A stretch of 64,000 nucleotides of DNA from a methanogenic archaeon ISO4-H5 (GTDB taxonomy: Archaea; Thermoplasmatota; Thermoplasmata; Methanomassiliicoccales; Methanomethylophilaceae): the NCBI GenBank assembly GCA_001560915.1, contig CP014214.1:1302001-1366000 (forward strand), in the 5' to 3' direction. A program made the position numbers and the translations under genes. The notes beneath the pieces were generated by a model. It was not told where the DNA came from. It ran no database searches and saw nothing but the letters and a program-made list of their open reading frames with translations. This document shows, in pieces, positions 1-64,000 of this stretch (its first letter is position 1; the number at the start of each line of letters is the position of its first letter).

Positions 1-1
1 G

Positions 2-592
2 GCCGTCGACGGCACCTATGCGGGACACATCCTCATCGCCGACACCCTGAAGGACGACGCTGTTCAGGCGATCCGCGACCTGAAGGGATTCGGCATCAGG
101 ACCGTCATGCTCACCGGCGATTCAGAGGTCATAGCAAAGCACATGTCCGATGATCTGGGTCTTGATTCCTACGAGGCCGAGCTCCTGCCCGAGGACAAGC
201 TCGACAGGCTGGAATCGGTCATGGAAGGGACCGACGGTACCACCGTGTTCATAGGCGACGGAATCAACGACACACCAGCCCTCGCCAGGGCCGACGTGGG
301 TATCGCCATGGGCGGACTCGGTTCCGATTCCGCGGTGGAGGCCGCGGATATCGTGCTGGTCGACGACAAGCCCTCCAAGGTTGCGGAAACCATCCGTATT
401 TCGAAGAAGACCCAGAGCATCGTAATCCAGAACATCGTCATGGCTCTGGGCATCAAATTCGCGGTGCTCGCCCTGACCGCCTTCACCGACCTGGTGAACA
501 TGTGGGTGGCCATCTTCGGCGACGTCGGAGTGCTGATCATCGCCATCCTGAACTCCACCCGTGCCCTCGGCGGGCGCGGGCCGAGGGAGTGA
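2..592 (+). CDS. Metal-transporting P1B-type ATPase, C-terminal part (5' end outside window)
   Basis: This is the last 196 residues of a heavy-metal P-type ATPase, a membrane pump that exports or imports transition metals using ATP. The visible part holds the P-domain motifs MLTGD and [10 protein letters not shown], the hinge region that coordinates Mg, and two closing hydrophobic helices. The phosphorylation motif DKTGT and the CPx metal-binding helix lie upstream of the window, so the metal cannot be read. The frame is open from base 2. It ends in TGA and is followed by a short AT-rich promoter region for the Hsp70 operon. A second, complete pump of the same class lies at 50183-52006. Confidence 0.9.
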
Positions 593-619
593 AACCCCTT
601 CCCGCCGTACAGGCGTCGC

Positions 620-632
620 TATCTATTTTTAA
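620..632 (+). promoter_or_regulatory. TATA box region of the chaperone operon
   Basis: An AT-rich block (CTATTTTTAATA) sits in otherwise GC-rich sequence about 35-45 nt upstream of the ATG at 665. The expected archaeal transcription start, 22-27 nt downstream of the box, would fall near 648-652. That lies after the alternative ATG at 638, which favours 665 as the first codon. No comparable box precedes the next four genes, which fits one transcript for all five. Confidence 0.5.
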
Positions 633-664
633 TAAGAATGGATACACCCGCATGGGATGCACAA

Positions 665-2695
665 ATGAGGGTCGGTATCGACCTCGGTACGACGTACTCC
701 GCCGTTGCCAGGTATAACGCTAAAACTTCAAGGACAGACATCATCCGCAACAAATACGAGAAGGATCTCACGCCGTCCGTCATCTGCTTCATGGATGACG
801 GGTCTGTCCTCATCGGCGATGACGCCAAGGACATGCAGAGGGGCGGAGGCGGATGCATAGCCTCGGTTTTCAAGGTCAGCATGGGGACCCATGCGGCCTG
901 CGCCGAACTTAACGGCAGGTCGTACACCGCCGAGGAACTCTCCCGCCTGATGGTCAGGGAACTCATCAGACAGGCGGAGGCCAGTGCCGGCGAGAAGATC
1001 GAGAGCGCAGTTATCACCGTACCCGCTTACTTCGACGACCTGCAGAGGTCATCCACCAGGGCCGCGGCCGAGAGCGCCGGGGTCACTGTCACCAAAATTA
1101 TCAACGAACCGACCGCCGCTGCCATCTACTACGGCTACAAGCACTCCGAGGGCAAGAACATCCTCGTGTATGACCTCGGAGGAGGGACCTTCGACGTCAC
1201 CATCGTGAACGTCAACAACAGCACCATCGATGTCATCGCCACCTGCGGCAACCACAACCTGGGAGGCAAGGACTGGGACGAGACCCTCCTGAACACCATA
1301 TGCGACAGATTCTACGACGAGTTCGGAGAGGACCCCCGTACCGACATCAGGAAACGCTACGAACTCCTGGCGGACTGCGAGGATTACAAGAAATCCCTGG
1401 TCAACTACAGGAAAGCGACTGCCCACGTGGCCTTCGGGGACTATGTAGGCAGATACGAACTGTCCGTGGAGGATTTCGAATCCTCGACCGATTTCCTCAT
1501 CGACGCTATCAACGATGTGCTCGATGAAGTGTTCGAAGCATCCCGCATGAGGCCGGACCAGATCGACGAGGTACTGCTCTGCGGAGGATCCACCAGGCTC
1601 CCCCAGGTGCAGAGGCACCTCAAGAAGTACGGATTCAAGACCATCGTCACCCACCGCGACACCGACCTCGCCGTGGCCAAGGGTGCGGCCATCGTGGCCT
1701 CCCTGTACAGCAACGACGACAACAGGATCCGCGACCTCAGCATCTCCGACGTCAACGCACACTCGCTGGGCCTGCTCTCGATCGATCCCAACACCGGGAA
1801 GTACCGCAACGAGATCATGATCCCCTGCAATTCCAAGATCCCAATCTCGGTGACCAAACCCTTCCGTCTGGAAGAGGGCAACCTGACCGATCAGGTGGAG
1901 GTCTACATGCTCCAGGGCGAGAGCCCGGTCCCCTCCGACTGCACAGTCATCAAGCACGAGGTTATCACGGGATTCATCAACAACGGCAAAGGGGCCGTCA
2001 TAGACATCACCTACAGCTACAACGAGGACGGGGCAGTCACGGTCACCGCCGCCAGGAACGGAGAGGAACTCCCAGTGATAGAGGAGGCCATCCCGGAGGA
2101 CAGCTCCTGGATATCCGCCGACCCGTCCGCCAGATGCGGCAACAAACGCGTGTCCAAGAGCATCGCCATCTGCGTGGACCTATCCCGCAGCATGGAGAAG
2201 AACCTCCCCGAGGTGAAGAAGGCGATCAACGATTTCGTGATGAGCCTCTCCGGGGAGTTCACCAAATTCACGCTCATCGGTTTCGGGGACAAGGTGAAGG
2301 TCCTGTCGGAACTGTCCACCGACGAGGAGGACATCCTCGGGGCGGTGGAGGCCATGAAAATCAACAAACTCGGCAGGGGGACCGACGCCAACCCCCTCGA
2401 GATGGTAAGGGAGAAACTGGCATCCGAGAAGGGTGCCAAGATGGCCCTCATCCTCACCGACGGAATCTGGGGCAGGAGGAACGAAGCGGTGGAGGATGCC
2501 ACCGCCTGCAAACAGGAGATGATCAACATCGTCGCCATCGGATTCGGCGAGGCTGACAGGTCGTTCCTGAAACAGATAGCCACCATCGAGGAGGGTGCGA
2601 TGTACACCACCCTCAGCAACCTAGGAAAAACGATCAATACCATCGCCACGGCGATCATCGACAGCCCCACCGGCCTGGTCGAGCATTTCAGGTGA
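665..2695 (+). CDS. Hsp70 (DnaK-like) ATPase fused to a C-terminal von Willebrand factor A domain
   Basis: The 676-residue protein has an Hsp70 nucleotide-binding domain (phosphate-1 motif GIDLGTTYS at residues 4-12, phosphate-2 YDLGGGTFDVT near 169), a substrate-binding beta domain (about 370-490), and then, where the alpha-helical lid should be, a vWA domain from about 497. The vWA domain carries a complete metal-ion site: DLSRS (D505, S507, S509), the Thr in GRGTD (T573) and the Asp in LTDG (D599). The protein should therefore bind ATP and a divalent ion. An in-frame ATG at 638 would add nine residues but lies too close to the TATA block. The gene overlaps the next one by 4 nt (GTGA). The fusion is unusual; chaperone activity is inferred. 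Confidence 0.85.
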   Translation: MRVGIDLGTTYSAVARYNAKTSRTDIIRNKYEKDLTPSVICFMDDGSVLIGDDAKDMQRGGGGCIASVFKVSMGTHAACAELNGRSYTAEELSRLMVRELIRQAEASAGEKIESAVITVPAYFDDLQRSSTRAAAESAGVTVTKIINEPTAAAIYYGYKHSEGKNILVYDLGGGTFDVTIVNVNNSTIDVIATCGNHNLGGKDWDETLLNTICDRFYDEFGEDPRTDIRKRYELLADCEDYKKSLVNYRKATAHVAFGDYVGRYELSVEDFESSTDFLIDAINDVLDEVFEASRMRPDQIDEVLLCGGSTRLPQVQRHLKKYGFKTIVTHRDTDLAVAKGAAIVASLYSNDDNRIRDLSISDVNAHSLGLLSIDPNTGKYRNEIMIPCNSKIPISVTKPFRLEEGNLTDQVEVYMLQGESPVPSDCTVIKHEVITGFINNGKGAVIDITYSYNEDGAVTVTAARNGEELPVIEEAIPEDSSWISADPSARCGNKRVSKSIAICVDLSRSMEKNLPEVKKAINDFVMSLSGEFTKFTLIGFGDKVKVLSELSTDEEDILGAVEAMKINKLGRGTDANPLEMVREKLASEKGAKMALILTDGIWGRRNEAVEDATACKQEMINIVAIGFGEADRSFLKQIATIEEGAMYTTLSNLGKTINTIATAIIDSPTGLVEHFR

Positions 2696-5600
2696 GTAAA
2701 GTGTCGGAACAGAGAGAGAACTACTGCAAACTGCTGGGGCTCAATCCGTTTAAGGAGTCGGACGAGAGCGACCAGCACATCAGGGAACAGATCGAGAAGT
2801 CGGAGGCGGAGTGGAAGAAGGACCTGAACTCCCCTTCGCTCACGAAGAAACAGAGATACCTGTACGGGGAGTATCTGAAACTCATCCCGGACATCCGCAG
2901 CACCCTCGACAGCCCCATCCTCAGAAGGGAGGAGTTCGAGGCAGCCAGGGACATCCTCAGGAGGAAGGCGTCCAAGCTCATAGGCGAGGCCATCATCCTG
3001 CAGGGAGGGGAGATCGTCATACCGGTCAATATCTCCGAGAACCTGGCAGGCAAGCTGAACTGGAAGGGCATCGACGGCAAGACCCTGGTCCAGGCGTCCG
3101 GACTCAAGACCGTCCCTCCGCCCCGTCCCATCTCCAATGCGGTCAGCAACGCATTCCGCATGATGAACGACCTGAATGTGTTCTCCCCCTACGATCTCCT
3201 GAACAGGCTCATCGACATCCCCGATATGGACCTCAGCATCAGCAAGGTCGAGCCCGGATGTCCCCCCGACACACTCCGTACCGCCTACGACTCGGTCAAC
3301 AAGAGGATCAACAACCTGAAGAACGGAAGGATCCCCAACCACGACACCTACCTCATGACGGTGAGAGCTGTCAAGAGCGTGATCTCCACCGACGAGGGCC
3401 TGGAGGATCTCATCTCCTACGGACGCTGCATGGAGGTCCTGGAGCCCGCCTTCGAACAGATGGACGAGGACAGCGGACGCCAGTTCTCCCGCGCCTATAT
3501 CGACAATCTGCTCACGGTCTATGTCAGCGGCACCGACGCCGACCCCGAACTGTGCCTGCGCCTGCTGGAGGACTACTGCATCAGGAGGACGTTCCCCGCC
3601 AACTTCTCGCAGGCCGAGAGCAAACTGGACACCTGTCCCCGCTGCAAGGCGATGATCTACACCGGCGACAACTGCTTCTACTGTCCCTGCTGCGGTTCCG
3701 CCCTCAATTCCATCTGTCCCTGCTGCGGCAGGGCCCAGACCTCCGCCAACGCCCATTGCGTATCCTGCGGCATCGACATCTCCATGGCCCTGAAGAGCGC
3801 CGTGGATTCCGAGAGCAGGGTCAGGAACCTGCTGACCGGCGGACACACCGAGCAGGCCACCGCCGAACTCAGGGAACTCGAGGACAAGTATCCCTCCTTC
3901 GACCCCCTCCCGCAGATCAAGGTCACCGTCCACGAGAACATCGGCAGGATCAACACCCTGCTGAACACCGTCATGGACGACTTCATGACCCACAGCTACT
4001 TCCACCTCAAGAACACCGTGGCCGACGGCATGGTGGACTTCCCCAACCTCCTGGAGAGGGAGGACATCAGGATCAGGTACGAGGAGGCCGTGGCCAAATA
4101 CAACGAAGCAGACCGCATCTGCGTGAAAGCGGCGGAAGCACCCGAAGCGGAGGCACGCGAACTGTATATCCAAGCCTCCTGTCTCTGCCCCGACCATCCC
4201 GACGCCCTGGCCAAACTGAGCACCTATCCTCCCGAGGGACCCGCCGACGCCGAGATCCAGTCGGACCCCGACGGGATACAGATCAGGTATGCGGTACCCG
4301 AGGACCGCCGCGGCATGACGTTCTGCATCTACCGCAACAGCGGATCCGCTCCCGAAGTGGACCCCAGCACCGTCCCCCTGGCGGAGATAGAGGGCTGGAA
4401 CTACGCCGACCAGACCGCCGAGCCCGGTGTGGAGTATTACTACAAGATATACTCCAAACGCTGGGGCATCCTCTCGCAAGAATACGCCGAGTGCGGACCC
4501 GGACTCATCATGAGGGAGGTCACCAACGTCACCATCACCCCGTCCGACGACGGCCTGAAACTCACCTATGTGGCACCTGCCGGGGCCTCCCGCGTGCGCA
4601 TCTGGAGGAAGGAGTCCGGCTCTGCGGCGGGCGAGGGTGAGGAAGCGGAGATCATCCACAACGACTCCGGCACCGTCATCGACGACGGTCTGGAGGAGGG
4701 CACCACCTACTACTACCTCTTCGTCGCCGAATACGATATCGACGGACGCCAGGAGAGATCGTACGGTTCCATCTACTCCGGCATGACCGCCGTCCTGCCC
4801 AGCCCCATCAACGACCTGGCCGTCACCTGGGACCGCGACAGAGCCTGCTATGTGGCGGACTGGACCGGCCCCCGCGATGCGGTTCTCTATTTCGCCAACT
4901 CCAAGGACAGCGTGCCCGGGGAGCATGTCTCCGTCAAGGACCTGTCCACCCGCATGAACCGCATCGAACCCCTGGATTCCGATGACGGGGTGTACAGGTT
5001 CACTCTCCCGGAGGCGACCGTCACCTACATCTGCCCTACCGTGACCGTGGGCAACACCACCGTCCGCGGAAGGGAGTGCGTGGTCGCCAACCTGAAACCC
5101 TTCAGGAACCTCACCAAGTCGGTGGACGACCGCGTCTGCAGACTGACCATGGACTGGCCGGCCGATGCCGACAATGCCTATGTGCTGATCAAAGGCAGGG
5201 ACCAGGAAGGAGACCTCCGCGAGTGGGAGCAGAGGACGGACTGGGACGAGTACAAGGCCAAGGGATGCCTGGAGGTCCCCCTGAAGGGATCGGTCCGTAC
5301 GTCTGTCACCGTATGCGCGGAATACCTGATCGACGGCAAGGAACTGAAGTCGATCGGCGTCACCACCGACGTATACTCCGGGACCTGGAACAAGGTCAGC
5401 TACACCCTCGACACCGAATCCGTCAAGGGAGACAGGAAGAAGACCAGGGTCATGGTCAGGATGTCCTGCCCCGGCGAGACCATCATACCACGCTGCGTAA
5501 TGGTTTCCTGCGACGGTCACATCCCTCTGAGGAAGACCGACGGCACGGTCATCTGGGAATCTGATGACCCCATCGTCCTGGTCGACGGCTCCACCCTGAT

Positions 5601-5715
5601 GAGCTTCGTCACCCCCAAGGACGGGGTCGACCTGAGCAGCATGAGGCTGTTCTTCGCCGACCGCGCAGACTACGACCGTTTCGGTCTGGTACATCCCATC
5701 TACAGGAGGAAGTGA
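2692..5715 (+). CDS. Large scaffold-like protein with J-like N terminus, double zinc ribbon and Fn3-like repeats
   Basis: The 1007-residue protein is soluble and has no signal peptide. Residues 1-100 are helical and resemble a degenerate J domain in pattern, but the HPD motif needed to stimulate Hsp70 is absent. Around residues 315-360 there is a cysteine cluster (CPRC, CPCC, CPCC, CVSC) consistent with two zinc ribbons. A helical stretch follows (about 360-500), and about 510-1000 is beta-rich with Fn3-like repeats. It starts with GTG overlapping the TGA of the Hsp70-vWA gene, so translation is coupled. The next gene starts one base after its stop. Position between two Hsp70 genes and a GrpE-like gene suggests an adaptor or co-chaperone; this is inference. 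Confidence 0.75.
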   Translation: MSKVSEQRENYCKLLGLNPFKESDESDQHIREQIEKSEAEWKKDLNSPSLTKKQRYLYGEYLKLIPDIRSTLDSPILRREEFEAARDILRRKASKLIGEAIILQGGEIVIPVNISENLAGKLNWKGIDGKTLVQASGLKTVPPPRPISNAVSNAFRMMNDLNVFSPYDLLNRLIDIPDMDLSISKVEPGCPPDTLRTAYDSVNKRINNLKNGRIPNHDTYLMTVRAVKSVISTDEGLEDLISYGRCMEVLEPAFEQMDEDSGRQFSRAYIDNLLTVYVSGTDADPELCLRLLEDYCIRRTFPANFSQAESKLDTCPRCKAMIYTGDNCFYCPCCGSALNSICPCCGRAQTSANAHCVSCGIDISMALKSAVDSESRVRNLLTGGHTEQATAELRELEDKYPSFDPLPQIKVTVHENIGRINTLLNTVMDDFMTHSYFHLKNTVADGMVDFPNLLEREDIRIRYEEAVAKYNEADRICVKAAEAPEAEARELYIQASCLCPDHPDALAKLSTYPPEGPADAEIQSDPDGIQIRYAVPEDRRGMTFCIYRNSGSAPEVDPSTVPLAEIEGWNYADQTAEPGVEYYYKIYSKRWGILSQEYAECGPGLIMREVTNVTITPSDDGLKLTYVAPAGASRVRIWRKESGSAAGEGEEAEIIHNDSGTVIDDGLEEGTTYYYLFVAEYDIDGRQERSYGSIYSGMTAVLPSPINDLAVTWDRDRACYVADWTGPRDAVLYFANSKDSVPGEHVSVKDLSTRMNRIEPLDSDDGVYRFTLPEATVTYICPTVTVGNTTVRGRECVVANLKPFRNLTKSVDDRVCRLTMDWPADADNAYVLIKGRDQEGDLREWEQRTDWDEYKAKGCLEVPLKGSVRTSVTVCAEYLIDGKELKSIGVTTDVYSGTWNKVSYTLDTESVKGDRKKTRVMVRMSCPGETIIPRCVMVSCDGHIPLRKTDGTVIWESDDPIVLVDGSTLMSFVTPKDGVDLSSMRLFFADRADYDRFGLVHPIYRRK

Positions 5716-5716
5716 A

Positions 5717-6952
5717 ATGTCCAAGAAGAGATCGCAGAGATACATCTGTCCGTTCTGTTACGGAAGCATCGACATGTCCCAGGTGCATTACGCCTGCAAC
5801 GACCCCCTGTGCACCAGGACCTTCCTCGGCACCTGCTCCGAGGCCGAGAAGAGGCGCTACGGCTCCGTCTACAGGCCGGAGGAGGAGATCGATGTCGAAC
5901 GCTCCGAGTTCCTCGGACTCGACCCCTACGGACCCGCCGCCATCACCACCAAGAGCCACATCATCCGCGGCTCGGTGGACGGGAAATGCGAGATATGCAG
6001 CAACAGGAACACCGACAAGCTGTGCCCCCGCTGCCACCAGATAATCACCAAGGCCGCGGAGAGATGGGGAACCTCCATCTACGTGCTCATCGGATCCGAA
6101 TCCGCGGGCAAGAGCCACTACCTGGCATCTTTAATCGAGACCCTGAAGAGCGGCTACGCCCAGGAGTTCGACACCAAGGTCACCCCGACCACCGCAAACA
6201 CCGCCGACAAGTTCGACAGGGAATACCGCAACACGGTGTTCGACGGAGGCAGATGCCTGCCGCCGACCCCCACCTACGAGGACGTCCTCACCCGCGACCC
6301 CCTGCTGTTCGACATGGACAAAGGCGACGGGGACGGGGCCCGTACGGTGGCCTTCGTGGACACCTCCGGCAGGGACCTCGACAGCTCTGACAAATTGGCA
6401 TCGCTCAACATCAGCACTTACATATCGGGCGCGGCCGGCATCATGTTCTTCATCGATGCCCTCCGGCTGCCCTCCGTCCGCAGCAAGCTGGGACTTCCCG
6501 CAGAGGACTGTCCCGACGCAGCCGCGGCACTCAACTATGTGGCGGAGATAATCCGCGACAAGAACCGCCTGAAACCCAAGAATCCGGTGGAGATCCCCCT
6601 GGCGGTGATCGTCACCAAGAGCGACCTCCTGATGAGGCCGGCCGCGGCGGAAGAGGACGAGGACGCCCTCTTCGGCCAAGAGTCGTCCCTGCACATCCCG
6701 AGGGAGCAGGGTTCGGCGGATATGGACAATATCGCCCTGGTGGGCACCGAGGTGGAGGAATACCTCCGCCGCAACGCAGGACAGGACCTCCTTGACGCCG
6801 TGGACCAGTTCGAGAACCACCAGTACTTCGCGGTCTCCGCATTGGGCGGAGCGCCCGCCGACGGCGTTCTGAAGAACGGTGTCGCACCGTTCAGGGTGGA
6901 GGACCCCATGATATGGTTTCTCAACACCACCGAGAAGAGGAGATGGCTATGA
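5717..6952 (+). CDS. Zinc-finger P-loop GTPase-like protein (TRAFAC / DO-GTPase-like)
   Basis: The 411-residue protein starts with two cysteine pairs (CPFC, then CEIC and CPRC further on) that probably bind zinc. A P-loop GSESAGKS lies near residues 125-132, a Walker-B-like FVDTSGRDL near 212, and TKSDL near 300, the last matching the NKxD base-recognition motif of GTPases. The arrangement resembles the TRAFAC-type DO-GTPases described in predicted NTP-dependent conflict systems; the exact family is unsure. The start ATG follows the previous stop by one base with a GGAGG-type Shine-Dalgarno site at its 5' side. Its TGA overlaps the ATG of the next gene (ATGA). Confidence 0.72.
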   Translation: MSKKRSQRYICPFCYGSIDMSQVHYACNDPLCTRTFLGTCSEAEKRRYGSVYRPEEEIDVERSEFLGLDPYGPAAITTKSHIIRGSVDGKCEICSNRNTDKLCPRCHQIITKAAERWGTSIYVLIGSESAGKSHYLASLIETLKSGYAQEFDTKVTPTTANTADKFDREYRNTVFDGGRCLPPTPTYEDVLTRDPLLFDMDKGDGDGARTVAFVDTSGRDLDSSDKLASLNISTYISGAAGIMFFIDALRLPSVRSKLGLPAEDCPDAAAALNYVAEIIRDKNRLKPKNPVEIPLAVIVTKSDLLMRPAAAEEDEDALFGQESSLHIPREQGSADMDNIALVGTEVEEYLRRNAGQDLLDAVDQFENHQYFAVSALGGAPADGVLKNGVAPFRVEDPMIWFLNTTEKRRWL

Positions 6953-7806
6953 CCGCACAGACTACACTTGTAGAGGATAAAGCCGAAATGGCAGAATCTG
7001 CAGAGAACTCTTTAGAACCGACCAAGAAAAAGTCCGGCAAAAAGATAGCACCGAATAAGACCAAGCCCAAGAACGAAGAAATCAAAGTGATGATGGACAA
7101 GGTCATGGAGACTGCCGACGATCTCAAGGTCGTCCAGGGTCGGCTCACCGCTGACATCATCGGCCTCAGCGACAAAATCGACGGCTTCCAGGATGCCATG
7201 GGTGTCATAAGCAACAAGATTGACGAGATTCAGTTCAGCGCGGTATCAGAAACACCTGCCCCCGAGCCTAGGGAGTATCTGTCAGGCGCCGCACCGGCCC
7301 CCGAGGCACAGCCCAGCGGGGATCTGGGACAATACGTCACCACCCGCGAGATGTTCGATAAGTACGCCCGGCAGATGGACCGCAGGGATGGGGAGCTGGC
7401 CAACAAGAAGTTCATGCACCTCATGGAGAAGCTCAGCCTGATGAGGGAGGATTACGCCAAGCTCTGCAGGAACCTCTCGGAGAACGCCGCCTCATACTCA
7501 GGAAAGGAAGTATTATCCTCCTTCGAGGCATACCTCGTGGACATCGAGAACATGCTCACCGACGCGGGGGTCACCATCGGCCACCACGGGAACATCGGAG
7601 ACCCGGTAGACGTGCAGCATCAGAGAATCATGGGTGTGGTCGCCACCGACGACCCCTCCAAGAACGGCACCGTGGCGCAGAAACTGTCGGAAGAATACGC
7701 ATACGACGGACGCGCCATCGTGAAAGAAAAAGTAAATGTTTATAAGACAGCCGCGCAAGCACCCGCTGTAACCGAGACGGGTTTCAGGCTGTCGCCATCA
7801 GAGTGA
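6949..7806 (+). CDS. GrpE-like nucleotide-exchange factor
   Basis: The 285-residue protein has a Lys/Glu-rich N terminus, a long coiled coil (about 45-90), a Pro/Ala linker, a helical segment (about 125-200) and a C-terminal beta-rich domain. That domain (HQRIMGVVATDD followed by VAQKLSEEYAYDGR) has the order of motifs seen in the GrpE beta domain, which opens the Hsp70 nucleotide cleft. It is longer than ordinary GrpE (about 180-200 residues) because of the N-terminal extension. The ATG at 6949 overlaps the previous stop and has a GAGGAG site six bases upstream, so I prefer it to in-frame ATGs at 6943 or GTG/ATG further up. It most likely serves one or both Hsp70s of the operon. Confidence 0.7.
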   Translation: MTAQTTLVEDKAEMAESAENSLEPTKKKSGKKIAPNKTKPKNEEIKVMMDKVMETADDLKVVQGRLTADIIGLSDKIDGFQDAMGVISNKIDEIQFSAVSETPAPEPREYLSGAAPAPEAQPSGDLGQYVTTREMFDKYARQMDRRDGELANKKFMHLMEKLSLMREDYAKLCRNLSENAASYSGKEVLSSFEAYLVDIENMLTDAGVTIGHHGNIGDPVDVQHQRIMGVVATDDPSKNGTVAQKLSEEYAYDGRAIVKEKVNVYKTAAQAPAVTETGFRLSPSE

Positions 7807-7819
7807 AAAAGGGAGAACA

Positions 7820-9457
7820 ATGAGCGAAGAATTCAGCATAGGCATCGACTTAGGAACCACATACTCATGCCTCGCATACATCGACGATAACAACGATCCT
7901 GTCGTTGAGAGGAACTACGAACACGAGGACACCACCCCCTCCGTCATCCTGTTCAACGACGTGGGCGAGAAACTGGTGGGTTCGTCCGCCAAGGACATGT
8001 TCCTCATGTATTCCAGCGACAGATTCGTCCTGGACATCAAAAGGAAGATGGGTACCGACTACTCCGTCGACATCGACGGCATCAGGTACACGCCTCCCAC
8101 CCTGTCCGGACTCATCCTCCGCAAGCTCCTGAAGGACTTCGAGGAGAACCACGGCCTGGACGAGGGCTCTGTCAAGAGTGCTGTCATCACCGTCCCCGCC
8201 TATTTCGGCCTGGAGGAGAGGGAAGCTACCGTCAACGCAGGAAAGATCGCGGGACTGGAGGAGGTCACCCTCCTCAACGAGCCCACCGCCGCAGCCATCT
8301 GCTTCGGATTCGGCAACAACCAGGACGGACCCAAGAAGGTCCTGGTCTACGACCTGGGAGGAGGAACCTTCGATGTCACCATCCTCCAGATCGACGGCAA
8401 GAGCTTCACCGCCATCGCCACCGACGGACAGAGGCTGATGGGAGGTAAGGACTGGGATGCTGCTCTGAAGTCCATCATCATCTCCAAGATTGCCGAGATG
8501 AGCGGACTCAGCGAAGGCGAGATCGAAGCCGACAGCGACATCATGGACGCGCTGGTGCTGGATTCCGAAGACCTCAAGAAGAGGCTCTCCACCTCCGAGT
8601 CCACCAGGGGTACCATGACCATCGGCGGAAGGAAAGTTACCTACACCGTCACCAGAGAGGAGTTCGAGGACGCCACCAAGCACCTTATCGATTCCACCGC
8701 CGACACCGTGGCGGAAGTTCTTGATTCCAAGAACCTCACCGTGGGCGACATCGACGCCTTCCTCCTGGTAGGAGGATCCTCCAGGATGCCCCAGGTCAAG
8801 GCCACCATCGCCAACAGGTTCCCCGGAGCCAACATAAAGATCTATGACCCAGACCAGTCCATCGCCAAAGGAGCCGCTGTCTACTGCAAATCCAGGGACG
8901 TCCTCTCCGATGTCAAAGCCGACATCAAACAGCAGATGGATGCGGGCCAGCCCGGACCCGTCAACGAGACCGAGATGGCCAGCCGTGTGGACGAGGTCGC
9001 CATGGCCACCGACGACGCCATCGTCGTGCACAACGTCCTCAGCAAATCGCTCGGTGTCAAGGCCAGCGACGGTAACGGCAACGAGTACATCTCCAACATC
9101 GTCTTCAGGGACGTCACCCTGCCTATCGTAGAGAACAGGACCTACTACCCCTATGTGGACGGTCAGCTCTCCGTCGATGTCGAGATCTTCGAGAACGGCG
9201 CCCGCAACAACGAGGACGGCATGAGGGTCGAGATGGCCGATGCCACCCTGGTGGGTTCCTTCCCCATGAAACTCCCCGAGGATGTCACCAAGAACACCCC
9301 CATCAACATCCGCTTCACCGTCAACGACGACGGTATGGTCTTCGCCTACGTAGAGTGCAAGGACCAGCATGCCGAATACAACCTGAAGACCAAGACCTCC
9401 ATGACCGATGAGGAGATCAGGAAGTTCAGGGGACTCGTCGAGCACGGACTGATCTGA
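7820..9457 (+). CDS. Second Hsp70 (DnaK-like), lacking the C-terminal lid
   Basis: The 545-residue protein has the Hsp70 ATPase motifs GIDLGTTYS (residues 8-16) and YDLGGGTFDVT (about 176) and an adenosine motif LVGGSSRMPQ. A substrate-binding beta region follows. It stops soon after, about 60-90 residues short of DnaK, and lacks most of the helical lid. A GGGAG ribosome site precedes the ATG by a few bases. It closes the operon, 13 nt after the GrpE-like gene, and is followed by a strong hairpin. It is about equally diverged from canonical DnaK and from the Hsp70-vWA protein, so it looks like a specialised partner rather than the housekeeping DnaK. Confidence 0.88.
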   Translation: MSEEFSIGIDLGTTYSCLAYIDDNNDPVVERNYEHEDTTPSVILFNDVGEKLVGSSAKDMFLMYSSDRFVLDIKRKMGTDYSVDIDGIRYTPPTLSGLILRKLLKDFEENHGLDEGSVKSAVITVPAYFGLEEREATVNAGKIAGLEEVTLLNEPTAAAICFGFGNNQDGPKKVLVYDLGGGTFDVTILQIDGKSFTAIATDGQRLMGGKDWDAALKSIIISKIAEMSGLSEGEIEADSDIMDALVLDSEDLKKRLSTSESTRGTMTIGGRKVTYTVTREEFEDATKHLIDSTADTVAEVLDSKNLTVGDIDAFLLVGGSSRMPQVKATIANRFPGANIKIYDPDQSIAKGAAVYCKSRDVLSDVKADIKQQMDAGQPGPVNETEMASRVDEVAMATDDAIVVHNVLSKSLGVKASDGNGNEYISNIVFRDVTLPIVENRTYYPYVDGQLSVDVEIFENGARNNEDGMRVEMADATLVGSFPMKLPEDVTKNTPINIRFTVNDDGMVFAYVECKDQHAEYNLKTKTSMTDEEIRKFRGLVEHGLI

Positions 9458-9470
9458 AACCATTATTCAC

Positions 9471-9494
9471 GGGCCGGACCGCTTGGTCCGGCCC
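9471..9494. terminator. Perfect 10-bp hairpin between convergent genes
   Basis: The two arms GGGCCGGACC and GGTCCGGCCC are perfectly complementary around a GCTT loop. It lies 13 nt after the stop of the second Hsp70 and 57 nt beyond the 3' end of the opposing pseudouridine synthase gene, so it could end transcription from both sides. A short T-run follows on the plus strand (TTATCTTT). Confidence 0.7.
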
Positions 9495-9551
9495 CGTTAT
9501 CTTTAATCTCGGAAAACGGCAGCCTGACGGCATGACCCAGACATCATAAAA

Positions 9552-10289
9552 TCAGTTGTCCTTGTCCTGCAGGACGGCATGCTCGAGGATGGCGGTGAGC
9601 TCCTCGCGTTCCTTCTTCGTGATGTCACGATAGCGCCCGGCCTTGAGGTTTCCCAACTCGATGTTCATCACGCGGATCCTGACCAGTTTGACCACATTGT
9701 AACCGAAGTATTCGCACATCCTGCGGATCTGCCTGTTAAGCCCCTGTTTGAGGATAATGCGGAAGGTATAGGGATCAATCTCGGTAACCTTGCATCTGCG
9801 GGTGACCACGTTCTCGTCGATCGGGACCCCTCCAGACATGCCGCGGATGAAATCCCTGATGATCTCCCTGTCAACAGTGACGATGTACTCCTTCTCGTGA
9901 CCGTAACGGGAACGCATTATCTTGTTGGCGAGATCCCCGTCATTGGTCAGCAGAAGGAGTCCCTCGGAATCCTTGTCCAGCCTCCCCACCGTGAATATCC
10001 TGCGCGGATAGTTTATGAAATCGATGACGTTGTCCCGGTCCCCGGGGTCGGCGGTACAGGTCAGACCACGAGGTTTGTTGAAGGCAAGAATGACAGTGCC
10101 AGCATCATCTTTTCTGATCGGTTTGCCGTTGACGCAGACCTTATCTTCGTCGGTAACGCGGTCCCCCAGCACGGCTGCCCTTCCGTTTATGGTGACCCTC
10201 CCCTCCTCGATGAGGCGGTCGGCCGCCCTGCGCGATGCCACGCCGGCTTCCGCGATGAACTTGTTGAGACGCACTCCGTCCTCGGCCAT
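9552..10289 (-). CDS. RsuA/RluB/RluF-family rRNA pseudouridine synthase
   Basis: This 245-residue enzyme should isomerise uridine to pseudouridine in rRNA. It has an N-terminal S4 RNA-binding domain (about 1-60) and the family motif GRLDKDSEGLLLLT, with catalytic Asp105, followed by LKQGLNRQIRRM near 175. Length and domain order match the bacterial RluB/RluF type. This class is typical of bacteria and scattered in archaea, so lateral acquisition is likely. The exact target uridine cannot be read. Its 3' end faces the chaperone operon and its 5' end is divergent from the pirin gene across a 71-nt promoter region. Confidence 0.9.
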   Translation of the reverse strand: MAEDGVRLNKFIAEAGVASRRAADRLIEEGRVTINGRAAVLGDRVTDEDKVCVNGKPIRKDDAGTVILAFNKPRGLTCTADPGDRDNVIDFINYPRRIFTVGRLDKDSEGLLLLTNDGDLANKIMRSRYGHEKEYIVTVDREIIRDFIRGMSGGVPIDENVVTRRCKVTEIDPYTFRIILKQGLNRQIRRMCEYFGYNVVKLVRIRVMNIELGNLKAGRYRDITKKEREELTAILEHAVLQDKDN

Positions 10290-10360
10290 AGGGCCGACTA
10301 AGCGGTCAGCATATAAATCGGAAACGGTGGCATTATTAGGTTCCAGGGGGATGACGGGAC

Positions 10361-11401
10361 ATGGGCTTATTCGGCAGGAGTAACAACAGCGGACCCGTGA
10401 TCAAGGAGCAGGCCGCCGCACTGCACTGGGACACCGACGACCCGTTCCTATTCGCATCCCACCACCTCGACAACTACCCCAAGGGCAACGAAAGGCAGGC
10501 ACCGCCCTACGAGGAGGTCAAGAGGAAGGACCAGGGGAACGACTACCACAAGCTGTTCGGATACCGCATGTATACCGGCAGGGTGACCCCCGGATTCCAG
10601 CTCCACGCCCACTGGGGCTACGAGACCGTCACCCTCGTATCCAAGGGTTACGTCGATCACTTCGACAGCCTCGGGAACCAGGGCCGCTACGGATACGGCG
10701 ACATGCAGTGGATAACCGCCGGGAGCAGATACCATCACTGCGAGATGTACCCGCTGGTGTTCCAGGACCGTCCCAATCCGCAGCTTGTCACCCAGATCAT
10801 GATCAACCTGCCGCTGAAGGACAAGAACACCCCCGTAGAGATCACCACCGTCTGGAAAGAGGATATCGCCACCGTAAACGGTGACGGGTGGAAGGCCACG
10901 CTGCTGGCCGGAAGCCTTGACGGAGTAACCGCCAAGGTTCCGCACAGCACCTCCTGGGCGGCAGATCCCGCCCACCACGTGAGGATCATGAAGCTCGACA
11001 TGGAGCCCGGTGCGGTGTTCACTCTTGCCCCGTCGGAGGCGGGTACCAGGAACCTCTACATCACCGAGACCAGCGCGAAGGTCGCCGGGAAGGAGTATCC
11101 CGCGGGCACGAGGCTCAAACTGAAGCCCGACGCCGAAGTCCCGATAGAGATGCTCTCCGAACCGTCGGAGGTATGGATCCTCGAAGGAGATCCCATAGGG
11201 GAGAAACAGTGCCAGTGGGGCCCTGTGGTGCTCGCCAACAACGCAGAGGTCAGGAAGGCCAACAACGAGGTCCGCGAGAAAGAGCTCGAGAACTGGAACT
11301 GGGAGTACGTGAACCAGAAGCAGCCTCTCGGAACGGGCAGGTTCTACAGGGCCGCGGACGGCACTGAGTCACGTCCGAAGGAACCGGAAACCGGGGAGTG
11401 A
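10361..11401 (+). CDS. Pirin family protein
   Basis: The 346-residue bicupin has the pirin signature: HAHWGYETVT (metal ligands His82 and His84), the DSLGNQG...GDMQWITAG segment, and HHCEM, which supplies His126 and Glu128. All four pirin iron ligands are thus present. Family members bind Fe and some act as quercetin dioxygenases or redox-responsive regulators; the role here is unknown. It is longer than typical pirins (about 230-290) through N- and C-terminal extensions. A TATA-like ATATAAAT near 10311 precedes the gene, and a GC-rich hairpin follows the stop. Confidence 0.9.
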   Translation: MGLFGRSNNSGPVIKEQAAALHWDTDDPFLFASHHLDNYPKGNERQAPPYEEVKRKDQGNDYHKLFGYRMYTGRVTPGFQLHAHWGYETVTLVSKGYVDHFDSLGNQGRYGYGDMQWITAGSRYHHCEMYPLVFQDRPNPQLVTQIMINLPLKDKNTPVEITTVWKEDIATVNGDGWKATLLAGSLDGVTAKVPHSTSWAADPAHHVRIMKLDMEPGAVFTLAPSEAGTRNLYITETSAKVAGKEYPAGTRLKLKPDAEVPIEMLSEPSEVWILEGDPIGEKQCQWGPVVLANNAEVRKANNEVREKELENWNWEYVNQKQPLGTGRFYRAADGTESRPKEPETGE

Positions 11402-11447
11402 GTCTCCCCGGGGAAAACCCCTCCCGCTTCGCAATCGCCTTACTAAT

Positions 11448-11461
11448 CGTGCGCGCGCACG
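11448..11461. other. Alternating purine-pyrimidine palindrome
   Basis: CGTGCGCGCGCACG is a perfect 14-bp palindrome of alternating purine and pyrimidine, a form that can adopt Z-DNA. It lies just upstream of the TATA block (TATTTTTATACTTTTT, near 11465) of the PpiC gene, so it could be a regulator site. I see no second copy. Confidence 0.4.
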
Positions 11462-11497
11462 TCCGTATTTTTATACTTTTTAAACGATACCCGTCTC

Positions 11498-11779
11498 ATG
11501 GTAAATCAGGTACGTGCGGCCCATATCCTCGTTCCGGATGAGAAGAAGGCCAAAGACCTCAAAGCGAAGATCGATGCGGGCGAGGATTTCGCCGAGCTCG
11601 CCAAGAAATGGTCCCACTGCCCCTCCAAGAAGAAAGGCGGGGACCTGGGCTGGTTCAAGAAGGGTGACATGGTCCCGGAGTTCGAGACCGCGGCCTTCAC
11701 GGCCAAGACCGGCGATGTGGTCGGCCCCGTGAAGACACAGTTCGGCTGGCACATCATCAAGATCCTGGGCACCAAGTGA
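11498..11779 (+). CDS. Parvulin-type peptidyl-prolyl cis-trans isomerase (PpiC)
   Basis: This 93-residue protein is a single parvulin domain with no signal peptide. It should catalyse proline isomerisation in cytosolic proteins. Family motifs are present: RAAHILV at the start, the [17 protein letters not shown] core, and [15 protein letters not shown] at the end, including the two His and the Cys-site region. Length matches E. coli PpiC (93). A TATA-like block is about 30 nt upstream. The next gene follows after four bases, so the two are probably cotranscribed. Confidence 0.93.
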
Positions 11780-11783
11780 TCCT

Positions 11784-12359
11784 ATGGGACTCTTCAGCAG
11801 GAAGAAAAAGTCCGAGGAGGAAGAGGAGGTCAGGAAACCTGTCGACAGATTCGACAGGAGTGTTTACGTTCAGACCAGCACCCAGAAGACTGCTGGTAAG
11901 AAAACCGATTCCAAGAAAACCAAAGGGGAGAAAACAATGGCAGAGAAAAAGACCGCCGAGAAGAAACCTGCTGCGAAACCCGCAGCAAAGAAAGAGACCG
12001 CAGCCAAGAAGACGGAGACCAAGAAGGCCGCCGCCAAGCCCGCTGCAGAGAAGAAGACTGCAGCTAAACCCGCAGCTAAGACCGCGGCAAAACCGGCAGC
12101 GAAAGAGACCGCTGCCAAGAAGGAACCCGCCAAGAAACCTGCCGCCAAAGCTGCCGCACCCAAAGAGAAGAAGGTCTGGCACATCACCAAGCGCGATGAC
12201 GAGAACAAATGGCAGGTAAAGTGCGAGGGCAACAGCAAGGCCACCAAACTCTTCAACACCAAGAAGGAAGCCGAGGAGTACGTGAAGAGCCTCACCGCCA
12301 ACAACGAGGGCTCCAGGGTCGTCGCTCACAAGAAGGACGGCAAATTCCAGAAGAAGTGA
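11784..12359 (+). CDS. Lys/Ala-rich histone-H1-like protein with C-terminal DUF2188 domain
   Basis: The 191-residue protein has a charged N terminus (RKKKSEEEEE), a long low-complexity middle (about 50-130) of repeated AAKK/AAKPA units, and a C-terminal DUF2188-like domain (about 130-190; WHITK, WQVKCEGNSKATK, VVAHKKDG). The basic repeats resemble bacterial and eukaryotic H1 tails and would bind DNA or RNA non-specifically. DUF2188 is a small beta-alpha domain of unknown function. It lies four bases after the parvulin gene. An internal ATG at 11937 with an AGGGGAG site could start a shorter form with most of the basic tail. Confidence 0.82.
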   Translation: MGLFSRKKKSEEEEEVRKPVDRFDRSVYVQTSTQKTAGKKTDSKKTKGEKTMAEKKTAEKKPAAKPAAKKETAAKKTETKKAAAKPAAEKKTAAKPAAKTAAKPAAKETAAKKEPAKKPAAKAAAPKEKKVWHITKRDDENKWQVKCEGNSKATKLFNTKKEAEEYVKSLTANNEGSRVVAHKKDGKFQKK

Positions 12360-12416
12360 ACGGGATCGGGGTACTTCCCCAATCCCTAAATACACAATGG
12401 GGTATGGTGAAAACAT

Positions 12417-12794
12417 ATGAAAGGCACTCCCAGGACCGATTGTGCTGTCGACGCCGCCATGTCGGTGATCGAAGGCAGATGGAAGACCGTAATCATCTGC
12501 ATCCTCGCCAGGAACGGCGAGCCCATGAGGTTCAATCAGCTGATTAACAAGATCGAAGGCATCTCGCCCAGGATCTTCACCCTGCAGCTCAGGGAACTGG
12601 AGAGCGACGGCATCATCACCAGGAACGTCGTATCCACCTCGCCCAAATATGTCGAGTACTCGCTCTCCGAGAAGGGACTGAGTCTCATCCCCATCCTCCA
12701 GATGCTCGCCGACTGGGGACTCAAGCACATGTTCTCCAACATGGTCTCCTTCCCCGGCGACGTCGTTTCCGAGCCTGACAAGGCCGACGTCTGA
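12417..12794 (+). CDS. HxlR-family winged-helix transcriptional regulator
   Basis: The 125-residue protein has the HxlR pattern: a Cys near the start (DCAVDAAMSVIEGRWKT), the recognition helix region (ISPRIFTLQLRELESDGII) and the wing ending in VEYSLSEKG. HxlR proteins bind DNA as dimers and often sense redox or electrophile signals through the N-terminal Cys. An AT-rich element (CCTAAATACACAAT) lies about 25 nt upstream, giving a short or absent leader. It ends just before the 5S rRNA promoter. Its target is not evident; it is likely transcribed alone. Confidence 0.9.
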   Translation: MKGTPRTDCAVDAAMSVIEGRWKTVIICILARNGEPMRFNQLINKIEGISPRIFTLQLRELESDGIITRNVVSTSPKYVEYSLSEKGLSLIPILQMLADWGLKHMFSNMVSFPGDVVSEPDKADV

Positions 12795-12797
12795 AGG

Positions 12798-12805
12798 TTT
12801 ATATA
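12798..12805 (+). promoter_or_regulatory. TATA box of 5S rRNA
   Basis: TTTATATA lies 24-31 nt upstream of the 5S rRNA 5' end, the usual archaeal spacing. It begins immediately after the HxlR stop codon, showing that the 5S gene has its own promoter. Confidence 0.75.
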
Positions 12806-12828
12806 CTGGGTGGGTATCTCAAGTTTTG

Positions 12829-12949
12829 GTCTGACGGCCATAGCGGAGGGGTTCACCCGGTCCCATTTCGAACCCGGCAGTTAAGCCCTCCCGCGTAGAT
12901 GTCGCGTACTGTGTTGCGCAAGTGCACGGGAAAGCATCCACGCTGTCAA
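12829..12949 (+). rRNA. 5S ribosomal RNA
   Basis: The about 121-nt stretch has the conserved 5S features: terminal helix TGACGG with CTGTCA, the loop B/C segment TCCCATTTCGAACCCGG, AAGCCCTCCCGCG, and the GTACTGTG helix IV-V region. No 16S or 23S gene is next to it; the neighbours are an HxlR regulator and MntP. Detached 5S genes occur in Thermoplasmata and relatives. Ends are accurate to a few bases. Confidence 0.95.
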
Positions 12950-12994
12950 CCACTTCTTCACTTCTCTTCGATGGCTCTGCCATAGCCTGAATTT

Positions 12995-13558
12995 TCACAG
13001 GAATCCGGTATGCTCGAGGACAATCTTGATTCCGATGAGGATCAGTATGATTCCTCCGAGGAGTTCCGCCCTGCTTCCGAGCCTGTCTCCGAACACGCTC
13101 CCTGCCTTCACACCGAACACGGATATGGCAAAGGTGATGATACCGATGATCGCCGCCGGGAGCAATATCTCGGACCCGTCCATGGCCATGCTGATTCCTA
13201 CCGCCAGGGCATCGATGCTGGTGGCAATCGCAAGCACGAACATCACCATGATGCCGATATCGGCGCCTTTCGATTCGTCCTCTTCATCGGAGAACGACTC
13301 CCGGATCATATTGCATCCGATAAGTGCCAGCAGTACAAAAGCAACCCAATGGTCGTAATCGGAAATCAGCGAATGGAATGACTGACCGAGATAGAAACCG
13401 ATCAGGGGCATCAGGAACTGGAAGAAACCGAACCATAACCCTATGATTGCTCCAGCCCTGACGGTGAACCTGCCCATGGCCATCCCTTTGCATACGGAGA
13501 CGGCGAAAGCGTCCATCGCCAGTCCGATACCCAGGAGGACCACGGTCAGATAATCCAT
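12995..13558 (-). CDS. mntP: Manganese efflux pump MntP family
   Basis: The 187-residue membrane protein has six predicted helices arranged as a two-fold repeat. The conserved acidic helices GLAMDAFAVSVCKG and ATSIDALAVGIS carry the Asp residues needed for Mn export in bacteria. Length matches E. coli MntP (188). It should protect against excess manganese. No yybP-ykoY-type riboswitch is visible in the about 50 nt upstream before the hairpin and insertion sequence. The insertion sequence 60 nt upstream may have altered its promoter. Confidence 0.92.
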   Translation of the reverse strand: MDYLTVVLLGIGLAMDAFAVSVCKGMAMGRFTVRAGAIIGLWFGFFQFLMPLIGFYLGQSFHSLISDYDHWVAFVLLALIGCNMIRESFSDEEDESKGADIGIMVMFVLAIATSIDALAVGISMAMDGSEILLPAAIIGIITFAISVFGVKAGSVFGDRLGSRAELLGGIILILIGIKIVLEHTGFL

Positions 13559-13590
13559 ATCCCAGGAAAATGGCTGGGAGATAAAAGGAT

Positions 13591-13610
13591 GGCGGGGGTT
13601 AAGCCCCGCC
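13591..13610 (-). terminator. Hairpin of the surface-protein gene, now cut off by the insertion sequence
   Basis: GGCGGGG and CCCCGCC form a 7-bp stem around a six-base loop. On the minus strand it is followed by a T-rich run (ATCCTTTTAT). If the insertion sequence and one target copy are removed, this hairpin lies about 12 nt after the stop codon of the surface-protein gene ending at 15123, so it was probably that gene's terminator. Confidence 0.55.
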
Positions 13611-13618
13611 TAAAATGT
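13611..13618. repeat. Left target-site duplication of the ISL3-like element
   Basis: TAAAATGT is repeated exactly at 15112-15119, directly outside the two inverted ends. The flanking CC also matches, but on the right it can belong to the element. Eight bases is the usual duplication size for ISL3 elements. Confidence 0.85.
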
Positions 13619-13689
13619 GCCTCTTTCTGAAAAACAGTGGGTAATCGGTTGGACAAAAGTACAAACGTCTGATTCCACATTCCGTTTCC

Positions 13690-14922
13690 ATGAATCCTCT
13701 CAACAGTTTCATGGAGAAGGCAATCGGAATCGTCCCGCCTTGGTTCGTGAAGTCTGTGGAATATGACGGGGTGGAGACCGTCAATGTCGAATTGGGATTC
13801 GACAGGAAGCACAGGCCGGCTGCTCCGGCCTGTCCCCGCTGCGGCGGGGAATGCAGCTATTACGATATGGTGGAGAAGACCTGGAGACACACGGATGTCT
13901 GCGACTGGATGTGTATCGTTCACGGTGTAATCCCCAGAGTGAAATGCGGATCATGCGGCAGCGTGACCAGAATCAACGCCCCCTGGGCATCGGATTCCAT
14001 CAGCAAGTTCACGCAGAAATTCGAGGAGAAGGTCATCGGTCTGACGAAGAAGATGCCCGTCTCCGACGTATGCAAAGAGATGCGGCTTGACGACAGCACG
14101 GTCTGGACCATCATCGAAAGACACGTGGACCGCTGCATGGATCATCAGGATCTGGCTTATGTGGACACTTATTACGTGGACGAGAAATGCATCAGGAAAG
14201 GCCGCCGTTATCTCAGTACCTTCCTGGACCAGAACCACAGGGTAATCTATGTGGGAGAGGACAACACCTCCGAGACGGTGAGAGGATTCAGGGAACATCT
14301 GGAATCCCGCAACGGATGTGCCGGTAACATCCGGCACATCAGCATGGACATGGGCGCCGGTTTCAAGAAAGGTGCCGAAGAGTACTTTCCCGACGCCGAA
14401 CCGACGTTCGACAGATTCCATGTCACCGAACACATGACCGAAGCAGTCAACGATACCAAGAAACGCGAATACTGCGACCTGGTGAACTACACTCCCGACG
14501 AACGGGGGATGATGAAAGGGCAGAAGTACCTGTTCCTGAAGAACTACGACAACCTGGATGACGGGAAGAAAGGGAAACTGCACGATCTGCTGTCGATATT
14601 CCACGATCTGGGAATAGTGTACAGGTTCAAAGAGACCTTACGGAAACTCTGGGACATGTCCTGCAAGTTTGATGCGTGGAAATTCCTGATGGATTGGATC
14701 GAGTCTGCCAGGAGAACAGGGATTCCGGAATTGATCAAGGTGACGAACCTGCTGGAGAATCATTCGAAAGGTATTCTCAATTGGTATGATTCGCATATCA
14801 GCAACGGTGTGATGGAAGGGTTCAACAGCGTTCTTCATGCATTCAAAGGCCGTGCAAGGGGATACCGCAGTTTCGAGAGATACCGGACGATGATCTACCT
14901 CCGCTGTTCCGGATTGTGCTGA
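13690..14922 (+). CDS. ISL3-family DDE transposase
   Basis: The 410-residue protein has an N-terminal zinc finger (CPRCGGEC, then CGSCGS about 60 residues on), a helix-turn-helix region (about 110-140), and the DDE catalytic core. Likely catalytic residues are the first Asp in VDTYYVDEKC, the second in SMDMGAGFKKGA, and the Glu in NGVMEGFNSVLHAFKGRARGY. The order and length fit the ISL3 family (about 400 residues). It begins about 70 nt inside the left inverted repeat and shows no frameshift or stop, so the element may be active. Confidence 0.93.
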   Translation: MNPLNSFMEKAIGIVPPWFVKSVEYDGVETVNVELGFDRKHRPAAPACPRCGGECSYYDMVEKTWRHTDVCDWMCIVHGVIPRVKCGSCGSVTRINAPWASDSISKFTQKFEEKVIGLTKKMPVSDVCKEMRLDDSTVWTIIERHVDRCMDHQDLAYVDTYYVDEKCIRKGRRYLSTFLDQNHRVIYVGEDNTSETVRGFREHLESRNGCAGNIRHISMDMGAGFKKGAEEYFPDAEPTFDRFHVTEHMTEAVNDTKKREYCDLVNYTPDERGMMKGQKYLFLKNYDNLDDGKKGKLHDLLSIFHDLGIVYRFKETLRKLWDMSCKFDAWKFLMDWIESARRTGIPELIKVTNLLENHSKGILNWYDSHISNGVMEGFNSVLHAFKGRARGYRSFERYRTMIYLRCSGLC

Positions 14923-15050
14923 CTCTTGTAGGTAGACAGGTAGGGGGCAGTCCCTATGTTCAACGGACGTATGACGAGGGGGAGCCCGTCCTCCCCCGAG
15001 GAATACGTACGCTTCTCGGTGTTTTCCTGATTGTGACAGATTTTGTTAAC

Positions 15051-15074
15051 GTGCAATCGCGGGTGCGATTGCAC
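15051..15074 (+). terminator. Hairpin in the 3' region of the insertion sequence
   Basis: GTGCAATCGC and GCGATTGCAC form a perfect 10-bp stem with a GGGT loop about 130 nt after the transposase stop and 37 nt from the right end. It is followed by a short T-containing run. It may end transposase transcription or protect against read-in from the neighbouring minus-strand gene. Confidence 0.6.
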
Positions 15075-15111
15075 TTATTTCGTTCTGGCCCACTGAAAAT
15101 CAGAAAGAACC

Positions 15112-15119
15112 TAAAATGT
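15112..15119. repeat. Right target-site duplication of the ISL3-like element
   Basis: Second exact copy of TAAAATGT, three bases from the stop codon of the surface-protein gene on the minus strand. Confidence 0.85.
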
Positions 15120-15122
15120 TTA

Positions 15123-16970
15123 TCAGAACTTCTTGAAGTGGAGCACTGCTGCGACCATCAGGACGACGATGGCTGCTGCCAGGGCTGCTGCGAAGAAGAC
15201 GACACCGCTGACTCCGCTGGAGGCGGAATCGCTGTACAGCACCGAGAACACCGAGAAGTGGGTGGTGGTGAAGGTAACGGTTCCGTCGGCAGAGTTGTAG
15301 GTGGTCGGGAGCTTCTCGACGCTTCCGTCGGCTGCGATGCATGCAACCTGGACACCGGAGGCCTTCTCGCCGTCCTTCAGGGTGTAGGGGACGGTGACGG
15401 TAACCTTTCCGCTGCCGAAGTTGGTGTTGTCTCCGAAGGTAATGCTGTAGACAGGCCTGTCTCCGATGGCGGACTTCTGCGCCTCGGTGAGGGCAGACTG
15501 ATCAGCGGTTGTGTCCTTGACCTCGAGGGTTGCCGCGCCGGACAGGGACTGGATTGCAGCCTGGTTCATAACAACGGTGTACTTCTCGTCGATCTTGAAG
15601 GAGACCTCCATGGTGGGGTCCTGAGTGGACATGGTCTTGATGTTGTTGATGATATCATCGGTCACCTCGACCTTTCCGTCGGTTCCGTCGTATTCGATCG
15701 CCCTCTTGTCACTAAGCTTGCCGTCGGCACACACAATGCTGTAGGACTGGACGGAGGTACCGTTGCCGAAGGACTTCACGGCGAACTCCCAATCATAGTA
15801 GTCATTGGTGCACTTGAAGACCATATCCTCGGAACCGGTTCCTTTGATAACCAGATTGTCCATCGGGGTCTCCGATTCGCTGGAAGTAACAGTCATGTCC
15901 CCATTCAGACCGGCGGTGAAACCATCCTCGGTCACAGTCAGTTTGGTGGCGGGAATCTCAAAGGTGAAATCCTCCTGCGAGAACACCATAGTGTTGGGGG
16001 TCGCATCACCGAAGATTATGCTGCTGTCCGATTCGTTCATTATGAGCTTGAAGGAATCGGACCACTCGTAGGTTCCGGGTGCGAAGAACACAGTACAATC
16101 GGTAAGGGTTACTGTGATGCCTGCTGCAGGCTTGAAACCAGGCTTGACCAGAATCTGTTTTGAAAAGTAGTCGGTATCTTCGCCGACCGCTCCGTCAACG
16201 ACTACCGCGCTCTCACCGGGCTGCATACCGGCCCTCTTGGGGTTGAGGATTCCAGCCACCATAATCTGGGTGTTGGTACCGCTGAGGTACTTGCAGGTGT
16301 ATCCGGTCTTGTTCATCGACAGGGCGGCCAGGGTGGCCACGGGGGTCGTCTCGGAGGCCTTCTGGATGCCCAGTAGAGGTATGAACAGGTCCCAGTTGCC
16401 GTTGGAGTAGTTGAACTGGATAGGATCTTTGTTAGCAGCTACCACCAGGATATTGTCCCAGATTCCGAACGCCATCATTCCGTTCGCCGAGACACTGCCC
16501 TCGGTAACCTGTATGTCAAACGCAGACATGACAGATACATCTGCGGGGAGGTCGACAGTGAAACCGTTGGTCTTGTCTTTCAAGTAGCCGAATACGACCT
16601 GACAGTCTTGGGAGATCATGATGGACGTCGCCGACGAAGTACGGATGTCTCCGCCAGCCTCGACGTAAATCTTACAGTTGGAGAACTGTATGAAGTCCAG
16701 GGTACCCACGTTGAGGGTCGTTCCGGACTCGATGATAATCGTCATATTCTCATAAGAATCTTCCAAATCCACGGTGCCACTCCATGTATCGTAAACTGCT
16801 CCGGGAGCGTCGGCAGCGTGGGGATTGAACATATCCTCGAACGCTTTGGCATCGTTATAGGCCGCCGCCTCGGAATTGTCCGCAAAGACAACGAACGCTG
16901 TGCATACCATGAAAAGGGCAGCAAGGATCGCCGCAGTCTTGCGGTTGATTGTTTTGCTTGCGTACGTCAA
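15123..16970 (-). CDS. Secreted, membrane-anchored surface protein of unknown function
   Basis: With the start placed at TTG 16970 the protein has 615 residues. It has a signal peptide (basic NRK, then AAILAALFMVC, cleavage near DNSEA), a long Thr/Asp/Gly-rich extracellular part with beta-rich repeats, and one C-terminal helix ending in HFKKF, which would anchor it in the membrane with a short cytosolic tail. I prefer TTG because an AGAGG site lies six bases upstream and the TATA block (ATAAATAC, near 17005-17012) overlaps the GTG at 17003. No catalytic motif is visible. It is probably an adhesin-like cell-surface protein. An ISL3 element lies just after its stop. Confidence 0.75.
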   Translation of the reverse strand: MTYASKTINRKTAAILAALFMVCTAFVVFADNSEAAAYNDAKAFEDMFNPHAADAPGAVYDTWSGTVDLEDSYENMTIIIESGTTLNVGTLDFIQFSNCKIYVEAGGDIRTSSATSIMISQDCQVVFGYLKDKTNGFTVDLPADVSVMSAFDIQVTEGSVSANGMMAFGIWDNILVVAANKDPIQFNYSNGNWDLFIPLLGIQKASETTPVATLAALSMNKTGYTCKYLSGTNTQIMVAGILNPKRAGMQPGESAVVVDGAVGEDTDYFSKQILVKPGFKPAAGITVTLTDCTVFFAPGTYEWSDSFKLIMNESDSSIIFGDATPNTMVFSQEDFTFEIPATKLTVTEDGFTAGLNGDMTVTSSESETPMDNLVIKGTGSEDMVFKCTNDYYDWEFAVKSFGNGTSVQSYSIVCADGKLSDKRAIEYDGTDGKVEVTDDIINNIKTMSTQDPTMEVSFKIDEKYTVVMNQAAIQSLSGAATLEVKDTTADQSALTEAQKSAIGDRPVYSITFGDNTNFGSGKVTVTVPYTLKDGEKASGVQVACIAADGSVEKLPTTYNSADGTVTFTTTHFSVFSVLYSDSASSGVSGVVFFAAALAAAIVVLMVAAVLHFKKF

Positions 16971-17056
16971 AGTAAAACCTCTTTGGAAAGGTAACGGTTT
17001 CACAGTATTTATCCTTAGACTGGAACATGTGTTAATTGGATTGGAAAAAGAGGAAT

Positions 17057-17344
17057 TTATCTCCTGGCTCTTCTGCCTGGAATATTACGGCCGCGGGACC
17101 TCAGAGCACCCTCCGAGATGTCCAGGAACATACCGTCGTCGACCGTCTCCGAACACCAGTATCCGCCCGGAACATCCTCCATCGAGGAGATGTACCTGTC
17201 ATTGAGAATCAGTTCCGCTTCCTTCGCCGAATCCACCCTGACACCGATCACGTCGGAAGCCACTGAGACGTCCGAGGAGGTGATCGAAAGGAGATGTGCC
17301 AGCAGGGCTTCGGCATCCTTCACCCCGCGGAAGACGAGATACAT
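17057..17344 (-). CDS. Small hypothetical protein
   Basis: The 95-residue reading frame (mixed acidic, with GGYWCSETVDDG near the middle and a basic end GRRARR) has codon use like its neighbours. A T-rich element (CTTTTTATC) about 25 nt upstream would allow a leaderless start. I recognise no domain. It sits between the surface-protein promoter and the APC transporter's end hairpin. It may be a chance frame. Confidence 0.4.
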   Translation of the reverse strand: MYLVFRGVKDAEALLAHLLSITSSDVSVASDVIGVRVDSAKEAELILNDRYISSMEDVPGGYWCSETVDDGMFLDISEGALRSRGRNIPGRRARR

Positions 17345-17453
17345 GTACCCGGATATTGAAAACAGAGATAAAAAGAGGCAGGGACGGCGGGTCGGGGGTT
17401 GCGCCGTCCCGGAGCCGGCCCTGACGGGACGGCCGAGAAGCGGAAAACAAACA

Positions 17454-17487
17454 CCCCGTGCGGCGGTAGTTCAATGACCGCACGGGG
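17454..17487 (-). terminator. Hairpin after the APC transporter gene
   Basis: CCCCGTGCGG and CCGCACGGGG form a perfect 10-bp stem around 14 bases, 10 nt beyond the stop of the transporter gene. A second, weaker GC-rich inverted pair (GGACGGC / GCCGTCC) lies at about 17380-17410. Confidence 0.6.
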
Positions 17488-17496
17488 CCGGAAAGA

Positions 17497-19293
17497 TCAT
17501 TCTGTCTTTTCGTCGTCCTTGTACTTAGGAGCTGCCGTAAGCAGTCTGGCACCACTCACCTCCCTCTTGATTCCGGATTCCCTCTCTTCGGGGTTGCTTG
17601 AGAAACCGAACGTAAGCTCGTAACAGATGGGGCACAGAGGCACATAGGTGTTGCCCACGAGCAGCATGGGCAGACTCTCCATCTCAGGCATCAGGTCCTC
17701 CTTCTCGGCCAGGTCCCTGTTCTGGTCCTTGGCGATGAAGGCGTTGTAGTCCTCCACGGTCCTCTTGCAGACGAAACAGCTCTCCTCGGACTTGCCCTGG
17801 AAGAACTGAAGAATGAACCACACGGGGATGTAGATCAGCAGGATGACGGCTCCGATGATGACGGAGAACATTCCGTTGTCGATACCTCCGTTGATACACC
17901 AGTATGCGAGACAGGGGATGAGCACGAAGAACTGGTAGCACATCAGGAAGCATGCCACGTAGAACCAGCCCTTAGGCGCCTTGTAGGGGCGCTCGATGTT
18001 CTTGAACCTGGGGTTCCTCTTGGATACCACATAGGCCATCATTCCCATTCCCAGCGCGAACGAGAATCCGAAGGACGATGCCGCCAGGATCATACCGACC
18101 GATCCGAAGTGGATGATGACGATGAACACCACTCCCATGATGGCCTGGTAGAGCATGGCAAAGATGGGCGCTCCGTTCTTGTTGGTGTAGGTGAAGACCT
18201 TGGGCATGTTGCCCTCGTGACCCATGAAGTACAGGGTCCTGGAGGATCCCAGGAACGCGGTCTGGATCAGCATGACCATTCCCGCCACCAGCAGGATCAG
18301 TGCGATGATGAGTCCGATGGAACCGAAGTCGAACTGTGCGATGGGGTACAGGGTGGATACTCCCCACTCATCGATGTCGGCCGGAGACATCATACCGTAC
18401 ACCACGAAAGGCACGATGAAGTACATGGCAAGACAGACCAGTCCCGCGGAGATCAGTGCCTTGGGAATGTCCCTTCCGGGCTCCTTGTACTCGGCACCGT
18501 AGGTCGCGGCGGACTCCCAGGCGCATGCGCACCACTGGGCGTAGGCGAACATTCCGAAGACCATCATGAAGTCGTTGACACCCCAGTCCCAGCCGGGCGG
18601 TGTTAGATTGTTCTTGATGTGGTCAAGAGAGAATGCGGAGATGCCTCCCTCTCCCGCGGTGATGCCTGTGAGAGGCACAACGATGACGACGAGAAGCGGA
18701 AGGATAGCGACCAGTGCCAGGATGAGTCCCAGCTTGGCTCCGCCGGAGAGTCCCTTGGATCCTACAAAGATAATAGCAGCGAACACCGCGAGACCGAAGC
18801 ATATCTGGAACGCCAGGGTGGCGGTGGAGCTGAGGGGGTCCATGTTGAGACCGTACTCCAGGTACTTAGTGATGTAATCGACGGAGGTACATGTGAAGAT
18901 CGGGATGACAGGCGTCCACGTGAACCAATACGACCACGCCGTGAACGCACCTATGAACTTACCTAATCCGTACCTCCCCCCGTTGGGTTTGGTGAAAACC
19001 TTCTGGGCACACCCTCCGATACCGGGAGTCTCCAGAGCCGCGGCCATCTCTCCGATGGCCAGGTTCTGGGCGAATCCCTGCAGAACGGAGACCGTCCAGA
19101 TCATGATAGAGAGACCCCATGCGGTCCCTGCGATATCATAGATACCGGGAAGGATCAGGATGGGGACACCCATCGCGATGATCATTCCCTGCTTCCAGTT
19201 GATTGATTTGACAAGACCCGAGTCGGAGTTCACAGCCCCGCCGAACGCGTGACTGTTTCCTTCGGCCAGAATCCTGACGCCATGTCTTGCCAT
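17497..19293 (-). CDS. APC-superfamily amino acid/polyamine permease with a CxxC-containing cytosolic tail
   Basis: The 598-residue membrane protein has about 12 hydrophobic helices and the APC N-terminal pattern (GMIIAMGVPILILPGIYD). The segment GAEYKEPGRDIPKA before helix 7 is typical of APC transporters. The substrate is not readable. After the last helix come about 100 residues with two CxxC pairs (CFVC and CPIC, about 50 residues apart), likely a zinc-binding cytosolic domain, which is unusual for APC proteins. A GGAGGA site precedes the ATG. TTATATAC near 19337-19344 on the minus strand fits its promoter. The 3' hairpin suggests it is transcribed alone. Confidence 0.88.
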   Translation of the reverse strand: MARHGVRILAEGNSHAFGGAVNSDSGLVKSINWKQGMIIAMGVPILILPGIYDIAGTAWGLSIMIWTVSVLQGFAQNLAIGEMAAALETPGIGGCAQKVFTKPNGGRYGLGKFIGAFTAWSYWFTWTPVIPIFTCTSVDYITKYLEYGLNMDPLSSTATLAFQICFGLAVFAAIIFVGSKGLSGGAKLGLILALVAILPLLVVIVVPLTGITAGEGGISAFSLDHIKNNLTPPGWDWGVNDFMMVFGMFAYAQWCACAWESAATYGAEYKEPGRDIPKALISAGLVCLAMYFIVPFVVYGMMSPADIDEWGVSTLYPIAQFDFGSIGLIIALILLVAGMVMLIQTAFLGSSRTLYFMGHEGNMPKVFTYTNKNGAPIFAMLYQAIMGVVFIVIIHFGSVGMILAASSFGFSFALGMGMMAYVVSKRNPRFKNIERPYKAPKGWFYVACFLMCYQFFVLIPCLAYWCINGGIDNGMFSVIIGAVILLIYIPVWFILQFFQGKSEESCFVCKRTVEDYNAFIAKDQNRDLAEKEDLMPEMESLPMLLVGNTYVPLCPICYELTFGFSSNPEERESGIKREVSGARLLTAAPKYKDDEKTE

Positions 19294-19601
19294 TAATAAT
19301 GTCCTCCATTACTTATGAAAAATTCTGATTCGTCCGTATATAAGTTTTTTTACAAATCGGCGTTTTATTGTAGTTTTCATCATTTTTGAGGACTCTGTCG
19401 CATTAAATTAGTATATAAACGTTTTCCATAAAACAGTGTAATTTAAATAAATCCTATACAAAAATGGTTTTTCATCCAATCATTTTAAATAGGATTGTAA
19501 AAAAATGCATGATTTACACACTTAAAATCCTAAATCCAGCATATTCCTGACCTGGGGAAATGTGAAAGTGATTTATCTTTCCATCAGATAACGAAGAAAA
19601 C
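19294..19601. promoter_or_regulatory. 308-nt AT-rich divergent intergenic region
   Basis: No coding frame is evident. It contains the minus-strand TATA block for the permease gene (near 19340) and AT-rich runs up to the MazG-like gene start at 19602. Several near-repeats of TTTTAAAT/ATTTAAAT occur at 19440-19500. The AT content contrasts with the GC-rich genes, as expected for archaeal promoter DNA. Confidence 0.5.
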
Positions 19602-19967
19602 ATGGAGGACGACACCCGTACCATCGCCGAGGCCAAGGAGATCGTGAGGAGATTCTGCGAGGAGCGCGACTGGGACCAGTTCCACAACCCCAAGGACCTC
19701 TCCGTGGGGATGGTCACCGAGGCGTCCGAACTATTGGAGCTCTTCCGTTTCAAGACACCCGAGGAATGTAAGGAACTCCTGTCGGATCCGAAGAAGCTCG
19801 AAGATGTGAAGGACGAACTCTCCGATGTTTTCTACTTCGTCCTGCGCTTCGCCCAGATGAACGGCATCGACCTGTTCTCTTCTTTGGAGAATAAGATAGA
19901 GAAGAACGATGCCAAGTACCCCGCCGACAAGGTAAGGGGATGCAACCGCAAGTACGACGAGTACTGA
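19602..19967 (+). CDS. MazG-like nucleotide pyrophosphohydrolase
   Basis: The 121-residue alpha-helical protein shows the MazG-type metal site: EASELLELF (ExxE-type pair), then KDELSDVFYFVLRFA (ExxD pair) about 35 residues later. Such enzymes hydrolyse NTPs or dNTPs to NMP and pyrophosphate, often as house-cleaning or dCTPase activity. Length fits the short single-domain class. It ends 43 nt before the GNAT gene, which has its own AT-rich promoter element. Confidence 0.9.
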   Translation: MEDDTRTIAEAKEIVRRFCEERDWDQFHNPKDLSVGMVTEASELLELFRFKTPEECKELLSDPKKLEDVKDELSDVFYFVLRFAQMNGIDLFSSLENKIEKNDAKYPADKVRGCNRKYDEY

Positions 19968-20010
19968 ATCAACCTATCAAATAAATAGGTAAATATGATA
20001 CGGTACGTCT

Positions 20011-20493
20011 ATGGAAGACCGTGCTGACATGCGCCTGGAATTCATCGGACCCGACAAGGCGGAGGAGATCTCGGAGATTGCCTTCCCGCTCTTCAGGGAG
20101 GTCTACAGCAACGTTCCGCCGGATGTGGTGGAAGGGTTCCTGCAGGAGACCCAGACGCCGGAAGCGATACGCAGGCACATGGAGACGGGGCTAGAATACG
20201 CTTATATTGTCTCAGGCGGGGAGAAGGCCGGGTATGTGGCATTCGGAATCGATGACGCGGGAATGTACCTCTCCAAGTTCTATTTCTTCAAAGAGTACCG
20301 CAGGATGGGACTCGGATCCGAGGTGCTGGCATATGTGGAATCCAGAGCGAGGGAAGCAGGGGTAAAAACGATACACCTCGACGTGAACAGGGACAACACC
20401 CCCGCGATATCGTTCTATCGGAAGCACGGCTTCGTGAAGGGGGAGGACATCACCTTCAGACGCGTCGTGATGAGGAAGACCCTATCGGACTGA
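20011..20493 (+). CDS. GNAT-family N-acetyltransferase
   Basis: The 160-residue protein fits the GNAT fold. The acetyl-CoA loop is KEYRRMGLGSEVL (Q/RxxGxG/A motif), and the C-terminal LDVNRDNTPAISFYRKHGFVKG matches the beta6/beta7 motif of RimI-like enzymes. It should transfer acetyl groups to an amine; the substrate is unknown. AATAAATAG lies about 30 nt upstream. An ATG at 20029 is an alternative start. Confidence 0.92.
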   Translation: MEDRADMRLEFIGPDKAEEISEIAFPLFREVYSNVPPDVVEGFLQETQTPEAIRRHMETGLEYAYIVSGGEKAGYVAFGIDDAGMYLSKFYFFKEYRRMGLGSEVLAYVESRAREAGVKTIHLDVNRDNTPAISFYRKHGFVKGEDITFRRVVMRKTLSD

Positions 20494-20524
20494 CTTTACA
20501 TACCCGTTTTGCTATGCGTCAGGC

Positions 20525-21097
20525 ATGTCACACGGAGAAGCCGTACCGGCGGCCGAAGCCTTCCGCAGACTTACGGAAGGGAATGCCAGATTCCTGAAGG
20601 GAGATTATCACGGGGATGCCTCCGCATCCCGCAGGAAGGATACGGCGGAGAACGGTCAGCACCCCTATGCGGTAATCGTCACCTGCGCCGATTCGAGGGT
20701 GGTCCCGGAGTTCATCTTCTCGGCCGGGATCGGGGAACTGTTTGTGATAAGGACCGCCGGCAACACCGTGAGCGACTGCTCCCTGGGGAGCATCGAGTAC
20801 GCTATAGCGCATTTGGGTGTAAGGCTGGTCGTGGTTATGGGGCATTCCTGCTGCGGCGCGGTCACGGCTGCTGTGGAGGGAAACAGGGAGAGGCACATCT
20901 CGAACATCACCGACGCCATCCAGGAGGCGGTGAAGGGGGAGACCGACATCTGCGAGGCATGCATGCTCAACATCCACCATTCCCTGAAGAGGATAGAAGA
21001 CGACCTCCCTGACAGGCACGACGTGAGGTATGTCGGAGCTGTGTACGATATCGAATCGGGAGAGGTGGAGTTCTTCGACGATTTGATGGAAGAGTGA
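20525..21097 (+). CDS. Beta-class carbonic anhydrase
   Basis: The 190-residue enzyme should interconvert CO2 and bicarbonate. Zinc ligands are Cys54 (in TCADSR, with the Asp56-Arg58 dyad), His107 and Cys110 (in MGHSCCGAV). Length and motif spacing match beta carbonic anhydrases of the plant/bacterial type. It stands apart from the GNAT gene by 31 nt, in the same direction, and converges on the MATE gene. In a methanogen it may supply bicarbonate for biosynthesis. Confidence 0.95.
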   Translation: MSHGEAVPAAEAFRRLTEGNARFLKGDYHGDASASRRKDTAENGQHPYAVIVTCADSRVVPEFIFSAGIGELFVIRTAGNTVSDCSLGSIEYAIAHLGVRLVVVMGHSCCGAVTAAVEGNRERHISNITDAIQEAVKGETDICEACMLNIHHSLKRIEDDLPDRHDVRYVGAVYDIESGEVEFFDDLMEE

Positions 21098-21152
21098 ACA
21101 GGAATCGGAAAAACCCGGGATCGGAATCCCGGTAAGAGATTTCGTTCGTAGT

Positions 21153-22466
21153 TCATTCCACTGAGTCATTTGTTTTGGGCAGGAAACGCTTGGAGTACAG
21201 ATAGAACCCGACGTCCAGGAACAGGCTCACGACCATCCCGAACCCGAACAGCAGAATCACGAAGTCCATGGTGGCCTCGAAGAATCCCGCCAGGAACAGC
21301 CCGTACAGTATCCCGTAGTAGACGATGTTCACGACGGCCGCTTCCGCGAGAATAAGCTCCGTCCTCCCCACGGCGGTCATGACCCCCTGGAAGACTACGC
21401 ACAGGGCGTATGCGACGTAGAACGGCACCAGCTTGTACAGGATGCGGAGGATCATGTCCGCATCCTCGGCGCCGATCACGTCCCTGAACATGACCCCCCA
21501 CAGAGGGATCGAGACCAACCACACCAGGAGCACCAGACCCGTAAGTGCCAGATAGTTCCAGATGCGGTTGTATCCGTTGTAGTATTCCCTCTTCACCATC
21601 TCCCCGATTGCGTACATGGGCACGAGCAGCCATCCCCAGATGAAGTTGTTCGCCAACCAATAATTACCAACCTGAGAGACGTCGTTGATCATCTTCATCA
21701 CAATCATCACGTAGATGAGGTTGGCCAGGAACACCTGCCCGCCGGAGAACAGTCCGGTGCGGGCCCAGTCGTACATGATGTCCTTCCTGAACCCGCTCCA
21801 TCTCCTGACGAGTCCCTCCCTGTACAGGAGCAGGACCGACACTACGGATATTATTGCGTTCACGCCGATGTTGGTCAGTGCGATGCCTGTAGCGCCGTTC
21901 CCCGGGATCAGTGCCAGATTGCCGATGCTGAGCATGGCGACCTTCGCAATAAGGAGCATCACGATGTAGTCGTACCTCCCGCGGACGACGAACACCACAT
22001 ACATGTAGGAACTCACGAAGCCGATGATGAAACCGACGGTCTCAAGCCTCAGGTAGGATGTGCTCTCGGCGGGGGCGCTCATATATGCCGTGAGGGAGCT
22101 GGCGTAGACGTAGATAGCCAGCGATACAATCAGATACGATACGAACCCCAGGACGAAGGTCTGGTTTATCCTCGTGCCGAGCTCGTCCCGGTCGTTCCGC
22201 GCCTTGTTGAAGACGAAGTACATGGGGACGGTAAGGAAGGCCAGCAGGGTCTCGTTGAACAGGTCGAACCATTCGATCTGCCCGGCGATGTTCAGGACGT
22301 CGGATCCGAGCCCTGACACCAGGCGGTCCACGATGAGCTGGTTGATGCTCGGTACGAAGTTGTAGACCGTCAGGGCCAGGAGGAGAAGTATCTCCGCCCT
22401 GGCGAGACGGTTGTCTCTGAGCTGTTTCTTGATGCCTACCGCCGATGGTAAGTGTATCCCTTCCAT
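21153..22466 (-). CDS. MATE-family multidrug/flippase-type transporter
   Basis: The 437-residue protein has about 12 hydrophobic helices in two similar halves and resembles MATE exporters, which extrude cationic compounds with Na+ or H+ exchange. The start at 22466 is chosen because a GAGGTGA site lies five bases upstream; upstream in-frame codons extend into another small gene. It lies directly after the 48-aa ORF and the radical SAM gene in the same direction, so it could be the last gene of that long operon. No substrate can be inferred. Confidence 0.82.
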   Translation of the reverse strand: MEGIHLPSAVGIKKQLRDNRLARAEILLLLALTVYNFVPSINQLIVDRLVSGLGSDVLNIAGQIEWFDLFNETLLAFLTVPMYFVFNKARNDRDELGTRINQTFVLGFVSYLIVSLAIYVYASSLTAYMSAPAESTSYLRLETVGFIIGFVSSYMYVVFVVRGRYDYIVMLLIAKVAMLSIGNLALIPGNGATGIALTNIGVNAIISVVSVLLLYREGLVRRWSGFRKDIMYDWARTGLFSGGQVFLANLIYVMIVMKMINDVSQVGNYWLANNFIWGWLLVPMYAIGEMVKREYYNGYNRIWNYLALTGLVLLVWLVSIPLWGVMFRDVIGAEDADMILRILYKLVPFYVAYALCVVFQGVMTAVGRTELILAEAAVVNIVYYGILYGLFLAGFFEATMDFVILLFGFGMVVSLFLDVGFYLYSKRFLPKTNDSVE

Positions 22467-22471
22467 CTCTG

Positions 22472-22618
22472 TCACCTCGCGATGTGCTCCCTGAGGTTCT
22501 GCAGGTCCTCCTCGGTGTAATGACCTACACTTGGTATCACTGGCCTCTTCCCATAATTCCTGGGAACACAATAGGCCGCGAATTCAATAGGAACTCCCGG
22601 AGGAAACGACTGTCTCAC
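22472..22618 (-). CDS. 48-residue ORF between the radical SAM and MATE genes
   Basis: A GTG-initiated frame of 48 residues starts inside the last codons of the radical SAM gene (35-nt overlap) and ends with TGA five bases before the MATE ATG, overlapping its ribosome site. The product has a YCVPRNYG segment and a helical end (YTEEDLQNLREHIAR) that looks like real protein, unlike the same DNA in the MATE frame. It has no recognisable domain. The tight overlap on both sides suggests coupled translation, but no strong ribosome site precedes the GTG. Confidence 0.45.
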   Translation of the reverse strand: MRQSFPPGVPIEFAAYCVPRNYGKRPVIPSVGHYTEEDLQNLREHIAR

Positions 22619-23141
22619 CGTCTAAATCGATTTCAACAAAATCAGGACGAAGCTCAGTGAACCAATCATCGTCCGCATAACGGTTCGTGATGTTGATTAT
22701 CCTCTGATTGTTAGATCCCACCAGATTCCTGACAGTATCCCTGTTATCGATCTCGAATCTTCCATCGATGACTGTGTCAAGATGCCTGGTAAGGCTTTCG
22801 TCCAGTTCGGAGAAGAGCCGCCCTGTGAACATTATAACACCAAGACCCAGACTCTGCAATCCCTCTGCCAAAGCAGGGATCGAGGCCTGAAGAGTGGGCT
22901 CCCCGCCGATGAGGGTCACACCCTCGATGCCGTTCTCCTCTTTCGCGACTGACGCTATACGCAGAATCTCCGAGAGGCGGACGAGATGCCTGGGCTCAAG
23001 GGGCTGCAGTTCGGGATTGCAGCACCCTTTGCAGTTGAAATCGCATCCCTGGAACCATATCGCCATGCGTCTCCCGGGGCCCAAGGCCTCGGTGCGTGTC
23101 TTCACCGAGGCCACGTTGAAGAGGGGATCAGTCGTCGACAT
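22584..23141 (-). CDS. NrdG-like radical SAM activating protein
   Basis: The 185-residue protein has the cluster motif CDFNCKGC (Cys33, Cys37, Cys40) and the GGEPTLQ SAM-binding segment near 79-85. It is short and has the QGC...GC...NPE pattern of activases such as NrdG, which make glycyl radicals on partner enzymes. No glycyl-radical enzyme is in the window. It overlaps the end of the AAA+ gene by 14 nt, so it belongs to that operon. Being inside a helicase/HEPN/AAA+ operon makes a role other than ribonucleotide reductase activation likely. It is not viperin; that is at 42376-43206. Confidence 0.82.
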   Translation of the reverse strand: MSTTDPLFNVASVKTRTEALGPGRRMAIWFQGCDFNCKGCCNPELQPLEPRHLVRLSEILRIASVAKEENGIEGVTLIGGEPTLQASIPALAEGLQSLGLGVIMFTGRLFSELDESLTRHLDTVIDGRFEIDNRDTVRNLVGSNNQRIINITNRYADDDWFTELRPDFVEIDLDGETVVSSGSSY

Positions 23142-24945
23142 CGAACTCGAGCTTTCCTTCGTTCACATGGGCATAGACGGTGCATCCCCTGAATCTTGAG
23201 AGGTCCTCGTAGTTGGTGAACAGGTACAGTGCCAGATCGGTCAGGAGGCGGGAATTCAAAGCGTTCAGGACATCCCTTCCGCCTTTGGCTATGTCAGCAC
23301 CTTCCAGGATGTACTCATAGAAAGTCTGCTCATTGCGGATCTTGAGGGTGATGCCGTACTTCTCCTCCACGGCCTTCTGCACAGGCCTGAGCTTGGACTT
23401 CAGGATGTTCGTGGCGAAGGATGGATCGTCGATGAAGTTGAACGGGATGATGTTCTCGTATCCGATCCTTCCAAGGATCTCGGGCCTCTTCAGCTCGTTG
23501 TCGAAATAGTCCTTCACGATTCTGACGAACTCGGATGCCACGTGCTCCCTGTCGCCGTTGTTGACCACATCGGCTGCGCCGAGATTGGATGTGAAGATGA
23601 TGATGGTATCGGAGAAGTACGTGGTCACGCCGCGGTTGTCGGTCAGCCTTCCGTCCTCCAGGATCTGCAGGAAGATGTCCAGGATGCGGGGGTTGGGCTT
23701 GGCGGCCTTCTCGATCTCGTCGAACAGCACCACGCTGAACGGCTTCTCCCTGATGGCATTGGTAAGCTGACCGCCCTCCTCGAATCCCACGTATCCCGGA
23801 GGAGCACCGATGAGCTTCTGGTCGCTGTTCTGCTGGGAGTACTCGCTCATGTCGAACCTGATGCAGGCGTTCTCGTCACCGAACAGGAATGATGCGATGG
23901 CCTTGGATAGTTCGGTCTTTCCCACTCCGGTAGGTCCGACGAAGAAAAAGACCCCTTTGGGCATGGATCTTGACGAGGTCTTGTGGATGCCGGTGATCCC
24001 CATGAAAGCCTTCACGATGGTCTCATAGACATGGTCGATGGCCTGGTCCTGGCCGATTACCTTCTCCTTCAGCTCCTTCTTCATCCTGCGTACCTTGTCG
24101 GGGCTGAGCTTCTCCCAGGGATTGTCCTTCTCGCCGTACTTGAACAGGGCGAACAGCTTCTCGAAGGTTATCCTCTCCTTCTGCTGGCGGGACATGTTGG
24201 CCATCTGGATGATCTCGCGCCCCGTGAAATCGTTCAGCATATCCACGTAATCCTCGAACTTGGGGCTGTCTATGATGTCGTCCACGTCCTTGAGGAAGAA
24301 TCCGGGGGAGACCTTCCTCAGTATATCTCTCCTCTCCTCCATGTCCGGTTTGGTGATGGTCACGGTGTTGACCTCGGGGTTCCCCGAATACAGGGACAGG
24401 GGGAGCATTGAAGCCTTGGTCGAGATAAGGATTATTGCGCTTCCTCTCTCGTCACTGCGGTATCTGGGGAGGCTCTCCTTGAGGGTCTTTCCGAGCATGG
24501 TCAGCTGTTCGCGGTCCTGGGGATCCAGCTGCCCGTCCTTGTTGAAGAGGTACTCGGACCAATCGAGGATGAATGCTGTGTTGTCATTCTTCTCAGATAG
24601 GGTGCGGTGGATGACGGCCAGCATCTGACCGGGCTCGCGGGCCTGCCCGATGACAACAGTATCCGGGATCTCCACGTCACCCAGATCATAACTGTCGCCC
24701 TCCTCTGGCACATCCTTCTTGTCGGTCAGTTTCAGAGTACGGGTGTCCCCCTGGATACCTGAAATACGGTCCCAGGTGACGATGTTAGTGTACCCTATCT
24801 CCTCCAGGCACTGGCGGAGGCAATCCTTCAGCCCCAGCAGTTTCTTATCGACCAGATAGACATCGGAGACGTTGCCTTCGACGATGAGGCATTTCTTGAT
24901 CCCTGCCTCGCGCTTTATCCTGTTCAATGCGTTGATTATTGCCAA
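23128..24945 (-). CDS. ClpB-like AAA+ ATPase with a degenerate first ATPase domain
   Basis: The 605-residue protein has a first module (about 1-270) that looks like an AAA domain without a usable Walker A, then a complete HslU/Clp-type domain. This second domain has GPTGVGKT (about 337-344), pore loop GAPPGYVG, Walker B VVLFDEIEK (about 405), sensor 1 IIIFTSNLG and sensor 2 GGRDVLN. It lacks the Clp N domain and ClpB middle domain, so it is not a housekeeping disaggregase. It begins one base after the coiled-coil gene's stop. It likely remodels or unfolds a partner in this operon. Confidence 0.88.
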   Translation of the reverse strand: MAIINALNRIKREAGIKKCLIVEGNVSDVYLVDKKLLGLKDCLRQCLEEIGYTNIVTWDRISGIQGDTRTLKLTDKKDVPEEGDSYDLGDVEIPDTVVIGQAREPGQMLAVIHRTLSEKNDNTAFILDWSEYLFNKDGQLDPQDREQLTMLGKTLKESLPRYRSDERGSAIILISTKASMLPLSLYSGNPEVNTVTITKPDMEERRDILRKVSPGFFLKDVDDIIDSPKFEDYVDMLNDFTGREIIQMANMSRQQKERITFEKLFALFKYGEKDNPWEKLSPDKVRRMKKELKEKVIGQDQAIDHVYETIVKAFMGITGIHKTSSRSMPKGVFFFVGPTGVGKTELSKAIASFLFGDENACIRFDMSEYSQQNSDQKLIGAPPGYVGFEEGGQLTNAIREKPFSVVLFDEIEKAAKPNPRILDIFLQILEDGRLTDNRGVTTYFSDTIIIFTSNLGAADVVNNGDREHVASEFVRIVKDYFDNELKRPEILGRIGYENIIPFNFIDDPSFATNILKSKLRPVQKAVEEKYGITLKIRNEQTFYEYILEGADIAKGGRDVLNALNSRLLTDLALYLFTNYEDLSRFRGCTVYAHVNEGKLEFDVDD

Positions 24946-24946
24946 A

Positions 24947-25966
24947 TCAGTGACCTCCCTGTGTCCTCATTTCCTGATGATGCTTGTTCTGGAGACGGTC
25001 CGGGTTCTCCCAGAGGGTCTTCCTTGCTGTTAGTTTGATTCCGTAGACCTCCTCCAGGTCTCTTTCGAGCGGGGAGATGTCCTTCTCGCAGGCCTTTCCC
25101 TCATAACCTTGGAAATGGTACACGAACTTACCGTCAAGATCGATGCGGAACTCCGCCACCTGCCCAGCGGGTTTCCTTGCGGTTATCTTCACGGTATCTC
25201 CTTCTTCATTCTTCAAATGGCGTATGTCCGACCTCTCCACGATGAAGCCCCTGGCGGTGATGCTCTTGACGATGGCCTGTACGGCGGATCTCCTCAGTCT
25301 CTCGTCGAGAATCTCCGAGGTAGCACGGTCCTTCAGCTCCAGGGGACTTACGGCCTTGCCGTCGCCCATCGCATCGCGGATGACCTCGGGAGAGATTTTC
25401 TCCGATTTCATCTCGGATTCGATGGATGAGACCGTATCTTTGATGAGTTTGCGCCTGACCTTCTTGGAGGGGTCGATAATGGACTCGGCCAGCTCTTTCA
25501 GCTCTTCGTTGGACAGAGCGTCGTGCGCCTTGTTCCTCGATATTAGCTCCACCACACTGCGCAGCTGGGGGTCCCCAATGCTGGAGAGATATTCTTCGAA
25601 CCCTTCGCGGAGACCGCGTTCCGACATCTTTGCATCGAATGCGGCTCTGACTGCCGAGTTAAGGGCTTCGGATTGCAGGACGACCCTGTTGACCTGCGTG
25701 AGGAACTGGCGTGTCCTGTCAATCTCCTCCCGGTAGGCGGTTGTTCCGATGCTGCCGCGACGTTCCGCAATGGATGCGGATGTGGAGGCACAGCTTTTCA
25801 TGAGGTCGGATATCCTCTCGCGAAGAGCTGCATCGAGGATGCGGGAGGAGTTCCTCTGGACTGCCTCGGTGTCAGCGATGATGTCCGCCAGACGCCTGTC
25901 GGCCTCGTCAAGCATCTGGTTGCACGCCTGGGCATACTCCAGCGTGGCCTGTTCCATATGGCTCAT
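24947..25966 (-). CDS. Coiled-coil protein of unknown function in the helicase/AAA+ operon
   Basis: The 339-residue protein is mostly helical with heptad-like charged stretches (about 1-230). A small alpha/beta C-terminal region (about 235-330; ITARGFIVERSDIRH, FRIDLDGKFVYHFQGYEG) follows. No known motif or membrane segment is visible. The ATG overlaps the stop of the HEPN gene (ATGA) and has GGAGG seven bases upstream. It lies between the HEPN protein and the AAA+ ATPase, so it may connect the two; this is inference. Confidence 0.75.
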   Translation of the reverse strand: MSHMEQATLEYAQACNQMLDEADRRLADIIADTEAVQRNSSRILDAALRERISDLMKSCASTSASIAERRGSIGTTAYREEIDRTRQFLTQVNRVVLQSEALNSAVRAAFDAKMSERGLREGFEEYLSSIGDPQLRSVVELISRNKAHDALSNEELKELAESIIDPSKKVRRKLIKDTVSSIESEMKSEKISPEVIRDAMGDGKAVSPLELKDRATSEILDERLRRSAVQAIVKSITARGFIVERSDIRHLKNEEGDTVKITARKPAGQVAEFRIDLDGKFVYHFQGYEGKACEKDISPLERDLEEVYGIKLTARKTLWENPDRLQNKHHQEMRTQGGH

Positions 25967-28044
25967 CTGGAGCCCTCCTTGGAAGGTGCGGGCTTTAGAT
26001 TATCCACGGTAGCCATCCACATCTTGCGGGTCTTTCTGTTCACCGAGGGGATTACTGGGTCATGTGCGCATTTGTTCCTGAAGTGTCTTATCTCCTCCAG
26101 CGTCTTGTAATCCTGGTCGGAAATCAGGCCACGCTCGTGGCTATTGGTGATCATATCCACCAGGTCCTGCGCCTCCACCAGGGTCTTGAGAGCCTCTTCG
26201 AGGGTTATGCCGAGGGTTATGCCGAATATCCTGTCGGGGGCGTTCTCTTGAACCTTGACCTGGACCATACTCTTCAGAACGGAAGCAATATCGGCGGAGA
26301 TATCAACGTAGAACTCCACTTCGCGGAACCTGTCTGCACCACGGATGAATGGTGCCGCAGCCTCCAGATCCCTGCGCATTGCCGGCCCGCGGCTCATGAC
26401 AATCTCCCTGTCCTCTTCGGATATTCCGTCGATATCCATCTCCATCGAGGAGGGGGATTTGATTCTCAGAATAGCCTTCATCGTCTGGATGTTCTGCGAG
26501 AGGTTGGACGCTGCCGCGAAGGGTTTGGATACAAAACTTCCGCAGGTGCCATCGAGGATGTCGTTCGTGAGCTGATCCTTGATATCAAGTGCCTTCACCA
26601 TCGGAGCAGGGTTCCTCACGTTGGGGTACAGTGCCTCGGCCACCAGGAGGTTACTGCGGGCATCCCCGGTCTTCATGCTCTCCGTCAGGATGTTTCCTGT
26701 TACGACGGTCTTGGTCTCGGCAAGGATGGATGCAGCCTCCTTAGGCCCCAGTCTTCTGCCTGCGATGACCTCCTCGATGACGTCCGGTAGCTCCGCGTAC
26801 CATCTCATCTTGCGGTATTCCTGAAGTGCCAGTATGTCAGCGCGTATGTCGGAGGAAGCGGTCAGATACCTCTTCACCAATTCGAGAATGTCTTCGGAAT
26901 CGTCCGTTATAGACATGATTCCCAGAGCCTTCTTGAATCCCGAATAAGTCGTGATGTCCACCTCTCCCACTGCCTGTTTGACGATCTCCTTTATACGGCC
27001 CTCATCGATGCTTCTGCGTACCATCAGGTTGCAGTTGCCCGTACCCTCGAACCCGCTGACCGGCACATCTCTGTTGACCAGACAGTACTCATACCCGAGT
27101 TTTGAGGTCTCTATTGCCAGGATATCGCATCCCTGGTCCCCTCTGAGAGTGTCGTACTTCTGGGAGGTGATGAATTCTCCCCCGACCATGACCAGCCTGG
27201 ACTTCTGGACATTCACCTCCGATGGGAGATGGGCTGAATAGCGGTCCCATTCCGGCATATCCGCGCGGACGTCTTGGAAGGTTAGCCCGGAGTCGGCCGA
27301 TCTGTATGCTCCACCATCTATGAGGTCCACGAGGTCCTCGGATGTGAACCTGCCCTTGAGGAAACTCTCGTCGAGGTCGCCGGGATTCAGAGAGAACGTT
27401 CCTGTCACCTGGTCGAAGTTGAGGGATATGTCCTTCGAATAGCAGCTCATCTGCATGTCCGCATCGATGTTGACGTCGAAGATGTCGGCATCCTTAGGTA
27501 CAGCGAAGTCACCCTTGTCCATGATTAGTGCATTCTCTATCCTCTGATCATCGGGTTGGATGTCCCTGAAAAGGTCTGCATGGAATCCATCGGGACTGCA
27601 GCGAGTTATCCTCTCATCTTTTAGATATTTCTTATTCGCCTGTGCTGGCACATATGCCATGATGCCGCGGATCTCCTCGATTTTGTCCGCGATTACACCC
27701 TTATCGAATGCCTGTCTGCCTGCAGTGGTGAACTCAGCATCCGAAACAGGATTATCGATATCGGGATCCTGGCGGAGCGTTATCATCTGGGAATCCGCGC
27801 CGCCTGGGCCCCAGCACATATTCTCGAGGGCGGGCCGATATACCTGGTTGAAGACTATCTCCGGGATTCCGTAGATGTCCATCACCTCCCTCCAGGTCTT
27901 GTCCCTGAGCGATTTCATGCCGATGGTGGTGAGGAGCATGTACTCGACACCGGTAGGCTTCCTTACCACGCTGTACTTTGCGCTGAACCCTTTCGAAACT
28001 ACGGGCAATTTGAGTTTGATTGTCAGTCTGGCCGTTTCACTCAC
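25963..28044 (-). CDS. Large protein with C-terminal HEPN-like domain
   Basis: The 693-residue protein has an N-terminal part of unknown fold (about 1-350), a helical middle and a C-terminal helical domain with RNKCAH (about 656-661), the Rx4H motif of HEPN ribonucleases in its usual IRHFRNKCAHD setting. A 12-bp tandem duplication (GAGGGTTATGCC twice, 26198-26221) gives GITLGITL in this domain. The start is a GTG overlapping the helicase stop by 8 nt. HEPN domains often cut RNA in defence and stress systems; cleavage by this protein is inferred from one motif. Confidence 0.75.
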   Translation of the reverse strand: MSETARLTIKLKLPVVSKGFSAKYSVVRKPTGVEYMLLTTIGMKSLRDKTWREVMDIYGIPEIVFNQVYRPALENMCWGPGGADSQMITLRQDPDIDNPVSDAEFTTAGRQAFDKGVIADKIEEIRGIMAYVPAQANKKYLKDERITRCSPDGFHADLFRDIQPDDQRIENALIMDKGDFAVPKDADIFDVNIDADMQMSCYSKDISLNFDQVTGTFSLNPGDLDESFLKGRFTSEDLVDLIDGGAYRSADSGLTFQDVRADMPEWDRYSAHLPSEVNVQKSRLVMVGGEFITSQKYDTLRGDQGCDILAIETSKLGYEYCLVNRDVPVSGFEGTGNCNLMVRRSIDEGRIKEIVKQAVGEVDITTYSGFKKALGIMSITDDSEDILELVKRYLTASSDIRADILALQEYRKMRWYAELPDVIEEVIAGRRLGPKEAASILAETKTVVTGNILTESMKTGDARSNLLVAEALYPNVRNPAPMVKALDIKDQLTNDILDGTCGSFVSKPFAAASNLSQNIQTMKAILRIKSPSSMEMDIDGISEEDREIVMSRGPAMRRDLEAAAPFIRGADRFREVEFYVDISADIASVLKSMVQVKVQENAPDRIFGITLGITLEEALKTLVEAQDLVDMITNSHERGLISDQDYKTLEEIRHFRNKCAHDPVIPSVNRKTRKMWMATVDNLKPAPSKEGSR

Positions 28045-31000
28045 CTCCTGTGATTGTGTCCTCGGTCAGGATTCCGTTCTTCCGCTCTATGGTGCTTATC
28101 ATGTTCCTGTAGATTGGTAGCTTCCTGCCAGCTCCCTTCTCTGCACCTATATCGTCATCCATAGGCACCAGCATTGGCTCTAGGGCACTCCTGTTACCGA
28201 CGATGATCAGAAGACGCCTGGCCCTGCTGATGGCCACATTGATACGGTGGTAGTTCATGAGGAACCGGGCCTTGGAAGTCGTCCTCACCATCGACAGGAT
28301 GATGATGTCACGCTCGTCCCCCTGGAAATCATCCACCGTCTTGACCATGAACTTCTCATCGCCGCTGTCGTTGAAGGAACGATACTTCTGGACCTTCTTG
28401 CCGCGGATGCGCTTCGCCTGATCTGCGTAGGGGCAGATGACTCCCACGCTGAGCCTCGTATCGTGGCGCCTGTCTACATCCCCGGTCAGGGGTTTTCCGT
28501 TGCGGTCGCATCTGCACCCCCTGTTGATCAGTTCGAGGAGTTTCCTGACCACTTCTATCTCGTTCTCATTGTAGAACGAGGTACTACCGGACTCCTGCAC
28601 CTCTTTGCCTTTGCAGTCCACGAATACGACGTGGGTGTCTTCGCCGATTATCTTCCTGCCGTAAGCACCCGTTATGTTGAGATAGTGCTCGCGGGCCTTG
28701 GCATTGATTCCTGCCTTCAGTTGATTGTCATAGAATACGTTGTCCACGTCCATGATGTCCGGATGCATGCGGTATTGCACATCTAGCATGATCTTGTTGC
28801 GGGGTGAGGTCTCATGGAACAGCTTGGCGAAGAAGCTGGTCTCATACTCCTTCTTATAGCGCTTCTCATCCCCAGGATTGATCCATTGGGGATCGTATTT
28901 GCCCTTCTCCATCTCATCCTCGGATATCCTCTCGGTGAACATGGGCGGGAGCTGCTTATGGTCCCCCACTAGGATTACGGTCTTACCGTAGAGGATGGGG
29001 TGGAGCAACTCCACGAACGGGATCTTGCTCACCTCATCAATGATGACCACATCGATGTTGAGTTCGTTCAGACGAATCTTCTCCTCATCGCTTTCGAAAC
29101 GGTCATTCGTAGTGCAGGTCATGCCGAATACGTTCACCGTCCGCAGGAGTTCGCTCTTATATTGGTCGCGGTCGTTGTCGATGACCTGCTCGTCCCGCAG
29201 ATACTTAATGATCCTCTTGTAGGCATCCACCCTGTCGTCCAATCCTTCGCGGTTGTTCCTGTACTCCCTCTCCAGGTTGTCGCGGACATTCATGAGCTTG
29301 TCGATGACCTCCGCGGGACTGCTATAGGTTATGGTGAGGTTCAGCCTGGCCAGGACATCCTTCACCAGGGTCTCGAATTCCGACTGGGCTTTCTCCAGGG
29401 AACGGTAGGCTCCGTCTGTGCGCGCGTCCTCGATTTCGTTCTTGATCCTTGTGATCTGCGACTGTATAATTTCCAGTTTGGTGGGATCGATTTTGCGTTC
29501 CAGATCGTCCACGAATTTCCTGTAGCGCCTCTCCTCCTCGTCGAGTATCGAATCGATGAGTCCTTTGGCCTCCAGGACCTTGTCCTGCGGAGGGACAGGG
29601 TTCAACTTCCTGAGGATGCGGAACGTCTCCTCCTCATCCAGGTCGTTATAGGAGAGGTACTTCTCGATTTCGGAGTTGATGCTTGCAATCTCCGATGCAG
29701 ATGCAATCTCCTTCCTGGCCCGGAGATCGAACAGTTTCTGATGGAACTCCATCTCGATGAACTCGTTCTCCAGTTCCGCCGAATCGGTCGAGCGGAGGAG
29801 CCTTATCATCTTGATTGGCTCCATTCCGTATGATGAGGCATCGAAACCTATACCTTGGAGCTCATCGAGTATCCTTCCGATGATCTTTTCATCGTCGATG
29901 TCGAGTATCCTCGACAATTCCTCCTCCTTCTCCATTATCTTATTGCGGTAGGTGTCGTTGTTGGTCTCCAGCTTATCCTTCTTGTTATATTCAGAATCCA
30001 GATTGCGCTGAAGATCCAGGATTCTCTCCTTCACGGCCTCGGTCTCCACTGAATACCTGTCGATTCTATGTGCCAGATCCTCGAGCTTCTCTATGCTCTC
30101 CGAGAGGTCGGACATATACTGCTGATGGTCCGTGTACTTACGAAGCTCCTTCTCTAGACTCATGGTGATGTTGTTGTAGAAGTTATCGAGCAGCCTTGCC
30201 ATGGAGTAGGGATTCTCCTTAGCTCTCGAGTCCTCGGTAAGGATGCGCATAGGGCGTATGGTAGGCATCTTGGGCAATCTGCTGAATGCGTTGTCGACAG
30301 CCTTGTGATTCTCGCTGGCGATCAGGACCTTCCTCCCAGATACTGCTAGCTGGGCGGTGATTTCCGCGATAACCTGCGTCTTCCCGGTACCTGGCGGCCC
30401 CTGGAGGAGGAACACACCATTGGCGGACAGCGCCTTTACAACCGCTTCTTTCTGTTTGTTGTTCAGGTTTTCGGTGAAGTACTTCATCGAATCGATGTCT
30501 AAGGCTGTGTCCTTCACTTTCCCGTCCGGGCTGAGCAGTGCTGTGGCCAGGAAGGGATTCATGACATATCCTTCCAACAGGGAATTCAGTGCCCTGCTCT
30601 GTCTGTCGATGAGCACCCAATCCCCGGTGAAATCCTTGCGGAGCAGCAATTCGGGTTTCATCCGGGGTGCAAGCCGCTTTATGATTTGCTCTGGGCTGTC
30701 TGTGTCTGGAATATCGAGTTCATAGTACACATGGAGCCTCAGCTCTGTATGATCTCTCCTTGCCGTTTCCACGCGTGCATCGAAGTCCCGGTCGATTTCG
30801 TTGATAGCGTTTACCCTCTTCTCGGCGTAAGGCCCTCCCAGTTCCGATTCAATATCCTCGCGCTTTGATAACGTCATGCGGGATATGAACTCCTCTCTGA
30901 TCCTACCCAGTTCTCTCTCGATATCTTTGCCGGGATCGAATCTTGCCTCGGCCGACTGATACTCCGTGCGGAGTTTATCGATGGTCTCGGAACGATTCTC

Positions 31001-32500
31001 AGAGTCGGCGACCAGTTTGGAGAGCCTGCTCTTCAGATCATTCTCCTTTTCGCGACAGGAACGCAACTTAGCCTGTGCCGCAGATATGTCCTTCTTCGGT
31101 ACCTCCCCCTCAGAATCTTTCAGTCTTTCGAGCACGGCCTCCGCTTGAGAACTCTCTTTTGCTGCGAGGTCCGATTCGTTCCTGCGTGCGGCTATCAGCC
31201 CCTCGGCAGACTTGATCTCCTCTTCGAGAGCTTTTATCGCATTCGATATCCTGGCCCGCTCTTCTTCGATTCTCTTCTTGGCCTGGAGCTCATTCCTCCT
31301 GGTAACAGGGCTCCTCTGTGCCTCTACTTCCGCCTCGGCGAGCCCGGGGAGCTCTGTCGCGACGAAACTGTCGAGCCTGAGCTTTACTTCCTTACGCCTG
31401 GCCTCCTCGATATCCCTCTCGGCCTTCGCCTTGGTCCTGTTACGGGCATCCTCCAGCGCCCTGAGTTCCTCCTCGGGGGGAACGTCCTCTGCTTTGGATG
31501 GCGCGATGCGGCCGTCACGAATCTGCACGAGCTGATTCTTCCTCCGATCCTTATCGACGGGGATGGCAGGATCTACCAGAACATTGGGGGCCTTGGTGAA
31601 GGAGTCGAATTTCTTCTTGACATCGATCTTCGTAGACTCCTTGAGCTCTTCTGCCTCTTTCTTGTTGAATGAGATGTAGAGGTGCAGGAGGACGGATTCC
31701 CTCGCAGTAGGATATCTTGAAATGTCGGGTTTATCCATGACCCAGATAACCCCATTGCGACCGGTATCGAGATACTGTACCGGTTTCATTTCTTCCTGAT
31801 TGATTGTCCCCTCGACGCAGTATGCCCTGATGACATCGGGTACGCAATCTCTCAGGTCATAGCCCTTCGTCGACTCCGTATCGATGAGATACTTCCTCGA
31901 CTCCAGGTACTTCTCCCAGATTTCGAATGTCTTTTCCGCAGCCTCGGGATCCTTCACGACGTAGGATCCATTGAGATCGAGCATGAAGTCATCGGTCAGC
32001 GTGCTGTAGCGTTTCTGCTCGTCCGTGGGCCAGTCGGTGAACGACCCGTTGCATTGCCACCGGCCGCGGGGTTCGATCTGAAGGACGGGGGTGCAGTCGG
32101 TGACCTCAATCTCCACCGAATCGGGAATGGTTTTGGGATCCACGGTCAGGATTGCCTTGACCTTGAACTGCCGGTGGGAATCCCTGTCCCTCTCGAAGAT
32201 GTCCCCCATCAGGACTATGTCGGTCTTGCCGTACTTCTGAGGGAACCTTACTGCCACATTGCGGTAATACTGCCCCCTGGCCTTCTCCACCGTCTGTTTC
32301 TCTCTGACAAAATTCGGATAGGAGAAATACACGGTCTGCTCAGTTACCGCGAAATGGATGAGGAGGAAGTCCTCGAAAGACTGGTTCTTGAAATTCGCCG
32401 AGAGGATGGAGAACTGGTCCTCCAGACCTGTGGAGAAGACCGTGTTCCTCACCCCCTCGTACCGATTCGAGCCGAAATCCAGGCATAGATAGTTAGTCAT
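28037..32500 (-). CDS. Upf1-like superfamily 1 helicase with long coiled-coil insertions
   Basis: The 1487-residue protein has a novel N-terminal region (about 1-300), a coiled coil (about 310-560), then the SF1 core: GPPGTGKT near 700, a second long coiled coil inserted between motifs I and II (about 750-1090), DEVSK near 1155, GDHKQLPP, YRMHP, TVDDFQGDERDIIILS and INVAISRARR. This is the AAA_11/AAA_12 (Upf1/Dna2-type) set. Start at 32500 is chosen for a GGAG site nine bases upstream; upstream codons extend into the spacer after the MazF-like gene. It probably unwinds or translocates on RNA or DNA as the motor of this operon. Confidence 0.88.
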   Translation of the reverse strand: MTNYLCLDFGSNRYEGVRNTVFSTGLEDQFSILSANFKNQSFEDFLLIHFAVTEQTVYFSYPNFVREKQTVEKARGQYYRNVAVRFPQKYGKTDIVLMGDIFERDRDSHRQFKVKAILTVDPKTIPDSVEIEVTDCTPVLQIEPRGRWQCNGSFTDWPTDEQKRYSTLTDDFMLDLNGSYVVKDPEAAEKTFEIWEKYLESRKYLIDTESTKGYDLRDCVPDVIRAYCVEGTINQEEMKPVQYLDTGRNGVIWVMDKPDISRYPTARESVLLHLYISFNKKEAEELKESTKIDVKKKFDSFTKAPNVLVDPAIPVDKDRRKNQLVQIRDGRIAPSKAEDVPPEEELRALEDARNRTKAKAERDIEEARRKEVKLRLDSFVATELPGLAEAEVEAQRSPVTRRNELQAKKRIEEERARISNAIKALEEEIKSAEGLIAARRNESDLAAKESSQAEAVLERLKDSEGEVPKKDISAAQAKLRSCREKENDLKSRLSKLVADSENRSETIDKLRTEYQSAEARFDPGKDIERELGRIREEFISRMTLSKREDIESELGGPYAEKRVNAINEIDRDFDARVETARRDHTELRLHVYYELDIPDTDSPEQIIKRLAPRMKPELLLRKDFTGDWVLIDRQSRALNSLLEGYVMNPFLATALLSPDGKVKDTALDIDSMKYFTENLNNKQKEAVVKALSANGVFLLQGPPGTGKTQVIAEITAQLAVSGRKVLIASENHKAVDNAFSRLPKMPTIRPMRILTEDSRAKENPYSMARLLDNFYNNITMSLEKELRKYTDHQQYMSDLSESIEKLEDLAHRIDRYSVETEAVKERILDLQRNLDSEYNKKDKLETNNDTYRNKIMEKEEELSRILDIDDEKIIGRILDELQGIGFDASSYGMEPIKMIRLLRSTDSAELENEFIEMEFHQKLFDLRARKEIASASEIASINSEIEKYLSYNDLDEEETFRILRKLNPVPPQDKVLEAKGLIDSILDEEERRYRKFVDDLERKIDPTKLEIIQSQITRIKNEIEDARTDGAYRSLEKAQSEFETLVKDVLARLNLTITYSSPAEVIDKLMNVRDNLEREYRNNREGLDDRVDAYKRIIKYLRDEQVIDNDRDQYKSELLRTVNVFGMTCTTNDRFESDEEKIRLNELNIDVVIIDEVSKIPFVELLHPILYGKTVILVGDHKQLPPMFTERISEDEMEKGKYDPQWINPGDEKRYKKEYETSFFAKLFHETSPRNKIMLDVQYRMHPDIMDVDNVFYDNQLKAGINAKAREHYLNITGAYGRKIIGEDTHVVFVDCKGKEVQESGSTSFYNENEIEVVRKLLELINRGCRCDRNGKPLTGDVDRRHDTRLSVGVICPYADQAKRIRGKKVQKYRSFNDSGDEKFMVKTVDDFQGDERDIIILSMVRTTSKARFLMNYHRINVAISRARRLLIIVGNRSALEPMLVPMDDDIGAEKGAGRKLPIYRNMISTIERKNGILTEDTITGGE

Positions 32501-32540
32501 TGTAATTGCTCCGTTTGTTACTGTGAATTTTACGGCCTGT

Positions 32541-32876
32541 TCATGAGCAGACCCAGTCCTCATCCTCCGGGCTCAGATGGCCCAGGCACCTCTTGATCCG
32601 CCCGAGGGGAATCGTATGCTCCTCCATGTCCACGAAGGTCCTCTTCATGAGACCTGCTCCGAACGGGTCTGCAATCGCCCTCCTGTCCCGGACGGTCGAT
32701 TTCTGCGAGGTGCAGCTGCGGTATCTGACGAGTCCGTCTGAGTATCCCGTGACGACCACCGGCCTACTCTTGCAACCCGTGGCCCCGTCGAACGGGAGGT
32801 TCTCGGCCCAGCAGACATCGCCCCGCCTTACGGAAGAGACACGGCGATTGTACTTCCTCGTGTCCAGGTGGGTCAT
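32541..32876 (-). CDS. MazF/PemK-like (type II toxin fold) protein
   Basis: The 111-residue protein has the MazF/PemK core: RRGDVCWAENLPF, then GCKSRPVVVTGY, as in the RGD(I/V)W...RPV(L/V)V pattern of mRNA-interferase toxins. The C-terminal half (PFGAGLMKRTFVDM, IPLGRI) fits the remaining strands. Its ATG overlaps the TGA of a 71-residue gene upstream (ATGA), where an antitoxin would sit. The helicase gene follows after 40 nt. PemK-fold proteins also occur as nucleic-acid-binding parts of defence systems, so toxicity is not certain. Confidence 0.75.
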   Translation of the reverse strand: MTHLDTRKYNRRVSSVRRGDVCWAENLPFDGATGCKSRPVVVTGYSDGLVRYRSCTSQKSTVRDRRAIADPFGAGLMKRTFVDMEEHTIPLGRIKRCLGHLSPEDEDWVCS

Positions 32877-33088
32877 GAGACCACAATCCCGCTGACCGGG
32901 ATGAGAATCCCGTGATTTTCATGATGAACCGCTGTGTGACCCGTTGCGTAACGGTACTCCCGCCTGCCTTCGTGTCCGCCTTCGAATGTTCTACATCCGG
33001 GGATGAGTTCCACCGGATGTCCCGCCCCCGCCAAAACCGGGGACACAATCCTATGAGCCCTGCGGCCCATTACACAAATGTTCACCAT
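32873..33088 (-). CDS. 71-residue protein, first gene of the helicase operon (possible antitoxin position)
   Basis: The small protein is rich in His, Arg and Gly (GRRAHRIVSP, GHTAVHHENHG). I recognise no domain. It is supported by position: its stop overlaps the MazF-like start (ATGA), and its ATG lies about 48 nt downstream of the predicted transcription start. A longer frame to 33169 exists but begins upstream of that transcription start. It could be an antitoxin, but antitoxins usually have an acidic or DNA-binding N terminus, which is not seen. Confidence 0.55.
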   Translation of the reverse strand: MVNICVMGRRAHRIVSPVLAGAGHPVELIPGCRTFEGGHEGRREYRYATGHTAVHHENHGILIPVSGIVVS

Positions 33089-33333
33089 GTAATCACGTCC
33101 TGTTCCCCGCCCATCTGAGGCAGGGTGTCTTTCGACGGTTACATATCGTTTAACCTGATATATAAACATTCATTTGGTTGTAATTATTCACCATTTTCAT
33201 CACTTTTCTATTTTTTAACAAAAATAATTTTTTTATAATACAATATATTTTTTTGTAATTAAACAAAATACTTTTCAAATAAAATAATTTCTTTTAGAGT
33301 AAAAATAAATATTTAGAATTAAGATACTCACGC
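33089..33333. promoter_or_regulatory. Divergent AT-rich promoter region between helicase operon and CARF regulator
   Basis: On the minus strand TTTATATA (33159-33166) is the likely TATA box of the MazF-like/helicase operon. On the plus strand AATAAATATTTAGAATT near 33304-33320 fits the CARF gene, which would have a very short leader. Between them, 33180-33300 is almost pure A/T runs, far more AT-rich than other spacers in the window. The CARF-wHTH protein may bind here. Confidence 0.6.
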
Positions 33334-34014
33334 ATGGTACAGCATGTTCACATCTGCCCTGTCGGATTCTATCCTGAACCGATACTCGCAGCAGTCGGGG
33401 CCCTGCCCGCAGACAAATACTATTTCCTATACAATGAGCACGAGGAGAGCCTCAAATGCTTGGAAGCGGTGAAGACGGCCCTGGCGGCAATCGGGCAGAA
33501 CAACAACATGGAGATGGATATCGACCCGTTCGATTACAGCGCGGTCGTCGGAACCCTCATGAAGATTCACCATGAGGAGAGACATCAGGACCCCGATACC
33601 CATTTCTACATCAATTTCACCAACGGCACCAACATCGTCGCGGGAGCGTGCTGCAGCGTATCGTACTTCATCGGTGCCACGCTGTACTATGTGATGCGTG
33701 ACGAGCCTGGATCGAATCTTTCAAAGACAGAACGTGTGAGGATTATTAAGACGCCGCGCATCCCGGACATAGAGAAGATGAAACCATTCGCAAAGGACAT
33801 CCTATCCAAGATTTGCGAATCGAAACTGGGGATAGAGATGCAGGCGTTATCCCTGTACATGCAATCTTCGCCGCAAAAACTCAACCACCACATCAACTCA
33901 TTCATCAGCAGCGGGCTGGTGGAGAAAACCAAGGACGGACGCAAGGTCGTTCTCGTGGCCACGGAGCAGGGAAAACTCCTATACTCGTGGATTGCAGAGG
34001 ATGCGGGATTCTGA
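33334..34014 (+). CDS. CARF-domain winged-helix regulator (Csa3 / DUF6293-like), copy 1
   Basis: The 226-residue protein has a Rossmann-like N-terminal domain (HVHICPVGFYPEPIL start, and NFTNGTN near 93, the CARF ligand-loop signature) and a C-terminal winged helix (about 145-226). CARF domains bind cyclic oligonucleotides or related signals in type III CRISPR and other defence loci. No CRISPR array or Cas gene is in the window. It is divergent from the MazF-like/helicase operon and may control it. A paralogue lies at 39591-40292. Confidence 0.82.
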   Translation: MVQHVHICPVGFYPEPILAAVGALPADKYYFLYNEHEESLKCLEAVKTALAAIGQNNNMEMDIDPFDYSAVVGTLMKIHHEERHQDPDTHFYINFTNGTNIVAGACCSVSYFIGATLYYVMRDEPGSNLSKTERVRIIKTPRIPDIEKMKPFAKDILSKICESKLGIEMQALSLYMQSSPQKLNHHINSFISSGLVEKTKDGRKVVLVATEQGKLLYSWIAEDAGF

Positions 34015-34064
34015 ATACTACCCGATTCGGGCAGAAGATAAACTTCAGGATACGCTCTGAGAGC

Positions 34065-34256
34065 TCACGGAGTGAAGTTCTCGTCCATCGAGTCCAGACG
34101 ACTTTTCTCCATGTTGCACACCCTGTCCTTGTACCTCACCTGCCAGAAATTCTCATTGAGTTCGGTCAGGTAGGGACGGATCAGTACCACGACGGGGTAA
34201 CGGAAGGTCATCCTGCGGATGTGCTTCTTCTTTTTCCACTGATACCAGTTCTCCAT
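34065..34256 (-). pseudogene. Gene remnant (C-terminal fragment) ending in ENFTP
   Basis: A 63-residue frame on the minus strand has protein-like content (NENFWQVRYKDRV) and ends ENFTP. The end of a similar but broken frame lies at about 45113-45260 on the minus strand (NENLW, and ENFTP before the stop). The two share GGAGTGAAGTTCTC over the stop and, beyond it, a CCC-GGG palindrome with the same spacing. I read both as decayed copies of one gene of unknown function. The remainder of 34015-34309 holds nothing I can assign. Confidence 0.35.
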
Positions 34257-34309
34257 GTACTTGCGTATTTTGAAGACAGACGTCCCCGGAGACGCCGGAA
34301 CGCTATCCT

Positions 34310-35092
34310 GTGCAGACCGCTACGGCAGTGCCGTCGCAGGCACCTGTCCAGAGAGGCCCGCCCCAGATCAAGAGGACTGAGCCCGTTACCCAGAAGTTCG
34401 AGGTAGAGAGGACCGGTCCCGACACCATCCGCAGCCCCTCATTCACCGACAACCGCTACTTCGTCCACATCAGCCCCGGCTACAAACTGCTGGTGATCAG
34501 GCCTAACGAGGACGGCAAAGTGAAAATCTCCAACTCACTAGCGCCTATAAACGAATTCATGAAAACCGTTTTTCCAGAATACGATTTTTCTGAAGAAATA
34601 AAACCATATTCTTTCAAGAAACCATGTAATTTCGATGAAAACTACTACGTAATGTTAGTTGACCGCGATCAAAAGTCATTCGGAAAAAAGAATGTCGAAG
34701 AGGTCCGCTCGGATTGTTCCAAACTCGGATACAAACTCATCCTTACATCCCCCTATTTTGAACTCTGGCTCACACTTCACTTTGAAAAATATGAGAAGGA
34801 AAAACTGCTGGAGTTTGTAAAGGAAGAAGTCCAGTTGATATACGAACAAGGGATTCCGAGATCCAATATAGGGAGGTCCCTAGGACCAAAAAGATATATG
34901 GAGCTGCTCAAACCGGGATACACGAAGAACGGAACCTTCGAGTGGGTCAAGCGTTCCGACATAAATCGTGCACTCGCAAATTCCGAAGATCTTTGCACAA
35001 ACCTAGATATGCTTGTACAAGAACTCCATTCCAATGACCTGTCATCAGTCGGTACGAACATAAAGGAACTGTTCGACTTACTGAAGGAATAA
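34310..35092 (+). CDS. RloB-like domain fused to a duplicated accessory segment
   Basis: The 260-residue protein starts with a Pro-rich linker and a 58-residue segment (residues 14-71) nearly the same as residues in the protein at 35347-36333. From about residue 72 it is RloB-like, with VMLVDRDQKSFG and TSPYFELWLTLHF (RloB consensus SNPCFELWLLLHF). RloB occurs in restriction/abortive-infection loci and is probably a nuclease or nucleotide-acting enzyme. Base composition changes at about 34525, from GC-rich to AT-rich. The start is a GTG without a clear ribosome site, and a stop lies 13 codons upstream, so the coiled-coil part of the donor gene is missing. It may be a working fusion or a recombination product. 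Confidence 0.65.
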   Translation: MQTATAVPSQAPVQRGPPQIKRTEPVTQKFEVERTGPDTIRSPSFTDNRYFVHISPGYKLLVIRPNEDGKVKISNSLAPINEFMKTVFPEYDFSEEIKPYSFKKPCNFDENYYVMLVDRDQKSFGKKNVEEVRSDCSKLGYKLILTSPYFELWLTLHFEKYEKEKLLEFVKEEVQLIYEQGIPRSNIGRSLGPKRYMELLKPGYTKNGTFEWVKRSDINRALANSEDLCTNLDMLVQELHSNDLSSVGTNIKELFDLLKE

Positions 35093-35346
35093 TGTGGCGG
35101 CACAAACCAATTATTGGGGCTAAACATAGATCAATATGAGCAATCAAAGATCGGTTTGGGATGTCTGATTGTTCATTACTTCCATATTCCGATGGCCCTA
35201 TTGGATAAGGGACAATGAGGATCGTGAAGAACAAGGATAAGACTGTATCGTGGGAGCTGGACGATTACTGAAGGCTCCGTAAACCATTTACAAACAACTT
35301 AAAACAATAATCGTAGAGAATTCTCTCGAATATTGTGGTTGATGAC
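35093..35346. other. Non-coding stretch with possible gene-end fragment
   Basis: No gene is supported. An 18-codon frame (35215-35271, plus strand) with real-looking composition (SWELDDY at the end) may be the tail of a lost gene. TAGAGAATTCTCT at about 35310 is a short palindrome. Confidence 0.3.
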
Positions 35347-36333
35347 TCATAACCTTACGAGCATTCCCTCATACAATTCGCTGTACTCCGCGACGAGGAA
35401 CTTGGGGGTGTTGGTGAATCCCGAAACCAGTCCGAGATCTTTCAGACGGATAATCTTGTTGATGCAGTACACATTGCCGTCCTCGTTGGGACGGATGACC
35501 AGCAGTTTGTAATCAGGACTGATGTGCACGAAATAGCGGTTATCCGTGAACGAGGGGCTGCGGAGGGAATCCTCTCCAATACGCTCCACCTCGAACTTCT
35601 GAGTAACCGGTTCTGCCCTCTTGATCTGAGGCGGTCCCCTCTGGGGATAGGGTGCGGGTTGGATTCCGGAGGAGATCTGAGGAGGCTGCATTTCAGTATC
35701 CGACGAGGAATGGGTTACGTATTCGTTCCCCGCAGGAGCTGCGACGGTCCCAGCGGGACTGTCGTCGGACCTCAGCGTTATGTAATCATCCGCGGCAACG
35801 GCCACCGGGTTGCGCTGGGTCTCCAGCTGAAACCTGGTCTGGCGGAGTTCGTTCTCCAGCTCATCCTTCTCCTTGTTTATGCGTTCCAGACTGTCCTGGT
35901 AATCCGCCTTGAGCTCCTCTGCGATCTTGTTCTGGAGTTCGGCCTTTATCCTGTTCTCGTAGTACGCCTTGATGTCGTTGCCGTGCTTCCTCCAGATGGT
36001 ACCCAGCACGTTCTCCCTAAGCTGTTCGTTGAAATTGAGTATGTCATTGAGGGTTATCTTGAAGAGGGGGGTGGCATAGGAGCAGTTGTAACCAGGGGCC
36101 AGCGTACAGATCCAGGTATCGCCGATAGCCACTTCGTATTGGAAGTCACGATCCACGAATACAATGCAGCCGTTGTTCGTCTGGGAGACAATGGTCGTCC
36201 CCTTGTTGTCGAGTCTGAACGTCAGGATGTGGAGTTTCTTCGAATATCCTTCCACCATATCTTCCGCCTCATCCTCTCCATCGAACCTCTGGCTGGCCTG
36301 CCAGTCGATGAGATCCATCTTCTGGTCACTCAT
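35347..36333 (-). CDS. Coiled-coil protein with shared C-terminal beta domain
   Basis: The 328-residue protein has a beta-rich N-terminal part (about 1-100), a coiled coil (about 105-175), a Pro/Ser-rich linker and a C-terminal domain of about 80 residues (FTDNRYFVHISP, YKLLVIRPNEDG). The C-terminal segment also forms the N terminus of the RloB fusion and is similar in pattern to the end of the protein at 36971-37936. No known family is recognised. The ATG lies within the stop region of the NYN RNase gene (8-nt overlap) with GGAGG 11 bases upstream. It is cotranscribed with that RNase. Confidence 0.7.
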   Translation of the reverse strand: MSDQKMDLIDWQASQRFDGEDEAEDMVEGYSKKLHILTFRLDNKGTTIVSQTNNGCIVFVDRDFQYEVAIGDTWICTLAPGYNCSYATPLFKITLNDILNFNEQLRENVLGTIWRKHGNDIKAYYENRIKAELQNKIAEELKADYQDSLERINKEKDELENELRQTRFQLETQRNPVAVAADDYITLRSDDSPAGTVAAPAGNEYVTHSSSDTEMQPPQISSGIQPAPYPQRGPPQIKRAEPVTQKFEVERIGEDSLRSPSFTDNRYFVHISPDYKLLVIRPNEDGNVYCINKIIRLKDLGLVSGFTNTPKFLVAEYSELYEGMLVRL

Positions 36334-36889
36334 GGTACGGCACACCTCCGTCGAGAGGGGGGCTGGACATCGCGATGAACGGGATCTCCTTGAGTTTGTG
36401 GTAGACGTCGGCGGTCATCGTGAGTTCCCTATCGTTGGATAAAAATTCCTCATAGGATGCAACTTCCACCCTCTTTCCTGCGGCCTGGACCTTCTGGATC
36501 ACAGGGATATAATCTCTGTCACCGCTGACCACAATCGCCACATCGTAATGGTTCATGAGAGCATGTTCCATCATCTCCACAGCCAGGGAGACGTCGACCT
36601 CCTTCTGCTCGTAATGGTCCTTTCTCCAAACCATGGCTTCCCGGGTGATCAGACGGAATCCGATGGAACGGAGCTTGTTGAGTGCGTTCTGCTCCTCTTG
36701 CTTCCTGTCCTCGCCGGCAATCTTACCATCGAAGATATACGCACCTACGAGATCCCTGTTCCCCACGAGTATCTGGGTCAGTCTGAAGATGTCGGCTACC
36801 ATCGCTCCGTCGTTGTATTTCGACATTAGGTTGCGATAATCGATGAAGACCATCACGCGACTGTAGCTGCGGTCTACGAACAGGGACAT
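36326..36889 (-). CDS. NYN-domain (LabA/DUF88-like) ribonuclease
   Basis: The 187-residue protein is a NYN domain, a PIN-like nuclease. Acidic site residues are visible: Asp17 in FIDYRN, Asp99 in KEVDVSLAVEMM, and Asp124/Asp126 in VVSGDRDYIPV. It should bind Mg and cut RNA. TATTATAC on the minus strand near 36910 gives a leaderless or nearly leaderless start. It is divergent from the coiled-coil gene at 36971 and overlaps the coiled-coil gene downstream. A HEPN, RloB and CARF-rich setting suggests RNA degradation in defence. Confidence 0.88.
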   Translation of the reverse strand: MSLFVDRSYSRVMVFIDYRNLMSKYNDGAMVADIFRLTQILVGNRDLVGAYIFDGKIAGEDRKQEEQNALNKLRSIGFRLITREAMVWRKDHYEQKEVDVSLAVEMMEHALMNHYDVAIVVSGDRDYIPVIQKVQAAGKRVEVASYEEFLSNDRELTMTADVYHKLKEIPFIAMSSPPLDGGVPYHE

Positions 36890-36970
36890 GGTAGGTATTA
36901 ACGTATAATACCGATTAATAGTTGACTAGCAACTATATACATCGCAAAGGGTATCCCCTGGTGATAATCC

Positions 36971-37936
36971 ATGACCAAAGGTCACGCTCCTTCACTGACT
37001 AAACAAATGAGGAAGAATGCCAAGGATATCTCCATCCCGGAGGGCCTGACCCCGGAGGAAAGGGAACAGTACCTCAGAATGAACGGTATGGCTTCGGATG
37101 ACAAGCCCAAGACCGATGATCAGACAGACCAGACCGTTTCCAAAGTGAAATACGATGAGGACATCGCCGAGCTAAAGGAGAAGCTCGACAAGAAGACGGA
37201 CAAGGTCAACGAACTGAACAAAGACCGCGAAAACCTCCGTAAGGAAAGGGACTCCAACAAGGAACACTGGGACAGTGCCAGATCCGATTTAGAGGAGGAA
37301 CAGAAAAAGACCGCCAATCTGAGGGAAGAACTCCGCAAGATGACCGACGAGAGGGACTCGCTCAGGAATGAGGTCAAACGTCTCAACTCACAGACCGTCA
37401 ACGTCACCGTTCCGGAGAACGAGAGCGAGACCAAGACCAAACTGAAGAAGAGCGAGAAAGCGTTCAGGGAGCTTTCAGAAAAATACGATGCCCTTCAATC
37501 AGACTACTCCAGGGCAAAACTTGAGAAAGAATCCCTTGATGCAACTATAACCCGTCTCAACGAGACCATCAAGGGATTCGATGACGAGAGGGCAAGATTC
37601 GAAGACACGCTCGCACTCAAGGACAGTGAGATTGAGAACCTGAAGAACAGGCCCGAACTCACGCAGGAACAGACCTCCGGGCTGCAGACAGGGTTACTCG
37701 TCCGCAAATCTATCAATCAGTTGTACTCCGATATGCTGGATGACGGCAGATACGACATCAAACTCGCAAGGGACGGCACGAACATGCTGATCATACCCAA
37801 CGTGGAGGGGGGAGCGGTCTGCGTGAATCATTCCATCATCCTCCCCAGATTGGGGGACCTTATTCCGTTCGCCGGTGAAGTCTCGTACGAATTGGTTCCC
37901 GCCGGCAACAATGTGCTGAGGGCTGATCTGAAGTAA
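36971..37936 (+). CDS. Long coiled-coil protein with shared C-terminal domain
   Basis: The 321-residue protein has a basic N terminus, a coiled coil from about 55 to 235 with dense Lys/Glu heptads, and a C-terminal beta domain (about 240-321; DGRYDIKLARDG, LIIPNVEGGAVCVN). The last part matches by pattern the C-terminal domain of the protein at 35347-36333 (DNRYFVHISP, LVIRPNEDGNVYCIN). ACTATATAC near 36930 is its TATA box. The HEPN gene follows after 22 nt, so the two may form an operon. Function unknown; it looks like a structural or scaffold protein. Confidence 0.7.
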   Translation: MTKGHAPSLTKQMRKNAKDISIPEGLTPEEREQYLRMNGMASDDKPKTDDQTDQTVSKVKYDEDIAELKEKLDKKTDKVNELNKDRENLRKERDSNKEHWDSARSDLEEEQKKTANLREELRKMTDERDSLRNEVKRLNSQTVNVTVPENESETKTKLKKSEKAFRELSEKYDALQSDYSRAKLEKESLDATITRLNETIKGFDDERARFEDTLALKDSEIENLKNRPELTQEQTSGLQTGLLVRKSINQLYSDMLDDGRYDIKLARDGTNMLIIPNVEGGAVCVNHSIILPRLGDLIPFAGEVSYELVPAGNNVLRADLK

Positions 37937-37958
37937 TATAGTCGGGAGTTTGGAGAGC

Positions 37959-39554
37959 ATGGTCATCGATCCCGAAGTCTACCGCTTGATCAACAAACGC
38001 AAGGATGACCCCATCTTCATGGATTTTCTCCTGAACCATTATTCTCAAATCGTAGATTCCAAAGAAGGTATGGATAAGATCTGCTATGCCCAGGAAATCG
38101 CACGTGTCCTAGCCAGATTTGCAATCCAAGAACGGGTCCTTGCAGAACATAGTGACCATCCCATAGACGAAGAAAAATACAATCGTTATTACAGGACAGC
38201 GTTATACATTATCAGAAAAGGCATTGATATCGGCATGAAGATGGATTACGAGGCTAACGTGATTGGGGGAAAACCACTGAATGTCTCATATAACTATCAT
38301 ATGGGCTGGGCCTATGTACAGTACTCTATGATTCTTGCCGAAAACTATCGTTATTTCGCTGCTATGGGTGCGATTGTAACTGCAGAGAACTATCTAGTCA
38401 ACGATATATATAAAATAAAAGCTGGAAACCGGTTGCAAGGGGCCATAGATCTAATAAAAAGTCTGCCGGATTACGATGCGAGCACTCACGGTCCGTTGAC
38501 AGACTTGACGCCTGAACAGGCTGATCGGAGGATACTTCATCTATTTGATAGCCTAGGTGAGGCGGTCAATGAAAAGAAACTTCGCATTTTGGATGAGGTC
38601 TACAAGAAAGTCCCCGATAAATACCGCTTCATGTATGCGGTTTGTATAGATGGCCTCTTGGATTATTTCAAAAAAAGAAACGAAAAAGATTTCTTGAAAA
38701 ATTATGGTAAAGTTGTTTTAGATATTCAGGAGGAATTCCCAGAAATACCAAAGAAATTCCTCGATCTGCCTGATCTTTCTCAAAAGAATCTCGCACACGA
38801 TGAAACCCAAGAAGAAAAAAATTATGCCCTGTGGATTGATGGTTGCCACCTATTCTTAAGCTACCTGGATTTCGTTCCTGACATAGAAAAACGTCTCCGA
38901 TATGAGTGTGATGACCTGGTATTCGATTTCCAAATTCCGGATCTCAACAACATAATGGAGGATGTGGTAGAAACCTACTCCCATTGCAGGTTCCAGTTTT
39001 ACATGGCAACGCAATTCAATAGTCCGATTGAAAAACTGGCATACAGCTTCAGTCCATTTAACAAACGCATTTACAATCAAGAATTGCTTCTGGACACCTA
39101 TCCCCGCCTGTACTCGATTTTGGATAAAATATCCCATATAGTGATGAAAATCTGTGACATTACGATAATGCCCAACGACGACGGATATACTCCTCAACCC
39201 TCGTATAATCTAATTGTGCAGGAAATTCGTAAAAATTCAAACGGAAACCCATATCTCCTTACTCTCTGTGAGATATTCGACGAGATCAATCCTCGCTACA
39301 TTTACAGGACACAGAAGGACGTGCCATTCTATACGATGCTCCCTGGAGCTGAGCATATGGATAGGATTAGACATCATATAATCCACTCGGGGATCATGCT
39401 TGACGCTGATAGAAAGGTCAAAAAATCAAACAAGATTGTCTGCCATATCTCCGGAACAGATTTCGCAATGAGATGCTTAAATCTCATCACCCTTGTCAAG
39501 GAAGCTATCATGAACACCTGCATGGCAATAGAATACAGAAATCGCCAGGAATGA
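37959..39554 (+). CDS. HEPN protein of the LA2681 type
   Basis: The 531-residue protein is largely helical and AT-rich in coding, unlike the housekeeping genes. Near residues 471-476 it has RHHIIH, an Rx4H motif in a DRIRHHIIHSGIM setting typical of HEPN domains of the LA2681 class. The N-terminal two-thirds may form helical repeats. HEPN domains usually cleave RNA. I prefer the ATG at 37959 over TTG at 37950 because GGGAG lies ten bases upstream of the ATG. It likely shares a transcript with the coiled-coil gene before it. Confidence 0.68.
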   Translation: MVIDPEVYRLINKRKDDPIFMDFLLNHYSQIVDSKEGMDKICYAQEIARVLARFAIQERVLAEHSDHPIDEEKYNRYYRTALYIIRKGIDIGMKMDYEANVIGGKPLNVSYNYHMGWAYVQYSMILAENYRYFAAMGAIVTAENYLVNDIYKIKAGNRLQGAIDLIKSLPDYDASTHGPLTDLTPEQADRRILHLFDSLGEAVNEKKLRILDEVYKKVPDKYRFMYAVCIDGLLDYFKKRNEKDFLKNYGKVVLDIQEEFPEIPKKFLDLPDLSQKNLAHDETQEEKNYALWIDGCHLFLSYLDFVPDIEKRLRYECDDLVFDFQIPDLNNIMEDVVETYSHCRFQFYMATQFNSPIEKLAYSFSPFNKRIYNQELLLDTYPRLYSILDKISHIVMKICDITIMPNDDGYTPQPSYNLIVQEIRKNSNGNPYLLTLCEIFDEINPRYIYRTQKDVPFYTMLPGAEHMDRIRHHIIHSGIMLDADRKVKKSNKIVCHISGTDFAMRCLNLITLVKEAIMNTCMAIEYRNRQE

Positions 39555-39590
39555 AAACACATTTGTTATATCATAAAGTGATTCTGTTTT

Positions 39591-40292
39591 ATGATGCATG
39601 TCCATATCGCCTACGCGGGAAAAGTTCCGGACCCCACTCTGAATACAATCAAAGCAGTACCGGATGCCATCGACAGGGTAGTTCTGCTTTACAGCGTAAC
39701 GGACGATGGTGTTTTCGAACGTACCGCAGAGGAACTATCGGGCAAATTGGGAAATATGGGATACCTCTGTGAATCCAGAATCATCAACTCCTTCGATTTC
39801 CTGAATATCGTGGACACGATCTATGATGTTTTCGAGGAATACAAGAAACAGGATCGTAATGTAAAATTTTCCGTGGACATAACCAACGGAACTAATCTCA
39901 CTGCAGCGGCTGCATGTAATACGGCATTCTTCATGAATTCCGACGTTTATTACATGGGAGATAAACGCAGATTCCCCGAGAAATCATTAAGTGAACTCCT
40001 GATCGCCATCCCCTCTCCGAAAATCCCGGATGTGAAACGTCTGGGCGATTTATCTCTAGATATGCTGAGGTTCATCGCCGAGGAACAGGATCTCGGTCAC
40101 GAGGTATGCAACGTGGATGTCGCCAGGAAATTCGATATGTCCCCTCAGGCGATTATGTATCACATAAACAGACTCAGGGACGCAGGGGTCATCGATTTGG
40201 AAGATGCCTATACTCCCAAAGGAAAGATCGATAAACGCAGGAAAGCGATAAAGATCAGGCGTGAGGGAAGATTCGTCCTCAGATGGACTTGA
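39591..40292 (+). CDS. CARF-domain winged-helix regulator (Csa3 / DUF6293-like), copy 2
   Basis: The 233-residue protein matches copy 1 (33334-34014) in layout: N-terminal Rossmann-like CARF domain (MHVHIAYAG start, DITNGTN near 98) and C-terminal wHTH with SPQAIMYHINRLRDAG, ending in a basic segment. GTTATATCAT about 25 nt upstream gives a nearly leaderless start. It precedes the kinase and viperin genes and may regulate them. Two such sensors in 7 kb without CRISPR suggest a nucleotide signal from another source; this is inference. Confidence 0.82.
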   Translation: MMHVHIAYAGKVPDPTLNTIKAVPDAIDRVVLLYSVTDDGVFERTAEELSGKLGNMGYLCESRIINSFDFLNIVDTIYDVFEEYKKQDRNVKFSVDITNGTNLTAAAACNTAFFMNSDVYYMGDKRRFPEKSLSELLIAIPSPKIPDVKRLGDLSLDMLRFIAEEQDLGHEVCNVDVARKFDMSPQAIMYHINRLRDAGVIDLEDAYTPKGKIDKRRKAIKIRREGRFVLRWT

Positions 40293-40383
40293 TTTAATTT
40301 CCGTAATTATCAACTTCATCCATACTACTGTGCCAGATGACTGTTATCGTGTTTATTGTGAAACACAAATACTAAAAGTTATA

Positions 40384-40479
40384 TTTTTATTATAAATGAT
40401 TTTTACTTTATAATTCCAAAACGAACTTACCCTCATGAACACAGAAACCGCCCTGGTCAAAAAGTGCAGGTCTGCTAAC
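40384..40479 (+). repeat. Promoter plus 15-codon leader shared with the viperin gene (copy A)
   Basis: This 96-bp block (51 nt of promoter and the first 15 codons of the kinase gene) aligns without gaps to 42325-42420. I count about 71 of 96 positions equal. Both copies have a TTTATAAT box 28 nt before the ATG (40407-40414 here) and both proteins start MNTET..V.K.RSAN. The shared block suggests the two genes are turned on together. Confidence 0.8.
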
Positions 40480-41133
40480 AGGAAATACACCATCGGCGTA
40501 TTCGGAATCTCAAGGAGCGGAAAGGATTCGGCCATTGACGTCTTCGTCGACATAGCCCGGGAGAACGGTTACGAATTCACCCATATGTCCCCCATTGGGA
40601 TGATCCGTGAGAGACTGACGGGCAGAAGACTCAAGACGATGCCGGAATCGGAGAAGAGGCAACTGGTGGAAGAGGTGCGGGCTGAGATCAGAAAGGTCTC
40701 GGAGACCAATAACATCATCGTTGACGAACACTACTGCTTCCCCCACGATTTCGGAGGAGTTGTGTTGGAGGACGGATATTATGATGAGAAACTGCCCTAT
40801 GACATCATGAGCATTCCTAACTCTCCCACGAACTACGAAGTCGTGCTCCCTAGATTCGGCACGCAGTTCTATGATCTCGTGGCTGTGATGAAGATAGACC
40901 CAGACGCCATAATCGAACGTATGAGGAGATCTGAAGGATGCAAGAGGAACACAGTCGCAACCAGAGAGGATATCATACATTGGCAGCGGGCAGAGATGAT
41001 AGGGGTATACCATGATGCCCTGGGTCGCGGCATATTCCAATCTGAGGACTATATGAAAAATGCCGAGGCCATTTGGGGAGCTTTCGAGGAACTTGTCAAC
41101 GAAGACCGTTCACCCCAGCCCAATCACTTGTAA
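40435..41133 (+). CDS. P-loop nucleotide kinase-like protein
   Basis: The 232-residue protein has a 15-residue leader, then GVFGISRSGKDS (P-loop, about 21-32) and a DEHYCF segment near 104 that fits a Walker B/acceptor region. It resembles adenylate/cytidylate kinase-type folds but no exact family is recognised. It is a paralogue of the amber-interrupted kinase at 43532-44176. Nucleotide kinases are often found beside prokaryotic viperins, where they may phosphorylate the product or precursor. Its 3' end overlaps the ApeA-like gene's end by 10 nt (convergent). Confidence 0.75.
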   Translation: MNTETALVKKCRSANRKYTIGVFGISRSGKDSAIDVFVDIARENGYEFTHMSPIGMIRERLTGRRLKTMPESEKRQLVEEVRAEIRKVSETNNIIVDEHYCFPHDFGGVVLEDGYYDEKLPYDIMSIPNSPTNYEVVLPRFGTQFYDLVAVMKIDPDAIIERMRRSEGCKRNTVATREDIIHWQRAEMIGVYHDALGRGIFQSEDYMKNAEAIWGAFEELVNEDRSPQPNHL

Positions 41134-42269
41134 ACATAGGGCTTGTCTGCCTGGAAGTTATGTGGTCTGAAAATTCTCTCCATCAAACCATCACTCACAG
41201 GATTCCATCTGACGGTGTCAACCTTGTATGCGGCCTTATCCTCATCGCAGTATTCCAGTTTGTTGACGATATCCTCTATTTCCCTGTCCTTCACATAGAA
41301 CAGCTTCAGAATCAGGCATCTAGTAAGGTCGAATGCCATCGGTATGCATTCCTTGTCAAATACTTCATCCTTGCTTTTGTGGACGAGTAAACTGCGCTGG
41401 TAGTAAAGATATCCCACTTTCTTGTAGAGATTGGCCTGCTTTTTCCCTTTTACTACTCCGCCGTTACGTATCATACGAGAAACACTCTGCTTAATCCTCT
41501 CAGTTACACGGTTCCTGTTCTTTGACCATATCTCCGGGAATTGCTGAGCGAACAATTCCCATATCCCCGATATTGCTATGAATGCGGTTTCCACATCGTT
41601 GCATCTGTACGCATTCCTGTATAGATCGAGCATCCTTTTCGTTAGCATATCCTTGCTGCTCGGTTCCGGCCCGTAATTCAGCGGATAGAACTGGGTGTAC
41701 CACTCACGGAACTCCGAATAGAACTTTTGAAAATCCTTCTTCTCGGATTCACTCAGCGTGAACACGGGCAGAAATCTCCATAACGCATAGTTCGTCTCGC
41801 ATTGGTACATATCGTTTACGGCCACACCTCCTTCCGGAAGTACTCCGATTCCGAATCCTGCCCGGTTCGTTTTGAAGAGTCTGATGGCATCGATGAGACA
41901 CCTCTCCTCGTCCTCCCAGCTTTTATCGGTGTCCATTCTGAAGTATCTGAACTGCTGATACTCCGAACAGCATGTCCCATCGTCCTTCTTCTTCACGACG
42001 AATTCGCAGTAGATCGTACGGGCCATGGAGAGTGGAGCGAAAAGATGGTGGAAGAAATCATAGAGCGTGTCCACCAAAATCTCATCCCTGCGTTCGTTGA
42101 CTATCTTACCGTCAGGACCGCTGGCTCTGTTGTAGATGTAGGACATTCCGGTTTCCATGATCGGCTTCATGTCATACGGCGAAACGGTACCGTATTCGAA
42201 CGGCGGCAGATCCACGTCTAGAAGAGAATCGTCCATTCCGCTGCACAGTACGATGGCCGTGGTCTGCAT
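41124..42269 (-). CDS. ApeA-like HEPN protein
   Basis: The 381-residue protein has an N-terminal part of unknown fold and a C-terminal HEPN domain with RSLLVH (about 292-297), in the YYQRSLLVHKS setting typical of ApeA-type HEPN proteins (Rx4H). Such proteins act in anti-phage defence by degrading tRNA or other RNA. GTGATATAACC on the minus strand about 25 nt upstream fits a leaderless start at 42269. It lies between the kinase and viperin genes in the opposite direction, with the viperin promoter on its 5' side. Confidence 0.75.
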   Translation of the reverse strand: MQTTAIVLCSGMDDSLLDVDLPPFEYGTVSPYDMKPIMETGMSYIYNRASGPDGKIVNERRDEILVDTLYDFFHHLFAPLSMARTIYCEFVVKKKDDGTCCSEYQQFRYFRMDTDKSWEDEERCLIDAIRLFKTNRAGFGIGVLPEGGVAVNDMYQCETNYALWRFLPVFTLSESEKKDFQKFYSEFREWYTQFYPLNYGPEPSSKDMLTKRMLDLYRNAYRCNDVETAFIAISGIWELFAQQFPEIWSKNRNRVTERIKQSVSRMIRNGGVVKGKKQANLYKKVGYLYYQRSLLVHKSKDEVFDKECIPMAFDLTRCLILKLFYVKDREIEDIVNKLEYCDEDKAAYKVDTVRWNPVSDGLMERIFRPHNFQADKPYVYK

Positions 42270-42324
42270 AGGGGCAGTATGGCGTTATGGTTATATCACG
42301 GTTGGTAAAATAGCCAAAATTATC

Positions 42325-42420
42325 TTTTTATTATCAAAGAATTTTGCTTTATAATCTGAACACCAAATACCTATCATGAACACAGAAACTACCTCAGTCA
42401 GGAAATTCAGGTCCGCAAAC
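42325..42420 (+). repeat. Promoter plus 15-codon leader shared with the kinase gene (copy B)
   Basis: Second copy of the block at 40384-40479, ending in codon 15 of the viperin gene. TTTATAAT at 42348-42355 is the TATA box, 28 nt before the ATG, as in copy A. Confidence 0.8.
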
Positions 42421-43206
42421 ATCCACATCTACGGAAAATGCAACTACCGCTGCGAGCACTGTTTCGACAGGTGCCTCACCAAGAACTACATGAGGCCGTC
42501 CGACTGGGTTGACACCCTGACCTTCCTGAAGGAATACGGGGTGGAGAAGATCAACCTGGCCGGCGGGGAACCCACCCTCTATCCCTTCCTGGACCAGATG
42601 TGCTACCTGGTCAAGGGCATGGGCTTCAAGCTCTCCATCGTCAGCAACGGCTCCCTCATCACCGAGGACTGGATGGCTAGGATGGAGGGAGTCGTCGACT
42701 GGATCGGTCTCTCCATCGACTCCATCGATGAGGCGGACGAGATCCAGATCGGAAGGGGCAGGGGAGGCCACCTGGAGAACATCGTACAGGTCGCCGATAT
42801 GGCCCACCGGCACGGCATCAAGGTAAAGCTCAACATCACCGTGGTTAGGAGGAGTTGGATGAAGGACTTCAGACCCTTCATCGAGAAGGTTAGGCCAGAA
42901 CGCGTCAAGTGCTTCAGGGCCCTCACCCTGAAGAACGCAAACGACGACGTCCCCGACACCTGGTCCATCACAGACAAACAGTTCGAAGACTTCAGGCGCA
43001 GGCACGAGGACATCGGCTGCATCGTCTTCGAGGACAACGAGGACATGGTCTCCTCCTACGTGATGTTCGACCCCATGGGCAGATGGATGGTCGACAGCGG
43101 GTACGAGAAGAGGTTCATCTCCTTCGAGGTCCTCAGGAGGGAAGGGCTCGACCGGGAAGTGGATGTCGAGAAGTACTTCGGCCGCAACGCCGTCTACGAA
43201 TGGTGA
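42376..43206 (+). CDS. Prokaryotic viperin (pVip), radical SAM antiviral enzyme
   Basis: The 276-residue protein has the viperin pattern: CNYRCEHCF (Cys22, Cys26, Cys29 for the 4Fe-4S cluster), LAGGEPTLYP, LSIVSNGSLI, a NITVV segment, and the viperin C-terminal part (CFRALTLKNAN, RRHEDIGCIVFEDNEDM, SSYVMFDPMGRW) that separates viperins from MoaA-type proteins. Viperins convert CTP, GTP or UTP to 3'-deoxy-3',4'-didehydro nucleotides that stop viral RNA polymerases. The base used here cannot be read. Two P-loop kinase genes flank it, a common pVip setting. The first 15 residues match the leader of the upstream kinase. Confidence 0.9.
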   Translation: MNTETTSVRKFRSANIHIYGKCNYRCEHCFDRCLTKNYMRPSDWVDTLTFLKEYGVEKINLAGGEPTLYPFLDQMCYLVKGMGFKLSIVSNGSLITEDWMARMEGVVDWIGLSIDSIDEADEIQIGRGRGGHLENIVQVADMAHRHGIKVKLNITVVRRSWMKDFRPFIEKVRPERVKCFRALTLKNANDDVPDTWSITDKQFEDFRRRHEDIGCIVFEDNEDMVSSYVMFDPMGRWMVDSGYEKRFISFEVLRREGLDREVDVEKYFGRNAVYEW

Positions 43207-43526
43207 TTGGCTTGAAGTACAAACCGTACAAACCTGCCGAGGAGAACCTCGCCGTCGGTGACGTGAGAAAGTGCACGTTCAACGGAGTAGGGGTCGTCGA
43301 GACGTTCTATGTTGTTGTGATGGCGGTTTACCCCGGCCACATCGCAGTCAGGAAACTCCACAAGGACAACTGGGGAGCTACCCGGTATCTGATAAGGGAC
43401 GTGGCCCCGACCGGTCTCGAATACGCCATGTTCGTGGATACCAAGGATACAGAAATGCAGGAACAGATGGTCGGCCGCAAAACGGGAAGGATCTCGAAGA
43501 CAGACGTGAGGAACATAAGGAAGTGA
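43200..43526 (+). CDS. Small protein coupled to viperin
   Basis: The 108-residue protein begins with an ATG that overlaps the viperin stop region (ATGGTGA), so it is probably translated by coupling. The sequence (VGDVRKCTFNGVGVVETFYVVVMAVYPGH, ending in basic residues) suggests a small beta-rich domain. I do not recognise a family. It is followed by the amber-interrupted kinase after five bases, with an AAGTGA-type site. Its place between viperin and kinase suggests it belongs to the same antiviral unit. Confidence 0.65.
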   Translation: MVIGLKYKPYKPAEENLAVGDVRKCTFNGVGVVETFYVVVMAVYPGHIAVRKLHKDNWGATRYLIRDVAPTGLEYAMFVDTKDTEMQEQMVGRKTGRISKTDVRNIRK

Positions 43527-43531
43527 TTGAA

Positions 43532-44176
43532 ATGACAGGTCAGAACATTAGTACGCATTACAGGATAGGATTATTCGGAGTGTCGAGGAGCGGCAAGAAC
43601 TACACCATCGACGACTTCATCGGACTGGCGAAAGACAACGGGATAGAATTCGTCCACATGTCCCCCATGGACATGATCCGTGCTCGTCTCGGCAGCCGCA
43701 GACTGCGTGATATGCCAGACGATGAAAAACGTGCACTCGTGACAGAGGTCAGGGAAGAGATCGACCGCATCGCCAAGGACCACAACATCATCGTGGACGA
43801 ACACTTCTGCTACCCCTCCACATTCGGCGGGAAGAAGCTGGAAAACGGATACTACGACGAGAAGCTCCCGCACGACATCCTCCATGATATGAGGTACAAA
43901 GTGGATTACGAGGTGGTCTTCCCCCGTTACGAATCCTAGAAATACGATCTGCTCGCAGTGATGAGTCTGGACCCGGAAATCATCGTGGAAAGGTCCAGAA
44001 CCTCCGAGGGGGCGAAATACAATCCCTACGTCACCGCTGAGGAGATTGCAGAGTGGCAGAAGGCTGAGATAAGCGGGATCGCCAGGGAAAGCCAGGTCCC
44101 CGTCTTCCTGATAACCGACCCGCGTAAATCGGGTATGTTGCTGTGGAAGGCGGCCAGGACCGCCTTGTTCCACTGA
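43532..44176 (+). CDS. P-loop kinase paralogue with in-frame amber codon (possible pyrrolysine) at 43937
   Basis: Read through one TAG, the frame encodes 214 residues. P-loop GLFGVSRSGKN (about 13-23) and VDEHFCYP match the kinase at 40435-41133. The TAG is codon 136 and aligns with a Gln in the paralogue (PRFGTQFYDL against PRYES-TAG-KYDL). Similarity continues after it (LLAVMSLDPEIIVERSRTSEG region), with no frameshift. CAG to TAG is a single transition. In an organism with pyrrolysine decoding the protein may be full length with Pyl at 136; otherwise it is a nonsense pseudogene. A GGAAGTGA site precedes the ATG. Confidence 0.8.
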
Positions 44177-44341
44177 TGGAAAAACAGTTTGGCAGCAATA
44201 CAGCAGCATGGTGAAGAGCAATCCGCCGACGAAGGACTCGGCGATGCCAGGTCCCTTCTCGCCTTTCTTCTTCTTTGCCATGGGAAACCGAATGTAACGG
44301 AGGTAAGGACTTCCGCAGAAACAAGAAACAAAGGAGAAGAA

Positions 44342-44498
44342 ATGAGTGAGCCCAATGAGATTAACATTCGCGAGGTACTTGAGATCTGCACGGAGGATGT
44401 TGTTTCCCGGGGATTATCTTGAGGCTCTCGAGTTCGTTTTTCATTCAGTGCTAGGGATACTCGAAGAAGGCACGTCCGAAATTACTGGTCATCGATGA
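44342..44498 (+). pseudogene. Short frameshifted gene remnant
   Basis: An AAGGAG site five bases before an ATG starts a helical-looking sequence (NEINIREVLEICTED). It stops after 26 codons, but moving one base at about 44399-44403 gives FPGDYLEALEFVFHSVL up to a TGA at 44496-44498. I read this as a small gene with a one-base frameshift. Family unknown. Confidence 0.35.
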
Positions 44499-44985
44499 AG
44501 ATGATCTTTATCTTGGGAGGTACCTCGAAATCGACAATGCTATCATTTACAGCTATTTCGAATTCCGGTATGGTCTCGAACACGACCTCCTCGAGGTTGG
44601 AACAATCGCCGATGGCCTGGTGGCTGACTAACTCCAGGGTATGGGGCATGTTAATCTTGACCAGACTGTCGCAACGGATGAAGGCTCCGGTACCTATCGC
44701 CGTCACACCCTCTGGCACAGTGTATTCGGTCTCTGTTCTCCCTGCAGGATAGGCTACTAGTTCCGTATCGCCCTTGCTGAAAAGGACCCCGTCACTCGAG
44801 AAAAACCATTCGTTGGTGTCCTTCACCTGGATATTCTTCACGTTCATGTATCCTATGTTCTCGATACTGTCCGGGAGCACCACTGTATCCACCCCTGAAC
44901 TGAACGCTGAGTCGGAGATTTCCTTCACACCCTCCGGGACCTCATACACCTGTCCCTGGTGCGGAGGAGACATGGTAATCCGCAA
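44482..44985 (-). pseudogene. Leucine-rich-repeat (BspA-type) gene fragment
   Basis: From about 44950 down to 44482 the minus strand encodes LRR_5/BspA-like repeats (VPEGVKEISDSAF, VPEGVTAIGTGAF, LVKINMP). The 5' end runs into DNA that on the plus strand encodes a topoisomerase-type zinc ribbon, so the first residues are not real protein. No signal peptide or promoter is visible. It is the 3' part of a larger surface-type protein gene that was cut by recombination. Confidence 0.6.
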
Positions 44986-45082
44986 GGGTCCCCACGGAAG
45001 ATTCTACGGCTGTTCCAATTTCCCGAAGACCGGTTGCAAGTATACCGTTCAGGACAAACTCCCAGATCTGGGCAAAAGATGA
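44936..45082 (+). pseudogene. Topoisomerase-type zinc-ribbon gene fragment
   Basis: The plus strand encodes CPWCGG, then GRFYGCSNFPKTGCKYT, the C4 zinc ribbon found at the end of DNA topoisomerase I and some nucleases, followed by a short tail and TGA. There is no start upstream; the DNA before it belongs to the opposing LRR fragment. It is the 3' end of a lost gene. Confidence 0.6.
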
Positions 45083-45286
45083 ACCTCAATAAATACCGGG
45101 ACTAATCATGGAGTGAAGTTCTCACCTATCAACCAGAAGATAATGTCCGCTTACGGGCCTTTGGGAGGTTCTTGTTGCCAACGCAATAGAAGTGAATTTC
45201 AATGATGGTCCTCCAGCCACAGGTTCTCGTTCGTGTGGTAATTATTCCGGTGCCCTTATAGGATCGATCTGCGATTATCCTCTGGA
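45083..45286. other. Spacer with decayed copy of the ENFTP gene end
   Basis: On the minus strand the DNA reads as a broken frame (NENLW, two stops, then ENFTP-stop near 45113) similar to the remnant at 34065-34256. No promoter for the helicase gene stands out. Confidence 0.3.
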
Positions 45287-48109
45287 ATGACCTCTATCCC
45301 TCCGGCCGCCTTCCCGCTGAACGACATCTCCGCGGGCAGGATGGACCTGATTTATAACGATACGGAATCCAACAGGAAGGTTCTCACCACCCTCCAGAAG
45401 GAGATCTCCGACTGCGACAGATTCGATTTCTCCGTCGCGTTCATCACCAGGAGCGGCATGGCCTGCATCAATCAGCTGCTGGACAACACCAGGGATAAGG
45501 TCAAAGGCAGGATCATCACCACCGACTACCTCAACTTCAGCGAACCTGCCGCTCTCAGACAGCTCCTGAGGTTCTCAAACATTGAGGTTAGGATCTACTC
45601 CCGCCAGAACTTCCACACCAAAGGATACATCTTCCACAAGGGGAAGGAGACCAGTCTGATGGTGGGCAGTTCTAACATTACCCAGGATGCCCTGAACGTC
45701 AACAAGGAATGGAACATCTGGTATTCCACCACCGACTCCGATAACCTCTTCCTGGGGACCACAGTCAGCGAGTTCGAATCCATGTGGAAGCAGTCCGTCC
45801 CCCTCACCGAGGAATGGATCCAGGAGTACGAGCCGAGGCATCTCCGTTCCAAGATCGAAAGGCAGACCGAGCTGCAGGCCCGCAGGAACGACCCCGTGGT
45901 GATCACCCCCAACGAGATGCAGAAGGATGCTCTGGAGAACCTCTGCAAACTCAGGAACTCCGGTGCCGACAAGGCTTTGCTCATCTCAGCCACCGGAACC
46001 GGAAAAACCTATCTGTCAGCGTTCGATGTGAAGGAATCACAATCCAAGAAGGTGCTCTTTCTGGTTCACCGTGAACAGATTCTCGACGATGCCCGTGAGA
46101 GTTACAAGGATATCCTCGGTAACGGAATCAGGACCGGAAAGATCACCGGAATCTCCAAGGATTTCGATGCGGACTACATCTTCTCCACCATCCAAACGAT
46201 GTCCAAACCTGACATCCTGGCACATTTCAAACCAGACCATTTCGACTACATCATATGCGACGAGGCACACCACGCAGTTGCCAAACAATACAACAGCATC
46301 GTCGACTACTTCAGACCCAAGTTCATGCTCGGCATGACCGCCACTCCCGAGAGAATGGATTCCGGCGACGTTTTCAAGAGGTTCAACCACAACATCGCCT
46401 ACGAAATCCGTCTCCAGGACGCCCTCGAAAAGAACATGCTCTGTCCCTTCCACTATTACGGCATTACCGACATCAGCGTGGACGGGAGGCCCATCGAGGA
46501 CGATGAGGACTTCAACTCCCTGGTCTCCGAGGAGAGGATCAAACACATCATCGAGAAGATGGAGTTCTACGGTCACTCCGGCGACAGGGTAAAGGGCCTG
46601 ATCTTCTGCAGATCCATCGAGGAAGGCAGGGAATTATCCGTAAAACTCAACGAACACGGTCTCAGGACCCAATTCGTCTGCGGAAAGGATGATGCGGCTA
46701 CCAGGGAAAAGGCGGTTAACCTTCTCGAACAGGAGGACAAATCCACTGGATTGGATTACATAATTACCGTGGATATCTTCAACGAGGGTGTGGACATCAA
46801 ATCCGTCAACCAGATCGTGATGCTGAGGCCCACCCAGTCTTCCATCATTTTCATACAGCAGCTCGGACGCGGACTCAGGAAGAGGGCCCTGAACGGAGAG
46901 CTCAAGGAATACCTCGTGGTCATCGACTTCATCGGGAACTACAAGAACAACTTCATGATCCCCATCGCTCTCTCCGGCGAGCGTTCCGCCAACAAGGAGC
47001 ATCTCCGCAGGTATCTCATGAAGCAGACCATTCCCGGCTGCAGCACGGTGGACTTCGATCTCATCTCCAAGAAAAGGATCTACGATTCCATCAACCGCTC
47101 CACCGTGACCGACCTCATCAAGGGACAGTACTCCTCCCTGGTAAAGATGCTCGGCTACGAACCGACCATGACCCAGCTTGTCAAATCCTCGAGCATGGAC
47201 CCGATGGACATCATAAATCACTACGACAACTTCAACAACTTCAAGAGGGTCCTGAAACTGACCCATCACAACCTCGGGAAGGGGGAGGAACTCACCCTCG
47301 ATTACCTCTCATCCACCATACTGAACGGCAAAAGGCCCCACGAATTGGAGATTCTGAAGAACGTCATCTCCCACGGTTGCGTCGATTTTTCTGTAGTTAA
47401 AAATGAACTCGCGGACAAATACGGTATCGACTGTGACGAAGATTCGCTTCAATGTGCTATCGATGTTCTCGACAGCGATTACTCCAAGAGACTGAAATCA
47501 CCTCTCATCGAAATCAAAGAGGGTAAGGCTTACTGCACCCAGTATTTGAAGGATCTCCTCAGCAGAGATTACACGAAAGAATACGTCCTCGACATCGTCG
47601 ACTGCGGCCTCGAGATCTTCGACAGGAGATACAAAGAAGGATTCGACGGTTCCCTAAAACTCTACGAAAGGTACTCCAGGAAAGACGTCTGCCGTCTGCT
47701 GAACCTCGGAACCGAAGGAATCTCGAGCACAATCTACGGTTACGGAACCTACCGCGGCAAGTGTCCTATCTTCGTCACCTACAACAAGGACGCGAACATC
47801 AGCAAGAGCATCCAGTACAAAGAGGAGTTCACCGACAGACAGCACTTCAGCTGGATGACCCGCAGTAATAGGAACATCCGGAGCAACGATGTCGCCTGTG
47901 TTCTCGATTCCAACATAGAGAAATACTTCTTCGTACAGAAAGGAGACGATGACAGTTCCGATTTCTACTATCTAGGAAAGGTCACACCCCAAGATCCCAG
48001 GGAGACCACCATCGAGGGCAACAAGGGCGAGGCACTCCCTATCGTGAACATCAAATTGGTCCTCGAACAGCCAGTTGACGAGGGCATATACGAGTATCTC
48101 ACCAACTGA
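45287..48109 (+). CDS. PLD-like domain fused to SF2 DEAD/DEAH helicase (DUF3427 type)
   Basis: The 940-residue protein has an N-terminal phospholipase-D-type nuclease domain (FHTKGYIF near 108 and VGSSN near 127), an SF2 helicase core (SATGTGKT about 233-240, CDEAHHA about 325, MTATPERMD, QQLGRGLRK), and a C-terminal DUF3427-like region (about 640-940). This layout is known in bacterial and archaeal genomes and is linked to DNA processing or phage defence, though its role is unsettled. The remnant-rich spacer upstream (45083-45286) has no clear promoter. Later codons are more AT-rich (about 47380-47700). Confidence 0.88.
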   Translation: MTSIPPAAFPLNDISAGRMDLIYNDTESNRKVLTTLQKEISDCDRFDFSVAFITRSGMACINQLLDNTRDKVKGRIITTDYLNFSEPAALRQLLRFSNIEVRIYSRQNFHTKGYIFHKGKETSLMVGSSNITQDALNVNKEWNIWYSTTDSDNLFLGTTVSEFESMWKQSVPLTEEWIQEYEPRHLRSKIERQTELQARRNDPVVITPNEMQKDALENLCKLRNSGADKALLISATGTGKTYLSAFDVKESQSKKVLFLVHREQILDDARESYKDILGNGIRTGKITGISKDFDADYIFSTIQTMSKPDILAHFKPDHFDYIICDEAHHAVAKQYNSIVDYFRPKFMLGMTATPERMDSGDVFKRFNHNIAYEIRLQDALEKNMLCPFHYYGITDISVDGRPIEDDEDFNSLVSEERIKHIIEKMEFYGHSGDRVKGLIFCRSIEEGRELSVKLNEHGLRTQFVCGKDDAATREKAVNLLEQEDKSTGLDYIITVDIFNEGVDIKSVNQIVMLRPTQSSIIFIQQLGRGLRKRALNGELKEYLVVIDFIGNYKNNFMIPIALSGERSANKEHLRRYLMKQTIPGCSTVDFDLISKKRIYDSINRSTVTDLIKGQYSSLVKMLGYEPTMTQLVKSSSMDPMDIINHYDNFNNFKRVLKLTHHNLGKGEELTLDYLSSTILNGKRPHELEILKNVISHGCVDFSVVKNELADKYGIDCDEDSLQCAIDVLDSDYSKRLKSPLIEIKEGKAYCTQYLKDLLSRDYTKEYVLDIVDCGLEIFDRRYKEGFDGSLKLYERYSRKDVCRLLNLGTEGISSTIYGYGTYRGKCPIFVTYNKDANISKSIQYKEEFTDRQHFSWMTRSNRNIRSNDVACVLDSNIEKYFFVQKGDDDSSDFYYLGKVTPQDPRETTIEGNKGEALPIVNIKLVLEQPVDEGIYEYLTN

Positions 48110-48170
48110 TTAACGTATCAATCGTTAACTCTTGGCAACGCTTATAGCCGTTAACGGACATTCCCGCGTT

Positions 48171-48524
48171 ATGTTCATAGCTTCCACCTACCAGGACGGA
48201 CAGATTTTCCAGCACTTCGGCCACACCCAGCAGTTCAAGGTCTACGAGATCGAGGACGGAAAGATCGTGTCCTCCAAGGTAGTCGACAACGGCGGCAACG
48301 GACACGAGGCACTCACCGTTTACCTGAAGAACATGGGCGTTACCAAGCTCATCTGCGGAGGCGTCGGCGGAGGAGCGATCAACGCCCTCGGAATGATGGG
48401 CATCGAGGTCTACCCCGGACTCGCCGGCAACCCCGACGATTACGTACAGGACATCGTCGACGGAAAGCTCAGTCCCAGCACCGTTTCCAACTGCTCCCAC
48501 CACGGCGAACATACCTGCCACTGA
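48171..48524 (+). CDS. NifX/NifB-type dinitrogenase iron-molybdenum cofactor domain protein
   Basis: The 117-residue protein is a single domain of the NifX/NafY/VnfX type (HFGHTQQFKVYEIEDGK start, CGGVGGGAINALGMMGIEVYPG core). Members bind FeMo-co precursors or other metal clusters. The end is Cys/His-rich (CSHHGEHTCH), a likely metal site. No nif genes are near, so a role in nitrogenase is not implied. TTATAG near 48148 would give a leaderless start at 48171; the upstream frame lacks support. Confidence 0.85.
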   Translation: MFIASTYQDGQIFQHFGHTQQFKVYEIEDGKIVSSKVVDNGGNGHEALTVYLKNMGVTKLICGGVGGGAINALGMMGIEVYPGLAGNPDDYVQDIVDGKLSPSTVSNCSHHGEHTCH

Positions 48525-48566
48525 TTCGGCGATATCTAGTTAACGGCGTTTGCCATATCGATAGAT

Positions 48567-48911
48567 ATGTTCTGTCCAAAATGCGGCGCCCGTGTCGGCG
48601 ACACCGATAAGTTCTGCCCCAGCTGCGGAACGAATCTGTTCGAATCGTCAAACAGCACCGCCACCTACAAGACCGGAAGACAGCGCGGAACCAGACCCGT
48701 CTCCGACGTACGCCTTCCCTCGTTCCTGCTGGGACTCATCCTGGGTCTCATCGGATTGGTGATCGCGCTCGTCATCTACTCCAACGGAAACGAGTTCGAG
48801 GAGAGCCCCACCGGAACCGTGATCCTCTGGTGCATCTTCGGTATGTTCTTCTGGTTCATCGTCCTCGCCGTGATCACCGTCATGATCCTCGGCGTGTCAC
48901 TGACCATGTGA
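48567..48911 (+). CDS. Zinc-ribbon membrane protein
   Basis: The 114-residue protein has an N-terminal zinc ribbon (MFCPKCGARV, then FCPSCGTNL), a basic linker, and two hydrophobic helices (about 50-72 and 83-112). The zinc ribbon would be cytosolic. Such proteins are common in archaea with unknown role. It follows the NifX-like gene by 42 nt and may be cotranscribed, though a TATA-like CCATATCG precedes it. Confidence 0.8.
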   Translation: MFCPKCGARVGDTDKFCPSCGTNLFESSNSTATYKTGRQRGTRPVSDVRLPSFLLGLILGLIGLVIALVIYSNGNEFEESPTGTVILWCIFGMFFWFIVLAVITVMILGVSLTM

Positions 48912-49041
48912 AGACCGTTACAACATTTTCCCCGCGGGGGCCTTCCCCCGCAATGACTTTTGAAAGACCCAGAACGTCATGAATCGTATCAAGCGAAACG
49001 AAAACAATGGCTCCGCCCACCCAATAGAAATGAAAAATGAG

Positions 49042-49114
49042 TGCAACCGCCGGGATTCGAACCCGGGTGGCAAGCTTGGAAGGCTTGAATCCTAACCAGC
49101 TAGATTACAGTTGC
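49042..49114 (-). tRNA. tRNA-Gly (anticodon TCC)
   Basis: The minus strand folds as a 73-nt tRNA: acceptor GCAACTG with CGGTTGC, D arm ATCT/GGAT, anticodon stem CAAGC/GCTTG with loop CTTCCAA (anticodon TCC, reading GGA), four-base variable loop, and T arm CCGGG TTCGAAT CCCGG. Discriminator base A. CCA is not encoded. No intron. The 3' end faces the defence-rich region to the left; I saw no second copy of its 3' end there. Confidence 0.97.
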
Positions 49115-49249
49115 AACTTAATCCAGAGTATAATCGTGGTGTATATAACCCTTTTGAGAACCGCTCTCTCCGATGCTGGATACTGACTTACTAACTGCAG
49201 TACCGACCGTTATATCCCCGCACCGCGAAGAACGTCCGGAGCCCATAAA

Positions 49250-50182
49250 ATGGACCGTAAAGAAATAGAGATGCTGAAGCGTTCGTCCGACGAAGCGTTC
49301 AAAGAACTGATGCACGACAGAGACGTCCTTGCCTGGACCGCCCTTGCCGTAGTTGATGAATTCAGGAACATGAAGCCTGAACAGGTCAAGAGCATGATGT
49401 GCGATGATGGTGACAGGGCCATGGGACTCAGCGAGGAACCGAACATATCGGGTGCCGGACGCATTGTCATGGACAACGTCTTCGGATTCCGTTTCCCCAA
49501 CGGGAAACGGATAGGCCTGATTCTGAACGTTGAGGCACAGAACCGCCGTCGCCCAGGATATCCGCTGAACCTCCGCGCGATGTACTATGTGACGAGACTG
49601 TTCTCCATGCAGGGAAAAAAGGAAGGATATGGGTCACTGAGCCGCGTGTATTCTGTATGGATAATGCCCCGCTCCAGCGGGAACGGCAGGGAACGCATTA
49701 GATCGTACTCCCTGCGGGAGAATGGGAATCCCAGGCATCCGATGCTCAGATACGGAGACAGGATGAAACTGGTGATAGTGAACCTGCCTCACAAATATAC
49801 CGAACGCGAGGACCCGCGGTCATTCCTCACGCTGATGTTCTCGGACCGGGATCTCAGCGATGAGCAGGTAAGAACGGCACTTGCCCAAAAATATAATATC
49901 GCTGCAGAGGCATTGTTTACTTGGAGGGGCAAATTGATGAACAGTTTGGCTGACGATGTCGAGGATTATTACACCTGGATCGGCGAAGTCAAAGGCAGAG
50001 CTGAAGGCATATCCGAGGGCATATCTGAGGGCAAGATCGAAGTTGTCCGCGACTACATAGTTTCGCAATCCCCCGGAACCATAGAGGAGGTTATTCGGAT
50101 GATCGGTATGTTCAACCTTTCCGAAGATCTCCGGAACAAGGCATTGAAGGATATTCTTGCCGAACTCGGTCTCTCCTCCTGA
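49250..50182 (+). CDS. Rpn/PD-(D/E)XK nuclease family transposase-like protein
   Basis: The 310-residue protein has the N-terminal PD-(D/E)XK domain of Rpn-like recombination-promoting nucleases: a conserved acidic residue in MDNVFGFRF and the VEAQN (ExQ) motif near 99. The C-terminal part has short repeats (AEGISEGISEGK) typical of the family. Despite the transposase name these proteins mostly act as DNA endonucleases in RecA-independent exchange. Its stop directly abuts the end of the opposing P-type ATPase gene. No inverted ends surround it. Confidence 0.85.
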   Translation: MDRKEIEMLKRSSDEAFKELMHDRDVLAWTALAVVDEFRNMKPEQVKSMMCDDGDRAMGLSEEPNISGAGRIVMDNVFGFRFPNGKRIGLILNVEAQNRRRPGYPLNLRAMYYVTRLFSMQGKKEGYGSLSRVYSVWIMPRSSGNGRERIRSYSLRENGNPRHPMLRYGDRMKLVIVNLPHKYTEREDPRSFLTLMFSDRDLSDEQVRTALAQKYNIAAEALFTWRGKLMNSLADDVEDYYTWIGEVKGRAEGISEGISEGKIEVVRDYIVSQSPGTIEEVIRMIGMFNLSEDLRNKALKDILAELGLSS

Positions 50183-52006
50183 TTATTTCGTTCCGACAAA
50201 GAGCAGCAGGAACGAGCTTACCACGACTGCCACTGACCCAACGTTGTGAATGATGGCTCCCATGACGGCACCCACCGTGCCGGTCACTGCCAGGGCGACG
50301 GCCATGGCGTTCCAGCTCATACCGAATGCTATGTTGATCTTGATGCGTCCGAGCATCTTCTTCGTCAGGAACTGGAGATGTGGCACCTTCCCCACCTCGT
50401 CGCCGACGATCACCATGTCAGCCACACCTACTGTGATGCCGCTCCCGGTGCCGCCCATGGCTATACCTACATCTGCCGCCTTGAGGGACGGGGCATCGTT
50501 GATGCCGTCCCCGATCATGCAAACCACGTGACCATCTTCCTTCAGAGCCACAATGCGGGCGACCTTGTCCTCCGGCCTGCATTCCGCGGTGTACTCGGAG
50601 ATGCCTGCCTGCTCCGCCACCCTGGCGGCCGCTACGGGTGAGTCCCCTGTGAGCATGACGCATTCCGTACCGTTGGCGCGTATGTCGGAGATGGTTTCGG
50701 AGACACCGTCACGCATCCTGTCGGAAACGGAGATGAAACCAACGGGGACGGAATCGGCGGTGACGCAGATCACCGACTCCCCCGAGGAGAAGGGAATAGA
50801 AATACCAGTGAAGGCGGGGTTGCCGACCTTCACAAGCCTGCCGTCGACCGTGGCGGAGATCCCTCTGCCCACTGTAACCTCAACTCCCTCGGCTTCGCCG
50901 AGGGGCATGTCCCCGCACCTGGCGAGGATCGCTCCCGCATAGGGATGTTCGGAGGATTTCTCAACTGTGCCAGCATACCTAAGTAGCTGTTCCTTGGTGA
51001 AGCCCTCGGCAGGGTTCACTGAGGTTACGTACGGCTTGCCTTCGGTCAGGGTTCCGGTCTTGTCGAACACCAGCCTGTCGGTGTGAGCCATCTTCTCCAA
51101 GGCATCGCCATCCCTTACTAGGATGCCGTGCTTGGACAGGTTCCCGATGGCCGCCACCACCGCAGTGGGAGTGGCCAATATGAAGGCACAGGGACAGAAT
51201 ACAATCATGACAGTGAGCGCCCTGGAGACCTCCTGGGTCAACAGGTATGTGGCAGCGGCGATCACGAACACCAATGCCACTAGGTAGGTCGCCCATTTAT
51301 CCGCAACCTTCACCACCCTGGTACGCTCGGCGTCGGTGCTCTCCACCATGTCGACCAATCTCTGGAAGGATGAATCCTGCGCGGTGCAGGTGACCTCCAT
51401 GTCGAAGGTCCCCAGCTGGTTCACGGTACCGCTGAACACCTCAGAACCTTCCTCCTTGGCAACAGGCACCGACTCCCCGGTAAGGGAGGACTGGTCCACG
51501 TAGCTGTGTCCCGAGACCACATTACCGTCCAGGGGAACGGTGTCGCCGGGCAGGATGCGGATGATCTGCCCGACCCTGACCGATTCGGCATCTACCTCCG
51601 TCTCTTTTCCGTCTATAATCAGACGGGCCTTGGAGGGCACCATGCTTATCAGTTTCTCGATACCTGCCCTGGACCTGTCTGCCGAGATGTCCTCCAGCAG
51701 ACCTCCCAGCTCCATGATGAACGCGACCTCTCCGGCAGCGAACCACTCCTGCAGGATCAGAGAAGCCACGATAGCCACCGCCACCAGGACGTCCGCTTTG
51801 ATATCATGCCTTAGAATCAATCCTGTGACCGCTTCGTAAAGAATCGGGGTTCCGCACAGTATGATGGCTACCCAAGCGGGATCGACCGGGAGATCCTTCC
51901 CGAAGAAGAAGGATATCACCAGCGATATTCCCGCCAGTATGACGAAGAGTGCCGTCCTCTTTAGATCGTCTCGGAAGAATTCGACGATTGCGCTCTTTTT
52001 TTCCAT
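50183..52006 (-). CDS. Zn/Cd-type P1B ATPase without N-terminal HMA domain
   Basis: The 607-residue pump has the motifs TGES, CPC in MIVFCPCAFILATP, DKTGTLTEGKP (phosphorylated Asp about 315), MLTGDSP and GDGINDAPSL. The HP pair (SSEHP) is present. About eight membrane helices are predicted. It lacks the N-terminal metal-binding domain of most CadA/ZntA proteins, so length is about 100 residues shorter. Zn, Cd or Co export is likely from the CPC motif class. It converges directly on the Rpn gene. Upstream is 215 nt with a possible promoter for it and the aquaporin hairpin. Confidence 0.92.
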   Translation of the reverse strand: MEKKSAIVEFFRDDLKRTALFVILAGISLVISFFFGKDLPVDPAWVAIILCGTPILYEAVTGLILRHDIKADVLVAVAIVASLILQEWFAAGEVAFIMELGGLLEDISADRSRAGIEKLISMVPSKARLIIDGKETEVDAESVRVGQIIRILPGDTVPLDGNVVSGHSYVDQSSLTGESVPVAKEEGSEVFSGTVNQLGTFDMEVTCTAQDSSFQRLVDMVESTDAERTRVVKVADKWATYLVALVFVIAAATYLLTQEVSRALTVMIVFCPCAFILATPTAVVAAIGNLSKHGILVRDGDALEKMAHTDRLVFDKTGTLTEGKPYVTSVNPAEGFTKEQLLRYAGTVEKSSEHPYAGAILARCGDMPLGEAEGVEVTVGRGISATVDGRLVKVGNPAFTGISIPFSSGESVICVTADSVPVGFISVSDRMRDGVSETISDIRANGTECVMLTGDSPVAAARVAEQAGISEYTAECRPEDKVARIVALKEDGHVVCMIGDGINDAPSLKAADVGIAMGGTGSGITVGVADMVIVGDEVGKVPHLQFLTKKMLGRIKINIAFGMSWNAMAVALAVTGTVGAVMGAIIHNVGSVAVVVSSFLLLFVGTK

Positions 52007-52189
52007 GAAACCATTTCGAATTACAGGGTTTTAGTATTATCCCGCCGTTTTCCGGTGGATAGCAACTTCCTGAGAATCGTATATTCCCAGTGTGAAAAAA
52101 TCGAAAAACGTAATATCCGCGGAATAAGAATCGGAAAAAGGTATGCCGGCGTCCCGGAGGGATGTTCGGCAATCAACGTAGAAGTATTA

Positions 52190-52209
52190 GCGGGGGCGCG
52201 AGCCCCCGC
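52190..52209 (-). terminator. Hairpin after the aquaporin gene
   Basis: GCGGGGGC and GCCCCCGC form a perfect 8-bp stem with a GCGA loop, 12 nt beyond the aquaporin stop. On the minus strand it is followed by TAATACTTC. Confidence 0.65.
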
Positions 52210-52221
52210 GGTTGAAGGGTT

Positions 52222-52920
52222 TCAGGCGGACTCAGCGTTGTCCCTGAGGACGAAGCTGTAGACGAGCCAGGCGAGGACTCCTCCGATGAGAGGAGCGACG
52301 ATGAAGATCCAGACGTCTCCGAGGTAGTCTGCGGAGAAGATGGCCATACCGATGGACCTGGCGGGGTTGACGGAGGTTCCGGTGATGCCGATTCCGACGA
52401 GGTGGACCATTGCGAGTGCAAGACCGATGAAGAATCCTGCGAACTCGGAGAAGACTCCCTGGTGGGACTTGTCGGTTGCTCCGAAGACGACGAGGACGAA
52501 GATGAAGGTCAGGATAACCTCAGCGAGGATTCCTACCCAGGCCTTTCCAGCGCCCTGGACGAAGTTGGCTCCGAGGTTCATGTTCCTGACTGCCTCGAAG
52601 GTCATGTCAGCGTAGCCCATGGAAAGACAGACGATGAGTGCACCTGCGATGACTGCACCGATGATCTGGAAGATGACGTAGAGAACGAATTTCTTAGCGT
52701 CGATCTGTTTGTCGAGGAACATTGCGAGGGAGATTGCGGTGTTGAGGTGGCATCCGGAGACCTTGCCGACGGTCACGGACATGACCATAACGGTAAGACC
52801 GAATGCGAAGGCGGTGGCAACGAGGTCGCCGCCGGTGAACACAGCAGTTCCCACTCCGAAGAAGACCAGTACGAAGGTACCGATCAGCTCTGCGATAGCT
52901 GCTTTGATAGTTGCATCCAT
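52222..52920 (-). CDS. Aquaporin / MIP-family channel (AqpM-like)
   Basis: The 232-residue protein has six membrane helices and two half-helices. The second channel motif is canonical (SVNPARSIG) but the first reads HLNTA instead of NPA. AqpM-type archaeal channels conduct water and small solutes such as glycerol, H2S or CO2. A purine-rich site (AGGAGGGATTAAT) precedes the ATG. The gene has its own hairpin end and an opposing TPR gene upstream. Confidence 0.93.
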   Translation of the reverse strand: MDATIKAAIAELIGTFVLVFFGVGTAVFTGGDLVATAFAFGLTVMVMSVTVGKVSGCHLNTAISLAMFLDKQIDAKKFVLYVIFQIIGAVIAGALIVCLSMGYADMTFEAVRNMNLGANFVQGAGKAWVGILAEVILTFIFVLVVFGATDKSHQGVFSEFAGFFIGLALAMVHLVGIGITGTSVNPARSIGMAIFSADYLGDVWIFIVAPLIGGVLAWLVYSFVLRDNAESA

Positions 52921-53057
52921 AGTATTAATCCCTCCTAGGGGGATGAAGTTGCAGTCTTATTCCTATTAATAAACTTTTGCAGATTTTTACAGGTCTGGGA
53001 TATCTGCATCCAACCTTTCTTTATAACTTAATATACGGGAACTGCATTGCATCAAAT

Positions 53058-56000
53058 ATGTCAGATGGGGCGGTTTTCGGGAGCATGGAGCAGGCGCAAT
53101 TGTGGAACGATCTTCTCAGCGCGGATTCCAACAAGAACAACGACAAGAGGATCGGCGGGATCAAGAAGGTCCTGGACAAGGTGATCCTCTCCGACGAGAA
53201 GTACGACTCCCCCATCCTTTGCAAATTGATCGAAATCGTGGCCAGGGAGGAGGCCAACGGCTGGCAGGATGATGTCAGAGATCTTGTTTCCAGAGCCCGC
53301 AGCCGCGACTGCCACCCCGCCCTCACCGCCGCCCTGGTCTTCGCCCGCAAGGGCCTCATCACCGACGCCGAGACTTGCATCGACCAGCTCGGAGAAGCCC
53401 CCGACAAATGCATGTTCCATATCGTCAAAGCGCAGATCGAATTGGCCCGCGAGAACGACCGCGAGGCCATCGGCCATCTCAATCTGGCACTCTGCAGCGA
53501 CAAGACCATCCACGACATCTACGTGATGCTCTCCCGCATCGACAACCGCATCAACTGGGAAGCGGTTGAGGCCTGCGAACTCATGGCCGCCGGCATGACC
53601 TTCAAAGAACCCGCCGACGACGGCTCCCCCGAGCTTTCCCTTTACAGGATTTACCGCGAGTGGTACAGGGGAAGCCATGAGAACGCCACCCGCATGCTCA
53701 TGGGCTCCAGCCAGTTCGACGAGAAGGTCCCCGCCTACTGCGTGCTCTCCGCCAGGATGTCGCGCGACGAGGGCGACTGGCACTCAGCACAGATGATGCT
53801 GGAGGAGGCCAGCCGTTCGGTCGAGAACGACGTCTCCCTCCTCTGCGAGCTCGGAGAGGCATATCTGGGAGGAGGCAACTACGACCTCGCCCTGGCCCGC
53901 TTCAGGAATGCCGAGGCATTCGATATCGGCAACCCCAAGGTCGTCCGCGGCATGATCAGGGCCAACATGGCCCTCGGAAAGAACAACGAGGCCCTCCAGG
54001 GCATCAGCGAGTTCCTGGATTCCGAGATGTCCACCTATGACGACTACGAGGAGCTCACCAGGTACCTTCTGGAGATGGGATTCTTCACCGAGGCCGCCGA
54101 AGCCGCCATGAAGATCATCTACACCCATCCCGGCGACGCCACCGCCTGCATCGTACTTTCCAAAGTGGCAATCAACGAAGGCAACTACCGCGAGGCGGAG
54201 AAATACGCCAAGGACGGCGTTGCAAGCAACAAGAACAACGCCGAGGCGCTGGCCCAGCTGGCCCGTGTCTACATGGCGCTCAGGCGCACCTCCAAGGCCG
54301 CCTCCACCGCCAAGAAGGCGGTATCCGCAGACCGCAGATCCATCGTCGCCCTCATGACCCAGGTCGACATTTACAGAGAGACCGGAGACCTCGACCACGC
54401 GGTCGAGGCATGCCGTGCGGTTCTCGAAGTGGACCCCGCCAACACCCAGGCGGCGGAGATTCTCGCCAACCTCGAGATGAAGGGTGTCTTCTCCGACACC
54501 GCGGCATCCGACGAGATGCCCAAGGTGGTCGGTGCCGAGGACTTCGTGAGACTCATCAGCACCCTGATGACCGAAGGCAAGTACACCGAAGTAGAGAAGC
54601 TCTGCAAGGACAACGACCACAAATACGGCGGCGACAAGGACGTCCGCCGCATCAGGGGAAACGCGGAGTTCGCTCTAGGGGAATACCTGAAAGCATCCGC
54701 TTCCTTCGCCTCGGCAGCCGCCCTCATGAAGGATGATGCCGAGATTTGGCACTCCAAGGGTCTGGCCGACGAGAAGTTCGGCGACTTCGACTCTGCCGAA
54801 GAGGCCTACGGCAAGGCTATCCTACTGAACATGTACAACCCCGCCTACTGGATCTCCAACGGATGCATCAAGGAGAAGAAAGGGGACTACGTCGCCGCGG
54901 TGAAATCATTCAACCGTGCCATCGAACTGGACCCCGCTTCCTCATACGCACTGGTACGCAAGGCGGCCATCTTCGCCAGCAACGGAATGTACTCCGAAGC
55001 GCTGAACTTCCTGGAGCTGGCAGAGGCCACCGATTCCAAGAACACCAACATACAGATCGTGAAGATGAAGATCTGCCTGAAGGCCGCCAGGTACACCGAT
55101 GCGGTCTACATAGGCAAGAAACTCATGAAGAAGGACCCCGACGCCAGCACCGTGGCGACCTACGCCCGCGCCAATCTGGGTCTTAAGGATTACGGACTCG
55201 CCAAGAAGGTCCTGGAGAAGGCCCTCGCCAATGACCCGGATTCCTACGAGCTGCTCACAGCATACAAGGATTTAGCTATCCAAACAGCGGACACCGAGAC
55301 CACCGTGAAGGTCTGCAACCAGATCCTCAAGATCGAACCCCTCGACCGCGCTGCAAAGAAAGCCCTGGCAGACGCCCTCATGAGACTCGGCAGGAGTGAC
55401 GAGGCCAACCTCATCTACGCCTCCATCAAGACCGATGCCGAAGCGGGCACCGAGAATAAGGAAGAGGATGACCCAGCGGCCATGTTCAACATCGCCAAGT
55501 CCATGATGGAGGCGGGAGACCTCGTCTCCGCGGCCAGGCTCACCGACCGCGCCATGAAGTCCGACCCCGACAACATCGACTATGCTCTGCTCAGGGCCAC
55601 TATCTACCGCAAGGCCGGCGACAAGAGGGTCGCCGATATGTTCCTCTCTCAATACCTCGAGAGGAATCCCACCAACGGTTCTGTACATGAAGCGATCGGA
55701 GACATCAGGGTCGCCGACGGCGACCTCAAGGGAGCCGCCCTCGCTTACGGCAAGGCCATCCAGAACGGAATCAGGAAGCCTGCCATCTATGTCAAGCTCG
55801 GTAACATCCAAGAGAAGATGGGGGCTTATTCCAACGCAGTTACCAACTATACCTCAGCGGTGATGCTGGACCCGCACGACGCCGACGCCAACAGGTGTCT
55901 CGCCTACGTCCAGTTCAAGACCAAGGACTACGACAGCGCCATGCGCTCCATCCAGGCCTCCATCACCTCGGAGCCCTCCGGAGAGGCGTATGCCATCCTG

Positions 56001-56678
56001 GCCATGATCTACCAGGCCAAGAAGGACCGTGCCGGTGTCCGCGACGCCTACCAGGGATTCCTCAGGTTCGACAACAACTCGGAGGAATGGGTGCAGGCTG
56101 TGATCACCGCCCTCAACAGCGTAGGACTCAGAACCGAGGCCAACCTGCTCAAGGGCAGGCTTGCCGGCGGTTCCGACGAGGAAGGAACAGTCGAGGTCAG
56201 CGCCGACATCAAGAGGTATGCGGAGCGCATCCTCCGCAGGGCATACAGGATGGGTGTGGAGTTCAACGACCCCGACCTCCTGGATGAGATGGGCTCCGAC
56301 CAGGGCATGTCCCAGAATGCCGTCTCATACCTCTCGGACATCCCCGATTACGGAGAGGTCCTATACGGTACCAACGAGTACGAGCATCTGGAGGAGCTGT
56401 CCTATCACACCATCCTCAGAGCCAAGAACAAGGATATCGAGGCAGTCACCCTCGACACGGCCTACGTGGCAGGCAGCGCCAAGGATGTTGATGAGGCCAA
56501 GCTCCTGCTTGCTTACATCCGTGCCGCGACGACCTCCAAACTCCCCCGCGAGATCCCCGAGGAATTCGTGAAGATGGGTTCATCCACCAAGAAGACGGAT
56601 TCACTGGAACAGGTCATGCTCGACAACAAGATCGGAGTGTTCTCCGCCCGTATGGTAATGTCCTGCGTGCACGAGTGA
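53058..56678 (+). CDS. Large tetratricopeptide-repeat (TPR) protein
   Basis: The 1206-residue protein is made almost wholly of TPR units (repeats such as ALAQLARVYMALRR, SYALVRKAAIFASNGMYSEALNFL, GEAYAILAMIYQAKKDRAGV). TPRs bind other proteins. The last about 200 residues diverge and may form a separate domain. No enzyme or membrane segment is visible. The ATG at 53058 follows a strong TATA block (CTTTATAACTTAATATAC, 53018-53035) at the right distance; the longer frame to 52977 would start upstream of the promoter. Partner unknown. Confidence 0.9.
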   Translation: MSDGAVFGSMEQAQLWNDLLSADSNKNNDKRIGGIKKVLDKVILSDEKYDSPILCKLIEIVAREEANGWQDDVRDLVSRARSRDCHPALTAALVFARKGLITDAETCIDQLGEAPDKCMFHIVKAQIELARENDREAIGHLNLALCSDKTIHDIYVMLSRIDNRINWEAVEACELMAAGMTFKEPADDGSPELSLYRIYREWYRGSHENATRMLMGSSQFDEKVPAYCVLSARMSRDEGDWHSAQMMLEEASRSVENDVSLLCELGEAYLGGGNYDLALARFRNAEAFDIGNPKVVRGMIRANMALGKNNEALQGISEFLDSEMSTYDDYEELTRYLLEMGFFTEAAEAAMKIIYTHPGDATACIVLSKVAINEGNYREAEKYAKDGVASNKNNAEALAQLARVYMALRRTSKAASTAKKAVSADRRSIVALMTQVDIYRETGDLDHAVEACRAVLEVDPANTQAAEILANLEMKGVFSDTAASDEMPKVVGAEDFVRLISTLMTEGKYTEVEKLCKDNDHKYGGDKDVRRIRGNAEFALGEYLKASASFASAAALMKDDAEIWHSKGLADEKFGDFDSAEEAYGKAILLNMYNPAYWISNGCIKEKKGDYVAAVKSFNRAIELDPASSYALVRKAAIFASNGMYSEALNFLELAEATDSKNTNIQIVKMKICLKAARYTDAVYIGKKLMKKDPDASTVATYARANLGLKDYGLAKKVLEKALANDPDSYELLTAYKDLAIQTADTETTVKVCNQILKIEPLDRAAKKALADALMRLGRSDEANLIYASIKTDAEAGTENKEEDDPAAMFNIAKSMMEAGDLVSAARLTDRAMKSDPDNIDYALLRATIYRKAGDKRVADMFLSQYLERNPTNGSVHEAIGDIRVADGDLKGAALAYGKAIQNGIRKPAIYVKLGNIQEKMGAYSNAVTNYTSAVMLDPHDADANRCLAYVQFKTKDYDSAMRSIQASITSEPSGEAYAILAMIYQAKKDRAGVRDAYQGFLRFDNNSEEWVQAVITALNSVGLRTEANLLKGRLAGGSDEEGTVEVSADIKRYAERILRRAYRMGVEFNDPDLLDEMGSDQGMSQNAVSYLSDIPDYGEVLYGTNEYEHLEELSYHTILRAKNKDIEAVTLDTAYVAGSAKDVDEAKLLLAYIRAATTSKLPREIPEEFVKMGSSTKKTDSLEQVMLDNKIGVFSARMVMSCVHE

Positions 56679-56679
56679 G

Positions 56680-57990
56680 TCAGTAGTCGGTCATCTCCGA
56701 CTTCATGAACTCCCTCATCAGACAGGTCGCATAGTTACCCTTGGGAAGACTGAAGGACACCTTGTAAGAACCGTCCTCCAGTTCGTAGCCGAGGTTCTTC
56801 ACGGGGCACATTACCTCCCTGTGGCTTCCCTCGGAACTGCAGTGCGATAATCCTGGCACTATGAAATCCTGAGCGGTGATCCTCTCTTTCTCGAGGATCT
56901 TCCTCTCGATGTCGCCCATCTCTCCGTCGGGGATGACGGTCAGGGAACCGTACAGCGGGAGGGAGACGAACGCCCTCTTGAGTTTCACCTGCCTCTCCAC
57001 CAGATCGAGATTCTTCTCCGTCGCGACGACGGGATTCTCGTGGTGGGGGATGCCGTCGGCATCCAATGGAATTACAGTATCGCCGACGATGGGTCTGTTC
57101 AGGGGGATGTCCCTGGCGATCCTCTCGCTCAGCATGAGGTTGAAAAGATAGGACTGGTAAGCGTGGACGAACATCATCTGCAGGTTCGTCGGAAGCTGTG
57201 CGATGGCCCCTGCCCAATGACCGGGATTGTCGTTGAGGAAGGCAACGATGCTCTTCTCGAAGCTCATGGAATCGGGGATGTACTTCTGCATCCCGGCCCA
57301 GTCCTTCGTCTCGGCGAATAGCTTCCTTGCTTTGGCAGCCTCCTCGTCGAGACTGACGGGTCCTGCGGGGTCGGTGACGTAGCACCTGACCGCTCCCTCG
57401 AGGTCTCCCCTGACGATCAGTTCGCCCACCTTGTGGGTGATGGGCCTCATGACGCCGAATCTCTGCACACCGAAGTAGTTGGGGAATCCACCCCTTTTCT
57501 TTATCTCGGAGGTCACGGACTCGCATATCTCCTTGACCTCGTCCATGGGTTTGGCGACGCCGGAGGCCCTGATGACGAACTCGTTTCCGATCAGGTCCCC
57601 GATCTGCACCTTCCTGCGTGCGGTGTATGCATCGCTGATGGTCAGGTCCTGCAGGCTGACGTTATCCAAAATGGAGGGGGGAGCATCCACGGACATCAGC
57701 TGTGTGGTGACTGCCCTCTTATCCTTGGTGCCGGCGAAGCCTATCCTCTCCCTGGAGATACCCATCTCCCTCGAGAGGAGACGCACCATGCGGTTGGTCT
57801 CCCAATTCCTGGCGGTGACCTTGAAAATCGTGTATTTGCCGTTCTCGGCAGGCTCCGGCAGGGAGGAGATCTCGTTAACGACGAAATCCTCCGCGCAGGC
57901 CTTGAGACGTCCGCCGGTACCCTCGGTATCGCTGATGTAATACAGCATGCCGAGGTCTGCTTCGGCGGTGGTGCATTTCCTGAACGACAT
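56680..57990 (-). CDS. truD: tRNA pseudouridine(13) synthase TruD
   Basis: The 436-residue enzyme should make pseudouridine at position 13 of tRNA. It has the TruD catalytic motif IGFAGTKDKRAVTTQ (Asp90), NYFGVQRFG, and the GSHR/VP segments. The insertion between the catalytic halves is of archaeal size. Its start lies 6 nt after the rpoL stop, so the two genes are cotranscribed. Convergent with the TPR gene with a one-base gap. Confidence 0.95.
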   Translation of the reverse strand: MSFRKCTTAEADLGMLYYISDTEGTGGRLKACAEDFVVNEISSLPEPAENGKYTIFKVTARNWETNRMVRLLSREMGISRERIGFAGTKDKRAVTTQLMSVDAPPSILDNVSLQDLTISDAYTARRKVQIGDLIGNEFVIRASGVAKPMDEVKEICESVTSEIKKRGGFPNYFGVQRFGVMRPITHKVGELIVRGDLEGAVRCYVTDPAGPVSLDEEAAKARKLFAETKDWAGMQKYIPDSMSFEKSIVAFLNDNPGHWAGAIAQLPTNLQMMFVHAYQSYLFNLMLSERIARDIPLNRPIVGDTVIPLDADGIPHHENPVVATEKNLDLVERQVKLKRAFVSLPLYGSLTVIPDGEMGDIERKILEKERITAQDFIVPGLSHCSSEGSHREVMCPVKNLGYELEDGSYKVSFSLPKGNYATCLMREFMKSEMTDY

Positions 57991-57996
57991 GAAAAA

Positions 57997-58254
57997 TCAG
58001 GCGGTCTGGACGGACTTGAAATACTCTTCGAACGCCTTGCTGGCCTTCAGGAGGGCATCCTTGTAGGAGCCTTTGGCCATCTTGATCTCCAGCATGGGGT
58101 CGGTGAGGTCGGGGTGGTCCACGATGTACCTGGCGTAAACGACGTTGGCATCCTTGTTGAGACCGTCGATGATGGCCTCGATGACGGTGGTGTTGACGTC
58201 CTTGAGGGAAAGCCTGACGGTGTCTTCGTTCTCGTTTACAACGGTGATCTGCAT
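57997..58254 (-). CDS. rpoL: DNA-directed RNA polymerase subunit L (Rpo11)
   Basis: The 85-residue protein fits archaeal Rpo11/RpoL, the alpha-like partner of subunit D. Motifs include the NEDTVRLSLKDV start and VVYARYIVDHPDLTDPMLEI. Length is slightly short of the usual 90-100. ATATTATATAGC on the minus strand near 58272-58283 is the promoter, giving a short leader; in-frame ATG at 58269 is less likely. It pairs with truD in one operon. Confidence 0.85.
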   Translation of the reverse strand: MQITVVNENEDTVRLSLKDVNTTVIEAIIDGLNKDANVVYARYIVDHPDLTDPMLEIKMAKGSYKDALLKASKAFEEYFKSVQTA

Positions 58255-58391
58255 AACTTGTGCGAACACACGCTATATAATATAGCTTTGCACGCGGGAA
58301 CCTACCGCACGGAAGCCTGCTGCGGGCGGCCATGGCTTTATCGATCTTCCTGAGAAGGCCACCGCCTCTTCCGATAGCATTACCATGTAAC

Positions 58392-58616
58392 TCACAGAAA
58401 TCCGAGTTCCTTGCCGGCTTCCTCGAAGGTGTACATCTTGGAGCCGTTCTTGGCAACACGATCCATGGCAGCTTCGAGAATCGAAACATCCAGCGAATCC
58501 TCTATCATCTCCATGGTGGCCTTACGGATCACCTCGGACTGACTGATGTTGTACAGGTTCGCATACTCCTTGATGAGCTTCAGTTCAGAGTCGTTGAACC
58601 TAACAGAAACTGCCAT
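58392..58616 (-). CDS. Ribbon-helix-helix protein (DUF6290, antitoxin-like)
   Basis: The 74-residue protein starts with an RHH strand and helices (MAVSVRFNDSELKLIKEYA, ISQSEVIRKATMEMI) and ends in the DUF6290 pattern (TFEEAGKELGF). RHH proteins bind DNA as dimers and DUF6290 members are often RelB-like antitoxins. No RelE-like toxin gene is next to it: the neighbours are rpoL and DNA ligase. An inverted repeat just before the start codon is a likely self-binding site. Confidence 0.85.
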   Translation of the reverse strand: MAVSVRFNDSELKLIKEYANLYNISQSEVIRKATMEMIEDSLDVSILEAAMDRVAKNGSKMYTFEEAGKELGFL

Positions 58617-58620
58617 GATA

Positions 58621-58640
58621 TGTAATACGTTTGTACTACA
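58621..58640 (-). promoter_or_regulatory. Inverted repeat, likely operator of the RHH gene
   Basis: TGTAATAC and GTACTACA form an inverted repeat with one mismatch and a four-base spacer, four bases upstream of the RHH start codon and just downstream of the ATATATG promoter element. Binding by the RHH protein would block its own transcription. Confidence 0.6.
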
Positions 58641-58672
58641 TATATCACTATCCGTCTGGAAACACCGGGAAC

Positions 58673-60472
58673 TCAGGATTCGGAAGGCTCCGATTCGTCG
58701 GAATCCCTCTCCTCCTGCATCTGATAGAACTCGACGATCTCCGCGGACGTGGTGCACTGCTCCGGGGTCTTGTCGTCCCTCACACGGCCGGTGAATCTAG
58801 GGAACCTGAGTCCGAGACCGGCATCCTCCTTGATCGAGCCGAAGGCGATGGTGTGAATGGGGCTGATGCTGATATCGGCGGCGGTGACCTCCAGGACCAC
58901 GCCGGGGACGAACCACACATCGGGGACCATCTCCACTTCCAGCGAAGAGGGCTTCTTCTCGCTCCTGTACTTCTCGAGCATGTTGGGGAGTTCCGCCAGG
59001 AAGGCATCGTCGAAACCGGTACCGAGCTTGCAGGCGGTACCGAACTTACCTGTGTCTGGGTCATATGCAGCCATCAATAATGCGCCATACACTCCTGCCC
59101 TCTTTCCCATACCGTAGAACGCTCCCACGACAGCGAGGTCGAAGGTGTCCACCAGTGCCTGCGTGTAATCCTTCTTGTACTTGATCCACAGGAATCCTCT
59201 GGACCCGGCACGGTAGATTGACACATCTTCCAAAGACTTGGCCATGATTCCCTCGCACTTGGAGGCGATGGCCCTGTCGAAGAACTCCTGGGCCTGGTCC
59301 TCGTCGGTGATGACCGCCTGCGTCGTATAATCCACGATGTCGATTCCGTCCTCGCGGGGGGCGAAGGAATCCTTCAGTTTGGCCCTCCTCTCGGCATAGG
59401 GTTTCACGGTGTAATCGACACCGTCGATGTACAGCAGGTCGAACATGAAGATCTTGACCGGGATCTCCTCCACGGCCTTGTCCATGCCGTGCTTCTTCCT
59501 CCTGTGGGTGACGTTCTGGAACGGTAATAGGGAACCGTTCGACGGATCGTATGCTACGCACTCCCCCTCGATGATCGCCTCAGTACCCTTCAGCTGTCTG
59601 CTCAGGGCCTCCGCCACATCGGGGAAGTTATGGGTAAGGTCCTCCAGCCTCCTGGAGTAGAGCTTCACGAAACCGTCCTCGCCCTTCCTGATGTGGGCCT
59701 GCACGCGCATTCCGTCGTACTTGTACTCGAACGCACATTTCCCGCCCATCCTGTCCATTATGTCGGGGAGCGAACGGAGACGCTCCGCCAGCATCACCTT
59801 GACGGGGCTTCCCACGGCGACACCGATCTTCCCGACGGCCTCCATGCCGCCGGCGGCCAGGGTCTCGGCCACGAGACCCATGTCGCAGGTGATGTTGAAC
59901 GCTCTCTCGATGTAGGGGCGCTCCTCCTTAGTGGCGAACGCCGCGGCGAGAGCATCCATGACGGTCATTGCCCCGGCACCCACCCTCATCCTTCCGGTGA
60001 CGATCCTGCAGATGTATCTCGCTTCCACCGGATTGGAGTCGTGGAGCATACGTGCCAGATGCTTCATCTTGCGGTCCTGCGAATCCTTACCTGTAGCCGT
60101 CTCTATGAGAGTCAGACCCTCCACCACGGACTTGAAAGTGAGCGGTTCGGAGAACAGGGTCATCTGCTTCTTCTTGGCGACCATCTGCTCGGCCACCTCT
60201 CCTGGATCGCCGAGTTTGATCCACAGGTCGTCGACCTCCTTCTGGGTCCTTCCCGACACGGAAGCTATCGCTTTGAGCACCAGCTTATCCGCCATACCCA
60301 GCTCCTGAGGGTAGAACTCGGGATGGAGTCTTCCTACGGAGAGGTAGATCATCTGCCTGAGCTCGGACGGTTCCACCTTCCTGAAGAAATCCGATAATAT
60401 GTCGGTCATCTCGAGACGGCTGCTGGTGGATTCCAGGCGGTCGAAGACCTCCGCGAGCTGGCAGAATTGCAT
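58673..60472 (-). CDS. lig: ATP-dependent DNA ligase (archaeal type)
   Basis: The 599-residue enzyme joins DNA nicks. It has the N-terminal DNA-binding domain, active-site motif EYKYDG (Lys251), EGECVAYD, motif IV CEGIMAKS, WIKYKKDY (motif V) and the OB-fold end (RFPRFTGRVRDDK). Length and order fit archaeal replicative ligases. TTTATAC at about 60494-60500 gives a leaderless start at 60472, so I omit five codons of a longer frame. RHH and rpoL genes follow in the same direction, each with its own promoter. Confidence 0.95.
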   Translation of the reverse strand: MQFCQLAEVFDRLESTSSRLEMTDILSDFFRKVEPSELRQMIYLSVGRLHPEFYPQELGMADKLVLKAIASVSGRTQKEVDDLWIKLGDPGEVAEQMVAKKKQMTLFSEPLTFKSVVEGLTLIETATGKDSQDRKMKHLARMLHDSNPVEARYICRIVTGRMRVGAGAMTVMDALAAAFATKEERPYIERAFNITCDMGLVAETLAAGGMEAVGKIGVAVGSPVKVMLAERLRSLPDIMDRMGGKCAFEYKYDGMRVQAHIRKGEDGFVKLYSRRLEDLTHNFPDVAEALSRQLKGTEAIIEGECVAYDPSNGSLLPFQNVTHRRKKHGMDKAVEEIPVKIFMFDLLYIDGVDYTVKPYAERRAKLKDSFAPREDGIDIVDYTTQAVITDEDQAQEFFDRAIASKCEGIMAKSLEDVSIYRAGSRGFLWIKYKKDYTQALVDTFDLAVVGAFYGMGKRAGVYGALLMAAYDPDTGKFGTACKLGTGFDDAFLAELPNMLEKYRSEKKPSSLEVEMVPDVWFVPGVVLEVTAADISISPIHTIAFGSIKEDAGLGLRFPRFTGRVRDDKTPEQCTTSAEIVEFYQMQEERDSDESEPSES

Positions 60473-60501
60473 AGCAGAGGGTAACATTTTGCTGTATAAA
60501 A

Positions 60502-62049
60502 TCAGAACCCGTCGAGGGCCCTCTGGGAAGTGGCGGGACCCCTGCGGGACTTCAGTCCCCTGCCGAGATTCTCCAGACGTTCCTTCATCTGTTCCTCCTT
60601 CCTCCTGGCGGCATTCTCCATGGCCTCGTCCATGGTCCCGGAGGCCACCAGCACGAAGACCTCGCCGTCGTTCTTCCTGCCGGTCCTTCCGCGCCTCTGG
60701 ATGGTGCGGATCTCCGAGGGAACCGGCTCGTAGAAGATCACCGCGTTGGTACTGGTGATGTCCAGTCCCTCCTCGCCGACGGAAGTGGATACTACAACGT
60801 TGAACTCCCCCGCGCGGAACCTGTCCAGGAGATCAATCTGCTCCTTCTGCTTCAGGCCTCCGTTGGACTGCCCGATGAGCTTGCACACGCGTGCCGCGGA
60901 CACCACGGAGATCTTCTCCGCCAGGACTTCGCAGGACTCCCTGTACTGCGTGAAGACGATGATCTTGCTGGAAGGATCGGCATCCAGCATCTGGCTGATG
61001 AGGCTGAGGATACGGGAGATCTTGGGGTGCTCCACCCGGGACTTCGCAGAGATCTCCAGCACCTTCTGGTAATCCGGATTCCTGACCAGCTCCCTGGCCG
61101 CCCTGGAACCGTTCTCTGATTCCGCCTCCTCGTTCTGCGAACGCAGATACGAACGTAACACAGACATGCCCTGCGTCTCCGCCAGAGTGATGGCGTGCAG
61201 AACTTTGATGCAAATCGATTGCACTGTGAGTCCCCTGAACACGGTGTTGTTCTTCTCCCCGTCCGCGAGACGGGCCTGCAGGGTCCTCCCGATCGACAGC
61301 ATATGCTTGGTGGACGGGGGCCAGTTGGGATTCGTCAGGTGGAGGTCGGTGAGTTCCCCGAAGTAATGGTTGAGGACCATCTTCAGATGGTTCGAGATGT
61401 CCACCAGGTCCTGCGGCATGTTCACGACAATGCGGTTGAGATAGGTGTCATGCACATAAGGCGACACGTCTGGGTCATATTCGGTCCTGACCTCGATGGA
61501 GGTCAGGTCGAGATTGAAACATACCTCCTCGATCCTCTTGGGATCGGAACCCGGAGAAGCGGTCATGCCCATGGAACGGGTCTTGGGAGGAACATAACCT
61601 GCAACGGTGACATAGGCGTAGTTGCCGGTCCCCCTGTGCGCCTCGTCGTAGATGACAAGACCGAAACCGTCCAGGGAGTACACCGCGTTGTCGAGGTCGT
61701 TGGCTACCGTCTGGGGAGTTGAGACAATGAAATCGCAGGATGCCATAACCTCCGCCCTCTTGGCGGGGGACATGAGTCCGTTCATCTCCCCTACCCTGCC
61801 GACGGACAGCATCCCTTCGAAGAAAGAGCGGTGCTGGTCGACCAGGGGCTTGGTGGGGGCCATCATGAGCACCTTCCTCCCTTTCGAGAGGACGTCGGCG
61901 GCCACCAGGAGGGCCACCGCGGTCTTACCCAGTCCGGTGGGCAGGATCACCAGGGTGTTGTCCCTGAGGCAGGACCTGGCGATGTTGGCCTGATACCTGC
62001 GGTTCTCGATCCTGTCCGGAACGATGCCCGGCTGGGAAATAAACTCCAT
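60502..62049 (-). CDS. Hef/FANCM-like SF2 helicase without nuclease domain
   Basis: The 515-residue protein has the helicase motifs ILPTGLGKTA, YDEAHRGTG, GMTASPG, and QRRGRTGRK, and the Hef-specific insert between the two RecA domains. Archaeal Hef often has a C-terminal XPF nuclease; this one ends after the helicase with a basic tail (GLKSRRGPATSQ). It should act on stalled forks. TTATATAT near 62070-62077 precedes the ATG at 62049. It is upstream of the ligase gene. Confidence 0.9.
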   Translation of the reverse strand: MEFISQPGIVPDRIENRRYQANIARSCLRDNTLVILPTGLGKTAVALLVAADVLSKGRKVLMMAPTKPLVDQHRSFFEGMLSVGRVGEMNGLMSPAKRAEVMASCDFIVSTPQTVANDLDNAVYSLDGFGLVIYDEAHRGTGNYAYVTVAGYVPPKTRSMGMTASPGSDPKRIEEVCFNLDLTSIEVRTEYDPDVSPYVHDTYLNRIVVNMPQDLVDISNHLKMVLNHYFGELTDLHLTNPNWPPSTKHMLSIGRTLQARLADGEKNNTVFRGLTVQSICIKVLHAITLAETQGMSVLRSYLRSQNEEAESENGSRAARELVRNPDYQKVLEISAKSRVEHPKISRILSLISQMLDADPSSKIIVFTQYRESCEVLAEKISVVSAARVCKLIGQSNGGLKQKEQIDLLDRFRAGEFNVVVSTSVGEEGLDITSTNAVIFYEPVPSEIRTIQRRGRTGRKNDGEVFVLVASGTMDEAMENAARRKEEQMKERLENLGRGLKSRRGPATSQRALDGF

Positions 62050-62124
62050 GAAGCATAGATGAATTGGCCGATATATAAGCAAAAGCGGGGGGTGCCCGAA
62101 AGTGAGAATCGTAAAAGAAAGGAT

Positions 62125-62146
62125 GGCCTGGGTATATACCCGGGCC
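62125..62146 (-). terminator. Near-perfect 22-nt palindrome after the IscA-like gene
   Basis: GGCCTGGGTAT and ATACCCGGGCC are complementary but for one position. It lies 9 nt beyond the stop of the IscA-like gene. It could end that transcript before the Hef promoter. Confidence 0.55.
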
Positions 62147-62154
62147 GTTTAGTT

Positions 62155-62487
62155 TCAGTTGCCTCCGCAACCGCCGCCGCAGGATGCGCAACCGTTGAAG
62201 TTGGGGTTGCGGATGGACAGACCGGTTCCGAAGTTGGGGTCGTCGACGAACTCGATGACGCACTGGTCGAGGGCCTTCTCGGTCTCCTCGTCGTAGTACA
62301 TCTCGAAGCTCTTGGCGCTGTTGTCGATCTTCTCTCCGTCCTTGGCGCCCTGCTGGAAGGACATTCCGAACTGAGGTCCGGAGCATGCGTATCCGGAGAG
62401 GTAGACCTTGATTCCCCATCCTACTTTCTGGTTCTTCTCGAGGAGCTCGTCGATGAACTTCTCTGCTTCTGCGGTTATGGTAACCAT
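62155..62487 (-). CDS. IscA/HesB-like iron-sulfur carrier protein
   Basis: The 110-residue protein has the A-type carrier pattern: a first Cys in SGYACSGP and a C-terminal Cys-rich end (NGCASCGGGCGG) in place of the usual CGCG. It should help insert Fe-S clusters. The start at 62487 is preceded by an AAATATGTAAGTAG-type AT-rich element that gives a short leader. Members in methanogens are often stand-alone, as here. Confidence 0.88.
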   Translation of the reverse strand: MVTITAEAEKFIDELLEKNQKVGWGIKVYLSGYACSGPQFGMSFQQGAKDGEKIDNSAKSFEMYYDEETEKALDQCVIEFVDDPNFGTGLSIRNPNFNGCASCGGGCGGN

Positions 62488-62534
62488 GTAAGAGGGAAAG
62501 CTACTTACATATTTATAGTGCACTTCCCGAAAGG

Positions 62535-62921
62535 TTACTCAGTGTATTCCTTCCCGAACACGTCGGCGAACACGCGGAAGGATATCGACTGCCCGCGGGT
62601 CATACCCATATAACATGCGATCTGGAGTGCTTCCAGGACCTCGTCCTCCGTGGCCCCGAACATCTTGGCGTTCTCCATCTGCGCCCTGATGCAGTACGGA
62701 CTGCCTCCGGCGACGGCCGCTCCGAGGGCGATGAGGTGCTTCACCTTGTGGGGCAGCACCTTCTCCCCCGCGAACATTGATTCGCTGACATCCAGATTCG
62801 GCAAAAGCATATCGGGCCTGTCGGAAAGTATCTGATGCACGACGGGGACATGGCCAACAATCTTCTCTTCCTCAGCAAGGCGCCTCTCCATCTCTTCCTG
62901 CTGTTCGGGATCCTTCTTCAT
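62535..62921 (-). CDS. Carboxymuconolactone decarboxylase / AhpD-like protein
   Basis: The 128-residue helical protein has the CMD/AhpD core KHLIALGAAVAGGSPYCIRAQMENA, with a single Cys where AhpD has CxxC. A redox role needs a second Cys, so it may bind a ligand instead. The longer frame to 63164 lacks support. TTGATATACTG near 62944 gives a leaderless start at 62921. The IscA-like gene follows in the same direction. Confidence 0.9.
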   Translation of the reverse strand: MKKDPEQQEEMERRLAEEEKIVGHVPVVHQILSDRPDMLLPNLDVSESMFAGEKVLPHKVKHLIALGAAVAGGSPYCIRAQMENAKMFGATEDEVLEALQIACYMGMTRGQSISFRVFADVFGKEYTE

Positions 62922-63051
62922 GCCGCCGGAATCACAATTACAGTATATCAAAATCGGCGAAAAATCCAATCGAAGCACTAATTGTAGTACATTCGTTAAA
63001 TTACCATCCATTCCGAAATACCATCTGCGGGAAAACCGCAGAGGAATCGAA

Positions 63052-63738
63052 ATGATCGATGAGATTGACAGCAACGAGAGGCTGAAGGCCATCTTCAGCA
63101 AGGTAGGAAAAGAGTTCAGGGTTGACACCGTGCAGGCCGAGTTCATGGCCTTCACCGATGTCAAGGTCCGCTGGCAGCGCGCCTACGGATGGATCGACTT
63201 CCAGGTATCGGACTACCTGATGGACGCTCCCGACAGGGCACTCGAGGGACTCGCACGCTCCCTCTTCAAGAGACTCAACGGGGAGAATGGGGAATATTCC
63301 ACCGAGCTCCTCGAGTGGATCACCGCCCCCGAGTTCAGCAGCAGCAAGAACCATGTGTACATGAGCAGGTGCCCCCAGTACCTGAACACCGTCGAGGGAA
63401 GGTCCAAGAACCTGCAGGAATCCTACGACCGTCTGGTGGGTGCGGGACTCGTTCCCTACGACCCCTCCATCGTCCTGACATGGGAGTACGAGGGGAGCAA
63501 GAAGATGGGGCACTGCTCCGTCCTGATGAGGGTGGTGGCCATCTCCGAGAGCCTCGACCGTGATGAAGTGCCAGACTACGTTCTCGACTACTGCCTCTAC
63601 CATGAGCTCTGCCACATCGTGGTGGGATACAATCCCGACGGCAACATGCACGAGGACGAGTACTACGGCTACGAGGACAGGTACCCTACCAAGAGCGAAG
63701 CCGTGGGATGGCTGAGGACGAGGTACGCCTACGCATGA
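63052..63738 (+). CDS. Zinc metallopeptidase-like protein (HExxH)
   Basis: The 228-residue protein has HELCH at residues 184-188 in CLYHELCHIVVG, followed by a His/Glu-rich stretch (GNMHEDEYYGYED) that may give the third zinc ligand. The layout resembles SprT/YgjP-type or M48-like metalloproteases, but no exact family is recognised. A GAGG site precedes the ATG at 63052. It is divergent from the AhpD-like gene by 130 nt. Confidence 0.75.
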   Translation: MIDEIDSNERLKAIFSKVGKEFRVDTVQAEFMAFTDVKVRWQRAYGWIDFQVSDYLMDAPDRALEGLARSLFKRLNGENGEYSTELLEWITAPEFSSSKNHVYMSRCPQYLNTVEGRSKNLQESYDRLVGAGLVPYDPSIVLTWEYEGSKKMGHCSVLMRVVAISESLDRDEVPDYVLDYCLYHELCHIVVGYNPDGNMHEDEYYGYEDRYPTKSEAVGWLRTRYAYA

Positions 63739-63744
63739 GAAGCA

Positions 63745-64000
63745 AGGGGGATGGTCGCCGAGAGGCGGGGAGAACTGTCCCCCTAGCGCTAACACACCTT
63801 ATCATCGTCCCGCGGTGACGCGGGCCTCGGGGCACTGACTTACGCCGGGGGTATGTGTCGGATCCTGCGTTGGCTCCCGGTCATCGCCGGCGGCGTCACG
63901 CCGCTGCTACCGCGAGTGCCCCAAAAGAATTGGGATCAGGACCGCTGTAGGCCGCTCCGTACATATGGCGTTCATGTATCGCGCCCCTCTGTCAGAACGG
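63745..64000. ncRNA. GC-rich structured region, possible RNA gene running off the window
   Basis: No coding frame is evident. Several strong hairpins occur: CCCGC/GCGGG (about 63809-63824), GGGGCACT with AGTGCCCC (about 63829-63922) enclosing CCGGGGG/CTCCCGG and GCGGCG/CGCCGC, then CCAA/TTGG and TACAT/ATGTA. Such nested pairing suggests a stable RNA such as RNase P RNA or SRP RNA, but I could not match the conserved cores of either on either strand. It may continue beyond base 64000. Confidence 0.35.

Follow-up and report, generated by a model that had tools for sequence, protein, structure and literature searches.

Within the genome of the methanogenic archaeon ISO4-H5, a kinase-like gene close to that of a prokaryotic viperin (pVip), an antiviral enzyme, is interrupted by an in-frame TAG, which raises the question whether this codon ends the protein, is read as pyrrolysine (Pyl) or serves as a switch that depends on Pyl. 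The gene, here named kinase-2, lies in the window, a stretch of 64,000 nucleotides (contig CP014214.1, positions 1,302,001 to 1,366,000) to which all coordinates without a locus label refer. The locus contains the following features:

39591–40292, + strand: CARF and winged-helix regulator, probable regulator of the locus (PADLOC CARF3, 1.1e-83), retained in the genomes G012 and SIG6
40435–41133, + strand: kinase-1, intact paralogue of kinase-2 with a weak AAA_17 match, present solely in ISO4-H5 among the genomes searched
41124–42269, − strand: conserved gene of 381 aa, divergent from pVip and without a family match
42308–42421, + strand: promoter and leader of pVip, repeated at 40367–40480, before and into kinase-1 (74% over 114 nt)
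42376–43206, + strand: pVip, a radical SAM protein (NCBIfam NF038283 with 236.7 bits, cut-off 180; PADLOC pVip 4.9e-70; matches to viperins of the PDB)
43203–43526, + strand: conserved 107-aa gene between pVip and kinase-2, found at the same place in G012 and SIG6, no Pfam match above cut-off
43532–44176, + strand: kinase-2, P-loop kinase-like with in-frame TAG, 214 aa with readthrough and 135 aa without
43937–43939, + strand: TAG codon 136 of kinase-2, probable pyrrolysine; CAG (Gln) in the paralogue and CTA (Leu) in the G012 orthologue

The frame of kinase-2 starts with ATG at 43532 and ends with TGA at 44174–44176, and the TAG is codon 136 of 214. Beyond the TAG, neither a further stop nor a frameshift was found, and the tail aligns with the orthologue of G012, a genome of the same genus, as well as with kinase-1 in the window. 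Kinase-2 is 74% identical to the orthologue and 51% identical to the paralogue. The first-pass annotation had described a TAG that breaks an otherwise intact frame, matches the paralogue on both sides and stands over Gln, and this was confirmed in position, frame and alignment. It had further suggested looking for CAG or TAG at this codon in relatives; the CTA of G012 is neither, and among the compared copies the TAG is private to ISO4-H5. At least 78 open codons follow 12% of the TAG triplets in the window, so that an open tail is unremarkable alone and the case for kinase-2 rests on homology and on the selection pattern of the tail. Codon 136 directly precedes a conserved YDxxAV stretch. Its own residue varies between Leu and Gln, and the conservation among orthologues that a Pyl-dependent functional site would show was not observed. 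The codon falls in what appears to be a variable loop, probably at the protein surface.

Decoding of TAG requires the pyl genes, and pylS, pylB, pylC and pylD were found in one cluster, each above the curated cut-off in a family profile scan. A CUA-anticodon tRNA-like sequence (...GGGTCTCTAAAACC...) was spotted by eye upstream of pylS, while ARAGORN made no call for a CUA tRNA near this gene. Two mtmB-like genes contain a TAG, each with a PYLIS_1 match at the codon (permissive threshold). The pyl cluster, the tRNA and both mtmB copies are located approx. 70 kb from kinase-2. Thus, the search for pyl genes and TAG-containing methyltransferases proposed by the first-pass annotation was successful, and the absence of pyl genes, which it had named as counter-evidence, was not found.

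The use of TAG was measured on a 323-kb sample of the genome. Well-supported ORFs (n = 162) ended with TGA in 141 cases, with TAA in 20 and with TAG in a single one, namely an mtmB truncated at the Pyl codon. The earlier statement that no other confidently called gene of the window ends in TAG therefore holds and can be extended to these 323 kb. When genes were called with TAG as a sense codon, 288 genes were obtained from the sample, twelve of which contained TAG. Five looked coding on either side of it: kinase-2, the two mtmB, an HTH-like gene and a reductase-like gene. The latter is presumably the published geranylgeranyl reductase, judged by position and look and not by a family scan. The HTH-like gene (L013:10508-11020), with a weak Crp-type match, has its in-frame TAG at codon 66. 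Of the seven weak TAG cases in this sample, two are followed by a short, non-coding tail and resemble true TAG stops; some termination at this codon may therefore persist. For ISO4-H5, a published study describes a complete pyl operon together with 46 genes that carry amber codons in frame, cas3 and the adenylate kinase AR505_1784 among them (PMC5011839). An adenylate-kinase-like gene in L041 (genome region 1902160), probably AR505_1784 by position, carries TAG at codon 178 of 198; this is near the protein end and may be a true stop despite the listing as a Pyl gene.

The part of kinase-2 behind the TAG was compared with the part before it. Against G012, dN/dS was 0.129 before the TAG and 0.109 after it, and the bootstrap 95% interval of pN/pS in the tail was 0.19–0.42, values that come from small numbers at high dS and describe purifying selection as a branch average. 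Polarised with kinase-1 as outgroup, private amino-acid changes in kinase-2 and G012 numbered 8 versus 7 before the TAG and 1 versus 4 after it. Judged from these substitutions, selection acts on the tail as it does on the head; since the TAG may be of recent origin, the signal may predate it, and only long-standing decay is excluded. Taken together, pyl genes, tRNA, avoidance of TAG as a stop and tail selection support the predicted decoding as pyrrolysine well.

A recent nonsense mutation is one alternative. In that case, most translation would end at the TAG, the resulting 135-aa fragment would be inactive and its task would fall to kinase-1. The second paralogue is indeed present and intact, a relative (SIG6) tolerates loss of the kinase, the TAG is private to the ISO4-H5 genome and a recent mutation would leave dN/dS unmarked. 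However, TAG is decoded in this genome and hardly ever serves as a stop, no second lesion has accumulated and the tail is conserved as the head is, which makes a young pseudogene unlikely. Disabling mutations in close relatives, which the first-pass annotation had regarded as evidence against its reading, were seen in part: the G012 copy is intact, and the copy of SIG6 (G048) is a remnant of ∼34 residues. This remnant (L006:3422-3637) is fused to a tail that by eye resembles the end of a tyrosine recombinase; a Pfam scan of the ORF was without a match. Ribosomes might also stop at the TAG and restart at an in-frame GTG or ATG ∼20 nt downstream, whereupon the two fragments would assemble to a split kinase. 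Yet no ribosome-binding-like sequence was seen between the TAG and these codons, and the Val-Met pair they encode is inherited, being present in the intact orthologue and paralogue as well, and such a split is extremely improbable.

The first-pass annotation had gone further and considered a recoded switch that ties defence to Pyl supply. Full-length kinase would then be made only with plentiful charged Pyl-tRNA, and viperin-linked defence would follow the Pyl and methylamine status of the cell. Full length does need readthrough, because truncation deletes the conserved ERxRxSEG segment, and due to this loss the 135-aa short form is probably inactive. Nevertheless, codon 136 is not conserved, and no PYLIS element was matched after the TAG (43400–44400), whereas the permissive threshold sufficed for a match in both mtmB copies. 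A downstream fold was considered as a signal as well and rejected, since it reached only z −1.8. Furthermore, many unrelated genes carry TAG (323-kb sample; PMC5011839), and selective coupling is thus unnecessary. A functional switch is therefore highly improbable, and we give very little credence to a functional Pyl136 by which charged Pyl-tRNA is needed to complete the kinase and Pyl supply gates an antiviral nucleotide pathway. With a variable loop, an unconserved residue, no PYLIS match and TAG as a near-ordinary sense codon, this part of the first-pass annotation is not supported.

The name defence kinase calls for similar caution. The attribution to defence derives solely from the position beside pVip, and the P-loop match of the kinases is weak, with AAA_17 below cut-off. 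The motif GVSRSGKN resembles a Walker A motif, but has N/D in place of the usual S/T. A PDB search with the kinase gave no match, and a profile match to the nitrogenase Fe protein (E 0.2) was judged to be chance. Structure prediction from three kinase sequences resulted in a poor model (pLDDT 45). From the motif layout we suspected an archaeal AdkA; the cut-off of the AdkA model is exceeded by no member of the order. Relatives of the kinase-2 protein were absent from viral contigs, phages and plasmids (0 each), and genome contigs yielded one locus, a remnant.

The pVip contains the radical SAM motif CxxxCxxC as CNYRCEHC, and its best PADLOC model is that of viperins without kinases. G012 (L009) shares the order of CARF regulator, divergently oriented gene, pVip, 107-aa gene and kinase, and so does SIG6 (L006), there with a truncated kinase; judged from the ORFs, no kinase adjoins pVip in G028 or G096. 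The initial ∼14 codons of kinase-1 are those of pVip. Within the promoter and leader repeat, the AT-rich portion is nearly invariant in G012 and SIG6 too, which suggests a shared control site. The pVip DNA is 90% identical between the ISO4-H5 genome (G000) and G012 (dS 0.48), compared to 66–72% for the neighbouring genes and a dS of about 1.6 for the kinase; this high identity, specific to pVip, points to recent exchange or unusual constraint. In G012, going by the ORF list, a HAD/nucleotidase-looking frame (L005:2045-2650) lies downstream of the kinase and overlaps it; no such frame was seen at the corresponding place in the window. The locus is flanked by defence-like genes, one for an LA2681-type HEPN protein (37950–39554) and the other for a type IV restriction-like helicase carrying a PLD domain (45287–48109).

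In our preferred explanation, the TAG is very probably a sense codon for Pyl-tRNA(CUA) and yields a full-length kinase of 214 aa with Pyl at residue 136. Kinase-2 would follow the viperin and the 107-aa protein in translation, and ribosomes would insert pyrrolysine at codon 136 and complete the kinase. The probable origin of the codon is a single CAG-to-TAG transition at a variable site, a change that would be tolerated because the methanogen decodes TAG across its genome. Viperin-CMPK2 and kinase-linked pVips offer the analogy for a kinase acting on a viperin-tied nucleotide. The enzyme would thus probably phosphorylate a nucleotide that is linked to the neighbouring viperin, either for substrate supply or for product handling. 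Pyl insertion, kinase activity and the role in defence are steps that we infer from sequence and gene position.

Like pVips with a nucleotide kinase and vertebrate viperin-CMPK2, the locus combines a radical SAM viperin and a P-loop kinase-like gene within one operon, but kinase-2 lacks a confident family match. With MtmB, MtbB and MttB it shares a TAG that is decoded inside a conserved frame. In these methyltransferases, a conserved Pyl takes part in catalysis and its codon is followed by a PYLIS-like element, unlike the variable site of kinase-2 with no PYLIS match. Kinase-2 is a clean case for asking if Pyl outside methyltransferases is merely a tolerated missense change. Defence genes with probable Pyl have already been noted, namely cas3 in ISO4-H5 (PMC5011839) and cas1 in M. 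alvus (PMC4153887), and beyond these two papers the literature searched yielded nothing on kinases linked to viperins or on a Pyl code spanning the genome. In archaea that decode Pyl, such defence genes can be expected to be cut short by standard gene callers. A close likeness is to the predicted Pyl genes of Methanomassiliicoccales: these, too, carry TAG in frame without being involved in methylamine use, their genomes contain a pyl operon and relatives have no TAG at the site. Kinase-2 is one of dozens of probable Pyl genes in this genome, and the published class gains one member which, in contrast to cas3 and cas1, is a viperin-linked kinase.
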